Assembly: GCA_030386875.1 (NCBI GenBank)
Contig: CM059560.1
Location: 30,250,183 to 30,314,182 of the forward strand
DNA length: 64,000 nt
Source: Morinoia aosen
Lineage: Eukaryota > Arthropoda > Malacostraca > Amphipoda > Talitridae
Direction of reading: 5' to 3'
This document shows, piece after piece, positions 1-64,000 of the stretch (the stretch's first letter is position 1; each line of letters begins with the position of its first letter). Under the pieces are notes generated by a model. The model did not search any database, was not told the DNA's origin, and saw nothing but the letters and a program-made list of their open reading frames with translations. Made by a program: the position numbers and the translations under genes.

Positions 1-3000
1 TCGAACTCTAACGCTTAGTGTAGCCTCTTTTCTATCTCAATCGAAGTATAATTTTAACCGAAAACATCAACATTCGAAAGTACTTTTTCAGATGAGATCT
101 ACCTTACGTTAAACCAGCTTTGGATTTCGAGCCTGAAGCCTTGTTCATATCGGACAGGTGTCCGACAGCTCCACATTCCTGCATCGAGGCATTCAGACTC
201 TGCAGCTTTGATCCAGAGACTTACGTTCTGATTAACATGTCGGAGTCCTTCGTTAAAACCATATGGAAACTGAAATTCACTGATAATTTGCAGTGACTAC
301 AGGTAGCAGCCTGCGAGGATATTAAAAATAGGAAGTAGATGTAGCATTCTAACACGTAATTTCGATACGCGAGGCTTCGAACGACAGATTGATGAGCTCG
401 GGGACGGGTTGTCATGGTTACCTAATTAGCTCATCATCTGCAACTGATGGCTTTTGTCTGTTACTCTGTTCATCAGGACAGCCATCAGCTGGGGCTGCTC
501 CTTTGGTGTCTGCTGCCACAGTTGCAACTTTTTTTAAATGGCGTGCCTTAAATCATATTTCCGTACTCTGAGGTATGTTTGAGTAAAATGCAATGTAATT
601 CCTTCAAAAGAGTGTCATAATTTTCCCGACTGGACTCATTTTTTTAACGTAATTGAGTTATCTAATTTTGTTGATATGCTTATTGCATTTTCTTATTGTT
701 AACGAAATTCAGTTCTTATTTGATTTAAAACAGAGCACGTAACTCTCACCACCACCAGTCTCGTGTCGGACGTGGTTGCAAAGACAGCAGTTGTTGATGG
801 TGCTGGTACTCTGACATGTATGACATAAATCTGACGAACATGCGGTATAACTGTGACATTGCTATACCGTACAACGAGCCTCAATATTGAACTGTTCTTT
901 CCCAACGGGGACCAATTTAATTACTAAGGAGAAATTTGGCTCCGTAAATTTTTATTCCTTAAACTTACGGTGAAACTTATGCAAAATTATTCTACGGGAC
1001 AAAAAGCCCGCATATGTGGTTTTACCTGTAAATTTCACTTGCTTTCATGACAAAAAAAAAGTAAGTGGCTAGTAGAGATGATTTAGAGTAGTACAGCATG
1101 CCTTGTTTTACCGTTCCCGAACACACTTCACTTCAACGAGCTGTCTGAACTCGGTTAGATAGGATTTCCCATGCGGCACTCTTCAGTGCTCCGATTTGTT
1201 CTTTAGCGATAACTTTGCTTCGACACCTTATAATTAGCATCTAATGATAAAATGGATTTTTCGAAGCATTAAAACGGGAAAATACCCACGTCCTTACCTG
1301 GTTACCTTAAAAAATCTCAGAAATACGTGTGGCCGTGGATCTGCTCATGATAAGAATTGTCATTTACATTCTGAAATATCAGCTCCCGCACTCCCTTCTT
1401 GACTAGGTCATCAAAAAAGTAGGGCTCTGGCCCTAAAGGATTTTATACTGACATGATCCTTAAGCTGGAAGGATGATAGTACAGATCCAGTAGTAACACT
1501 CGCCGGCTTCAAAAAATCCTGCTCCCTTAAGAAGCCGCTTTGAGAACGATCCAACTTCAACAGTAAAAAGTTCCGAAATTTCTGTCTCGAAGAGCCGCTA
1601 TAAAAGTTCTGCACAGGCCTTGAATACGAAAAAGTTTTAATTTTTCAGGAATTATAGGGATTGAACATGATCGAGAGCAGAAGTAGAAAGTGGTGTCCGG
1701 TGGCGAGAGCTCGTTCAGGTGGTCAGGAGCTGCTGCCAGATCGATGTGTCCGAGTGCCACTCGCTGTACACCGTTGAAATAAGTTAGATTATATAGGTTA
1801 GATTAGGCCTCCAGAACAAATTTTTTCTGAAGAGAGAATGGAGAAAAGCATCATTTAATCAGGATTTAAGCCTGTGTATAAAGATCCGTTCCAACATAAG
1901 ACTCTCTGCGTATAGAAACAGTACGTTGGGTAAAAGTTTATTAAACAAGACAAAACTTGAACAAAAATATAATGGGTGCTGAAAACAGGACAGCAGTGAT
2001 CCGAAAAAATCATAACACAACAAAACAAATATTCCATTTCAACTAAAAGAAGGCGTACCTAACTCTTACCTCGGGCCATCAGAACTTCTTCCTATGAGCG
2101 CTATTTCTATAGATGCAATCATTGTATACCCCTGAGGGGGGCTAAAATAATGAAGCTCTAGGCAGTGTGATGGCATCATGTGCAATTTTTGGCAGATAGA
2201 AACTCTTAATTTCTCCTTCGATGGACACACAGGCAATGGGCAGGAGTGAACTTTATTTCATTTTAATTGCCCGAAATTCAACAGTAAATGGCATTTTTTT
2301 CGACAAAGTAGGTCGTGAAAGAATGAACTAAAATTATTTTTGAAAATTTGGACCGAATTATTATTATGGTGCAACTCTTACAAATTAAAAACCATCAAAA
2401 GCTTAGAAAATATAATCATTTAACATCAGAGTTTGATGATTAATGAGCTTGGTGGCCTCTTGTAGAGGGTATGGTAGCGAGGCTCATCATGAATTCTGCA
2501 GACCTATTCAGAAAAACACCCGACAGGTTTTCCCTTAGCATCAGTTCTACTCATTATGACTTATTCCACCTTGAGGAAAGATGGGGTAACAGACAACTAC
2601 TTTTGAGGTTCGTGAGACGGTGTGTGTGTGTGTGTGTGTGTGGTGGTAAATTATTTGAGGGTAAACTGTTATTAGTTATACCAACAGTTTTCCTCGCTGA
2701 GCTCATATAACTTAAGACAGAACTGCGGTAATGAAACTCCAAGCCTGAAATATTTTGAATCTACCAAACAGAAATGCCCACGTTAGATAAATAAGAATAT
2801 TTAACTTTTACAGGTCGTTTTCTCCCTTGAAACGCGTTAGTTCATGCGATTATTGGATCAACGAATTTTTGCGCCTCATAAGTCTTAAATTTTGAGAGAC
2901 CCGCAAGATTTCCAGAGTATCGCCACTCTTGACAAGCCCGCCTGCCTGATTACGCCTCGCGCCATCCATCATGGGATGAAGCATCGCCGATCCAACACTA

Positions 3001-4070
3001 TTCGGCTTCCCCGGTCATCCATCCTATGATCGGTCGTCAAAAATCGCTGTTCCATCACATTTCCGCTCTTAAAAATATTACAGAATTTCTGTCTCTTTAA
3101 TCATGTCACAGTAGTAACCCGTGTCTAAACTCTATCTTTAATTAGTATCAAGGCTGAAAAGAACCGTGTTTACGAAAGATTTGTGTGATCAACGGTAAAA
3201 GGATCGCAAAAGTCGCATACGTACGTAGTTGTTCGAAAAAGAAATAGAAATCGGAGAAACTTTCGCCATTATTATTATGATCATTAATTCCGTTCTCATT
3301 ATTACAATTATCCTCCCTATAAAATTCCTGGTTTAACAACCGCAAGAAACTTCAATCTTCAGGTGATCTGAACCACAGATCATCTCCGTGCATGATGTGG
3401 TTGGTATAAAGGATCGCGAACATCAAAGGAATATTGTCTCCGCTTTAATGAATGGCTCCTCGTCGAATAACATCGAAAGTTCTTTCAGATCAATCCTAGA
3501 CGCTAGGGTGTCAACAGATATCAAGAATGTACGGATGTCGTTTGTTCACACGTGTTTTCATGCAAGCATCCTCGCAGTATACATACTCTAGCGCACAGCA
3601 GTCATGTGTAACGTTTAATTAGTATGGAAGCCAAACTCTTAGTAAAACATCGAACTGTCAAAACATTGACTACGTAATGATACGCATGTTTACAAGGTAT
3701 ATTGTTCATATATGTGCCTATTTCAACATACACGTTACAACATTGTTGCTCAATTACACGGAGTCAACGTCATAGAAAGGCCAGAAGTGTGTCCAAACAG
3801 CAACGTCACTTGATTAATTCTTCTACTTTCAACCCAGCCTAAATAACTGTAAGATCGTCAAAGATTTGAAGCAAATACCTGTATGACTGAATCTCCGGAG
3901 GAATATAAGTGGAAATCAAACTGCTTAGCACAGCTTTGCTCTAACTGGAATTATTGCCTAACTTCTCTTCGAACTGCGTTCCAATAGTTGTATGGGTATA
4001 CAATGTAATATTCAGTGCTCTCTGAATACTTCAAAAACATTTGAATTTAAAGATACATGACCAATACAAT
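1..4070. other. Unassigned non-coding stretch
   Basis: AT-rich sequence with only short frames (under 80 codons) that lack recognisable motifs. Apart from the TG microsatellite at 2,621 I see no repeat array, RNA gene or convincing exon. It could be intergenic or part of a long intron. Confidence 0.5.
2621..2642. repeat. (TG)11 microsatellite
   Basis: Eleven uninterrupted TG dinucleotides. The short frames crossing it on both strands are low-complexity and not gene-like. Confidence 0.95.
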
Positions 4071-4074
4071 CACT

Positions 4075-4350
4075 TTTCTTTTGCGTCACGAGCCACTACA
4101 AACAACATAAAGTTAAATGAACGTCACAATTTTTTCTTATTTACGGTTCACAACACTCGAAGCCTTCTAAAATCAGGTAGCAATTAAATACATTCTTCCT
4201 TCACGCATTGCACCGCTTGTACTCATTTAAATTTATAAAGTCAACTGAATCTTTCTCCTCAAATTACACCACTTGCAATCATCCAAAGTTACGTAGCCCA
4301 CAAAATCTTTCTTTCCTCACGTTTTGCGCCACTCGTAACCATCAACAACC
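4075..4350. repeat. Degenerate tandem repeat, unit about 60 bp
   Basis: About five diverged copies of a unit with a pyrimidine-rich start (cttt/cttcc), then tgcgYcac or tacaccact, then cactcgtaacc-like sequence, starting near 4,075, 4,133, 4,195, 4,251 and 4,310. The copies are old and uneven in length. A 63-codon open frame crosses it but simply follows the repeat. Confidence 0.4.
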
Positions 4351-5390
4351 GTCAATTCTGACAGCGGATGTGAATACAGGAGATCAAACGGAGACATGAA
4401 TAACATCCTCTCTTGACGAGAGACGGAATGCCGGAGCGAGAGACCTACCCCTGTAACGACGCGCCAGCTCCGCTCTGCAGCTCTTTGGTCCAAACGAAGG
4501 GTCAAATCAATTTAAGAATAGGGTTAGTGCACACACCCGGTGCGTCAGACACGACTGGAGTTCTTAGAATGGATGTCAACAGCATATCTGAAGTTGTCCC
4601 TCGGTGTTTACTCCGTGTGGTGGAGTGTCGCTATTAGTCCTGGAACTAACTTTGGTACGTGGTCTGGACTAAGCTGCAAGGACACTGAATTTAGTGAATG
4701 AAGTGTTGGGCGACTGCGGCGTTTGCAAGGAGGGATCATGCACGAGTCCTTAATATTGAAAACTTTATATTGAAGAATTTACGATAAAACATAAAGTTAC
4801 TGAGAAATAGAAAAGGCTCGCTCGCGTCTCTCATCCGTGGAGTCATGTAAACAAGATTTTCATCCCTTCAAAACAACATGAAAGGCTTCCACCCTAAAAC
4901 AACACGGCGAAAAATACAAAAAAATAAAATTTGAATGTTCCTTTCACCAGTCCCTTTCACGCCGTGTTTCTCACACAAATTCAGATACAATTTATGCAAT
5001 TTTTGTTATTTCATGAGATACGTGAGACAGTTTCCTTGATATGAGTATATAAGTGATAGAAATGCGTCGGTGGATGGAAAGGCAAGTGATAACATGTTCA
5101 ATAAAATTAAATAAAATAAAAATACCTTCCAATTTTAAACTATTAATATAATTTCATAATGAATTTCAAAAACAAATAACCAACCTTATGTATGTCAACA
5201 TACGCCACTTAAGGGGACCATGTTGGGGGCATCTGCAGTCCTCTCCCGATTTTTTTTTATTGCTTTAAATGAGTTTGAGATATGTCCCCGAATGTCTGTA
5301 AAAATATCAGGAACGTATCCCAGAGCTAGCATCCCCCCCGGGAGGGGGAGAGCATCCCCCTTACGGACCTTTTTTTTCATTTTTGATCCT

Positions 5391-5640
5391 AGAGCAATGA
5401 AGTTTGGTATACTGATAGGAAATGCAATTTAGAATCATTTATCATTCATGACAAAATGCGATTTTCTTGAAAAGAAAATGGGAAATCATAGAAAACGACA
5501 TTTTTGGGGGGGTTTTCTAAATGCCTCCTCTCCTACAGTTTTTGAGCTACAGTAATGATTTTGGTATAATTGGATGCAGAATAACGTGGACATTCAAAAA
5601 AAATTCTCAAACTTTCAATTTTATTTATTTTTTTTATATA
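5391..5640. repeat. Direct repeat copy 1 of the 317 bp tandem
   Basis: Begins agagcaatgaagtttgg and runs through a G7 tract to acgtggacatt. It matches the copy at 5,708 with scattered substitutions. Confidence 0.8.
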
Positions 5641-5707
5641 TATTTCATCATTCATATTCCTCAAGGTAAGCATCCCCCTTCCGAATATGTTTTTTATTAT
5701 TGAATTT

Positions 5708-5945
5708 AGAGCAATGAAATTTGGCATACTGATAGGAAATGCAATTTAGAATCATTTATCATTTATGACAAAATGCGATTTTCTTGAAAAGAAAATGGGA
5801 AATCATGGAAAACGACATTTTGGGGGGGGGGTTCTAAATGCTTCTCCTCTGATAGTTTTTGAGCTACAGTGATGAATTTGGTATCATTGGATGCAGAATA
5901 ACGTGGACATTACAAAAACTTGAATGCTTTTCCTCAAATTTCCAA
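5708..5945. repeat. Direct repeat copy 2 of the 317 bp tandem
   Basis: Begins agagcaatgaaatttgg and runs through a longer G tract to acgtggacatt. Its end region also pairs with the inverted partial copy at about 6,065-6,135, so 5.83-6.14 kb could fold into a hairpin. Confidence 0.8.
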
Positions 5946-6183
5946 TTTAAAAATTAGAAAAAAAAAAGAAAAAAAAACAAAATATTCTCAAGAAAATTCA
6001 AATTTATGACGTCATAATTTTGAAACAAGAATAAATTTTGAAAAAACTTCCTAATACATTGTGAAGCCCTTGTTTTTCTGCATTCAATGATACCAAAATC
6101 ATCACTGAAGCTCAAAAACTGTAGGAGGAGAAGAATTTTTTTTCTTAAACCGTTGATATTGAACAATCACGATTTCCAATACA

Positions 6184-6490
6184 TTTGTTATTTAGGGGCC
6201 GAAGTTTACACAGCTAGAGCAATGTGGTTTGCTGCATTTGGAATTCACAGGTGTAATCTACAATTGCTGTTGACTTGATTTTCAAAAATTTTTACGTGAA
6301 ATTTTTTCCGTAGACTTTTTACCCTAAATTTAAACTCTGATTATAGCTTTTTCAAAAATAATTCTATAAATTCAAAATAAATTCAAATTCAAAAACCGGT
6401 CAACAACATTTTTAGAGAATACGTTGTACTTTCGCATGCAACAATCCGCATTGCTCTAGCTTTGTAAATTTCGGCCCCTAAATAACAAAC
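6184..6490. repeat. Inverted repeat, about 56 bp arms, 195 bp spacer
   Basis: The left arm 6,184-6,239 and right arm 6,435-6,490 are reverse complements with only a few mismatches; the core is ttatttaggggccgaa and agctagagcaatg. It lies inside the larger 5.2-6.7 kb repeat and may be a nested MITE or an internal palindrome. It has no coding potential. Confidence 0.8.
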
Positions 6491-6699
6491 GTTATATACA
6501 TATATTTTATTATTTTTCATGAATAACTCATTTTCTATGCCCTAATGCAAAAAAACTTATACGTGAAAAGTTGTTGGGAATCTAGAGATCTAGTAGTCTG
6601 CAAATTTTCATAGACGTAAGTCCGATAGACAAAAATCTACGGATGGAAAATGAAATTTTGGCCGACTTACCGACATGGTCCCCGACTACCGGAACATAA

Positions 6700-7400
6700 G
6701 CTTCCAGAAAAAAACTTTGGTTTAGAAGGTGGCAATGTATAATAATTTCACAAACTTTCTTCACATATTCAGTGAAAAAACGATATAGTCACGAAACATG
6801 CTGAAAATATGTATATTGACTGCTTTCTAATGTTTAATTCAATCGCTTAGAAAGAGAGCGAAGAACAATCTCCCTTTGTAATACCATTTTTCTTGAACTG
6901 TAAATGTTTATTGTTCCCAGAGAACATGCTTTTTCGGACTATTAATAGAGACAAAAGTGGTTGAGACAAAAGTCGGTCAGGTTAATTACGAAAAATTTTA
7001 AACACCTCCCACAAAACAGAAATAAAAAGTTTACGAAGTAGCTATCCAGGCTAAGATTGCCTTACTGTTCTAATAAGCGCAGGAAGGACAGTAAGGAATG
7101 GCAGCGCTGCTCAACGCAGTAACGTTCGCTAGAGAGGAGTACGAGGCTGCCGCGGCTGCCGTGAGCAGAGCAAGGCACCGCCACTTCGCACATGATACTT
7201 GCATTAAAAGCAGCTATTGAAATCCTTTGGACATTTTTGTGGTGCCACTGCGCAGCGCCGGCGCTGCCAGACGTGAATGCAGCGATGATTGATGGCAGCC
7301 TGACCCGATCACGGCGGCGACTTTCCACAGGGCAATAGTTTGTGTTTCTAAACTTAGTCTCAACGACAACCTAAAATTCGTGAAATGCCTTTGTTGTACA
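6700..7400. other. Unassigned stretch with a GC-richer island
   Basis: Position 7,080-7,330 is clearly GC-richer than its surroundings, with frames open on both strands for under 90 codons. No protein family motif or paired splice sites could be fixed. Confidence 0.4.
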
Positions 7401-7404
7401 GAAA

Positions 7405-7650
7405 TTTCAATCCTAAACTATGCTTAAGTGAATATATTCCATTCCAAACTAATGACGTTGATGAATATCTCATATTCCTAAAGCAAATAATCGAAGAGTA
7501 TTCCTCATTCCTAAAACATGGAAGTGTCTTCAATGAATGTATCATTCCTGAACAATGCCACTCCTCCCTAATCGAATACTTCTCTAACCTAAAATATGTT
7601 CTCAGTGAATATTTATTTTTGGCAAATTTCTCCGGTTTAAAAATCCCCAA
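7405..7650. repeat. Degenerate tandem repeat, unit about 33 bp
   Basis: Six or so diverged units, each beginning attcctaaa or attccaaac and ending near gtgaatat. Because the unit is close to a multiple of three, frames of 121 codons (+) and 101 codons (-) stay open. Their peptides are periodic and AT-driven, so I read this as an old minisatellite rather than a gene. Confidence 0.55.
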
Positions 7651-7659
7651 TTTGTGTAT

Positions 7660-9485
7660 TTTCAAAATCCTTGAACGATGCTACCTGCAATTTCTACGTC
7701 ATCACAGAAGTGAATATCCCGCACTATGTTCATTCTCCCCTACAGCGTAGCATCTGCAAATATTTTGCATGAGGAAGTGTCTGCATTCTTTCATAAGTTT
7801 GTCAGTAAAATGCCTGAAACTAACGCACCTGAAGCATGGTCAATTTCCTCAAGGATTACGCCATCCGTTCGTCACACTCCGCACACAAAACTGCGCTGGC
7901 AAGTGATTGGCTAGTTAGCGAGTATCGTCACTTCTGCAGCAGCTGCCAACTTCTGGCTCAGGTGTTATTCCTTGCTAATTTTTTGTGAGATGTTGAGTCA
8001 CACTATACGGAGAAGAGAGTTTTTATTTCTGTTATTGATTTCTACGAAATTATTCAAATAAAAAATACTTCGTTTTCCGTTGCAAATGAAATTGCTCGTT
8101 GCCTTTAGCATTATTATTTTAATGTTTCTTGTCACACAAAAACACTGCTTCATTCGCTGTTTCAACAAAAATAACTTTACATGTTCTTTCCTCAAGAAAT
8201 TTATTTCCTTAACAGTTAACCGCAAAACTTCCCATTTACACTTATTGCCTATGAAGTAAATTACTTTTTTTTCTCACTGCAGCATAAACTTTCTGCCCTT
8301 TCTTTTTCTAGACGAAATTACTGGAACAGAAACGCGCGGGGCGATAGTTTATTAATCTAAAGACCTGCAGCTCGCTCTACTGGTTTTGTGTGTGGGGGGA
8401 ATAGCTCCCTCCCCCGTCACCGGGTGTTGTGTGGGGGGAAGGAACAGCTCCCCCAAACACCAGACGGAGGAAGTATCTCCCGCCCCTCTCAAGAAGACAC
8501 CACAGTCCCGCGTGTGATGATTTGGGAACTTACGATGCGCATGCGATTTGCTGCCTGAAATATCAGGGAGAGACAAAATACAGCGCATGCGTTTCTCTAG
8601 AGAACACCTTGATTCAAACAAATTAGCTTCATTTCCACGGAGAGTTTGTTTGCGGTCAACACCTGTCGTGTTTGTCTCAGCTAGGGACGATCGGGGCAAT
8701 TCGGCTGACGATAAAATACAGGTTTCGGGACGATGAGGAAATAATTAGCATCGGGTGTAAAGTTGCGCGTTCTATTGCAAATGATGCTTATTTCGGTGGA
8801 GTGCTGGTTTCCCAGTTCACTTAGTTATCTCTTGTCAAATATCTACTAAAATTTCCACGTTGCATTTTTAGCGCACTCAAACGTGTAATAAATACAAACT
8901 CTTTTACTGAAGACTGCAAATTTGAAAATTGGCCATATTTATGATGGAAATGTTTCACTCAAACATGAATCGACGTTGGAAACGAATCTGAGCCGGCAAA
9001 AAATCATCAATCAACGGAAACTTTCTTTGAATGTTATATATATTTTTAATACAAGCCCGATCATGAGTTAGAGAGTGATTTAACTCTCCTTCTTTCAATT
9101 GAAGCGTTCAGTGGTGCGTCCATCCTTGACTTCAGACTCTACCATCGAGGTTGAGCTTTGGGCTGTACGACGGGTTAAACTGAAGCTCAAAGTTTCATTC
9201 AAATTTAAAATCTATTTCATTAAGTAATTTTGAAAATAGCTTATGGATCGTGCGTTCATTCAGCTTTGATTAAGAATTTATTAAAGTTGAGTTTGTGACT
9301 ACCTGCTAGTCAGCAGCATTATGAAAGTCCTCTGCATGTACATCAGCATCTCACCTAGCAGTCAGAGTGTTAAACTCTCTCTGTGGAGATTAATTAATGA
9401 ATTTTCAAGCAAGCATAATGCAGGATCAAAGTCCAGTCAATTTTTCGTTAAGCTTCACTTTGTCACCATAAAAATGCTGGATTCG
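7660..9485. other. Unassigned non-coding stretch
   Basis: Contains a G/C-run-rich patch at 8,380-8,500 (several runs of six Gs or Cs) and AT-rich flanks. The 115-codon minus frame at 8,352-8,699 has no recognisable domain and follows that patch. No RNA gene was seen. Confidence 0.4.
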
Positions 9486-9540
9486 TTCTAAAGTTGTTGC
9501 TTCCTGAAAAAAAAATATTTCATGACCCTATGCAGAAACT

Positions 9541-9727
9541 CTAGAAGGCAAAGTTCAGGCGTGCCGGCGTGAGCCGTCGTGCTCCATAGCTCCTTCCGGA
9601 GTTTGGACAGACGCTGCGTCAGCATCGCCCGCGTCTCGGGGCTGGTGGGGAGCGCGGGGGAGGCGACGAAGGGAGCACTTGCTCCGAAAAAATTCCACCC
9701 ACAACTGCCGTCAATTCTCTGTGACAT
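9541..9727 (-). CDS. Weak candidate coding exon, unknown product
   Basis: A GC-rich patch in AT-rich DNA. Its minus frame encodes a serine/proline-rich stretch followed by an amphipathic segment with LTQRLSKLRKELW, more protein-like than its neighbours. I could not pair it with convincing splice sites or a second exon. It could be an isolated exon of an off-window or intron-rich gene, a decayed repeat, or chance. No function is assigned. Confidence 0.2.
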
Positions 9728-9729
9728 TT

Positions 9730-12700
9730 TCCATTCTTAATTTTAACAGCTTCGCAATTTTGAAATCTTACACTCTGTTAGCTTATAATTATTATGGATG
9801 ACTAATCTGGATTGGTTTCTAGGCTATGGTGTAAGCCATCTTACAGTTCCTTAACTTCTGCCTTTCCAAACCAGTTCGTAGACTCATTTTTGAAAAGAGA
9901 ATCATAGCACTGAAGCGTAATTCTGTTTATTAATGGTCCATTTCAGAACAAAGAGACAGAAAGCAAGAACCCAGACTCCATAACTGGGTGGCTTGAAAGG
10001 AAAATTCTAAGTCTCAAGTTAGACCGACACGACGCCTCTTCGCAATGCGTCTCTGCGAACCGAACTCGGCAATTTTTCGCATCCATCGCTCGTTTCAAGT
10101 CAATAAACTTCGCGATCGAGGCTAGATTTACGAGCGAACTATTGCGCTCTCAAATGGAATTAAAATGTCCTCGGACACCAGCTTGCGTTCTCTTGCTTTG
10201 CGGAGGTACGTCTATTGCCGTTACAACCACAGTTTCTGAATAGAATAATTAAAACACACAATAAAAAAGCGTTTAAAAATAAGAAATTAATCACAAATAA
10301 CTGAGTAAAATCTGTGCTCTTATCTTAAGCACTTGTTTTATCCTTCATCCCTGATAAGCAACTTTAAAACAGTTCCTACCATTTCAATTGATCCCAATTA
10401 TGACTGATTAATTACTGCTTGTCGTATTTACCAGGGGAAGCTAATTGGTTCGGCAAAACCTAGAATTTGGAATAAATACTGAAACAACTTCATCAATTCC
10501 TATTATACCTCTTCATGTGAAATGTTCTAAAGAAGTAATTCATTACGAGACAAAGTAAAGCAATAGATTTGCATCAGCAAGGGGAACGTACAATGCTCGT
10601 ATTTTTTCTTTCCCCTACTAGGAAGTTTTGGTAACTAGCACATGATGTGAGGTGGCACTGTTGAAGCAATTACGAACGCTGCTGTCATTTTGTGAGATGA
10701 TATGATGATATTTCTTATATGATATGAACATTGCAGGGCAATGAATATTGCAGGGATTTTATTCGTTTCTCAGCTGAGCGAACACAGGCCGTACTCATTT
10801 GAATGAACATACCTCCACAAAACTGCTGCTCTTCTAATGAAAGAAGTAACCTGCGGTTGCAATTTTGAAAACGCATGCTGTTATTTTGGCTCAAGGAGGT
10901 ATGCACGATTCTGAGCAAGAACCGTTCGATGGTGCCACCAATATCCCTACACCCGTTTCAGTCGATCCTCGAGTTACATATAATCTTAAAAGAACCTCAA
11001 CTTATACATTTAAAAAATTCACAGGTTTTCATAACTTTCATTATGTATCGCATCAGTTGAATTACGGAGACAAAATTCGATCGTATAAGTTAAAGTTCGC
11101 TTGAGATGTAAAACTATGGGACAGACGCCATTCATGGCCTACACATTCGTGCTTGCGTGTAAAACTCGAGCATTGCGAACGAAAGAGAGTAACTTCTTGA
11201 TGCTGCGTGGAAGAATGACGACTCGCAGTTACTACGTTCTGCAATCCGTACTAAAATCGGTTCTGCAATCAATTCAAAAATATGCAAAGGTCGGGAAAAA
11301 AACTCAAAGGTATCGATATTAACAAAGGAATGAATATTCTTCCATTAGAGCAATAAAAATGGCTCTTTTCTTTTCCTTATGTCCGCCAGTAATGTCTGCA
11401 TCCTCTTCGCTTTCTTCGTTCTCCACTTTCCCATATTTTTTCTGGCATCACAATCTTTGCAGCCCGTCTAACATGCTTATATTCAAAGGATTCGAGTAAT
11501 CTTTCTTATCCATCACAGATAGAAAACTAATTTGGAAAGTGTCGAACAAATGAAGCCGTTAAATGTTGTTCAAATGATCGCTCCTGGCGATCTATAAAAA
11601 CGTGGTAGCAGTGCAGAAATACAATAATGATCATTTTTAAAGTAGAACAGCTGAAACTATTTAAAATCAGCTGATGAAAAAAATTATTTGCGCACCAAAC
11701 CTTAATGCATCAGCCATAAATGATTTTTCTTTTTGAATTTAAAGCGAAGAAGTTGTATAACGTTTTTTGCAATACCGTGAGCTCGAAAAAAAAATCATAA
11801 AAATAGAGGCAGCAATGCAACTTTTTCATCAAGAATTGAAAAAAGCTGCAACAAAAAAAAAGAATCTTTAATTTGTTCTACGAAAAACATCGCAAGTATA
11901 GAGTAAAGACATCACGGCTGCTGAGAACTGCGCTAAACTGGTTTTCTATGAGGAGATTAGAGTTGAAGAGGAGGTCGAGCCAGGTCTTCAAACAGAAGGT
12001 GCGACTGAAGTGTCCTTTTCCATGTAAACGAGATCCCGACATCTTCAATGCAGGAATTTCCTCTTCTATGGGACGTTTCGCGCCAGAATACAACACTGCC
12101 ATTGAAAGATGTATGAGCAGCCGTATGAAATTTGTTTCGGAAGCGTTGATTTGTTCGCACTGACTTACAACACAAATTTGTTGTAGTTATGATGGAGAGA
12201 ACCACCACCGTAAATGGTCGAGCATTTCATTGGCTGTAAACGTAAATCATGAATAATTTCAATGCATTTTGGAGTTTCACCGTCCCCTTGTGGAAGCGAC
12301 GATCAGCTTTTCTGATTAACTCAAAGCCCCCAGCCAAAGCGAATATCAGTAACCTTCAGCGCTGCGATTTAAAGAACGAAGAACCATGACGACTTGTCTG
12401 AATATTAAAGCTGTCGATTTTCAAATAATAATATAAAAGTTCATTCATATAAATGAACTCTTTTTATCGGCACTGCCACCCGCCCTCGAATGCACATATA
12501 TGAAACACATCGCTAAGTACCGCTTCGTACGGCACTTTGTATGAATATGTGTCCAGCTCAGATACCTTACGTGAAATTATTCTCACGATAATTGATGTAA
12601 CTTCAAGAACTGCATGGACAAGCTGATAGTAGGACGCCTGCCCTCCCTTTCTTCAATTTATATATAGCGTTTAAAAAATAAATCCAACACGCATCTAGAG

Positions 12701-15700
12701 ATTCCTGGGTCATATATATCCACAGACATCCATTAGAACTGAACTTAAAAACCAGAGTAAGACTTGAGGAGTCGGTGTCAATAACCTTACTGCAGTCTGG
12801 CGTTATGAGGTGTGCGTGGAATTCATCATCTTTTCATTTAACCCTTATTCATCATCATTCCACCATTCATCACAACAAATCCGTCTTTTTATAGTTAATG
12901 CATGTTACCAGATGGCAAAATTTTTGTGTTTTCATATGTTAGAACGGATTTTCTCAGTTTTATCACCTATGTCATAAATGAAACATGCAAATAAAATATA
13001 ATACAGTATTTGAGCCCTATTTAATATGGTCTACCAGGATATGTTTGTCTAGGTTTACTAAAAATTAGTTGAGGGAGAAACATTATCAGGTCGTTGTCAT
13101 AGAAATATGAAAATACATTGAGTAAGTGGATTTTCTCTGACGATAAATATAATAATCAATTTAATGAATTCCAACAAACCATTACACCATTTTACCCAAT
13201 CCATTTCAAGGAGCCACAGCTTGGGTATGATGTAAGACGATATTGTTTAATTTCAGGATTTCAGTGTAAATGTTCTGTATTAGCAGTTAAGTCTCAATAA
13301 ATTGGTATGATTAGAAGCCCGACTTAACGTACGAGAGCTTCTCTGGGGGATACTGAATTGCTTTAAAATTGTCTAACTCATTCCGTGTGGTTTGTAGTAA
13401 CTTGATCGAGTAATCAAGTGGGGCATTGTTCGAATGAGTTCAATAATTGGCTATTTATGTTAAATAACATCGTTCAAAGCATGAACCCTTACAAGGGGAA
13501 GGAAACTCAATTAGCCAATTACGTTTGTGTGAGCTCTGCGGAGCAGCATGCTCCATGTACTCGTTACTCAGGTTTGTAAGGTTTTTATTAAGTTCATAAT
13601 AATAGGCCGACATCTGTTATGTGCTGGTTGATTCTTGTAAACATTTTTTTTAATCTGTTAACGTCAACTATCCAATTACGGAATTCGAACGAAATAGTCT
13701 TAATGAATTATCATTAGATAATGTTTCACTCTAGTTATAATCTGGACGCCGATACTCGGATCTGTTACAATAACACAGTACAAAAGTTTCAAATAGCAAT
13801 GAACATCGACATAAAAACAGTGACAGCGGCGCAGGGAGAAAAAGTCTTTCTTGATCGCGTAACAATGAAACAAACGGACTTGATTGCTCACATTTTCGTC
13901 TTATAAATTACAAAAAAACAGACCTCAAAGGATTTTCTTTCCAACAGCTTCTCTAGCACGCAAGGCTCCTCAAAAGAGCTGTTCAATACTCGTATTTCCG
14001 ACCTGTCATACCCTAAACGTTACAGAGCGTCGCTTTTGCGCCTGCTCGTATTTGAAAATTCCACTGGGAAATTTTTAATTTTAAGCTATGCAGAACAAAT
14101 TAATTTGAAAATTCTTTCACATGGGCATAATTATATGGTTCATGGCTCTCGTGCACTCTTACTAGGTCTCTTAAGCTTATCTTTGATAAGCTTAAAGAGG
14201 AAATTCAACAACATAAACGACGAGGAATGACGTTTATGTGATTAATTTTCAAAATCAGGAACAATTGAAATATCTAACACCTGAATTATCAAACATCAGA
14301 AATATGGTGCAGTCTTCAAATGCGATTATTAATCACAACTACTTTTTCTTTCCGCTAGGTGTTTGTTAGAAAAACAGCCGGTAGGACCTAAAAATTGCTT
14401 TGCCTAACACATGGAAACCAAACCATGAGACTTGAGTTAATTTGCATATGTTTCAGGACGTTGATATTGATATTTCCTATGTGACCTAGAGTTATTCGTA
14501 CGACCCTCTAGCTCACGGTGACACCTCACTTTGAGGAGACAATCCCTGGAGACAATAACGACTCAAGTCGTCAGCCTGTCAGGATGCGTTTTTCCGAGAG
14601 AAAGGGCCCGCTATGGAAGGCTATGAGCGATATTGGACAAGATCGTCCGCTGAGAGAGGCAAGCGAGAGCACTTTTTAAGAACATTTTCAGAGCGTATTT
14701 CTCGCTGGGCTTTGAGTATTTTTCCGGTTGTATGGGGAGGATTCTCGAGGTAAAAAGGAGGACCGGAAACAAAAAAAAACTTCGAGTTACGATGCAAATA
14801 GTTTAGACGAACTACCTACAATGTCGTAAAAAAGTTGAAAACGATGAATTATCTTGCGACGAATGTCAGAGTCTGTGGAACGATGAATGCGCTTAAAAAC
14901 AAATATTTTGCCCTAACTTTGAATGATGAAATAGAAACAAATAAATGGTGAAATCCAACTCTGCACCTACTGTATGATAGTTCCTTCTTCCGTCACTATG
15001 CAAGTAGTAGAAAATACAAAGTACAAATACTTTTATTCACTAAGTAAAAGTTAAAAGTATTGATTCAAAGTAGACTACCTGTATGTGTATTAAAATGAAG
15101 CACCCACCGTCATTTTATGCCTAGGAAGGATTGGTGCTTAGGTGGTTTTAGCCCCATATTGATTTATAAGAATTCATTAGTACATCAAATTGCACTGGCA
15201 AATCTTACTTCGCTCGCTGCTCATTTTTGCGTCAATTTTTATCAAGAAATGATAAACAAGGAACTATCCGTACTGCATTTTAGACGTATTTTGTACTTTA
15301 TTAAAGTGCATTTCAAGTGCTGCAAAAAAATGTAGTGAAAAATACATCAGCATCATTTTGGATATTTTTTTTACACATCAGTGCGCACAGCTTGAATCAG
15401 GTAAAAGAAAAATTCATTTCTCAGTCGAGCTAGAATCTGACCAAAAGTATTCAGTTTTTGCTCAAGACTTCAGTTTTTCTTAAATTTAAAACAAGACTTT
15501 GTAATTAGGAGCATTTCCACGCACGCCAAATATTTGCAGTCCAAAAGAAAAATAAGAATGGCCTTCCCCGTACGACCAATGCTCAGAACTCCTCAACGTA
15601 GCCCACCTGTGCTATTTTGGCTGAATTCGGCCAGTGGCTCTAAATTTCCAGGTAAGAAAATAGAAAAAATTACCCAGAAAAATTTCTCGACAGCGGGGAG

Positions 15701-17165
15701 CAACCAATGAAGGTCTCTATTTATAGGCTTTCTTAGACTGCTGGAAAAATGGAAACGTTACGCAACAGAAACCGTTTATTGAACGAAGCTGTTTAAAGGG
15801 GAATGTTCAAACCCTGATTTTGTCGTTTTTTAAATAACATGCTACATCACTGCACAAAAGTTAAAATTCTAGATCAAATTTAGCCGTAAGTAGGCAATTT
15901 AGATACATATTCATAACTACTTGAGTTTCATTTAACTCAAAAGTGTATTTTAGAACAATTTTATAGAGTACTCAAAATTTTCTCGCCTATATTTATCAAC
16001 ATTTTAATCGCAAGATATCACACCAAATCTGTAATCCTTCGCTGTGGTCGTACACGTATAGACGCCGCAATTTTCTGCAAGCGCGTATCCGAGCTACACC
16101 TCTGGCTTCATATTCGGAAGCGTCGCAGGCAGCCGTTTTCTTGTCGGAATTCATAAGTGACCATAAAATCGAGGATCCCTGTTTCTCATTCCCGTACGAT
16201 GCTAGAGGCATACAGAGCTTCCACAATTGTTAGATCTGCTTAGTCTTGAAACATGCAGCTTGTGTGCAGCAATGCTCTTATCATGCAATTGGCTTATTAT
16301 GAGCAGCAGTAGATCATAAAATTCTGGAATGGTATGATGAAAATTCTTTGAAAACACAACACTTCTCCCCCAGTAGCACGACTGTGAAGCAAACGGGTAA
16401 ATTTTAGACGGATCGCAAATTTTTCCCAATTTTGCGGAAAAAAATCACAGCACCAGAATAACATTGAGCTCAGCGCAAAAATGAATGAAAAAAATTGAAT
16501 AAATAATAATCTAGATCAAAACATAACGTGAAGAGCCCACAATAAACACCGACGGAGGAAAGCTAGTTTTTTTTTAATCTGCTTTAGAAAAACAACGAAT
16601 GGATCTGTAGTTTGTTAGCAAACTCGCGAGTAAAAACAAGCAATATGGAGCCCATGAGGCTATTACCACTGTCCATTTATTTTTGCGTGCAGTGTTGAGT
16701 TGGTGTGAGGCCGGCGAGCGAGAGCAGCGGATTAGGTCTTGATGAAGTCCAAAAACAAGTTAGGGGCGTCGCTCCCGCCGCCCCTGAGATTGATTCCTAA
16801 AGTTTTACGGGTCGCACATGGACAAAAGCTTGATTGCTCTTCTTAATGGCACTTTGTCAACAAGTGAGCATGCAAAGCGTCGGGAAAAATCGGCGCATTT
16901 ATTAACAAGATCTGAGAATAGGTACATCGTTTTGAGGGGTACTGGTCATGGACGTCATGAAACACAAGTTCACATGAGAAGACTCGGAGCAGTGTGAGGT
17001 ACTTTAGTTAGAGTGCAGAATGATAACTTATGGCCGTGGTAGAGCTGCTACGTTCTTGGGGGAATTAAAGGAAGCTGTTGCGAAGTAACCTTAGCAGTTG
17101 GGTTAACTAAGCTGTACATGCTTGCTCAATTTCATTTGATCAAGAATAAAACGAAGTCAAGAAAA
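9730..17165. other. Unassigned non-coding stretch
   Basis: Seven kilobases with no frame above about 100 codons and no recognisable domain. The only structure I noted is a short hairpin at 14,168-14,199. A small GC-richer patch lies at 16,700-16,800. Confidence 0.5.
14168..14199. repeat. Short perfect-core hairpin
   Basis: taagcttatc at 14,072+100 (14,172-14,181) and gataagctta at 14,185-14,194 pair perfectly across a ttt loop, extended by ctct/agag with one bulge. No following T-run makes it terminator-like, and its function is unknown. Confidence 0.6.
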
Positions 17166-17170
17166 CCAAG

Positions 17171-17199
17171 AATAAAACCACGTTTTACGTGGTTTTATT
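17171..17199. repeat. 13 bp perfect hairpin with ttt loop
   Basis: aataaaaccacgt (17,171-17,183) is followed by ttt and its exact reverse complement (17,187-17,199). It stands alone in AT-rich DNA with no neighbouring gene, and may be a cruciform-prone site or a replication scar. Confidence 0.75.
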
Positions 17200-19050
17200 C
17201 CTGACGAAACTTAGATTTCCAAGACAAGTACCCATCTTTGTAATTTCATTTGAGTACCGTCACAAGCTCTCAAATGCGTCGGTAGTTGGGTGAATTTTTG
17301 TATAACAATGAAAACTGAATTACTATAAACCATAATCGATTTTAAAGGATTGTTAGGAGTAAGGGGACTCATGCAACCTTAAGGCTGATTCTGAAACTTG
17401 GTTTCTGAAACCCGCAATCTTGTCCGGGAAACATGAACCAGGAAATTCAAAGTTGGGATCTAAAATTTGAAATTCAGAATTTCATACCATGAAAAACTAA
17501 AAATCTCAATTTTTGTTGCTTCATTAGGTGCAGAATTTTCGAAATAGTGTAGAGATTTGTGTCGCATCTTTTGCGTAACAATCATCCCAATACAGTATAG
17601 GCTCTTTTTTATGGTGATTCTTTTCGTAATATGGGTCAGCATTTCATTCTCAAGTTTCCCTCAAGTTGTATTGTGAATATTGCGTTGCACGGGTGTTGCA
17701 GAGAAAAATAATTCATTTTGTAACCCCAAATCAAAGTTTGTTGCAACTCATTCAATGCGCTTCTAAAAAGGAATTGAATTAAGGTCTTTAAAGGAATTGA
17801 ATTTAAGTTTTTAACAACCTGCGCATTTTTACAAAAATTTTCCCACGTACTTTCTGATCACTTGTTATAGACGAGCGAGTTTTTAAAATTCGCCTTCAAA
17901 ATTCGCCCTCAAACAAATTCCAAATCTCATTCTGTGCCTAAAGCATTCTCGCCTGCAGCCTCGAGCCTCCTTCATCAATTTACTCACGCAAAACTTCCAC
18001 TTAGAAATGTTCAAAAAAAGTATTTTTTTTTTCTTGCAGCAATATTAGGCAGTAGAACTACAGCAAAGAGCATTTCGAGGGCTTACTCCATTTCCAGCGG
18101 AGCTGCGAACTGTTCAAAGCCGATTAAAAACTAACGTTGTGTACGCTAATTACGGAGCGTTTGTCAGGACACGTTTTCTTAATTCTGTGGGGAAAATTTG
18201 TAGCAATTTTAAAGGCGTAACAGACAGACCGACAGGCAATACTGATGAAAACGACGTTTAAATGCCTGGCGTCGGACTTGGTGAACTTTCACTTGCGCCT
18301 GAATAAAGAATGTCATTTCATGAACGAAACCTTAGCGAAAGAATTGAAAATAAATAATTATCAAATCGGTGAGCTCATAGCGAAAATCCTCTACTTTGTT
18401 TTGTATTCTGAAAAATATTCTCCAGCTCTAGTAAAATAATGATATTTATAAAGAGTACAGATTTTTTTTACGTTGCCATTGAGCAAAAATAAATTTTGCA
18501 TTTCATTTACATAAAGTTTTCCGTAACTTGGGTTCCATAGCTAATTAATACGTATGAAACTAACAAACACCAGTTTTAAACTACTATATGCTGTAAAACT
18601 TCTGTTTTTTATGTCCCTCATCCTAAGTTGCATTCATGCAGCGAGAAATTTTGATATGAAACATAAAACTTGTTTTCCATAATGTTGTAAAATAAAACAA
18701 TTTTTCCTTGTGCATCAACGAATGAAGAGATCATCTATTAATTAGGAAGCACCGTGTGTTACGATAAATTACAGCAAGACGAGTTGCGTTTAATAAACAA
18801 ATCATGAAATTATTTTGAGAAGGAAACAAAGTTCCTTTTAGTGATCCACTCATCTCAAAATTCGAGTACGTTTAACAAGAGCATGTAAAACAAAAATGCG
18901 TTTTCCTCTTTAGTACCTTTCCTAAACGCTTCAAAACACGTCAGGGACTGAAAAATCATCAACAAGAACGAGGATTTTCTGCAAATTATCAGATGTACTC
19001 TACTATCAGTGCGCAGTACTGTTTCACGTCGGCATACTCTAATGGTTTAC
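17200..19050. other. Unassigned non-coding stretch
   Basis: AT-rich sequence. Frames of 60-66 codons have no motif, and no repeats beyond short local duplications were seen. Confidence 0.5.
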
Positions 19051-19052
19051 TA

Positions 19053-19195
19053 TTTCAGTATTGAAAGTAGTGTTTCTGAAGAAGCGATGATAGGTTTCCA
19101 ACGATGGAAGTGTTCATGTTGCATTGAACATGTACCCCTTCCATTGTTAGAAACTTATCATCGGTCCTTCAGAAACACTACTTTGAATACTGAAA
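19053..19195. repeat. 143 nt long-stem hairpin
   Basis: The left arm begins tttcagtattgaaagtagtg and the right arm ends with its near-exact reverse complement (cactactttgaatactgaaa). Pairing continues inward through gtttctgaag and gatgatagg/ttatcatc to a tip of catgtt-gcattg-aacatg. The stem is about 65 bp with few mismatches. It is longer than a normal animal pre-miRNA; a small palindromic MITE or a hairpin-RNA source fits better. No flanking target duplication was found. Confidence 0.85.
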
Positions 19196-19199
19196 ATTC

Positions 19200-20190
19200 A
19201 TAACTTGATCTCCGCTGCAGAAGAAATTCCAATGCTGTATACTCTCAAAATTTTTATTCATATTTCCTGGGCAAAAAATCACATTATAATATTGTTATAT
19301 TGTTCGTTATTAATTCTTATTTTGAAATATGAAGTAAAAAGTCACTACAATGGACATCATAAATAAATGTTAATCTAAACTACCAATATTTTAGACCATT
19401 TTTCCGACGCTTCGATAACGCAATCGATAAAAGCGCTTTAGAAAGTGCTGTAGCAGCCCGCTCGGCTGCTGTAGGCTCCATATAAAACGTCATGCCATAA
19501 GCTTTGCTTAAAATCTCGAGCAGGTCCTGAACATTTTCGAAAGATAGTCATGACATGATTTTTCCCAAGAATTGGTGACAGTTGATTTCTTCAATAAATT
19601 TAAAAGTTATGAGCGATTTCGTCTGTTAGAATGGTTTCGTAGGTTTAAACCACGTTGGACGGTCCGCGTTTTTTGTCAGCCAATGGGCAAAGTTGGCAAT
19701 AGATTCAACATTGTCCGAAAATTCATTTAGTTTCATCCCTGTGTGGGGAGCGAAAGTTGTTTCAACTGGAATGGAGCAGCTCTTCTAACTTATTGGGAAG
19801 ACTGATGCTTGCACAAGTCCTTTTTTAGAATTAGGATTTGCCGTAACAGTATTTGAGGCTAGTGCTTTCCGAAAAATGGCATGTTGGCGGAGTCTGTTCA
19901 ATCTAGAATATGCTGCGCTGAGTGCGTCGGCCTTACACTTACAGTGATGTCTGCATGGAACCAGAATCGGAACAGGACAATTCAATTCCCTCTGTTATCA
20001 CAAGCGAATTTTTTAGAGTTGCGACATGTTATGCCAAATCTTTATTCGTGGCTTTTATATAAAGCTATAGCATATTGGTTTCAAATGATAGAAAAACTGG
20101 AAAAATTGGACCGCTCTTGTATGAGAATGAATGAGCTCGCTGACTGACGTGGGGCACTCTGCTGGATGCAATGATGTCTTCTGAAATAAA
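19200..20190. other. Unassigned non-coding stretch
   Basis: No convincing frame, repeat or RNA gene seen. Confidence 0.5.
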
Positions 20191-20196
20191 ACAGTA

Positions 20197-20326
20197 GATG
20201 CACCGTACAAGCACTCACCCCGCCTGCAGTAAGATCTGTGGATGCACCGTACAAACACTCACCCCGCCTGCAGCAGAACAATGGATGCACCGTACAAACA
20301 CTCACCCCGCCTGTAGCAGTAGTAGG
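20197..20326. repeat. Three-copy tandem repeat, unit 43-44 bp
   Basis: Starts of gatgcaccgtacaa at 20,197, 20,241 and 20,284, each followed by cactcaccccgcctg. The copies are highly similar. Overlapping frames on both strands are by-products of the repeat. Confidence 0.9.
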
Positions 20327-20329
20327 ATG

Positions 20330-22330
20330 CACAAGAACTGGCGCAACAGGAAGCAAGTCTCCGACTCCGCCATGTTTCTTGCTTGTTCGATCTTTGTGCC
20401 AAAAATCTGCTTTCAAGTCATCAAAGTGACGTACACCAATATTTGATGCGTGGACATCCTCACGAGGTCTTGACGTTTACATCAAGGAGAATATTCAGTA
20501 ATTTCAAATCCTGAAAACCTGAAATAGTGAAGCCTGAAAATAATCAGGAATTAGGTACACTTAAACATGTAATTTCTGCCCTATTTTCTGTGCATTCGAT
20601 TGGTATTTTAATGAAGGTGTGCCTAAAATTTAAGGGAGTTGTAGAAAATCAGTGTAAAATTCAATGCAATAAAATATAATTTAGGATACTTATAGAGCAC
20701 CTCGCTACATGGACAAAAGATGCTTTGGAAAGGAGAAATACTTAAAGTTAATAACCTAAATCGTTTTTTAATACATCCATATCCCTCGTGGAAATAAAAT
20801 CATTCTTCTATGAATAAAATATACACTTTCCTGATAAATTTAAACATTTCTGAACAGCTGTCATGAGCTAGGCAATGAATTACACAGAGCTGACAGCAAA
20901 TGATCGCAGTGTCATTTCAAGTAGAGAAGTTATGCGAGCTTCTCTGCCGCATTCTAATTTGCGTGGTGAGATCAAGCGCCATGGTAATTAGTTGGTGCAG
21001 CGTGCTGGTCTGAAATACAGTCGATCTCATCGATGTTCATCTGATAAGTATGTATTTCAAAGCACGGCAATACTAAATTGTACTGTGATCACATAATACT
21101 TAACTTTTAATCGTGAATAATATATTCACAGAGGAGAATTCAAGTAATTAAAATTTAACATGAAAGTAAAATGCTAATGCAAATGCTGGCTCTTGAATCT
21201 ATTCAAAATCTGCGAGTGAAATTTGAGCTTAATGTATCTGGAATTTACTTGAGAGGCAGAAATTTTTCTTATATAATTAACGGCGGATCGAAAGGGCAAA
21301 CAACGCTCGCTTCAAATTCCCCGAATTTCAAAATACGAGTATATACTCGCTTATATCTTTCTCTCCCCCTACAGGAGTAATTAGCTCTTAGATGAAAAAA
21401 CACAGGGCGCACAAAAATATCAATGTGAAAATCCATATTCTTATGAGAATCAAGATTTCTCACGTTCGTTTATCTCCAATAGAAATAGAACAGGCAAAAC
21501 GTAACTTTACTTGAGAGACGGTCAAGGCCTGCCTCATATTGAGTGTGAATTAATATACAGAAAATCTTCATTCGTTAATTCAACAGGATAACAAAGTGCA
21601 CATGTCATCATGTAGTGATAGTACATGGTCACTAAAACGTGATCATTTCTTACACACTCTCAAAATTGTGATATATTGTAACATATTTTACTGAAATCTA
21701 GCCAAAATCAATATTTTAAATTTTATCATCATACAATCTAAGTTAATCTTAATAACCTTAATCTTAACAATATAAGGTAATCTAAGTTAATCCAATTTAA
21801 GTTAGATATTTTGAGCTTTATCATGATACAATCTAAGATTATTTGTACGGCCAAGTTGTGTGCTACTAGAACCTTGCATACATGCTTTGTAATAATGAAA
21901 TTATATGCGATGTCAATTAATTTATGTTTTTTGCAGTAAGATTCAATTTGCTTTGCTCATTAGGATTTGAAAAAAGTCTTTGCGCTTCGGGAATTTTTGA
22001 TTTAAATAATTTTCTCTATATCTCGAGAGACTTGTTCTCTGATCTAAGTCTTTATCCAACTGCAATGCAATCTGTTGCTGCAGTTCCATTACACTGTGAA
22101 GTATCGTCTCAGGTATTATAAGACCGATGGGGATAAATTATCTCATTAAAAGCTAAAAGAATTTTAAAATTCTGCAGAAATTAATCGTATTTTATTTTGA
22201 AGTTTTTAAATCTTCTGCGACTTATTTACACAAATTAATTAAATCTCATGCAATTTCAACAACATAGGTAGTTATCATCGTAGAATTATACGATCAACTA
22301 GTTTAGCAATAATTTTTCATGATTCAATTT
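20330..22330. other. Unassigned non-coding stretch
   Basis: AT-rich DNA with short reiterated ctaagttaatc motifs at 21,735-21,830. No gene recognised. Confidence 0.5.
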
Positions 22331-22822
22331 TTACAAGAAGTAGAAAACCGTACGCACACATCTTGTTAGTATGATAACTGTGACCCGCAAACTGCCAGCG
22401 ATGCAGACATTCCTTCCTATCGAGCTAGGGCGAACACTATAAAGAGAAAAACACCGCATACAGTAAAAATGTCGAATGCTGGATGCTAACCAAAACAATT
22501 CCCAAAATCTCCGCGCAAATCCTAAAATCCCTATTGTGGTTATGAAACACCGCCATTGAAATAGGACCAAAATACTGGAAAACTTTTTCATACTCGGGCC
22601 CGAAACTTTATTTGCAGCATTGCAGTCATTTGCTGTGAAAACACGATGTGAAAATTGTGGGAGCCACTCTAAGTCCCCGCAGACGTTATGCTCTCGCTTT
22701 TTATTCGGCCGTGAAGAACATGAGTTGCCCGGAGGCAGCGATGCACTGGTTATGATTGTGTCATCTGGAGTTTGTAGGATGCTTTCTTGGGGCTGCTTGA
22801 CTTTATAGGATGTTTTATGCAA
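22331..22822 (-). CDS. Unrecognised 163-codon open frame, doubtful
   Basis: The longest frame in the window that is not explained by a mobile element or tandem array. It starts at 22,822 on the minus strand and has a mixed, partly hydrophobic composition. It has no domain I recognise, no signal peptide, and no paired splice sites that I could fix. Its 5' part overlaps a degenerate tandem repeat at 22,774-22,905. A chance frame is the simplest reading, and a diverged host exon is possible. Confidence 0.15.
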   Translation of the reverse strand: MHKTSYKVKQPQESILQTPDDTIITSASLPPGNSCSSRPNKKREHNVCGDLEWLPQFSHRVFTANDCNAANKVSGPSMKKFSSILVLFQWRCFITTIGILGFARRFWELFWLASSIRHFYCMRCFSLYSVRPSSIGRNVCIAGSLRVTVIILTRCVRTVFYFL

Positions 22823-22905
22823 GTTACTTTCATGGGTTTGCTTGAGTTTATAGGATTTTTTTATGGAAGTTTCTTTCTTTGGATTCTTTGAGTTTATAAT
22901 ATATA
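22774..22905. repeat. Degenerate tandem repeat, three copies of about 50 bp
   Basis: Three units each containing tagga(t/g), a gtt-rich stretch with a ctttc-type core, and a gtttgcttgagtttata-like end. The copies differ by substitutions and small indels. Confidence 0.5.
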
Positions 22906-22909
22906 ATAA

Positions 22910-25900
22910 CTAGAGAAAACTTTCTATGGGTAAAAGTGTAAATATAGTGCTGTTGCTGAAGGACTTCAAAACCAATGTAATAGACTGTTTTTTAACCCAT
23001 TTTAGTCCAAAAATGTCTGATATTAGATACACATTTAAGTAGTTTGTAATTTTACGGTAAACAGAGGTCTTAGATTCTGCAACTTTCGTGAACAAAGAAA
23101 ATATAAGATATTTAAATCTCTGTCAGTTCTTTGATGTATTTAAAGCAAAGACACAAAAGTACAAAGTGGCACATAATACACTACCTGATACCATTATAAA
23201 GTGGTGCTCCAATTTAATAAAATAATTCTAAATCTTACTAAAGAAAATTCAATTAGGATCACTATACGTGCCGTGACTATCACGTCATTTGTCTTATGCA
23301 ACTATTTCTATAACTTTAAGCAAGCTTTAATTACTTTTGCTGAGCTCACGCCCCTGTGCATTATTATCTGCTAAAGCACGTGTTCGTCAATAATTTAAAT
23401 TGTCCCAAGATACGATTTCTACCTTTGCGGTGTCTTATGCACGTGGTCCTACGGGTTCTCTAATTTTTCGGCACAAGATTTTGCTCGCTGAGAATGTATC
23501 GTTTAATTAGGATTTCGCTATACTGGCCCTGATCTTAAACTAAAATTAATTTATGAGCAGCTGTGCTTTTTTAAAATATCTGCTCCAATTGTTAATTTCT
23601 ATTCCCTATAACAATGATGGAGGGCCGCTGAATAATCTAGCCTTCATTTCTAATGTTCCGATTCCTTCCTCTAAAATCACGACTCGTTTTTTAACGTTTT
23701 TGATACGGGAAAAGGAAAGTGGATTTACATCATTTTCAATACAAAAAATCTACGATTTTTTTATTGAATACAAAAATCTTTGATTACGGTGAGAGCACAA
23801 AAATCTATGATTCAACTAACTTCAACTAACTCCAAGTTGATTCAACAAAGCAACTTTTTTCGTAAGCTTAGATGTCCGAACTATAAGACCTAACTTTTGC
23901 CTAGGAAAAATACTTTTAAGAGGGCAATGCATCACACACAGAATACATAAGCACATGATATATAAATATAACCTCAACCTCAAATTGACGTTTGAAAAAG
24001 AAAACATTTATACAATTTTTGGCCTTTTTTGTTAACGTACAGTATAATTTTGACTACATTTTTTATTGCTTTACTATTATTTGATGATAAGAATTTAGAA
24101 TGAGTGCATCTCTCGCATTCCCACAAACAAGTATTTGAAAATAACCCATAATATTATGACACCAACATTTCACTTCTCCGACAAAAAGTTATAACATTAA
24201 TATGGAAAATTAAGTCTAAAAGTGCGTTACCAATGAGTCTTCATAGATAATATAAACGTCTTTCGCATTATTTTCAAAGTTACAAAAACATTTCAATGTA
24301 TTAACCTATACAAATTTTTTTTTAAATATTAGGACACACAAAACCCTGCGGACACTGCGCCTAACATTTAATTACCCTCGTGCGCCGGTACATGTGTGGA
24401 ATGCATTTGAAAGAGTGCTGCAGGCGAGTTAGATTGATTGCAATTTGTCTTGATGTTGTTGATTTCATGTATGAAAGCTTTCAGGAAAATGTATAAATAG
24501 AATGACATTTCGATAGGTTATTAATGTCCTTGAAATAATAAAAATCTAGAAGATCTTAACGCGGGGTTAATTTTCGAAAAATTAGATGTCAGCTGAAAAG
24601 ATGTGGTAAAACATTTCTTGTTAAACAAAACCTTGGATAAATCAAACGATGAAATGGCTTACGAGCAAGTCTGTTAGAGTCCTGCTTTACTGAGCCGCTG
24701 CATAGCCTCAAGTCTTACTTACATGAGACTCAAAACAGATATGAAAACAGCGCTTTCCTTTCTGCGTCTAGCATTTGGACATTGCCACATACAAACTATA
24801 AATATCTTCTATACAACTCGAGAAGGGCTTGAACTGAAAATTGCAAAAATAATGTTCTTCATTGAATTTTTTAAATAAGTTCATCTTTTTTGTAGGTTTT
24901 TTGGGTGTGGTTTTGCTAAACTCTATTTCATCTAGGGCTTTACGCTTTTCACCTTCCATTCCTCTAGTTTACCTCCAGCTTACATTTTTATTTGGCAGCA
25001 TGTGTCAGGGTTTTTCATGTACATTTTTCAATCAAACGTTTCATACGGAATGCTCGTACAAGATTTCTAAATAATTGATGTAATTTAAAAAGAAACGCAT
25101 GATGTAAGCGCTCAGATCAAAAAGGCCATGTGAAAAAACACAGTCGAAGAGAAGCATTGACTTTCAGTTAAAACCCTAAAATGAGTTACATCAAACATGA
25201 ACAGTAACAGAGGAATAAACTTCTCTGAAAAATTCCACATGAGGTGTAAAAATGGAGAAAATTGCAAAGCACAGCGAATAAATATTATTAACAAATACTG
25301 GCCGAATGTCTACATGCCTTGACAACCTACGCATACGTGCTACAAAATTAACAATGCAGTCTCCTGTTATCTTATTATTACAAAATTGTTTACTACAATG
25401 AAAGACGATGATAGTGTAGTGACTACTCTATACTTTAGTTACCCTTCAACTCTACTTGTAGTGCTTTGCCTCAGTTACCCCTCAACTCTTGACTCGATCG
25501 AATCAAGTGTTTAAGAAATGTGAGATTTAGCAATTTAATTAATATATGTTCATGAGCGTTCCGTCTTCTACTTGGTATTCAACACTCAGACAAGTAGAAG
25601 CTTAAGCAAAACCGCAACCGCACTTGCCCTAATGGAACCAACAGCACAAGTAGCATCAACTGGTCTCACAATACGGTATATGCTCGTCAGGTTCTGTTGT
25701 TTTTCACCCTGAATTTTTAAGTGAGAAATGTCTCAGAATTCAGTTTTCTAAAGGAACAAATTAGGCGAAATATAGAACATGATTTTTAAAACCAGTGTCT
25801 TGTATTCTATAACATTCTTTTTCTCAACTTTCCTTTGACCCGAGCTTTTCTTTGAGACTTTTTCATGTATTTTTCTCCGCTCTAAGCTCAAGTCTCCGAT

Positions 25901-27865
25901 TTTCAAATTTTTCAAATAATCTCTTCAAATTTCTACGCCCCGAGCTCAATTTTGAAACTCAAATCCCGAGTGCTTCGTTTATCGGTGAACATAGGTGAAT
26001 CAATGATTTAAATGTGAGGCTTACATTCGCCTCGCAGCTGCTCCGGAATTCAAGGAGGTCGTTTTGCGGGAGCCGTCGATTTAAAAGTTGGTATTCAGGA
26101 AAGAATTTGTGGCAAAACTTTGTTCATATTATACCTGAGAGATGGGCGCTGTTCTCGCGCATGCATTTACTTAACTTATCGATATGTAAGGAGCTGCTGC
26201 AAAAAAAACGCTTCTAACGAAAAATTTGCTTCATTTTGTTGGCATTCTTGAGAGCTCCAAGTCCAGACTTGCATATTTTTATTATTGAGAAACTCGTTCC
26301 CAGACAGAATGATGGCTTCAAACTTTTTCCATTATCGATTTAAGAATTTATTGATATCGACATTCACAAAAATCATTAGATATTTTACTCGCTGGGAATT
26401 TATCGACAAACTTGACGCATCGTTTGTTACCAAGAATTTCTTGGCCAAAATTGTATCATTTCGACTTATTAGGGTATGAGTAAGTTCACTATTCATAACG
26501 AACACGTAAAACAAGAAATTGACAAAGATCAGAGAGAAAAATAATTAGAAACAAAAAAAGAGCATCATTAAAAGCCTTTATAAATGAATGTTTTAGTTTA
26601 GTTAAGTATCATCTTTTTTTTCATTATACTTATTTTTTCGTGCTGTTTTAATGGCATTTTTTTATTTTGTTCCAAATAAATTTTTGGACATTAAAATAAC
26701 AGTTTTGCTAGCCTGAAACATTGCGCAAATTTTATTTATTCAAATAAGTTGCTTCTAAGAAACGGACCTCAAACAGGTTTTCGACTTATTTAAAGCTCAA
26801 TGTTCAATCTTGTAAGTCATCCTATTATTAATATTTCTCCTTCACCAGTGGAGAACACGATGTTTTATAGATTTTTAAACTATCCTATGGTAAAAGTTTA
26901 AATGAATATTAAAGTCTTGAACAAAAGTAGTTCCAACATTACAAATCATTTATGTCACCAACAACTTCCTTGAACTCTCATTAGACATTTGGCAATATTC
27001 TAATTCGGTTCAGTCTTCCGCTCGAGGAAGCAACCAAGCATCGTTTACCTGTTCTGTAACGTCCTATTTACCTCATCGCCTAGCGCAAGATTTTGTCACT
27101 TTCAATTTTCGAAGTCAGCGAACAAAATAAAATCTTCAGAGACGCAAGGCAAAGGGAGAAGCAGCAAAAACTTCCCACCTTCCGAAAACTTTTTGCGACA
27201 AAAAGGTGCGAGTGAGGTGACGCTGTCGTTCCGGAAGACCCAGCCACTAAGCTCTGAAAATTAACACGTTTTTGTTATATTTCCCAGTTTCTGAGTGCAA
27301 CTTTTACGTGAAAGTTATTAATTCCAGCTGCCGTGAGTACCAGGACGTTCACCTCATGACTTTGTCTTTGCACCGTCCGTATTGCAGCTACTTACCTGTA
27401 ATCCAAGTTTCACGTCCATTTTTACCTATACCTAATTTCAACCTGATAGAAGCATTTGCGGTATTTCTTCCACCTTATCTGTTCTCCTAATTCCTTTTAC
27501 AAATTTATACTGACCTTGTTTCCTTGACATGATTCGATTCCCTTAATTTCCGTCTGAGGATTAAGTTCGCCTGATTTTTATCATTTGACGATATTATCCC
27601 AATAATTCTCACCTGTAAGTTCACTTTTTATGAAGAGAGAAAAGCAGTGATGAACGAGTAAAAATTCGTCATAATAAAAAGAAACATTTCGGATTAACAT
27701 CCATCGTAATGCAAATCTTAAACCAATAAAAAGTTTCAGAGATTAAACTTTCACATGAACGAAAAATTGTTTAAAGGAACGCAATGAATACAAAATAATG
27801 TAAGAATGCTATGGCAAAACTGAATTTAAGAGATATAAACTCCGTTTATCTTTGAGGGACTGCTC
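22910..27865. other. Unassigned non-coding stretch
   Basis: About 5 kb of AT-rich DNA with only 60-76 codon frames lacking motifs. No repeats beyond short local duplications (for example around 25,440-25,490). Confidence 0.5.
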
Positions 27866-27869
27866 CCTT

Positions 27870-29220
27870 TTAAAAACGAACGTATATTCTAAAATCTTCA
27901 ATGTGCCCAAGTGTTGCAAACTGATTAGAATCGAGTAATTTATCCCGAAAAAGTTCATGGCCTTTAGCTGCTGATCGAAGATGAACAGGTTTATTGCACG
28001 GCTTTTCAGGCCGTAATCCTCCTGTGCTCCGCCACTCTAGTCTGAAGTGCACGTGTGGTCATACCGACATACTTTGAGGTACAACGAACATGACAATACG
28101 TCTAGAATAAATTATACTGCTCAGGCGGTACAGTATTTCTTTGAAGTTTAAAAAAGAATCGCTGGTAAATCTATAAATCAGGATTATTTGAGTTTGAAGC
28201 CTAGGACAATAATACAACGCAACTTTTTAGATGTCCAAGACCGATTTATAGCTCTACGGCTTAAAATACGGAAATAAAAAGATTAACTTAGTAAACAACG
28301 ATAACACTACCAGCAGTATGAAAGAAGAACAATTCTCATTGAAAATTTCCCAATTTGTTTTCGAAAAGTGGCCATTTTTTCAGAATCCAAAATCCATCGT
28401 AAAGAAAAGCGTGGGAGTAATGTTTTTATTCAGTTTTATATTCAAACTGCAAAAATTAGTACTTCAACCAGAAAGGGATTTTATGGGTAGGCCGAAGTCT
28501 AAAATTTATCACAATTTCTAATAATTGAACAATTTACATAGAGTAGCTTCGCATTAGATTTACAACGAAATAATAAAAGCGCATCGTTAATACATCTGCG
28601 GTAGAAAATAGGCTTGAACTCAAGAGAAGAGTCGAGAAACAATTCAGTTTCTAAAAAACCTTACAACATTTTTGAAGGCTGTTCCAAAATCTGAATCAGT
28701 TCTAAAACCTTTTACTTGTCCGTAAAATTCACCCGGGAAAATAAAAAAGAATTCGCAACCGCAAGTTTTAAAAGTTTTAGAAAAAGTCTGCCAGGGTGGC
28801 CCGTAAAAGTAAAACGTGTGCCGGTCAGTAGGCTGCTTAAATATCTGTTGATAGTTTGATTGGAAACAAATCGTTAAAAAGATTTCAAACGAAGACATAA
28901 AACAATTTTCTGCTTTCATGAAGGATTTCATGTCTTCAGTAAAATAGTGCGAGTATTCTGTGGTAAATTCACTCCTCATCAAAAAAATTGAAATAGAACT
29001 ACAAATTGTGTTAAAAACAAAGTTGTGAGATCTATGTGCAGTAAATATAACTGTGAATTGAAAATTATAAATTATTTTTTTTTAATTTATTAAACGTGTT
29101 ATTAACGTATCTATCCTTATCCACTATAACCACACTCCTATCCTTATCTGGCTTCAAAACGGTTACCGTCATATTTTGACCAAACCAGTGCAAAACATAC
29201 TGCTTATATTTCCTGTATCT
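27870..29220 (-). pseudogene. Decayed Penelope-like element, second lineage
   Basis: Two parts of a PLE protein are visible on the minus strand. Near 29,085-29,190 the frame reads KPDKDRSVVIVDKDRYV, the conserved N-terminal RT motif of PLEs (the intact element at 37 kb has KPDKGNGVVILNKRDYI). Near 28,000-28,110 it reads YCHVRCTSKYVGMTTRAL then RVAEHRR, the start of a GIY-YIG endonuclease. The reading frame is broken by frameshifts and stops, and I could not recognise the RT catalytic region in between, so it may be deleted or badly decayed. The sequence is far from the 37 kb element, so it represents another family. The ends are not defined and no pLTR was found. Confidence 0.7.
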
Positions 29221-29229
29221 ATTGACAGC

Positions 29230-32200
29230 TTAAAATCATTCTCTACCCATAAAGTTCACATGACAAGTCCTGCTGATAAATTTAACAATTTTTTTAAAAG
29301 CAGACGAGTTAGTTAAACTAAGACCAACGTTATTCTCATTACGCGTGAATAACTATTGTTTTAGCGAAGGATGAATTGATACCGTCATTGATAATTTAGT
29401 AAAAGATTACAAGATATGCCGAAGTGACAACAATGTATTCCAACTATTATCTTGGAAATGCCTCTCAACGGAGGTAATGAACAGATCTCGGTGTCATCTC
29501 TAAACAATTTGAACAATTTATTCAGAGACTTAATCTACTCTTCCTATAGTCATCACTTAGTGACCGAAGAAAGGAGATAGCAATTGTGAAAGCACTTTCA
29601 TCTGTGTTTAGAAAATTATAAGCATAACAAGAATCTCATTCGGCTAGTCTTGCTTCACACCTGCAAATCTGAAAGCCAAAACGACTGATTTATATTTTTG
29701 AGCATCAAGTACGATGATTAATCTACAGGTTATTCACACATATATATTTCCCTACTGCTGCATAGATTTCAGGCGTAAACACTTAGAGAAATCAAAAAAC
29801 TCTTTTTCGGGAATTTTTCACCGAACTGCTAGGAACACCTCCACGGCCTCACATGATCCTGAGTCCACTCTGAGAAAATGGCTACAATGCTCGGTGCAGG
29901 CAGGCAGGCGACCGCGGCAGAAAGAACGAGAAAAGAGCCCCTCAGGCGTTATTTGCTGGTGTAAATGTAATCACGACACAGAATGCACTTTCCTAATGGA
30001 CGATCACAACAGTCAGCTTTTTAACTTCTGACCTCTCACATAACATTTTCAGGAATGTTCTGAAAGTTTTAGCTCCTCGCGAAAAAATTGATGCTCGCAG
30101 ATTTGACACTCGTTCAGAAAGTTAAATTTCATTGAAAAATCTTCAGTAACCTATGGTGTCTGGAGGGAAAGCCAATACCTTAGTAGGGCTAAAAAGATAT
30201 TCAATTTTTAGATGCTGTTTGTAAATATTGAATGAACTATGAGTTATTGTCCTTCAAGTAAAAAATAATTCCGTCATCTTTTACATAATGTTGAACGATT
30301 GCGTAATATGAATTGAAAATAAATTACTCATCATCTTCAGAAATAAGTTAGTATAAACTTACTTTAATTGTGATTTTTTCTATTATTCGATTCACCATGT
30401 AAAATTTCCAACAGCAAAACTGATGCAATCAAAACCAATGATGATTTCGATTTAGGTAATAAAAAAACAGTATTTGAGCGAGAGCAATATTTCCTTAATC
30501 ACTGGCACTCAACATTCAAATCTACTTTGCTGTGTTTTTGTTCATTAGAAGGAAAGTTAAAACAGTAAACTGAATTTTTGAAACGCTTGTCATGCGGTGA
30601 AAAGCACGACTTCCTGATAAAAAGCAGTGCAGTGTCTTCAATAGGTTTCAACAGTTCAGTGAAGTAGTGCACTTGAAAATTAATTTAGAGGAGTGCATCG
30701 GGCCAATAGATGCATTGGGTCTATAGCAGTTAAACTGAGTTCAGTCGTTGGATGCTCAGGGCCGTATAAACCGTACGAGCGCAACAGCTGCGCGCACTGC
30801 CATTAGACACAACAGGTCAATAGTGAATACTACTGTATAGCATCCCACTGCGGCTCTCTTCCGATCAGGGGGATTAACTGACGGCATTATCACAGTGACA
30901 CGCGCAGCCGCGGTGCAAGAAAACTGCTGCAAAAGCCCACACTCTAGGCTGCATAATTGTTACTAAACCGAACTGCTGTAGTTCTGTGCCAATTTTCAAT
31001 GGGCGGCAGCATCAGAAGTGATGCACGCACATTTATTAAAATATGCTAAATATGCCGAAAATGTTCACCTTCTGTGTTCAACATGGTATTCTAGAACGCT
31101 TACCTTCCATTGTACTGTACGCCCACCCCAGAACAAACCATGCAACATTCTCCCTAAGAATAAAATTTTGACAGCGTAAACCTGTATGAAAACTCGCTTT
31201 ATTGGTGTTGAAGGCACGAGTGAACTTGGGCAACTATCGAGCAGCTCCTCAGCGTCGAGCATGCAGGAAATGAAGGCAAGAGTGCAGCCTGAGCTCGTTA
31301 GGACACACAGAGCTCGTTTAGTGCAGACTGAGCGGAAAACAATGACTGTTTAGCGACTTAAATAGAGCCTCCAAAAATTCCTAAACTCTTCCCTTGGTGG
31401 GAATAGTGATTTTATCTTAAATGGAGTCTGGCCTGAAAAGGTAACGTTGTCGTCGAATTTCGGTATAACATCAACCGTTGCATTTCATTCATTGTAGACA
31501 GGTCATTTCACTCAACAGGTTTCATTTAGAAACAATCGTAATGGACTTTGATGTTATTTACATAAATTTTATGAATAATAACCCTTTTTCAGTGCTGTGT
31601 TATGGCTGCAGCTCTGTGAGTAATGATGGTTACTTCAGTAATGACTTGACGAGGGAACATTTCAAGGTTTTTAACACATTTCAATTTCTTGTTCAAAAAA
31701 AACACTATTATGAGAAAGCTTAGAATTCGCGATGAATGATGCCGAGCTCAATTGCCTTCTTGATCGCATAAAATTTAGAAGATTTTCCAGAATCATGGCC
31801 CATAAAGCGGTCGCGTTCCTATAGTACATTCCTGAAACATTCTCAGGGCATTCTCATCGCTCAAAGAGCGTGTAATATCCGCTGAATTAATTACCTGCAG
31901 TGCTCACTCAAAATGAGCAGATATTAGGGAATAGCTGCCTTCAAATTGTTCGAGGGAAATTAAAAAATTTTGTAGTCGGTGCAGCCTGTCGAAACGTATG
32001 TCTACTAGGTACATAAAACTCTTAGATTACTAACGTAATCGTAAGCCATATTTATAATGAAAATTCATATGAATAGATGTTGTATCCCCAATGTTGCTGT
32101 TATTCTAAGACGATATAAATTTGAAATCACTAAATCTTGCAAACTTGGTGGTAACCTTTTCACCTTTGATAAATTTAGCGAAGTAAGCGACTGCACACAT

Positions 32201-33090
32201 AAAGTGACATGCTAGCAAAAATTATTATAATCGTTTCTAAAGACAGCTAATTTTATTTCCGCAAGTTATTATTAGATCTCCCAACAGGGCGGTGTGAAAT
32301 TGTTCACATGAAGAAGAATTTGAATTTTTCGGTTGCCCAGATTCTACATTTTTACAAAATTTCTTTAGCAAGGTTCACGAGTTCACGAGTTAGTCAAATG
32401 ATTAGCCCAGACTAAGTTACCTCTAGTCCTATTGATTTTTTATGTACCTTCCCTCGTCCATTTCAATTATTACATTAAAACCCACAGAATTTACTTATAT
32501 GTTCCCACTGGCAGTTTGCATCTGTAAGGCCTATCTTTCAACAAGGTCACTAACCCTCCGACGCCTTTTGCAGAATGTACTGAACGTTTTCACTGGAACA
32601 ATAAAAAACGTAACGAGCGCAGTGGTGATCCACAACCAATAGCTCCGCCTGACACTTCAATACCACGTAATCCTTGCCGTGCCCAAAACGAAGAGGGAAT
32701 TGTGAAACTGGATTTTAATTGGATGTAGCAGGGATACTTCAAATGCCGGGATTACTAGTGATGTACCAATTCAGTTACGAGCGAATGAAGAGAATAAGAG
32801 AAGAAAACATCGATTGAATTTCCCCACGATTCAGGTAAAATGATAGGCTCCAGCGTTTTGCACAGTGGAATAGAGTAATTAAAAAATACAAATAATTAGG
32901 TGAACTAGAGCAAGCAACTATGCTCGCATGTTTCTCATCAAGTTTACTGGATCGTATCAATGTGCGCTTGTTTTGCATTGTGGCATGCAAGTTTGTTTTA
33001 TAAGAGACAAGCTACTCAATGGGAAATTCACTCCCTGTGGTGCACGAGAAAAATTTACTTCTTTTCAGCTAGACTATGATCACTATATTT
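29230..33090. other. Unassigned non-coding stretch
   Basis: Frames up to 105 codons (29,714-30,031 +) have no recognisable domain. A moderately GC-richer patch at 30,740-31,010 contains no assignable exon. Confidence 0.45.
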
Positions 33091-33093
33091 ACA

Positions 33094-34430
33094 CCTTTTT
33101 CACATCAAGTTAATCAAAGTCAAGTTCAAATTATTCCAACCCTAAGTTGACTTAAAAATTGAAATAATCACTTGTTAATTTGAGCTATTCTGTTGTAAAT
33201 ATGTATCTACTGGGTGAGATGAGCCAGAAAAACGTTTTTCCTATCAGCGAGGAACACATAAAATTTCTGCAACCTAAAAACAAGCTGTCGTAAATTGTGG
33301 TAAGTATCCCGCATCAGGAGGCAGGGTGTGATTCAGATCTTTGAGAGGAGTAACATATAAAAGTCAATTATAAAAATTTCGTATTATACTACACATTAAA
33401 GTTGTTTTACAATTCTACATTTATGGCAGTATACATCCATTCAAATATTTATGGTCAAAGACAATTTTATGTTACACATACACATAGTAGTATCGAGGAT
33501 TTATTCACACTCATATAGAGATTTATATACGTGAAATACCATTTTATCACATCTATAAAATCATATATGCATGCAACTACGAAAGATTCCCATTGGACGA
33601 CATGTAGATTTAACCTTTAAGAGAAACATAGCAACGAAGTGTGTTTATGCTTGTTCAAACGATTTTCGTAAAAACATGTTACAATTTGTTTTTTCGACAT
33701 AGATGATATATTTGCCTTGGCTTATTCATTCAAAGGGATGGCACAATTTTTATTCCTAATTCAGGAATGTATCTGTGTTGTAATATGCTTATATAAATTG
33801 TAATCAAATTGTATCGCACATAAGTACACAGTGAATCGCATTTGCATATTTCTTTTAAATGTTAAATCTACACATCGTTCAATAGTAATCTTTTGTAGTT
33901 ACATGCATGTATGATTTTATATATATATGAGATAAAGTGTAAATTCATGTTAATAAATCTCTATATGAATGTAAATAAATCCTCGATACTACTGTGTGTA
34001 TGTGCAACATAAGATTGCCTTCGAACGTAAATATTTGAATGGATGCACACTGCCATTAACTTAGAACAGTAAAATAACTTTAATATGTAGTATAATAGGA
34101 AGTTTTTATTTTCGACTCCTATCTGTTACTCCGCTCAAAGATCTGAATCACACCCTGCCTCCTGATGCTGGATACTTACCACACTTTACGACAGCTTGCT
34201 TTTAGATTGCAGAAATGTTATGTATTCCTTGCTGAAAGGAAAACCGTTTTTCTTGTTCATTACACCCAATAACTACATATTTAACACAAAAAACGCTCAA
34301 ATTAACGAGTGATTATGTCAATTCTCAACTCAACTTAGGGTTGGATTAATTTGAAGATGACTTGGATTAAATTGAACTTGACTTGGATTAATTTAAACTT
34401 GTCTTGGATTAATTTGAAGTGAAAAAGGTT
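33094..34430. mobile_element. 1.3 kb foldback element (long inverted repeat)
   Basis: The two halves are reverse complements, with arms of roughly 550-600 bp from the outer cctttttcac/gtgaaaaagg inward. Clear anchors are gcatcaggaggcagggtgtg near 33,313 against caccctgcctcctgatgc near 34,151, and gtagtatcgagg (33,487) against cctcgatactac (33,981). The arms are diverged by substitutions and small indels. The central 190 bp or so (about 33,660-33,850) is unpaired. There is no coding frame, so it is non-autonomous. No target duplication could be fixed. Confidence 0.85.
34341..34421. repeat. 21 bp subterminal tandem repeat in the foldback arm
   Basis: Four near-perfect units starting ttggattaa at 34,341, 34,362, 34,383 and 34,404. 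The left arm has fewer and more diverged copies, so the array changed length in one arm only. Confidence 0.9.
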
Positions 34431-34434
34431 CCAA

Positions 34435-34955
34435 GGCCCCAAAAAATTTCAAAAAGGTTTGAAAGGAAAAGCGAAGTTCCTTCAAAATAGGTCTAGAGCG
34501 TTGGTGCATGTTGGTATAAAACATCTTTCGCAGATAACAATTCTGCCGCCCATTAGTTGCTTGCCTTAGCGTAACCGTTCTATAGTCATCTTCGAATCCA
34601 TAGTTCTGATACTCGATGACAACGCAGCATCTTATAAAAGAGGCGCATTTCCGCTCAATATTTGTAAAATCACTCATTCCTGCACGCCAGCAGAAACCAT
34701 GTATTAGCTGGTAGATGTAAGTAAAGCGATTTGGGGCAATCCAACTAAGGCAATGACTTCAAACTTACGCAATCGTCAATCATATATTTAAACAAAAATA
34801 GTTTCTTCATCACATGTATGAGGTAGTCGATAATCAAATTATGATCAGAGAATCATGCAGTTAGGTTTAAAATTACTAAAATTACTTTCCGACTATCACC
34901 ATCCATATGTGAAATGTTCAATGCTCCATTGAGCATAAATGTTTAGTGCTGCAGT
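34435..34955. other. Unassigned non-coding stretch
   Basis: A 94-codon minus frame lies here and begins just outside the foldback element's right end. No domain recognised. Confidence 0.45.
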
Positions 34956-34960
34956 AAACT

Positions 34961-35084
34961 TGGGTTCAGATTTGCAAAATAGGGTCCAGATTCGTGAGAT
35001 AGGGTCCAGATTTGTAAGATAGGGGACAGATTTGTAAGATAGGGTCCAGATTTGTAAAATGCGTAGGGTTCAGATTTGTAAAAT
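34961..35084. repeat. 20 bp tandem repeat, six copies
   Basis: Units of the form agggtccagatttgtaagat at 34,961, 34,981, 35,001, 35,021, 35,041 and, after a 4 bp insertion, 35,065. The minus-strand 91-codon frame crossing it encodes a periodic peptide because of the array. Confidence 0.95.
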
Positions 35085-35312
35085 ACCCTACTCAATACCT
35101 TCTCCCCTTCCTCATAGTTCTTACTCTTCAAGTTTTCCAGAAAGCAAAAGAAAACACAAACAAAAATCAATAACTGTAAGCCTAGAACTACTAAATTGTT
35201 TTGTTTTCTGACAAGCAAATTCTCAAATTTCAGCTTTTACTAAAACGAAAAAGGTTATTTGAAACGTTAAATTTACCAATTTAAGCGAGTCAAAAGCAAT
35301 TACGGAAGCCGC

Positions 35313-35386
35313 GGCGCGGGCGCGCGCGTGCCCACTTCCTGGCCTGCTCGGGACGCGTCACCACGAGGTTCACGGCTCGGATCGCA
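35313..35386 (-). CDS. Weak candidate exon in CpG-rich patch
   Basis: The minus frame reads AIRAVNLVVTRPEQARKW followed by an Arg-rich run, after a possible acceptor gtctag. A possible donor gtaatt lies downstream. I cannot connect it to another exon and no family is recognised. Confidence 0.15.
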
Positions 35387-36761
35387 CTAGACAAAAGTTC
35401 TAAGACGGGTTTCTGTTCCGCAATACAGAATTTGAGCTGCACTCTTTTTGAAAGAGCAAGAACTCCTGTAGAATTGGTTCAATTATTTTATGCAGTATTG
35501 TAGTATTTATCTACATATTAGATCGAAAAAAAAACACCGGTGCCTCAGTTTAGTGGTTCAACTACACAATCTCGCGATACCTCAGGTAAATTAATACTTT
35601 TTTGGGGGGAATGCTACTCTTGCAATTTTCCACTCCTTTCTCTTCTGTGAAACGAACTTCTGGTGTTACAAAGTATACTGGTGCTTGAAGGTAAACATGG
35701 ATGACTGTAAATGTTAGTTATTTCTCTTCTACTTTTCCACTGATGCCTGTGCGTGATTTGTGTTGGTCTGCGCAGGACTTGAGTGGCAACCCGAGAACGC
35801 GTACCTCAGGTCATTCTGTTACCATATTCATTTCTATTCTATTCCAAGTACCCTGCTCACGTACGTGGCTGTTAAATTTAGGCTAAAGTTTTAAATGTAC
35901 GAAACCTGGACAGTAAACATGGCCGTTGATAACATTAGCGCTGCTTTACTACATTAAACTACTTCACTGGGTAAATTTCTGGAACTCAATTGTTAACTTA
36001 TTCCTTTCAAAATAATAACTCATTTTAACGTTCAAAAGTAGCCGGATAATTTTTAGAGAGTTGGATAAAAATACAACAATCGGTGAAACAATGAGAATCA
36101 CTTGGGGGCCAGAGGTGATGAGGGTTTTCCAGACTGGCATAAAATAGCACACTAATTGTTAGTAACCTTTCACTTCCCTGACACATTGCTAATGCCATAT
36201 AAGTACACGTCGTACAGTGCATTGAATCACTCATTTGCCACAGTGACTGGAAACTTGTAACTTACATCTGACCTGTCAGTTGTGTGACAAATTATTGAGG
36301 AAACGGCAGATGTTGACGGAATAAATATGATCTAAATCTGGCGATGTGTAAAATCTAAATGTTACTTAAATCTAAAAAGTTCTAAGCCCGAATAAGGTTC
36401 TCTTCAAAATACAATATAAATATGAAAAACAGTTTTAATCAAAAGACGATTTGCGCAAGAGTATAGACGTGATTTGAACCTGAAATCGACCATGATATAA
36501 TGAAGACCTAAATCCAGTGGGATGTAAATCTGAAGACAATCTGGGAGCCCCAGCTGGGATTCACGGAGCGTGGACACAAAATTAACTGAAAACAACTTTT
36601 GGGAAAATATTTTCATGTTTAGGCTTTTTTCGAAAAAAATTTCATCAAGAAAAATACTGAACATTTGGAAACCTGTAAAATTGCCAGATGCAGATAGGTC
36701 ACTTTGCTCAATTTTAATTGGAAAAGGGCATAAATTTCAGGATTTTGACCTAGAAAAAGTC

Positions 36762-36894
36762 AATCTAGCGACTCTGGAAGAACGACCTGGACACACAAGT
36801 GGCACCGCCGTGCAGCGCTGCATGTGGCAGAGACGGCGGCTGCTCAAAGCGCTGCTTGAAACTGATGCGCAAACTGAAGCAATCACTGAAATTT
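36762..36894 (+). CDS. Weak candidate terminal exon
   Basis: A GC-rich patch whose plus frame ends with a stop at about 36,892-36,894 and reads TSGTAVQRCMWQRRRLLKAL followed by an acidic tail. A possible acceptor (aaatttcag) lies near 36,740. No partner exon or family recognised. Confidence 0.15.
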
Positions 36895-37052
36895 AACCGC
36901 TAATTTCCGACAGCATTAATCGGGAATAGCAACGCTAAAAAATGTTTGCTTTGAATGCTTAAAATGTACGAGTTTGCTAGGCAGATGTTAAGAACGATGT
37001 AGAGTAACTCAACCCTTCATTATGTAATGTTTTGTCCGATAAAAATTTACTT

Positions 37053-37065
37053 GATACATTTTTAG
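37053..37065. repeat. Target-site duplication, left copy
   Basis: gatacatttttag, identical to 41,363-41,375 and immediately outside the PLE composite. The last three bases (tag) also fit the element's own pLTR edge, so 10-13 bp is the safe range. Confidence 0.85.
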
Positions 37066-37144
37066 AATAAAAAGAAGAACCAGAGTAAAAACGAACATTA
37101 CATTTATTGCAAACGTTTCGGAATTAAAATTCCATCATCAGTGC
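37063..37144 (-). repeat. PLE pLTR, 3' copy of the full-length element
   Basis: 82 bp identical to 39,859-39,940. On the minus strand it starts gcactgatgatgg and ends ttttattcta. The first three plus-strand bases overlap the target duplication. Confidence 0.9.
37100..37144 (-). ncRNA. Hammerhead-ribozyme-like core in the pLTR
   Basis: On the minus strand CTGATGA (37,135-37,141) is followed, after one extra T, by a GGAAT/ATTCC stem and GAAAC (37,115-37,119). An ACGTTT/AAATGT stem then ends before a GTA triplet. This is the order of CUGAUGA, stem II, GAAA, stem III and cleavage triplet in type I hammerheads, which are reported in PLE pLTRs. I could not fold a convincing stem I, so activity is uncertain. 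Confidence 0.5.
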
Positions 37145-37332
37145 TGGAACAGGAGAGAAAAAAAAAATAAATTGTCTATTCTAAACACAAAATCAAATTA
37201 TTCCACATAATTCTCTAAATGACTAAAAACCTAATTTGTTCGTTCATACTCAAACAATAGCATACTCCTAATTCACACAAAAACACATGTACACGCTAAT
37301 TCAGAAAACAACAACGAAACACACTATGCATT

Positions 37333-37356
37333 CACACACACACACACACACACACA
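37333..37356. repeat. (CA)12 microsatellite in the PLE 3' region
   Basis: Twelve CA units between the stop codon and pLTR of the minus-strand copy. The plus-strand copy has ten TG units at 41,024-41,043. Confidence 0.95.
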
Positions 37357-37374
37357 TGCACATGCAGAATTACG

Positions 37375-39894
37375 TCAGTAGGTGGGGGCAATTGATAACT
37401 TTACGGCACTAATGTCTTTGTTGAGGTTAGGTTTATGAGTGAATATGAAAAGGGACTCTAGAATTCTTAGGTCATGCTCACTATTAGCTCGGCATAAAGT
37501 TGAAAAATTAATAGTTTTGAATGAATGGTTCGTATTTTCACAGTGATCCCTAATTGCTGATTGGGGTGGAGTGGTTAGTGCACGACCGGTTCTATGAGAT
37601 ATTCCTGCATGTTGGCTATGTCTGATGAATTGTTGGAGTTTGGTACTACCAACGTAAGACTGCATGCAGCAGTCACACTTATAAAAATAGACACAGCCAC
37701 TCCACAGGCACTCATCCAGTCGTTCCTTCCTGCTAAAAAAGGATGCAATCTTAAAACTATTTCTATAAAACACTCTGACGTCGACCGTTGTAAAAAACCT
37801 ACTAACCAACGATACTACCTCCTTCTTCAGCTCTGCGTTCAAATAACCCATGAATGGTAACTCGACGTACAAGGTCTGCTTAGGTACGCTCAAGGTTGCA
37901 GGAGAGGGGCAAATTTTACGATCTAAAAATTTTTTTACACAATTCTGAATTAGTGATTTCGGATATTTGTTGTTGACCAATAAATTTACAATGTACTCAA
38001 CTTCAAGATGGAATATTTCATACGTACTGGATATGCGGTATGCACGATGAAGTAAACAGTCAATACATGATTTTATATACCCTTTATATACACAACTAAA
38101 ATAGTTCATAGTAAGCCCAGTGAATGTTGGCTTCCTATAGACAGAAGTAATGAGTTTTGAATTTGACTTTTTTATGAGAACGTCTAGGAATGGGATCTGA
38201 TCATTTTGTTCTAGCTCCATCGTAAATTTAATATTAGGATGAGATGTGTTAATATACTGAAAGAAACTATTGGCTGCAATTTCAGAGCGAAACAAAACAA
38301 ATGTATCGTCCAGATACCTTCGGTAAAATAAAGGCTTAAACTCCGGAGGACATTGGTTCAAAAAATGTTTTTCCAAATGGGCTAGAAAGGAGTTCGCTAT
38401 TAAAGGAGAGAGGTTAGATCCCATTGCAAGTCCGTCAATTTGCTTGTACGTTTTACCATTAAATACAAAATACGAATCTTTCAGCGCTACTTCAAGTAAA
38501 CGTTTGAATTGGGGTCTGTCGTAACTCAGGATGGTTCGGTTATCTTGAAAAATGCGGTCCAACAAAACATTAATTGCCTCATCCAGTGGAACATTAGTGT
38601 ACATAGACTCCACATCATAACTACACATGAAGAGATTATCTATGTTGCCAACAGTCGACAAATCGCGAACAAATTCATACGAATTTTCTACTGTATATTT
38701 ACTATTACAAAATGGGGATAGAATAGGAACTAAGTTCGCACACAGTTTAGAGTTGTGGGTATTGCACGCAGATAAAATAGGTCTCAGCGGTACATCAGGC
38801 TTATGAATTTTGGGCAAACCATATAACACTCCAAGTTGAGATCCTACAGAGCGACAAGTTTTATAAAAATCATCCGTTAAAATTCCTAAATCTTTATCTT
38901 TTTTAAGTTTGTAGTTGACCTTATTTTCCAGTTTCAACAATAAGGTTTTTGTGTCACTAAGGTCTTCACAAAATTTATCTCTGTCTGATAGAATTGATTC
39001 CATTTTTGAAATATAATCCCGTTTGTTAAGAATAACAACACCATTCCCTTTATCGGGTTTGGTAACGTAAATTGAATCATCAGTGCATAATTTCTTAAGA
39101 ATCGAAAAATCTTTGATTTTAAACATAGCACAAGCGTTACGATGGCGATCAAATTTGTTATAAAATTTATGAGCAAGTGTTTTCAGTTCGTTGGTGAAAG
39201 TTGCTCTACTATTGTGAATAAATGGAGAAATTTCAAACTTTGACAATTTGTCGTACAGCCGCTCAAATACTAAAAAATATCTGTAGAAATTCAGCTTGGT
39301 AATTGGTAAGCCAAAGTCTAGACCTAAGCATAAAACCCGTTTTTCGTCTGAAGACAGAGTCTTTGACGAAAAATTAAAAATAACATTAGACGGATCAATA
39401 TTATTGCACAGGGGTGAAACTCCTAACCTGACTAGTTTGTTCTTTTGTACTGCTCGGATGCGGTTCACATATTGCACTTGTTTGCGATAAAGCCATAATT
39501 TTAGACAGGCGAAGTCTATAGAGGATACCAGTGACTTCAGGTTGTGAAGGAAATCTTCATGGCGTCTTTCCACGGTCTTGAGTGTCCGTTGCTTGAACCT
39601 CAGTTCGTTCCAGAGTAGCTTACGCTGCAAGGAACGCCACAGGTCCGAAGTCTCCAATTGACGGCGGTAGAGACGAACTCGGAGGAATTTCGGTACGACT
39701 TCATAGTGATAACATGCACTCAAAAACTCTATATCACACACCAGTTTATCTTTCTTTTGCAGGTTTTTCTCCAGTCCACGAAACACTCTTAACACTGGAT
39801 CTCCATAGCGATTAGAAATTATATTTCCAATAGGGCGATTCTTCGAGAATCTTATTCGTAGAATAAAAAGAAGAACCAGAGTAAAAACGAACAT
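37375..39894 (-). CDS. Penelope-like retroelement polyprotein (RT and GIY-YIG endonuclease)
   Basis: Intact 839-codon frame that would reverse-transcribe and insert the element. Residues 277-295 carry the PLE motif TKPDKGNGVVILNKRDYI. YGLPKIHKP lies at 358-366. RT motif A is SYDVESMYTNVP (D427), motif B is GLAMGSNLSP (488-497), and motif C is YRRYLDDTF with the catalytic pair D529/D530. The thumb region has PFLDVLI (568-574) and VYRKPTFTG. A GIY-YIG endonuclease follows from about 733: VYFYKCDCC, YVGST (747-751), R758, H762, E813 and N823. Length fits canonical endonuclease-bearing PLEs. The start ATG lies inside the upstream pLTR, so the first 14 or so residues are pLTR-encoded; translation could also begin later. 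No stop or frameshift interrupts it, so it may be active or very recent. Confidence 0.95.
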   Translation of the reverse strand: MFVFTLVLLFILRIRFSKNRPIGNIISNRYGDPVLRVFRGLEKNLQKKDKLVCDIEFLSACYHYEVVPKFLRVRLYRRQLETSDLWRSLQRKLLWNELRFKQRTLKTVERRHEDFLHNLKSLVSSIDFACLKLWLYRKQVQYVNRIRAVQKNKLVRLGVSPLCNNIDPSNVIFNFSSKTLSSDEKRVLCLGLDFGLPITKLNFYRYFLVFERLYDKLSKFEISPFIHNSRATFTNELKTLAHKFYNKFDRHRNACAMFKIKDFSILKKLCTDDSIYVTKPDKGNGVVILNKRDYISKMESILSDRDKFCEDLSDTKTLLLKLENKVNYKLKKDKDLGILTDDFYKTCRSVGSQLGVLYGLPKIHKPDVPLRPILSACNTHNSKLCANLVPILSPFCNSKYTVENSYEFVRDLSTVGNIDNLFMCSYDVESMYTNVPLDEAINVLLDRIFQDNRTILSYDRPQFKRLLEVALKDSYFVFNGKTYKQIDGLAMGSNLSPLIANSFLAHLEKHFLNQCPPEFKPLFYRRYLDDTFVLFRSEIAANSFFQYINTSHPNIKFTMELEQNDQIPFLDVLIKKSNSKLITSVYRKPTFTGLTMNYFSCVYKGYIKSCIDCLLHRAYRISSTYEIFHLEVEYIVNLLVNNKYPKSLIQNCVKKFLDRKICPSPATLSVPKQTLYVELPFMGYLNAELKKEVVSLVSRFFTTVDVRVFYRNSFKIASFFSRKERLDECLWSGCVYFYKCDCCMQSYVGSTKLQQFIRHSQHAGISHRTGRALTTPPQSAIRDHCENTNHSFKTINFSTLCRANSEHDLRILESLFIFTHKPNLNKDISAVKLSIAPTY

Positions 39895-39940
39895 TACATT
39901 TATTGCAAACGTTTCGGAATTAAAATTCCATCATCAGTGC
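39859..39940 (-). repeat. PLE pLTR, 5' copy of the full-length element
   Basis: 82 bp direct repeat of 37,063-37,144. It contains the start codon of the PLE frame at 39,892-39,894 and probably the element's promoter, as is typical for the upstream pLTR. Confidence 0.9.
39896..39940 (-). ncRNA. Hammerhead-ribozyme-like core, 5' pLTR
   Basis: Same CTGATGA, 5 bp stem, GAAAC and ACGTTT/AAATGT arrangement as in the 3' pLTR, with identical bases. The element boundary falls two bases before the core (gcactgatga), and different sequence precedes it in each copy. Confidence 0.5.
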
Positions 39941-39979
39941 AGTAAAATTGGTAAAGGGAACAGTGAAAATTCCGAAAAT
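39941..39979. other. Unique spacer at the palindrome centre
   Basis: 39 bp that match neither PLE arm, between the 5' pLTR of the minus copy and the truncation point of the plus copy. It could be filler DNA added when the inverted copy was made. Confidence 0.7.
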
Positions 39980-41005
39980 ATAGCGAACTCCTTTCTAGCC
40001 CATTTGGAAAAACATTTTTTGAACCAATGTCCTCCGGAGTTTAAGCCTTTATTTTACCGAAGGTATCTGGACGATACATTTGTTTTGTTTCGCTCTGAAA
40101 TTGCAGCCAATAGTTTCTTTCAGTATATTAACACATCTCATCCTAATATTAAATTTACGATGGAGCTAGAACAAAATGATCAGATCCCATTCCTAGACGT
40201 TCTCATAAAAAAGTCAAATTCAAAACTCATTACTTCTGTCTATAGGAAGCCAACATTCACTGGGCTTACTATGAACTATTTTAGTTGTGTATATAAAGGG
40301 TATATAAAATCATGTATTGACTGTTTACTTCATCGTGCATACCGCATATCCAGTACGTATGAAATATTCCATCTTGAAGTTGAGTACATTGTAAATTTAT
40401 TGGTCAACAACAAATATCCGAAATCACTAATTCAGAATTGTGTAAAAAAATTTTTAGATCGTAAAATTTGCCCCTCTCCTGCAACCTTGAGCGTACCTAA
40501 GCAGACCTTGTACGTCGAGTTACCATTCATGGGTTATTTGAACGCAGAGCTGAAGAAGGAGGTAGTATCGTTGGTTAGTAGGTTTTTTACAACGGTCGAC
40601 GTCAGAGTGTTTTATAGAAATAGTTTTAAGATTGCATCCTTTTTTAGCAGGAAGGAACGACTGGATGAGTGCCTGTGGAGTGGCTGTGTCTATTTTTATA
40701 AGTGTGACTGCTGCATGCAGTCTTACGTTGGTAGTACCAAACTCCAACAATTCATCAGACATAGCCAACATGCAGGAATATCTCATAGAACCGGTCGTGC
40801 ACTAACCACTCCACCCCAATCAGCAATTAGGGATCACTGTGAAAATACGAACCATTCATTCAAAACTATTAATTTTTCAACTTTATGCCGAGCTAATAGT
40901 GAGCATGACCTAAGAATTCTAGAGTCCCTTTTCATATTCACTCATAAACCTAACCTCAACAAAGACATTAGTGCCGTAAAGTTATCAATTGCCCCCACCT
41001 ACTGA
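39980..41005 (+). pseudogene. 5'-truncated PLE copy, C-terminal half of RT plus endonuclease
   Basis: Open from the truncation point to the stop. It encodes the equivalent of residues 500-839 of the full-length protein, and the peptide is identical where compared (333 codons). It keeps RT motif C (YLDD) and the whole GIY-YIG domain but lacks motifs A and B, so it cannot be a working reverse transcriptase. No own start or promoter is visible. It faces the intact copy, so read-through from either side would give long double-stranded RNA. Confidence 0.9.
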
Positions 41006-41023
41006 CGTAATTCTGCATGTGCA

Positions 41024-41043
41024 TGTGTGTGTGTGTGTGTGTG
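41024..41043. repeat. (TG)10 microsatellite in the truncated PLE copy
   Basis: Counterpart of the (CA)12 tract in the other arm, two units shorter. This accounts exactly for the 4 bp offset between the two arms. Confidence 0.95.
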
Positions 41044-41231
41044 AATGCATAGTGTGTTTCGTTGTTGTTTTCTGAATTAGCGTGTACATGTGTTTTTGTG
41101 TGAATTAGGAGTATGCTATTGTTTGAGTATGAACGAACAAATTAGGTTTTTAGTCATTTAGAGAATTATGTGGAATAATTTGATTTTGTGTTTAGAATAG
41201 ACAATTTATTTTTTTTTTCTCTCCTGTTCCA

Positions 41232-41277
41232 GCACTGATGATGGAATTTTAATTCCGAAACGTTTGCAATAAATGTA
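41232..41277 (+). ncRNA. Hammerhead-ribozyme-like core, third copy
   Basis: CTGATGA at 41,235-41,241, then stem GGAAT/ATTCC, GAAAC, and ACGTTT-loop-AAATGT ending before GTA. Same caveat: no clear stem I. Confidence 0.5.
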
Positions 41278-41313
41278 ATGTTCGTTTTTACTCTGGTTCT
41301 TCTTTTTATTCTA
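41232..41313 (+). repeat. PLE pLTR of the truncated copy
   Basis: Third copy of the 82 bp pLTR, now on the plus strand, starting gcactgatgatgg and ending tttttattcta. It is followed by 49 bp of the next element's start. Confidence 0.9.
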
Positions 41314-41362
41314 CGAATAAGATTCTCGAAGAATCGCCCTATTGGAAATATAATTTCTAATC
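41314..41362 (+). repeat. 49 bp of a second element start beyond the pLTR
   Basis: Exact reverse complement of 39,810-39,858, that is, the sequence following the pLTR in the full-length element. It implies the copied template was a tandem array, with reverse transcription primed inside the following unit. Confidence 0.9.
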
Positions 41363-41375
41363 GATACATTTTTAG
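41363..41375. repeat. Target-site duplication, right copy
   Basis: gatacatttttag, matching 37,053-37,065. Confidence 0.85.
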
Positions 41376-42165
41376 TCTCGAAAAAACAATGCAAAAAAAT
41401 TTCGTTGAGTGTTCTTGAAGTACAAGTCTTTTTAAGAAATAATAACAAACTATGTGCATAAGCCAATGAATTTCAGAGAAATCGTTTTGTCCAATAAGTG
41501 TTTAGTTGAAACAGCTTAAGTCTTAGCTGTCTTCATCGAAATGATGGACGCTTAAACCGATCTAGTGAAACAGGTTTGTCTGCGTTGAACGAGATATTTT
41601 AAAAGAGTTTTAAAAGTATTTCTAAATGGCATGTTCATTTCCAAGGTTCTAATCATCAGGGTGATAAATGATAACACGACAAGCTTTAGCAGCAATGAAT
41701 TTCTATTCGCTTTCAGTCGAGCACCCCTACATCGAGGTGGGTCCGGTCCTACTTGCATGTTCTCCGTGGAAGCAGCGCGCTTAAAAATACCATTGAATCG
41801 AACTCATGGTTAGTTGTCGCGAAGCTTCCTAAACAATTTCTAGGACTCTGACGTAATCGCTGTTATAGAATACATCCAAACTCAATCACAGCAAAATCGT
41901 AGACAAAAATCATAAATTTTCTCACCATCGTCAAAGACAAAATAAGCAGCGCGTCGGAAAGATGCGGTGAGCGGGAGATCCAGTCTCAGAGAGCAGTAAT
42001 AAATAAAAGCTCGGTTCAATTCGAGAGCTCAAAGTCGGGAAACGCTTCCGTCGCGTCAAAACTAACTTCCATGAGAATGCCTTTCACTCGCGGCGACATT
42101 GAATAAAATGTAAACTCTAAAGGTAAAGCCAATGTCAGTAGCTTTGATGTAGTATATTGCTGTGA
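41376..42165. other. Unassigned non-coding stretch
   Basis: Nothing recognised beyond short frames. Confidence 0.5.
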
Positions 42166-42169
42166 TTCG

Positions 42170-42620
42170 TTCAGCAGGGCTATTATTAAATACGGCAGTG
42201 CTGTTTTTAAATGCGGTAGCGCTGTTATTAAATGCTACAGCGCTGTTATTAAACGCGGCAGCACTGTTATTAAATGCGGCAGTGCTGTTATTAAATGCAG
42301 CTGCGCTGTTATTAAATACGGCAGTGCTGTTATTCAAAGAAGTAGTGCCATTATTGAATGGGGCAGTGCCGTTGTGAAATACGTTGAAGCTGTTATTAAA
42401 TGCGGTAGTGTCGTGGTCAGATGCAATAATGCCGTTATTAAATCCAGTAGTGGTGTTAATAAATGCGGAAGAACTGTTATTAGAAGCGACACAGCGTTCT
42501 TCAGTACGGGAGTGGCGTTATTCAAGCGATATTAATGTTAATATAGAGGTGGTGCCGGTGTTCATGCAGCAGTACCGTCGTTATAGCGGTACTGCCGCTG
42601 TTCATGCGACCATCAACACA
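42170..42620. repeat. 21 bp minisatellite with graded decay
   Basis: Units of the form ctgttattaaatgcggcagtg. They are almost regular from 42,170 to 42,340, then increasingly diverged and interrupted to about 42,620. The 21 bp unit keeps heptad-periodic frames open on both strands (91 codons minus, 71 and 104 codons plus). None is likely a gene. Confidence 0.85.
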
Positions 42621-42624
42621 GCAG

Positions 42625-44990
42625 GGTCTTTGTTTACTATGCTTGTGTTTTTCCTATTCACACGCGTCGTTGTTCCGTGGCTTAATACCGGAAGTTAATC
42701 CCTGAGTTTTTCAAGTAATTAAAAAATTTTTTCAAGTAATTGCCCGAAAACAGACCTTGTAAAAATTAAATGCTCGGTTCGAGAGACAAAAAGCATTTTT
42801 AATTTTTTCGTAAAACATAGTGTGGCTCGGAGTGGTTTTGTGCATTTCTATTAGAAATAATAATTACAGGCGACTTAGAATATAATTATGGAACAATTTC
42901 AGTAAATTGTGTCAAGTAAACGAAAGAGCTTCAGGCGCGCACACTGGTAATTATTCAGAACATAAATCCACTATGATACTGACGCCGGCACCAAGAAATT
43001 TTACGGAATAAATTCCGAGTAACAATAGAGTTGTGGCGGCGAGAACGAATTAACAAGGAACACATTCCTCTAAAGCAGATTTTTTACACAAAGCTACTTC
43101 TTTAAACTAGATTCAATTGCCTCAGAAATTGCACGAATATGCTGTATACTTATACAGCTGTGAAATATTGAAATATACGGATGAATAGATAAAAAACTAC
43201 CCGTGCACAGATTTCAAGTCCCTTTGGCTGCGTTCAATACATCATTCTGGTTTATCAGCGGAATTTACAACCTTTGATGCTTCTAATCAATATGCTATTT
43301 TTAGTGAGCCTTAGCATGCATTGAAGTTGTATTTCATGCATTTCATAATACATGAAAAATGCGAGCGTACACGATGGCTACATGATTTTATGCAATAATC
43401 AATTGAATCAAATTTGTTCAATCAAAATTTTTAGTGCCGCTTTCACATAACATCTGTCATAAAACATTCGATGTTCTTGTCGTAAGCTTTATGGACTTAC
43501 CATTTATGGACTACCTCCTTTGATAAACTTGACTTTTACGAAGCAATAAATACAAAATAATCGCCATTCGAGTGCATTATTTGGATCAGCATATGTCGCT
43601 TAACAACCAGTGTGAAGGGAAAAAGTGTCTCTATTTCAAAATTCCAATCAATTATCCATCGGCCTGAGTTCACAAATTTAGCTCTGAAATACATTCAAAT
43701 TTAGAAACTAATTAAGCTCATGAAAAAATGTTCTGTGGTTTCATTTCACTCGATAATTTGTTATCGATACTTTCATCTCGAAAAAAGAAAGAATTATGGC
43801 TAATTTGCTAAAATGCATGTTTGGTAACTCATTTCTTCTCTCAAACTCTTCGTGAGAAAAAATTCATTCTAAAATATCATATTCACTTCAAATAAATTTT
43901 GAAAGCTCGTTAGCTGAATTAATCAATCTAATGACGAAGCTCCTCTTGAGCTGGCAACGCTGCTACTGTTGGCGACCTCACCCGACGGAGTCTCGGCAGC
44001 GACTGATCCGAGGCCTTGGAGGCCAGCAGGCAGCAGCGTGCAGCCGTCGGCTACCAGAGGACTCAGATCGGTAACCATGTTACCGAGAACACACATTTTC
44101 TTGAAAATTTTTCGCAAAATAATGACCGATAACGATGTTGTAAACGATAACTTACTCTCTTGCGGATTTGTTAGAAGGCGCTGCAAGTAACGCTTTTCTG
44201 GCCGCCAATCTGATGCATGTGTGAGGAGCCTTATCATATTTGCCGTTGTGAGAATTTTACGATATTTTGAAAAAGGCAGCACAAAATCACGTTTAATCTT
44301 ACGCTAATTTTATTTTAATAATTATGCCAAAAATTACGGCTCACTCATTTTTCTTAAGGAGAGTTACAAGTGAAGAAAAATATTACATTGCCAAATTTCT
44401 TGGCTGTATTTTAATTAATTTCTAACCGTTACGAATGAGTCAAACTGCATCCCCAATTAGCAAAATACTACCACAAAACACTGGCATTACCGATGCCAAA
44501 AACTTCCGATTTTCGATTGATAGAAATTCAGTCGTGAATATTTGGTTTTATTTACCTCTATAGTTCATTTTTTGTTAGTTGTGCTAGAATACGCAAGAAA
44601 CAAAATTTTTAGACTAAGTTTCACAACGAAGTTGTTTGAATAATTGTTAAATAATTAAGTAGGGGATGATTACGAATATTGAAAGTGGGACTGGACTTCT
44701 CGTTTTCGAAACCTTCATGAAGAATTTTATAATAGAGCTTGAGCCAAACGTGCTCAGCTTCACTGATGTAAATAGACATCGATGAGAACGTGAGATGACC
44801 GCACCATCCAAGAAGCGAAAACAATAAACGGTGAACCTTACTGCAACTTCCATATCAAGTAAAATGATCTTTCTCTGCAAGGTGCGCTATTCACTAGAAC
44901 CTGTCCAAACCTAATTAATTAATTTAGGAAATGAACTCTTCATCCAACCTCTGCAAATGAACCAAGGACCTCAGTGCACCCTAGAATTTT
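42625..44990. other. Unassigned stretch with one GC-rich patch
   Basis: AT-rich except 43,930-44,080, which is listed as a weak exon candidate. Confidence 0.45.
43979..44106 (-). CDS. Weak candidate exon, unknown product
   Basis: The minus frame reads MCVLGNMVTDLSPLVADGCT then a Gly/Ala/Ser-rich tail. A possible acceptor (ttttcaag) lies upstream and a good donor (GGTGAGG) near 43,977. No family recognised and no partner exon found. Confidence 0.2.
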
Positions 44991-44996
44991 AGAAAA

Positions 44997-45467
44997 TAGA
45001 TCTAAGTCTATGCTTCAGAGTTAAGGGAGTCTAAGTCTATGCTTCAGAGTTAAGGGAGTCTAAGTCTATGCTTCAGAGTTAAGGGAGTCTAAGTCTATTC
45101 TTCAGAGTTAAGGGAGTCTATGTCTATGCTTCAGAGTTAAGGGAGTCTAAGTCTGTGCTTCAGAGTTAAGGGAGTCTAAGTCTATGCTTCAGAGTTAGGG
45201 GAGTCTAACTCTATGCCTCATAGTTAGGGGAGTCTAAGTCTATGCTTCAGAGTTAAGGGAGTCTAAGTCTGTGCTTCAGAGTTAAGGGAGTCTAAGTCTA
45301 TGCTTCAGAGTTAGGGGAGTCTAACTCTATGCTTCATAGTTAGGGGAGTCTAAGTCTATGCTTCAGAGTTAAGGGAGTCTAAGTCTATGCTTCAGAGTTA
45401 GGGGAGTCTAAGTCTATGCTTCAGAGTTTAGGGAGTCTAAGTCTATGCTTTAGAGTTGCCATAAGTT
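44997..45467. repeat. 29 bp minisatellite, about 16 copies, with 116 bp higher-order unit
   Basis: Unit tctaagtctatgcttcag plus agttaagggag. Variants (gtctgtgc, ctaactctatg with catagttagggg) recur in the same order 116 bp apart (gtctgtgctt at 45,151 and 45,267), so four-unit blocks were duplicated. Confidence 0.95.
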
Positions 45468-45469
45468 CG

Positions 45470-47085
45470 TAACGGTAAGGAAGCGAGGCGTGTGTTGAAT
45501 GAGGAGTGGGAATATTAGACGGCGTCCTGTTGTGATCGCGAGCTGGGACGCCGGATTTCGTCGTATCAAATATCCACGATGTGAGAGATAGCATAAAAAT
45601 ATGCAAAATCGATCGTACAGATACTTCAATATCTTAAACGAGGATGTACCTCTTTCGGGTCAGCTCGGTTCTTTTAACGTCAAATGCAGGCATACGTGAG
45701 ATGGATTGACTACGTTTGCACGCATCACTATTGTAACTGTTTTCGAGCTTTGGTCACTCGTTGCTGGGTTGGCTTGTAAGCTCATGCCACCACATGTCAT
45801 GTTAGTTCGTATTACTCCAGAAAACTTTTACATAGTTCAGAAATTCAAAGCAGTTCCCGATAGTACATCCATCCCTTCCCGTTGTTGATGCCGACAGACC
45901 TGACCAGGCCCTCGTCTCTTGATACGCCAGAATTTATCGTCTATAACCTACTCAGACTAATTCGCGTCCCTATACTGGTTGTAGTGAATACGTATGAACT
46001 ATGAGTATTTTATATTCCGTATTTTGATTAGGAGTGTATTTTTCAATTATCACGGAATGACACCACTGAATTACAATTGTAAAGTTTCTCACCAGGAACT
46101 TCTCTTAATACCTCTTCATCTATCTCCCTTCACTCTCTCTCTCTCCCTCAGGCCTACCGAACAGGCATGCTCCAGCTGGCAGCTCATAATCTTCGTTTCA
46201 TCTCCACAGTTTCACGAAACATGGCTTCATAAAAACTAAAGTTCTACACGCCCGCCGGGTCACACAATTTAGTCTTCAGTATGCTAATATCGACAAGTTA
46301 TGCTCCATGAAATGGCTTCAAAACGCATGAAGTCTTTTGTGATATCTCGACCTCCGCTTGAAAATTCAAGAAAAATATGCGTATTTTCTTGGGTTTTGGC
46401 ATGTAATAAGCATTACTTGAATCATTTTTTCGCTTATTAACATCTCTAACTCACATGTTTCCACAACAAGAAAAGTAACTTGATTCAACCCCAACACGTT
46501 TACACAAATGTACTTTGACGCTTGTATTCGAATTAAAATTTTTAAATGTTTTTCTATCTTGAATCAATCATTTTATTTCATTCCAAAATATGGACAAATA
46601 GCTTCTGCACTTGACAGAATTCGAAGTTCCAAGGTTTATGTCCACAGATCCAAATTATGCTTTGAGGATCAAGTGTAGAGCTCACCTCACGATGAGGAAA
46701 CAGAACTGGAACCTTCAAATCAGAACCGGTCAAATGCATCAGCCAAAAGGAAAATATCTACCGCATGATCGACCTTGAATTAAGGCGATGAATGATCAAC
46801 TTCACAGATATTTGCTAGGTAATCGTGTTTACTAGGTACGCAGTGACCCGCTATTTTTACTGTCAAATGATGTGATGCGTTAAAATAAACTGCATCCTTC
46901 ATGTATGCTGCAAATGATACTCTGGATTATCAGCAGACTCAACAGGAATTTGCATACATGGCAGATTTGTTGTTGTTGCTAGACTTTAATAAGTTATAAA
47001 GGGGGTTCAATGTGATAAAAAAATCAGCAAAGTATTTGGCGGTAAATTGTGAAGGGAATTGAATAAATATTACAGCAGCTGAAAA
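45470..47085. other. Unassigned non-coding stretch
   Basis: A short CT-rich tract lies at 46,120-46,150. No gene recognised. Confidence 0.5.
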
Positions 47086-47090
47086 CGATG

Positions 47091-47226
47091 ACGCATGACA
47101 TCAAAAAACACAACTGATGGCAACACTCACGCATGCAATAACACAACTGCTGGCAACACTCACGCATGACATCAAAAAACACAACTGCTGGCAACACTCA
47201 CGCATGACAATAACACAACCACCGGC
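47091..47226. repeat. Alternating 38/33 bp tandem repeat
   Basis: acgcatg starts at 47,091, 47,129, 47,162 and 47,200. Long units contain acatcaaaaaacacaact, short ones caataacacaact, and both end in ggcaacactc. The true period is therefore 71 bp. Confidence 0.9.
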
Positions 47227-47239
47227 ATGCACGCAACAC

Positions 47240-50200
47240 AAACCGCACCACTGCCTACGAGCGGCTCACACGAGCCGCATTTGGCCTTGAGTTGCGTCGT
47301 TAATGACGCAATTTCTTCGTGCGATTTTTTCCGTTTTCTAAGAGTGTGACTCCACAGCAAACAATGAGTCTGCAGCGGCAGCAAAAACTGAAGTTCTAGC
47401 AAGTCTCAGGGGAGTGCAAAAGTTTCGCACTCTTACACCGCACAAAAACTGGCAAACTCTTGATTGTTCCGACCGGAGGCCTTTCCTCGGGATCTTCCCC
47501 AGTTTTACCAACTCATTTTTTTGCTGTGGGGATGATTTGATCATCTTTCTGGTGCTGATGTTACTGGTAGTGGATCTTTTCTTACTTGTTCCATTCGTGC
47601 TAAGCCGTGCTAAGCGTCGTTGATTGATATACAAGAACTAGTGTCAATATTGAGAGCTAGTGGCACTGCTAAGTATACTGGTAGCAATTTTGATAGCTAG
47701 TGCCACTAGTGAAAACTAGTGGCGCTACTGAAAATTCATTTATAGTTCATACATACAAGTCATGCGAATATGTACTCGGCATAAACTTCCTAAACAATCA
47801 ACTACTTCCTCACGAACAAACTTCAGTCAACGTTCCAGCTACGTTGACTTTTCTCTGCATCACATTTTTTTTCGCTAACACTTCCCTAGCCGACAGTTAT
47901 GGATAAACTTTAGAGTGGTTTTCCAAATGATTTTGCGTTTGTCACGTATTTGTCATTACATGCAAACGCTTCATAAAGTGTGACGGGTGTAACGAAATTG
48001 CCCCACTCCAATTACGACTTTTGAATACTGAACATGATTAGTCATCATTATTCGAACCCTAGTGACTCCACTGGCATAGGAAACACTAACTTCATAAACC
48101 AACGCTGCACAGTTTGCATGTGACAACGAGCTGTCGAAATTGGAAACGAATTTCGGCCTGCGATAACTTCAACAAATATTGTTTATACAAACTTGATGGG
48201 TTAACCATACATTACCAGTCGCTTTTATGTTCGCCCAAATGACGCCATGTCTTCTAATTCTGTTTATATAAAGATAAAAGTTACTCATCATTACAGGACT
48301 AGTCGCTGTATGCAGGAGAGCAGTAACTGGTCAGTTTCAGTACAAAGGTTTCTGTCTGAGAAATATTTGATAAGCAATTGAAACGCACTGCACGCCCTGG
48401 CGTAATGTAAAATACGTGTGTTTGGGCCCAGAAGTCCAGACCGACTAATTCTAGGTGGAGGAAGAAAAAAACTAGTGGATATTATTATTCAATGATCACA
48501 AGGAGGAATGCTTCACTAAAATTTTCTCTAATCGAAGCTATGGTTATGGTATGAAAGTTGAGAGCGGTGCGGTTGAGAGACGCTGCGTAAGAAAGGAACG
48601 CATAAAAGTTGTTTTCAAACATGTGTGTCATAGCAGAAGTTCCGGACAGGACTGGCAGGTAGCAACGCAATAGGTTCAGAGCGAGCAGTGGGGCTGCATT
48701 TCAAGGGCGGAGCAGCAACCAGTCATCAGCACGTCACACTGCAGAGCTCCCCCATTATTTTCTACGCGTTTTTAGCTCATCTCAGTCGGCCTGCCAAATC
48801 TGGAAGTCGGTGTACGTATTCTTGGTAAATGTGTGTGTTCTTTTTTGTGCAAGATCGCAAAGTAATACTATGAAAAGGCTCTCAAAAATCGAACGAAGCA
48901 GTTATTGTATGATGTCAGTCGCTATTTTCATGCTGCGCTATCGAATACTTCGAAGGAAGGGCATATATACAGCAGAACTTTGACGATATGAGTTGCATTG
49001 TGAACTTTTCGGGACACGCTATGGACGTTTCAGGTTCTCGACGACCAGCTGCGGTGCATCGCCGTCAGTCGTTCACCGACTGACTGCGGTCGGTCTGCAA
49101 AGTGGGAACGAGGTAGTGGGTCCCGGGCTGTCGTTGTAAGAGTGTCTCACCTCCTGTTATCGTGTTGTATTAGTGCCTCATGGTTACCTCTCAATTGGTA
49201 GAGCTGTGTAATCATGTGTCACGTGGCTGGGTCACACGTGATACAAAGCTAGAGGCTGCAGTACCTTGAAACTGGGTGGATAGTTGTAGAAGTGTATTTT
49301 AGGCTTTCGAAGTCGTGTATTGCATTGGCAATGTTTGTGCACAGCGCATGTTCTCCCATTGCTTCAGCGCTATTGATTCGGTGTGCCTTCAGTTGGGTGT
49401 ATGTTGCGTGAATAATGTACAGTTAATTAGTTTTAGAATTGATTTGCTGATTTAACAGCTTTCTATATTTTCTGAATCAATTTCATAGAGATAGATTCTA
49501 ATTATTCATATGGACGCGACAATATGTGTATGGAGTGTTGTTGTTGCTAACATGATGGGTAACTAAACTAGTAAGAGACCAATATCAATATTGCATTTGA
49601 TAAATCATTACTTCCAATCGTTAGAAATTGGTTCCATATTATTGTGCTACTTACTACGTGCTCTTGTAATGATTGTACTCATGTACATCCGCACGTAGAC
49701 GTAGATGTTAGTAATGTGTTGCATTGCTGTGTCTAGGTTCTTTTTATCGCATTCTGGTTCGCACATCTATTTTTATCGCGCAAAATTTAATGTTTCATGT
49801 TGGGAATTAAAAAATAAACGCTCTTAATAAAATGGTAATGCATTGATTTCGTAAGCCATTCATGTAGTCAGTTTTTAGTGGGGCAAATGGAAGTTATTCC
49901 CAATTAACTCATAAATTACCATTCGAATAAGTATATTTTCATTTTACTTAAAAAATAGAATTTAAAATGAATGCATCTTTTCAAAAATATATATCCGCAG
50001 AGACTATGATTTCGAGGCCTGTCGTAATGAGTGAATTTAATTAACGGGAATATTTTTTTGACGTTTTAAAGCTTTGCCGAATCTTTCTTATCCAACCCCC
50101 TGAACGAAACACGAAACGTGACCAGAGAAGCAGTGCCAGGCTGCCAGCAAACGGCGATGTCAGTTGGTGTCGATACCCAGGGTGGGATGTGCGGCGTCAT

Positions 50201-50755
50201 AATGGCGGTTGCAAATAGCACCTGAACTGGTTCCCGTGTATTTCCATAGACCGTCGCACTGCAACAGGTTTTGATTCCGTGTGTGGCTTGGAAAATTTCT
50301 TGCCAAACTCGTGGATTTCCTTAGAACTTTGGGATGCGCATCTGAAGTATTAACGCGCACTTGTATCACTGTATAAACTAATTTTATTTACAACCAAAAA
50401 GAGAGATTAAGTTGCGCAATGCTCGCATGTTCAGCAGCAGGTCTGATCGAAGCAATTCGTTTATGCTGGTTGTTGCCGCAGTTCTCAATTTTGACTTAGG
50501 TTAAGAAGTAGGATACCTGTGTTCGTGATAAGCACGGATTATTTGATCGTATGTTTTGCCGGAGTGACGCGTAAAAATTGTGCCTACATTTTGTGATATT
50601 CTATAGATTCATTTACTGTTATATTTGATTTGATCCGTGACTTTGAATATTCTATAATGATTTATTGTTAGATTTTTACGAGTGTAGGAACAAAGTTAAT
50701 GCTTGTTTAACTCATATATATTTCCTTTATTTGCAGAACGAGACTCATATTATTT
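47240..50755. other. Unassigned non-coding stretch
   Basis: Contains reiterated ctagtggc/gccactag motifs at 47,636-47,735 and a GC-richer region at 48,650-49,260. Frames up to 98 codons carry no recognisable domain. Confidence 0.45.
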
Positions 50756-50757
50756 TC

Positions 50758-51245
50758 AACCCGTAGCCATTCATTGTAACTTCCGTAGCCGTTCATTATT
50801 ACTACTGTTGCCATTCCGTAGCCGTTCATTGTAACTACCGTAGCCGTTCATTGTAACTACCGTAGCCGTTCATTATTACTACTGTTGCCATTCCGTAGCC
50901 GTATATTGTAACTACCGTAGCCGTTCATTGTAACTACCGTAGCCGTTCATTATTACTACTGTTGCCATTCCGTAGCCGTATATTGTAACTACCGTAGCCG
51001 TTCATTGTAACTACCGTAGCCGTTCATTATTACTACTGTTGCCATTCCGTAGCCGTTCATTGTAACTACCGTAGCCGTTCATTGTAACTACCGTAGCCGT
51101 TCATTATTACTACTGTTGCCATTCCGTAGCCGTTCATCGTAACTACCGTAGCCGTTCATTGTAACTACCGTAGCCGTTCATTATTACTACTGTTGCCATT
51201 CCGTAGCCGTTCATTGTAACTACCGTAGCCGTTCATTGTAGCCAC
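50758..51245. repeat. Minisatellite with exact 77 bp higher-order unit
   Basis: The basic unit ccgtagccgttcattgtaac (22 bp with ta) occurs twice, then a 33 bp variant ending attactactgttgccatt. gttgccatt recurs at 50,807, 50,884, 50,961, 51,038, 51,115 and 51,192, always 77 bp apart. Copies are almost identical, so the array is young or homogenised. Confidence 0.95.
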
Positions 51246-51249
51246 TAAA

Positions 51250-52820
51250 GCCTTTCTGTAGCCTTCACTGTTTCCTCTCATCGGAACTACCCATTATTGT
51301 GATGTTGATGTCGACCAGCAGAAAACAAACTGTGAATTTAAAAACTATAATTTCAAACCTGAATGTGCTCCTGTTGATTTGTGTTCAGTAAAAACAGTGG
51401 TAAAAGATAACTAAGGCCGGTGATGCCAAGCGAAGGTGTGTGGCGCCTTCACTGGTCATGTTAACTCCTCTGAACACTTGCGATGATGGTTGGAGGAACA
51501 ATTTCCTTGAAATATCATCTGGAAGAAAGTGACTGCTGGTGTTGGAAACAAAATTATGATAGTTTTATTTTTTTAAATCATGTTTGATCCACTGAAAAAT
51601 TATTTTTTGGATTAAGTAATCCAATTTCAAGTCAATCTGTAGGACTACATTTGGAAAATTACAAAAAAGCCCTTCAAGCGCCTTTTTCTTCGTAACGCTT
51701 TTCCGAGTTTTTAAGTAGGATAGTGCATCATGTGAAAAAGGAAATGGACAGCAATTTTTCACCCCTGAATTCCCCATCAAAATTTATTCAAACTGAAATT
51801 GCTAAAGTGTGTCCTAGCTAAATAACGAGTGCTTAGTACCGCAACCTTCTTCAGATAAGCTGATGCGGTAGAAACCTTGTAAGAAGTCGTCTGCGTTTGA
51901 TTTCCTTGTTTTTGTTTAATTAGGTCCTGCTATTTTCCAGTACACATGAAGTAGTCGAACGATTTAATTTTTATGTAACTAAATTAGGTAGTAAAATGAT
52001 TTATAATTGTTTGTTATTAGGTGGAAAACAGCGAATCGCATGTGAAACATCATTATAAATGACGATAATTTGCCACTTTGCTTGTACACGAAATCAGTTA
52101 TAAACAACTTAGATTATTCTAACTATATAAATTTAGAGTGTTTTCAGTTGCATCCCTTGCATTTACTGAACTAATTTTCTCCGCTTTTCTCGTCCAAGAA
52201 GATGTAATGAATTACTAAAGACTAACGGTACTCGTCGTATAAAGTGGATTTACGTAGCCTTATAGATGCTTAAATGTTGTATATCTTCAATTATATATCA
52301 GATTCTCCCCGCCATTACAGCATGGGTATGTCATGTAATCAAGCAACTGAAACAATTTCTAAACAATAATTCAGGATTCTTATTAAACCACAAAAATGGA
52401 ATGATGTTAAAAAACCGGGTTTTCCCAACCCTGATGTGCTCAGAATGATCTTATGTGAAGTTTATTGCTTTGGAAAAAACCTGTTAAAGTAACGTCTGAT
52501 CTACCGCGTCATTCTGTGGTGCTCATACCCACTCCCTGTTTCATAATGTGCGGTATTCGAGCTGGAAACTCAACTAAATTAAATTCATGTTAGAAACCGT
52601 ACTCAATAATTTCGCTCTCATGAAATGTGAGCTGTAAATGTGAGTTTATATTGGCGCCCATTGACGCTCAATTTTAAAATAGTTATTAAATTTTAAAAAA
52701 ATTTAAATGTTCTTCTAATTTCATTGTTGTTCATAAAAGATGGATGCATTTCATTGTATTCCGCCATTATAGTTTCTTGTATAACTCGAGAGTAACCCAC
52801 AGTTTCTCACTCCGCGAAAA
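51250..52820. other. Unassigned non-coding stretch
   Basis: No frame above 71 codons and no repeat recognised. Confidence 0.5.
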
Positions 52821-52821
52821 T

Positions 52822-53060
52822 AGCAGTCATGGGATTTCAACTTTTGAGTAGGCGCAACATCAGCGTTGACGATAAATAAGAAAATGCCGAGAGTGTGAAG
52901 ATATTAGTCACATGGTTTCAATTTTCATATTAATACAATATTAAAACAATGTTGTGATAAGTAAGGAGAGGTGTAGAGGGCAAATATATTAGTCATATGT
53001 TTTCAACTTTTATGTAATCATTACATCAGACTTGGTGATAAATGAGGAGATTGGGAGAGC
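52822..53060. repeat. Degenerate tandem repeat, three copies of about 85 bp
   Basis: Units begin agtca(t/c)atg-tttcaac(t)ttt at about 52,827, 52,907 and 52,992, and contain a gataa-taa/gagga-rich end. Clearly diverged. Confidence 0.65.
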
Positions 53061-53064
53061 TGGC

Positions 53065-55530
53065 TCCGAACAATCGCTGCACATCACAAGTCGCACATTG
53101 AGAGATAACGCTTTACTACGACGCGTTATCGCGTTGTTATTGGTAGGCCAATAGAGCTCGTTCGCTGGTGCTCAAATGCTCTCACACGACTGCGCACCAC
53201 CACCTCACACTATCTTCAGCAGAGCCCTCGCCACGCTTTCTAGAGTGTAATTGTTCAATTTGTAAGGATTAAGAGAGTTCGAAAAGTTAAGACAGCGTCT
53301 TTAACTAACGTTCCCCAAAAGCCAGAGCGAAGTAGTTCTTTGAGAAGCCGCTGGTAAAACTGTGGACTTGGAGTGTCTGAATTGGGATGTCATTCTTGAA
53401 CAGAGTTCTGAGGTGGACAAGACTTGAGCAACAATTATAAAATGCAATACCGAGCAACAATTATAAAATGCACCTGTAGTTTTTGCGTTCGAAGTCAGTG
53501 AAATCCTCAATGCAATAGACTAAAAAACATTTTTGTGGATGGCAAAATGCCTGTATGCGAATTCGTGCAAACCTTTTTCGTGAGCTAAAAGTAATGAGTG
53601 GATTACAGTAGAAACTCTATGACAATTGGGCACGAGTTCGAACTTTCTTCGCAAGTGCTCTAAGGGGTACGATATTACGTGCACAAAATGTGTGCATTTA
53701 TCTTCGTGCTTTCTCTTATAAATTCGAATAAACTCTACGTAGATTGTCAAATTGGGTCAAGCTAATATGTCATCACTTCGCTCTCAAAGTCAATTTATTT
53801 CAAGTTTCTTTTTTGTGGTTAGATGGCAAACTCATTTCACGCTTATATTTTTTCATCATAGGCAAAAACTGAACATTATGTCGAAAAGTGATATTTTTAT
53901 TACGTAGTAATTTCTACATTGGAAGCATCGGACTTTCAGGACGAAAAACTTTGATCACGCGATGTTATCGGAAAAACTTCGCATGTTGAGCGTGTTAATT
54001 GTACTCGCACACGAAGTATCTCATGCGTACAGTGGCGTAACAGGAGCGCGTCGCTGTGCGGGCGGACGAGAGAGCTTGACGTAGTCAGAACTTGTTCCCA
54101 GCTGCAAACTGGTTCCAAAACAGGTCTCGTGATGTTGTTTACCCCAGCGCAGCTATAAAAATTACTTCTTCTTTCGTTCATAAGTAGTCGAGCAATGACG
54201 AGCTCAGACTCAAGTCGGCAAACTCTAGAAAAATGACCCAATATTTTTATTTCGGTTTACTTTAGTGCAAGCAAGAAATTGACTGGCATTTATAGTGTTT
54301 ATCGATTATATTTTGTTACTTATGTGTTACAATTTTATTATATGTGTTCTTATTTTTCAACTTGCTGCAACTACTAAAAAGTTATCTCTAAATTTATATT
54401 CTGCCTTAAATTATGCAGCCCTTAGTATTTCTGCTTACATACATGTATAAGGTAATGTATTTCATGACCACCTTTTCTTCCTTCTTGTTACCGTTTATAT
54501 TTTCACATGGATTCCGTAAAAAAGGTATCCGTTAATTTCAAGATCTCAGCTACAATATCTTGCTTATTAAGGAGCATTTTGAAGGGAAAAAGCTCAAGAA
54601 AAACATTAGATGCAACTATTATGCGGTATACTAGATGAATAATATTACAAATAAATAAAATCAGTGGATGTATTTTTCGTTGACACCGTGTATGGATATT
54701 ATCAATGGGATTTATTTTAACCCGCAGATATCTTGTGATCAGATTGTTTATTTGACTTTCACAATGCATGTACGTTGGGAAAATAAAAACTATTTGTTGA
54801 TTGGCTTCTCGCGTCTGTAAGGCAGCCACTTGATCTATAATGCTTAGCATGACCTCTTAAGATCGTTTCTCACAGATAGTTTGATTCTAGCAATCCTGGC
54901 TTAGTCATCGTATTGCTTAGTTATCGTGCCTAGTACTGTTCGTACGAAAGCTTGTCTGAACGCGTTTTGTTATCTGCGTGTCGGAACGTGACATGTGGCA
55001 GGTTAGAGCTGCTCTCACTTCGCATTTTTTCGGCTGCGGTTTGCCGCCACCAGATGCAATACTTAGCCTTTGATTACAGATTGTTGTTCCAATAACGGGA
55101 TAAATGTCGGAATACTACTCTGCGCAACATTTTTTCATCAAATCGCTCTACTCTCGAGACTATGTGATTCAGTGAACCTATTCGTTCATCTAGGGCACGT
55201 TTATTAAATAGTTATCTTGCTGTTAAAATGAAATACGTTAATGTGAAAAATATCTCAACGGATGAAACCTCTAGACACAATTCATCATTTATTTATATGC
55301 CTTGGTGCACAAGTTCGATTGCAATATTTTAATCTTCGACAGTGAAATCAATGCCGGGACTTACAATCTAAAATTGTAACTTGAAAGAGACAAAATGCGG
55401 TTGTCTAATTTTAAGCCCTTCGCAGAATAACAATCGAGGTGAGAGACTCAAATCTAACATGAAGATAGCCATCAAAAAGGGAATTGTGCATTGATATTAG
55501 ACCTAATAGTCGAGACTAGGTAGAAGTATT
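53065..55530. other. Unassigned non-coding stretch
   Basis: Frames of 101 codons (53,936-54,241 -) and 115 codons (54,503-54,850 -) lack domains I recognise and are probably chance. Confidence 0.45.
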
Positions 55531-55533
55531 GAA

Positions 55534-55759
55534 TTAACCCTTTAACGCCAAACTGGACTATTTGGTCCTTTCAAAAATAACAATAATATATTGTATTTCT
55601 TATTCAACTTGTTCACTAATGTGTCCTTTGAACTTCACTGTCGAGGGGCAGTTCTTCCCCATCTTGATAACAGTGACTACCTAATGCCAGTGTCGGTTTA
55701 GTGATAGTGGTTGTCATAACGGTAATATGAGTATAAAAATGTGGGCGTTAAAGGGTTAA
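55534..55759. mobile_element. 218 bp piggyBac-type MITE with TTAA duplications
   Basis: TTAA (55,534-55,537) is followed by ccctttaacgcc, and the far end is ggcgttaaaggg followed by TTAA (55,756-55,759). TTAA target duplications and CCC-starting inverted ends are hallmarks of piggyBac-superfamily elements. The 218 bp interior has no frame, so it would need a transposase from elsewhere. Confidence 0.8.
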
Positions 55760-55761
55760 GT

Positions 55762-56538
55762 TGTTATGTACTCGAAGGCGCTCAACTTGGTCGAACACAC
55801 AAGTAGCTAAATTCAAATGTGTTCATTTTAAAAACCTGAAGTCCCAATATTGTTGACGGCTCACTTATGGTAATTGAATCGTTGTTTTTGAAATTTTTTA
55901 CTAAGCTAACAATCGAAAAGAGATGCAGAATCGATGGTGAGGCTTTAACTCTTCAGTCCAATTCCTGTGTTCACAAGATAGACATCGGTGACTCTTCACT
56001 AGCCGCGCCTGATCTTCTGATACGCTTGTACTGAGTATGTGTAGCTGCATCATTGCAAGACTGCCACAACTAAAATTTTGTGGTTTTTCAGGAGTAGCAT
56101 TTTAAAATATCTAAGTCATATAACTTTAATAACTTTACGCGGATCAACCAACGCCATCTGTCGGCCAAAAATGCACTCAGACTTACGACTTTACTGCCAA
56201 AAGACAGAATTAATTCAGTATTCTTATAAACATTGTAACTCTATAATTGAAATTTTTGATTTAAGACAGTCTTTCAATGATGCAGCGATGTGGACTGTAT
56301 ACGTAGGCTGGATGCATTAAACATGGGGTGTTGCTAAGATCTGCGGCTTGCACTCGATTTCATTGCATCGCGTGTCTACCGTAGACCGTGAAAGAATCTT
56401 TCGTGGAATGTATGCAATTATAAATGAAAGAAGTGCTACGTATGATTCCTACGTTTATAGTTCTGAACCAAGTATGCACCGGGCAGTAGTTCAAATGCCT
56501 GGGGTACTAGAACACACTTAACTAAAATAAAATGGACA
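55762..56538. other. Unassigned non-coding stretch
   Basis: An 80-codon plus frame at 56,078-56,320 has no recognisable motif. Confidence 0.5.
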
Positions 56539-56540
56539 GC

Positions 56541-56580
56541 ATATAAGGGATATGCAATATATATAAGGGATATGCAATAT
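56541..56580. repeat. Exact 20 bp tandem duplication
   Basis: atataagggatatgcaatat occurs twice without a mismatch. Confidence 0.95.
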
Positions 56581-56589
56581 ATAACGTAA

Positions 56590-57140
56590 ATTTTTTACGC
56601 TCAGTATGTACAGCATGTGCGATATTTTATGCTGACGATGTATGCAGTACACTCAGAAATTAGAAGTGTTATAGCTTACGCAGTACATACAAATATGCAG
56701 CATGTGCAGAGTGTATGGCATCAACTGCCATAAGGCAGCAGTCAGTCTACTACACTGAGCTTTGCGACCATATTTGTGAGCATTTATTTTCTTCACACTT
56801 TAGGTGACCTCCTTCTTCGCGTAGCGGTTCTTTTTACCTTTGCCATGCTAGTCCAGACGAGTAATTTCAATGTCCGGACCCTTCAGCCGCTACAATAATT
56901 CGACCTGCTGGCCGCCGGCCGACCTAGTTGGCCAGTTGGTGTTGCTTGTGTCTCACACCGGCAGCACAGCTCAGCTCTGCCGCTCTGGCGTCTTCCTGTC
57001 GAGTGCTTGTCAAACTCTCAGCACTCTCATGCACGCACAGTTTTATGCGGCACCTTGTCAAATGTTCGTTATGCTAGCTTGCACGCAGTTCACACGAACC
57101 CAGCGCGCGCAGCGCATGCGGCACGATCGACTTATAGACT
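56590..57140. other. Unassigned stretch preceding the 51 bp array
   Basis: A GC-richer patch at 56,870-57,120 carries a plus frame that runs into the tandem array. No domain recognised. Confidence 0.4.
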
Positions 57141-57144
57141 TCAA

Positions 57145-57905
57145 ACAGCACACTCATACATGCATATATTACACCGCATACAGCACGTATAAAACACAGC
57201 ACACTTATACATGCACATAATACACAGCATTCCGAACGCATAATGCACAACACACTCACACATGAACATAATACACCGCATACAACACGTATAACACACA
57301 GCACACTTATAAATGCTAATAATACACTACAAACAGCACATATAACACACAGCACACTCATACATATAAATAATACACCGCATACAACACGTATAACACA
57401 CAGCACACTCATACATGCTCACAATACACTGCAAACAGCACATATAACACACAGCACACTCATACATACACATAATACACCGCATACAGCACGTATAACA
57501 CACAACACACTCATGCAGGCACTTAATACACCGCATACTTCACGTATAACACACAACACACTCATGCAGGTACTTAATACACCGCATACAGCACGTATAA
57601 CACTCAGCACCCTCATGCAGGCACTTAATACACCGCATACAGCATGTATAACACACAGCACACTCATGCAGGCACATAATACAACACATACAGCACATAT
57701 AACACTCAGCACCCTCATGCAGGCGCTTAAAACACCGCATACAGCACGTATAACACACAGTACCCTCATGCAGGTACTTCATCATAGCAGACAGCACGTA
57801 CAACACTCACCACCCTCAAGCAGGTACTTGATCACCGCATACAGCACGTATAACACTCAGCACCCTCAAGCAGGTACTTGATCACCGCATACAGCACGTA
57901 TAACA
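57145..57905. repeat. 51 bp minisatellite, about 15 copies
   Basis: Units contain aatacaccgcatacagcacg and tataacacacagcacactcatgcaggc-type sequence. ccgcatac recurs at 57,480, 57,531 and 57,582 (51 bp apart). In the first half two variants alternate (accgcatac and ctgcaaac), giving a 102 bp period. Since 51 is a multiple of three, frames of 212 codons (+) and up to 116 codons (-) stay open with a 17-residue period. No promoter, start context or splice site supports a gene. Confidence 0.95.
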
Positions 57906-58002
57906 CAGCGCTTGAGTGAACTCTGAGATCGACCTTGAACTTCAGCTTGTGCTCCTGAGACAGAGCTCCCTCCCCCCTTTGTGGAGCGGCTGGTGAGGGC
58001 TG

Positions 58003-58162
58003 CAGTTGGTTGTTTGGTCAGCACATGCTGCAGTTGGTTGTTTGGTCAACACACGCTGCAGTTGGCTGTTTGGTCAACACACGCTGCAGTTGGCTGTTTG
58101 GTCAACACACGCTGCAGTTGGCTGTTTGGTCAGCACGCACTGCAGTTGGCTGTTTGGTCACG
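58003..58162. repeat. 28 bp tandem repeat, six copies
   Basis: cagttgg at 58,003, 58,031, 58,059, 58,087, 58,115 and 58,143; unit cagttggctgtttggtcaac plus acacgctg. Nearly identical copies. Confidence 0.95.
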
Positions 58163-58169
58163 ATACGTT

Positions 58170-59230
58170 ACGCCCCTTGTAAATTTGCACTAAAAAGAGT
58201 ATCTCTGATTGGAGAGAAGACATAAATCCACACAACTCACAAATGATAATGCAAATAATGTTGCATTAACATAACAATACCCCACAATGAGCCAGCAAAA
58301 ATGTAAATTTATTGTGGGTACTCACCAAGTCCGATGAGCGATGGACTTATAACTCCACAATAATTTTGAGGTTTTTTTGTGTTCTTGCTAAAAATAATTG
58401 GGACAGAATACGATTGATTATTTGACGAAAATTGTACTCTCGCAATTATTTCCTATTACACGATCGCTATGAAGAGAACTCTCAATTACAAATTGGTACA
58501 CAATAATTACAACACTCCTAAAATTCTATTTCCGGCCAAAATACTTCCCCCAACTACAGGTGTTAATTAACTAGTGACAAATGAAACTAAAGGACTACAG
58601 ACTTAGAACACGTCAGTTGCAGTATTCGTTAGCATGAAAGACAAACATTTGGAAAAACAGGCGCACACTATTGCAGCCTATACACAATATTTTCAACTTT
58701 CTAATGCTACGTTTAGATGCTCAATCTATTCATTGTTTATTCTGAAATCAGTTCTCGTATTTGACCGCAGGGAATCGACTTTTCAGATGATGTTTCTTTA
58801 AGTGACGGTAGTAGAAGCATAGGAGAGTAAAAGATATACATCACGGTAGGACTATATGGTCATTTCAGACTATGTTTCCATCATTCAAAAATTAATTTTA
58901 AGCAATTAAACATTTTCGGAACGATTTTTATTCAGATAATTCATCCATTCACCCGTCCCATGTCAGCATTGTGTATTTTCTGCCATTAATTAAGCAAAGT
59001 TGTGGTGTTTGAGCGTACCATCTGGTGAAACAAAGATCATACTGAACAGTATTCTATACTTCTTTGTCAATCTATCATCAATTGGCATTCACCTATTTCA
59101 TTGATGGTGACTGTTTACTTTTTACATTTGAACACCACACATTTTAAATTTTATAGCATTTTATTGATGATATTTTTTATATCAAGTACATGATTAATAA
59201 ATGCGCATTAAACGATGCTTCTACTAAAAA
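58170..59230. other. Unassigned non-coding stretch
   Basis: No gene or repeat recognised. Confidence 0.5.
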
Positions 59231-59234
59231 AAGA

Positions 59235-60493
59235 AAGGGGTTGGAAAAAATAATGGAAGCACCTTGGAAACTCAACAAAATATACTTTAATTTTGCGTAG
59301 GTCCTCCTTTTGAGCCAATTACAGCCTCAATTCTCCGAGGTGTTGATTCACACAAATTTTAAATTGTTTCCAGGGTAATTTCAGCCCATTTTTCAGTTAA
59401 AACACCCATTATTTTTTTAAAGACGATGGCGGCGAAATAGAATTTTTACTTGAATCGATAAAACTGCGCAGAAAGGCACAATAAAGTTGAGCTCTTGGGA
59501 TTGTAGTGGCTAGATAAAATGCTCAACTTCATTAGAATGTTCCTCGTGCCATTCTTTAACAATTCTAGCTGTATAGATTGGGTAGTATCTTGAAAGCTGA
59601 CGTTATCCTCTGGAAGCAGTGCTTGAACAATAGGGGGAACTTGGTCGCCCAAAATTCCTAAATAGTCTCGGCTGTTAATTCTTCCGTGAAGGGCAATCAT
59701 TGGCCCGGAGGAGTTCCAAGAAATAGCACCCCAAATCATCCCAAAACCCCTGCCATGTTTTACGGTTAGGAAAAGGCAGTCTGGATCAAAGGATTTTTCG
59801 GCTTTTTCCTAACGTACACTCGGCCGGAGGTCGGAAATAAGGTAAACGATGATTCGTCAGAGGAAATCCCATTTTTCCACTGCTCGACGGACCAATTCGT
59901 GTGGTTTCGACACCACTCTAAACGCTTCAAAACTTTTGTCTTTGAGAGCGGAGGTTTTATAATTGCAGCTCTTTCGTATTATTCAGATTTGTGTAGCTCC
60001 CGACGAACAGTCTTTGTGGAAACCGAGTTCTGTAGGTGTTCATTGAGGTTTGCAGTGACTTTAAGAGCCGTGGCCTAGCGACCCTCTCAAGCAGTTCGGT
60101 TGAGATTCCGACTGTCTCTCTCAGACAACTTTGACTTCCGGCCAGACCTTTGCTTTGGTGAGGACGCTTTTCTTTCTCTTTCAAAGGCATTCATGACTTT
60201 TGAGACAGTACCTCTTGAAACGTCAAGCATTCGGGCAGTTGCTGTTACTCTAGCAACTGCCATAAGAGCACCAACAATTTGGCCTCTCCGAAAGTCAGAG
60301 AGGTCTGTAATTTTTATAAGGTTACAACCAAATTCTTCTTTTGGATATCTTTAAAACACAGTTAGTTGAAATAAAATATCAAACAGCTACAATGATAAAA
60401 CAGAAAACATTAAAATACATCAAGTTTTGATTGCTGACAACGTGTTCAAAGATAATGAGTCTAAAATATTAGGTGTTTCCATTTTTTCCCCTT
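59235..60493 (-). mobile_element. Decayed Tc1-like DNA transposon
   Basis: About 1.26 kb, the usual size for Tc1-like elements. The ends are imperfect inverted repeats: aaggggttggaaaaaataat then ggaagcacct on the left, against aggtgtttccattttttcccc on the right. The transposase remnant lies between them on the minus strand. TA target duplications could not be fixed. Confidence 0.85.
59446..60354 (-). pseudogene. Tc1-like transposase remnant
   Basis: In order along the minus strand: a helix-turn-helix-like N-terminal part near 60,000-60,190; a block with SDESSFTLFPTSGRVYVRKK near 59,810-59,860 that holds the first catalytic Asp; then KHGRGFGMIWGAISW near 59,720-59,770; and YTARIVKEWHEEH near 59,540-59,580. 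At least two frameshifts and stop codons separate these blocks. The usual QSPDLNP around the third catalytic acid reads QSQELNF. It cannot make a working transposase. Confidence 0.85.
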
Positions 60494-60494
60494 A

Positions 60495-61408
60495 TTCACT
60501 TCCGCACGGCTTAATTTCACTATCGTGTAGACGCTTATTCGTGACCCACATTCAAAGAGGTTTTGCGCTAAACTGAACGTCAAATTTTTAAAGTTTCTCA
60601 TGTTAATTTGTCGCCCCTGACGACCAAGCAAAAGCCTAGTGAGCACGCATTTTGTATGTGTAAGCTCCTCGTACTTGGTTAACGTTTTCTCCTCCCTCGT
60701 ACACATATGTACCTCTAGAGATATATTTCCTTTGTATCCCTTGTATTGTACTTCTCCAATTTATGAGCTATTTCAATGGCCTAGGCTTATAGCCCAGGGT
60801 TGAGACATACACAAAGCGTCGACCCTCGCACACACACTGAGTCGACTCTTGCGCAACAAGCTTTCTCACGTAGCGACTTTGCCGCGATTCCAACAGTTTA
60901 TCTAATAAAAGTATTTCGGTTCCTTTTACTGGTGTTCTTTATTTATTAATATTCTTACATTATCCCAATTTTTTTTTCGTCGCAGTGGTCAGCACCCGCT
61001 GCTTATGATTATTTAGCCAACTTCAACATCGTGTTTGATTAATGTACACCTTTATTCAATCTTTTGCCCTTCTTCCATTGCGACTTTGCGAGTGAAATTA
61101 AGCGTCATAGAAGTTACTTCTCTTCTGATTCATTATTACAATAAGGATTGATAAGTAACGTTGAAAATATAGACGCACTACCTAATACGTATCTTTCCTA
61201 AAACTTTTCGACTGTCTACAGGCAAATAAATATTCTTTGTAAAAAATCCGGGTATAAGAACAAACAAAAACCGTGAAAAATATCGGCATTTTGCAAAATA
61301 AAACATCATTATAGAGAAGCGATATCACGCAACGTCAAGAGAGAATTCCAAAATCTTGTAAATCAGACCATCTTGGAGTAGAGCAAGAGAGAGAGGGTCG
61401 TGTCGAGA
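60495..61408 (+). other. Region upstream of the ankyrin gene
   Basis: No second gene is seen. It should hold the promoter and 5' UTR of the ankyrin gene, but I find no clear TATA box or initiator. An in-frame stop (tag) at 61,379-61,381 closes the frame upstream of the chosen ATG. Confidence 0.4.
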
Positions 61409-61601
61409 ATGGCCGCTATCGCGGGTAGTCCGCCGCGCTGGACCCTGAGTTCACAGTTGCTGCTGGCCATCAGGACGCAGGACGTGACGAGAGCGTCACA
61501 GTTGCTGAACTCGGGTGCCGACGTCGACACCAGATTCGCCATCAACGCCCAGAGACGCCCGGCTCTCTGCTTGTCTGTGGAAAACAACGATCTGGCCATG
61601 G
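61409..61601 (+). CDS. Ankyrin-repeat protein, exon 1
   Basis: The start ATG has a favourable context (A at -3, G at +4) and is the first ATG after an in-frame stop at 61,379. It encodes residues 1-64. An Ala/Ser/Pro-containing leader of about 12 residues is followed by a divergent ankyrin repeat (LLLAIRTQDVTRASQLLNSG then ADVD) and the first helix of the next repeat (PALCLSVENNDLAM). It ends in phase 1 at a GGTGAGG donor. Ankyrin repeats bind protein partners; no other domain is inside the window, so the specific role cannot be given. There is no signal peptide, so it is probably intracellular. Confidence 0.85.
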
Positions 61602-61639
61602 GTGAGGTGATTGTTTCTGTTGTGTCTGACGGGAGGTGG

Positions 61640-62005
61640 AGTTGAGATAGAGTCTTGAGTTGAGGGTTAAAAGTCACGAGGAGTTGAGGTAAAGAGTCTT
61701 AAGTTGAGATTAGAGAGATTCAAGTTGAAGGTGAAGAGTCACAAGCTCTGGAGCCGAGTCACAAGTTATGGCATAGAGTCACTAGTTGAGGGTAAAGAAT
61801 CTCAAGTTAAGACTGAAGAGTTTTAGAGCTTATATCGTGGGTGAAGAGTTACAAGCATTGGGCGATGAATTACGGGTAAAAAGTCACGATTTTAAGGGAA
61901 AAGCCGCGTTTTTAGGGAAAAGTCTGGTTGAGCGTAAAATCACCAGTTGAAGGCAAAGAGTGGTAAGTTGAGTGTAAAAAGTCAGGAATTGAGTACAAAA
62001 AGTCA
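61640..62005. repeat. Degenerate 20-25 bp repeat in intron 1
   Basis: Many diverged copies of a gagttgagggtaaagagtcac-like motif fill the first half of intron 1. Divergence is high and spacing irregular. Confidence 0.6.
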
Positions 62006-62376
62006 TATGATGTGTCAACAAGAATATTGCTTTTGTTTCACGTGAAGACAAACCGTTAGAACAGGAAACATGTTTGTATTCTTTTCAAACCGATATTTTT
62101 AACTAATGAGCCGTCTTATGAAAGTCTATGATAAAAGACTTATGAAAGTTTCAAGCGAATCAAAAAATATTTCACGGGAATATCAATCTCAAACATCATT
62201 AAAAATGTCCAGTGAATCTCTTCTTACTTTAACACGTGATGAACTCGAACTATTTCGTCAAGTTGAAAAACTGGAAAAGAAATAACAGCAAAGATAATAA
62301 TCTATTGTCGTGTGTGCAGTTCTATAATAATAACAATAATAATAGCAAAGATAATAATCTGCTGTCGTGTGTGCAG

Positions 62377-62571
62377 TTCAGTTGCTGCTGCGGCTAGGGG
62401 CGAGCATCAACCAGGCGGACTCGACCGGCGAGTGTCCGCTGCACATCGCCTGCAGCCGCGGCTACAGCAGCCTGGCTGAGGTCCTCCTCCACCAGGCGCG
62501 TCCCAACGTCAACGCCAGGACGCTGCAGGGCACCACCGCCCTGCACGCTGCCGCCGCTCAGGGGTCCATAG
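62377..62571 (+). CDS. Ankyrin-repeat protein, exon 2
   Basis: The acceptor gtgtgcag at 62,369-62,376 opens the exon, and the donor at 62,572 (ATAGGTACAG) closes it. The exon is 195 nt with phase 1 on both sides. Joined to exon 1 it reads LAM-V-QLLLRLGASINQAD without a gap. It completes repeat 2 (residues 65-79), gives repeat 3 (ECPLHIACSRGYSSLAEVLL) and starts repeat 4 (TTALHAAAAQGSI). A symmetrical phase-1 exon like this can be skipped or duplicated without breaking the frame. It is clearly GC-richer than the flanking introns. Confidence 0.88.
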
Positions 62572-62610
62572 GTACAGCCCGCGTTCTGGGCAGAGCAGCG
62601 TCTGTCACAA

Positions 62611-62748
62611 GGAGTAGCTTCAGGAAAATCATTTTTCTTTAGTCGAATGTACATTAAGAATTTAAAAACGAGGAACGATGTGTAATATTAAATAATGCTT
62701 AACATACGAGCAGTGTTCCTCGTTTTTAAATTCCTGAGGAGTAGCTTC
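62611..62748. mobile_element. Possible small insertion with 11 bp direct repeats in intron 2
   Basis: ggagtagcttc at 62,611-62,621 and 62,738-62,748 flank 116 bp. Inside lie perfect 19 bp inverted arms (gaatttaaaaacgaggaac at 62,658-62,676 and its complement at 62,715-62,733). This could be a MITE-like insertion with a target duplication, or a local duplication with a nested hairpin. Confidence 0.5.
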
Positions 62749-63014
62749 TGTCATGTTGTGGCGCCAGGGCTCAGCATCCTATACTTTAGCACGTTCGCTG
62801 CCGCTGGACTCACATGTGCGTCCAGCGGTCTTACGTTAAGTAAGGTTGTTAGAGGCCGAGATTAAAAAACGACTTTACTGCTCGGAAAAAAATTGTATCT
62901 TTCCTGAGAAGTGTGAAAATTTACCTCGTATACTTAAATCTCTTCTAAAAAAGATGTTGAAATAATTGCAATGCTGTTCATTTACACCGATACGTAAATG
63001 AACATTTTACTCAG

Positions 63015-63078
63015 CGGTATTCTCATGCCCCAATAGGCAGTGAACGTGTTAAGCAAGAAAATCTTGGTTCGATCCCAG
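63015..63078 (+). repeat. tRNA-like (SINE-type) remnant, doubtful
   Basis: A B-box-like ggttcgatccc (63,066-63,076) lies about 35 bp after a weak A-box-like taggcagtgaacg. No full cloverleaf can be drawn, so it is not a tRNA gene; a tRNA-derived SINE fragment is possible. Confidence 0.25.
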
Positions 63079-63914
63079 TTTGGTATTCGAGATATTTTCT
63101 CCAAAGTATGTTTAGCTCCTTTGGGGATGGTGAAAAACTGAAAAGATAGAAGAAAGGACTGGGAAATTCAACTCACTACTAGTCATTGAGGTGGTCCTTT
63201 ATTCACTCCCTTTTGGTTGAGGTTCTAGGAGCTACATAATTTTCATGATGAGATCAGTATAGATGTTGATGTGTAATATGTAATGATTACCTGGAAACTA
63301 ATGAGAGGCCACGTGTATAGATTACCTTCATATTTCCATGGAACAGCAGTTAGGGAAATTTCATTCTGAGTTTTCTTGCTCTACTCCTTGGCACTGGGCG
63401 CGAAATCATAGATGCAGCACAGTTAGTTAATCATAACGTAATTCGTGCCCGAAGCCTCACTTGTTCAACACGTGAAGCCTCCTGCTCGATAGAAGACACG
63501 GAAGAGTTACGTGTGTCAAAATATTAAACTGGGGTCTGATCTGGAAATAAATGTCTAGTAATGCGTATGACATTTCCATGGGAACAAATATTACGTTGTT
63601 TAATTCATATGCGATCGTTAGTTTCTCTCTTTTCTTGAAAGAAGATATCTGCATGACCGAATTTATGAATTGTAAAATATTCTTACTGACAGCTTTAATT
63701 GCCGAGATAAACTCACCGCTTCGGACTACGATCTTAACATTCTCATTTATCCCTTGCGTCTGATTTTGTTAGTCCTACGCTCTTCGTAAAATTATTCTTG
63801 CACATTCCACGTTTCACTTTCATAGAAACGATATTTCTTTTCATAATTCAGGAATTATAAATTCATATTTTGAAATCATTCACCTTAGGTCCTGATAGCA
63901 CACTGCTGTTTCAG

Positions 63915-64000
63915 AACTTGTGGAGAAGCTCCTGTCGCACGGGGCAGACATCAACATTCAAGACAAGAACGGCGTCTCCACCCTGCACCTGGCCTGCTCT
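63915..64000 (+). CDS. Ankyrin-repeat protein, exon 3 (cut by window end)
   Basis: The acceptor ctgctgtttcag ends at 63,914. The exon starts with the two bases that complete the phase-1 codon (Glu), giving GSI-E-LVEKLLSHGADINIQD and then GVSTLHLACS. This completes repeat 4 and starts repeat 5 (residues 130-158). The ankyrin signature (TLHLAC, GADIN) is textbook here. The gene continues past the window. Confidence 0.9.

Follow-up and report, generated by a model that had tools for sequence, protein, structure and literature searches.

A head-to-head pair of Penelope-like copies with a spliced leader at its centre in the amphipod Morinoia aosen

Introduction

How do two copies of a retroelement come to lie face to face at one target site? 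In a 64-kb window of Morinoia aosen DNA (the whole stretch analysed here), positions 37053–41375 hold two Penelope-like copies on opposite strands. A sequence-only reading had taken them for one palindromic insertion, arising from an inverted-duplicate intermediate such as template switching or strand turn-around during target-primed reverse transcription, rather than for two independent insertions. According to an excerpt of PMC11167929, little is known about Penelope mobility, and the host assembly offers hundreds of well-preserved pLTR ends on which to study it (61 tailless and 348 other exact sites). The unexpected element of the locus is a spliced leader at the centre of the pair; the head-to-head layout itself is ordinary for Penelope-like elements, being described as typical for Penelope in the excerpted text of PMC3846280.

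Results

The locus consists of a ∼2.9-kb minus-strand copy and a 1.4-kb plus-strand copy with their heads facing each other. Copy A (37063–39939, minus strand) runs from a tailless 3′ end on the left through the 3′ UTR and the ORF to a 5′ partial pLTR, and copy B (39980–41313, plus strand) is 5′-truncated, starting at about unit position 1459. Alignment of the arms (37063–38400 and 39980–41313) gave 0 mismatches and a single 4-nt gap within a CA repeat, with 1071 nt exact inside the ∼1.33-kb arms, and so confirmed the proposed arrangement of a full-length copy facing a truncated one. The 40 nt at the centre that fall outside both arms comprise a 34-nt spliced leader at the 5′ end of copy A (39940–39973, minus strand), in a variant ending CCAATTTTACTG, and a 6-nt filler between the two heads, GAAAAT (39974–39979, no strand), which repeats the GAAAAT of the adjoining leader. 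Directly after the leader, copy A begins with an 81-nt partial pLTR that starts CACTGATGATGG. At the right outer end, copy B carries a 50-nt 3′ tail (41314–41363, plus strand) that repeats the ORF start, that is, the sequence after the pLTR end where the next unit's ORF begins, whereas copy A has no such 3′ extension at the left outer end. Neither the 50-nt extension nor the central 40 nt had been mentioned in the sequence-only reading.

An 82-nt direct repeat within the window marks the pLTR, in full or partial tandem, and by coordinates 12 ORF codons precede the tail. The ORF (37375–39894, minus strand; ATG at 39894, stop at 37375) encodes 839 aa with a reverse transcriptase (RT) bearing YLDD; Pfam recognised the RT domain (RVT_1, E = 1.1e-11), and solved retron and group II RTs were weakly matched. 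The probable assignment to Penelope-like elements rests on the pLTR, the tail and the layout. By eye alone, the C-terminal motif CVYFYKC..YVGST is like that of a GIY-YIG nuclease; the Pfam search detected no GIY-YIG nuclease in the ORF, and an AlphaFold model of the last 230 aa (pLDDT 36) was too poor for use. The pLTR also contains CTGATGA...GAAAC (39911–39939, minus strand), which we take to be a hammerhead-like core; Rfam gave no hammerhead match to the element at E values up to 10. Elsewhere in the assembly, pLTR tandems form arrays of ∼2.79-kb units.

Both edges of the pair carry GATACATTTTTAG (37053–37065 and 41363–41375, plus strand). With up to one mismatch allowed, the window contains these two flanking copies and no others, bearing out the claim of a single target duplication outside the pair; shuffled controls averaged 0.20 matches and reached two in 4 of 100 cases. 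Because up to 3 nt on the left and 1 nt on the right are possibly element sequence, we give the duplication as 9–13 bp. Counting the window and leaving out L059 as a duplicate, 21 head-to-head pairs were compared, and 18 were flanked by direct repeats of 9 nt or more, against 4 of 420 mismatched pairings. The joined target site had no match in the host assembly at up to 2 mismatches.

Opposite arms within one insertion differed at 2.23 positions per kb and units from different insertions at 5.81 per kb, after matches shorter than 250 nt, comparisons with fewer than 200 shared positions and the CA repeat had been left out; the window arms showed 0 differences over 1278 positions. Two variants are common to both window arms and occur in none of the other units covering those positions. 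Together with the one outer duplication and the excess of flanking repeats, these private variants support well the claim of a single integration event. Arm break points were mostly different, lying within 60 nt of each other in 6 of 22 pairs (a set that includes the duplicate L059), against 0.79 expected. At the 17 junctions counted, 7 had an overlap of 2–6 nt, 9 a filler of 1–22 nt, and one 128 nt.

The genome search that had been suggested, for copies in the same inverted layout, showed that the locus has many counterparts. An orientation-blind pLTR search of the host assembly found 10 of 12 insertions to be head-to-head and one (C17a) to be one-armed; among the exact sites listed, a partial list, all 17 multi-site clusters were head-to-head and none was tail-to-tail, beside 82 single sites that may be one-armed or may have partners altered by mutation. 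We conclude that the head-to-head pair is the usual landing form of Penelope here and not an exceptional one. The window, with its tail of 50 nt, also followed a general rule at the outer ends: exactly one end had a tail of 32–50 nt (43 nt at C14a) and the other 0–11 nt in all 22 independent pairs, 21 of which were read at both ends, while in C10 one of the ends was judged by a one-base pattern. Three further pairs, selected via the leader, each had exactly one tailed end by eye. The tailless arm was the longer in 14 of the 22 pairs, with no clear link between tail and arm length, and the tailless end was the left end in 12.

The leader in the window has A in place of the CG of the variant at L058 and other elements, and that CG variant equals the Parhyale spliced leader. 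Three leader variants occur in one element type (GTACCAAGT; GTGCCGAAC), and the 25-nt core of the leader occurs 463 times in the host assembly. That the central sequence might be random junction DNA was rejected, since it recurs at L058 and genome-wide. The leader joins Penelope directly after the unit's sole strong polypyrimidine–AG. This tract, which lies with its AG just before CACTGATGATGG in copy A's 3′ pLTR (37144–37165, minus strand), is the only site on either unit strand where an AG follows 20 nt containing at least 17 pyrimidines, and is, by sequence only, a predicted trans-splice acceptor. Given the identity of the leader and the position of the acceptor, copy A has the appearance of a complete cDNA made on trans-spliced Penelope RNA, which suggests that its template carried the host leader. 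The assembly was searched for a leader RNA gene with three patterns. Leader followed by a GTRWG donor gave no matches, none was recognised at the 6 of 23 leader+GT sites that were read, and an Sm-site pattern gave one Sm-like match, resembling a dispersed repeat copy.

Discussion

The DNA itself shows how the pair is built and duplicated at its target, that its outer ends differ in the tail, that private variants are common to both arms, and what the leader is and where it lies. Our preferred explanation, to which we give a probability of roughly 0.7, is a single insertion primed from both ends of the cut target on leader-carrying RNA, with the two heads joined by filler. One staggered cut would let each target end start its own cDNA in the 3′ region of the element RNA, with both cDNAs templated on RNA of one source. 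The cDNA of copy A would start at an inner site and so be tailless, and that of copy B about 50 nt further on and so be tailed. Copy A may then have been extended to the RNA 5′ end, with its trans-spliced host leader, and copy B may have halted early, giving the 5′ truncation; joining of the free heads with the 6-nt filler would leave the two copies head-to-head between a single pair of target repeats. LINE-1 twin priming, or 5′ inversion, is alike in that another cDNA is started from the second target end and joined through microhomology. There, however, the second cDNA starts internally and one element 3′ end is kept, whereas here both outer ends are 3′ ends.

Of the sequence-only reading, the one integration event stands, and its suggested strand turn-around appears less likely than two-end priming. 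In a turn-around, the one primed cDNA would, on reaching its end, fold back or change template, taking its own strand or an antisense one, and copy itself into the second arm; excerpts of PMC3846280 favour self-priming on an antisense template for the Adineta vaga palindromes, and both the private variants common to the arms and the excess of arm ends within 60 nt are compatible with it. Self-copying, however, does not predict that every pair should have a tail at just one end, copy B has no mirror image of the copy A leader, the arms mostly stop at different positions of the unit, and the 17 junctions counted show overlaps or fillers. Because the tail asymmetry and the shared variants occur with mostly different break points, we favour two cDNAs and regard a turn-around as unlikely. 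We reject two independent insertions, the later one landing in or next to the earlier, as highly improbable: they are at odds with the single outer duplication, with private variants in both arms, and with clusters that, among the sites listed, were uniformly head-to-head. Near-identical inverted arms are a known hazard of assembly, and a palindrome could in principle be assembled from one real copy; yet the arms differ by the 4-nt CA indel and in their ends, tail and leader, and since the layout recurs at 22 other independent loci with different break points, we think the chance of such an artefact very small.

The leader could alternatively be a 5′ promoter motif of several retroelement families and no spliced leader at all, as in the published case of Pr77 in trypanosomatids (PMC8190864, in excerpt). 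At many of its sites the leader stands in front of related 5′ ends of other repeats, and the searches for a leader RNA gene with the GTRWG pattern and at 6 of the 23 leader+GT sites found none, both as this explanation would have it. On the other hand, the CG variant agrees at 34 of 34 positions with a sequence trimmed as spliced leader in Parhyale (excerpt of PMC5111886), one element type uses three variants, and the join falls at the unit's only strong polypyrimidine–AG. We thus consider a promoter motif improbable and a spliced leader the better explanation.

Two-end priming has a biochemical parallel in Poseidon PAc of Anolis carolinensis, which likewise forms tandem arrays with a pLTR, and which has a hammerhead motif: in vitro, both target strands are cleaved and extended, and two RT start sites bracket the tail (PMC11167929, in excerpt). 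That study does not lead one to expect the one-tail rule, since the excerpt reports no difference in start site between the strands; it also makes no mention of tailed/tailless pairing in genomic pairs or of a leader. According to excerpts of PMC3846280, the endonuclease-containing Penelope elements Pen2a_Av and Pen2_Av of A. vaga resemble the present element in having an ORF between pLTRs, an inverted pLTR alongside, a single outer target duplication and, at one inverted pLTR, an optional tail of 31 bp, and their pLTR includes the first 12 ORF codons, matching the 12 codons before the tail here. Unlike the A. vaga elements, those of this host often have an inverted arm kilobases long and in one array (C16) number 11 full units, and the excerpts do not mention a spliced leader. 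The same 34-nt leader, in its CG variant, was trimmed from transcriptome reads of Parhyale hawaiensis (excerpt of PMC5111886, citing Douris et al. 2009), whereas here it stands in DNA at the heads of element copies.

A more tentative extension, which we judge somewhat less probable than its opposite, is that Penelope in this host depends on the host leader, and that one RNA or dimeric particle is read twice, from two start sites. Array transcripts would then become capped single-unit RNAs by trans-splicing at the acceptor that borders the pLTR on its 5′ side; this splicing may also strip part of the presumed hammerhead stem. Reading from two start sites would give every two-ended insertion exactly one tailed and one tailless end.

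The one-tail rule, the arms with shared variants and the leader-tipped heads limit, in ways open to test, how priming, templating and end joining can work. A leader at the head marks where the template RNA began, information that 5′-truncated copies lack, and a leader-tipped Penelope would connect trans-splicing with retrotransposition in crustaceans.

A probable single integration event in the window

Copy A, a minus-strand Penelope-like copy (37063-39939), and copy B, a plus-strand copy (39980-41363), lie with their 5′ ends facing each other, and both are enclosed by one direct repeat of 9-13 bp. Alignment of the arms (1338 and 1334 nt) showed 0 mismatches and a single 4-nt gap in a CA repeat. 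From its first ATG, copy A has an 839-aa open frame that contains a reverse transcriptase; its C-terminus appears GIY-YIG-like by eye only, and neither Pfam nor a poor AlphaFold model confirmed this nuclease there. Examination of the terminal repeat (pLTR) for a hammerhead gave only a core-like motif, without Rfam confirmation. Unit coordinates (R; 2796 nt) start at the base after ...TTTATTCTA. Copy A stops at this boundary, after ...TTTATTCTA, and is tailless, and copy B carries a tail, an extra 50 nt that forms the start of the next ORF in tandem units. Twelve ORF codons precede the tail, as is likewise described for Pen2a_Av (PMC3846280). The window also holds tandem arrays at 42174-42482, 45001-45457, 50761-51271 and 57145-57907, with units of 21, 29, 77/22 and 51 bp, respectively.

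Direct repeats measuring 9 nt or more flanked 18 of 21 pairs (median 12), compared with 4 of 420 mismatched pairings that reached 9 nt in a control; the shorter repeats were at L053 and L058 (7 nt each) and L054 (5 nt). Divergence between opposite arms of one insertion was 2.23 per kb (61 comparisons), versus 5.81 per kb between units of different insertions (1526 comparisons, including the older C14a), and was lower within the insertion in all 10 two-armed insertions, by a small margin in C14a and C16. The window arms share a C at R1645 and a T at R2663 that are absent from all 47 and 55 other units covering these positions. The lone outer duplication and these private variants support the sequence-only reading, which had assigned both copies to one integration event.

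Head-to-head layout across the genome

Head-to-head pairs, tails and target duplications have already been published for Penelope. We searched the 29 contigs of the host assembly, which total 1.99 Gb, with the pLTR, scored 40 of 2625 candidates, which yielded 12 insertions including the window, and read the regions surrounding the other 11. In addition, clusters were built from exact 26-mer sites among the matches listed (21 of 61 and 100 of 348), giving 99 clusters, 82 with a single site and 17 with several; 14 of the latter were newly read and three were already among the examined loci. The inverted layout that the sequence-only reading had proposed searching for was found in 10 of the 12 insertions, made of single units or tandem arrays of ∼2.79-kb units, and in 17 of 17 listed multi-site clusters, in a sample biased to young, well-preserved copies. 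The remaining insertions were one-armed (C17a) or of unclear layout (C17b).

One array (G000:C14:58401000-58443999; L013-L024, L036, L037) comprises 10 full plus-strand units of ∼2790 nt with partial units at both ends and about two minus-strand units alongside. Its units are near-identical (0.27 differences per kb within arms), which may mean that a single long RNA, tandem or circular, served as template, or that the units were homogenised afterwards. The short pairs L058/L059 (C7:46033550, C7:48026230) and L092/L093 (C23, C24) have flanks that recur as far as read and are likely segmental duplications; L058 and L059, whose flanks are the same, were counted once.

One tail per pair and the origin of the second arm

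In 21 independent pairs with both ends read, the tail measured 32-50 nt at one end and 0-11 nt at the other, after correction of the C14a boundary and with C14b, whose right end lies inside a run of N, left out. With C10, which has a tailed left end and a right end where the pattern match shows no more than that the next base is not the first of the tail, one tailed and one tailless end were found in 22 of 22 pairs, for which the probability is at most 0.5^22 (∼2e-7) if ends are independent. By eye, three further independent pairs picked by their leader (C20, C21 and C23, the last with flanks recurring at C24) have one tailed end each; the other end lies near the tailless point in C23 but stops before it in C20 (by ∼25 nt) and C21 (by ∼14 nt). 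Published accounts describe the tail of A. vaga Penelope as optional and on one inverted pLTR (PMC3846280), and for an Anolis element describe it as the stretch between two reverse transcriptase start sites, with both strands cut and extended without difference between them (PMC11167929).

The best explanation for these pairs would be priming from both target ends, with two cDNAs joined at their heads. One alternative is turn-around, in which fold-back of a single cDNA makes the second arm. However, the arms mostly break at different points (R2715/1459 in the window, R2203/215 on C7), and of 17 junctions counted (leaving out the window, L050, L051, L053, L054, L058 and L059), 7 overlap by 2-6 nt, 9 have 1-22 nt of filler and one has 128 nt, with break points only approximate at L038, L044 and L052, which lie in or beside a CA repeat. 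Judged from these sequence features, two cDNAs are the more probable source than a hairpin. Arms ended within 60 nt of each other in 6 of 22 pairs, versus 0.79 expected on shuffling arms; because this fits fold-back as well as two cDNAs reaching the same RNA end, we retain turn-around as a rival. Plus-strand arms L036, L039 and L040 all begin at R2044-2049, a possible reverse transcriptase stop or RNA break hotspot.

A spliced-leader-like sequence at the heads

The 40 nt between the window arms read, in copy A sense, as a 6-nt filler and GGAATTTTCACTGTTCCCTTTACCAATTTTACTG, followed by CACTGATGATGG. The 25-nt leader core occurs 463 times genome-wide, and its CG variant (as in L058) contains the full 34 nt that the Parhyale genome paper reports as trimmed from reads as spliced leader (PMC5111886). 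This match suggests that the host is an amphipod crustacean. The point of joining to Penelope comes directly after an AG whose preceding 20 nt include 17 or more pyrimidines, the sole such AG on either strand of the unit. This join was seen at seven sites: the window, L058/L059 and L090-L093. The other six have the leader on both heads, and both arms enter flanking DNA after all or part of the pLTR; thus, among the seven, an ORF follows the leader in the window alone. Three pattern searches of the host assembly and reading of 6 of the 23 sites with GT after the leader found no recognisable leader RNA gene. Searches combining spliced leader with Penelope, retrotransposon or transposon, and Penelope with amphipod, incomplete in coverage, listed no paper whose title or opening abstract lines concern Penelope trans-splicing, a weak indication that leader-bearing Penelope is novel.

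We sampled 4 loci of the 463-site set and a second group of 20 sites, the two overlapping at one place; L081 and L082 seem to be copies of a single duplicated site. By eye, the leader stood at the heads of several repeat kinds with unrelated upstream DNA, most of them, at a guess, LINE-like elements. Within one element type there were three leader variants (GTACCAAGT; GTGCCGAAC), as fresh addition of the leader each time would predict. Hammerhead-like motifs follow the leader in other families at L079 and L085 (CTGAAGA...GAAACG) and L089 (GAAACG), and L085 is itself a head-to-head pair with the leader on both heads. Because several other repeat families (L061-L084; LINE-like being a guess) start with the leader at their 5′ ends, trans-spliced templates seem, on this pattern, to be common in this genome.
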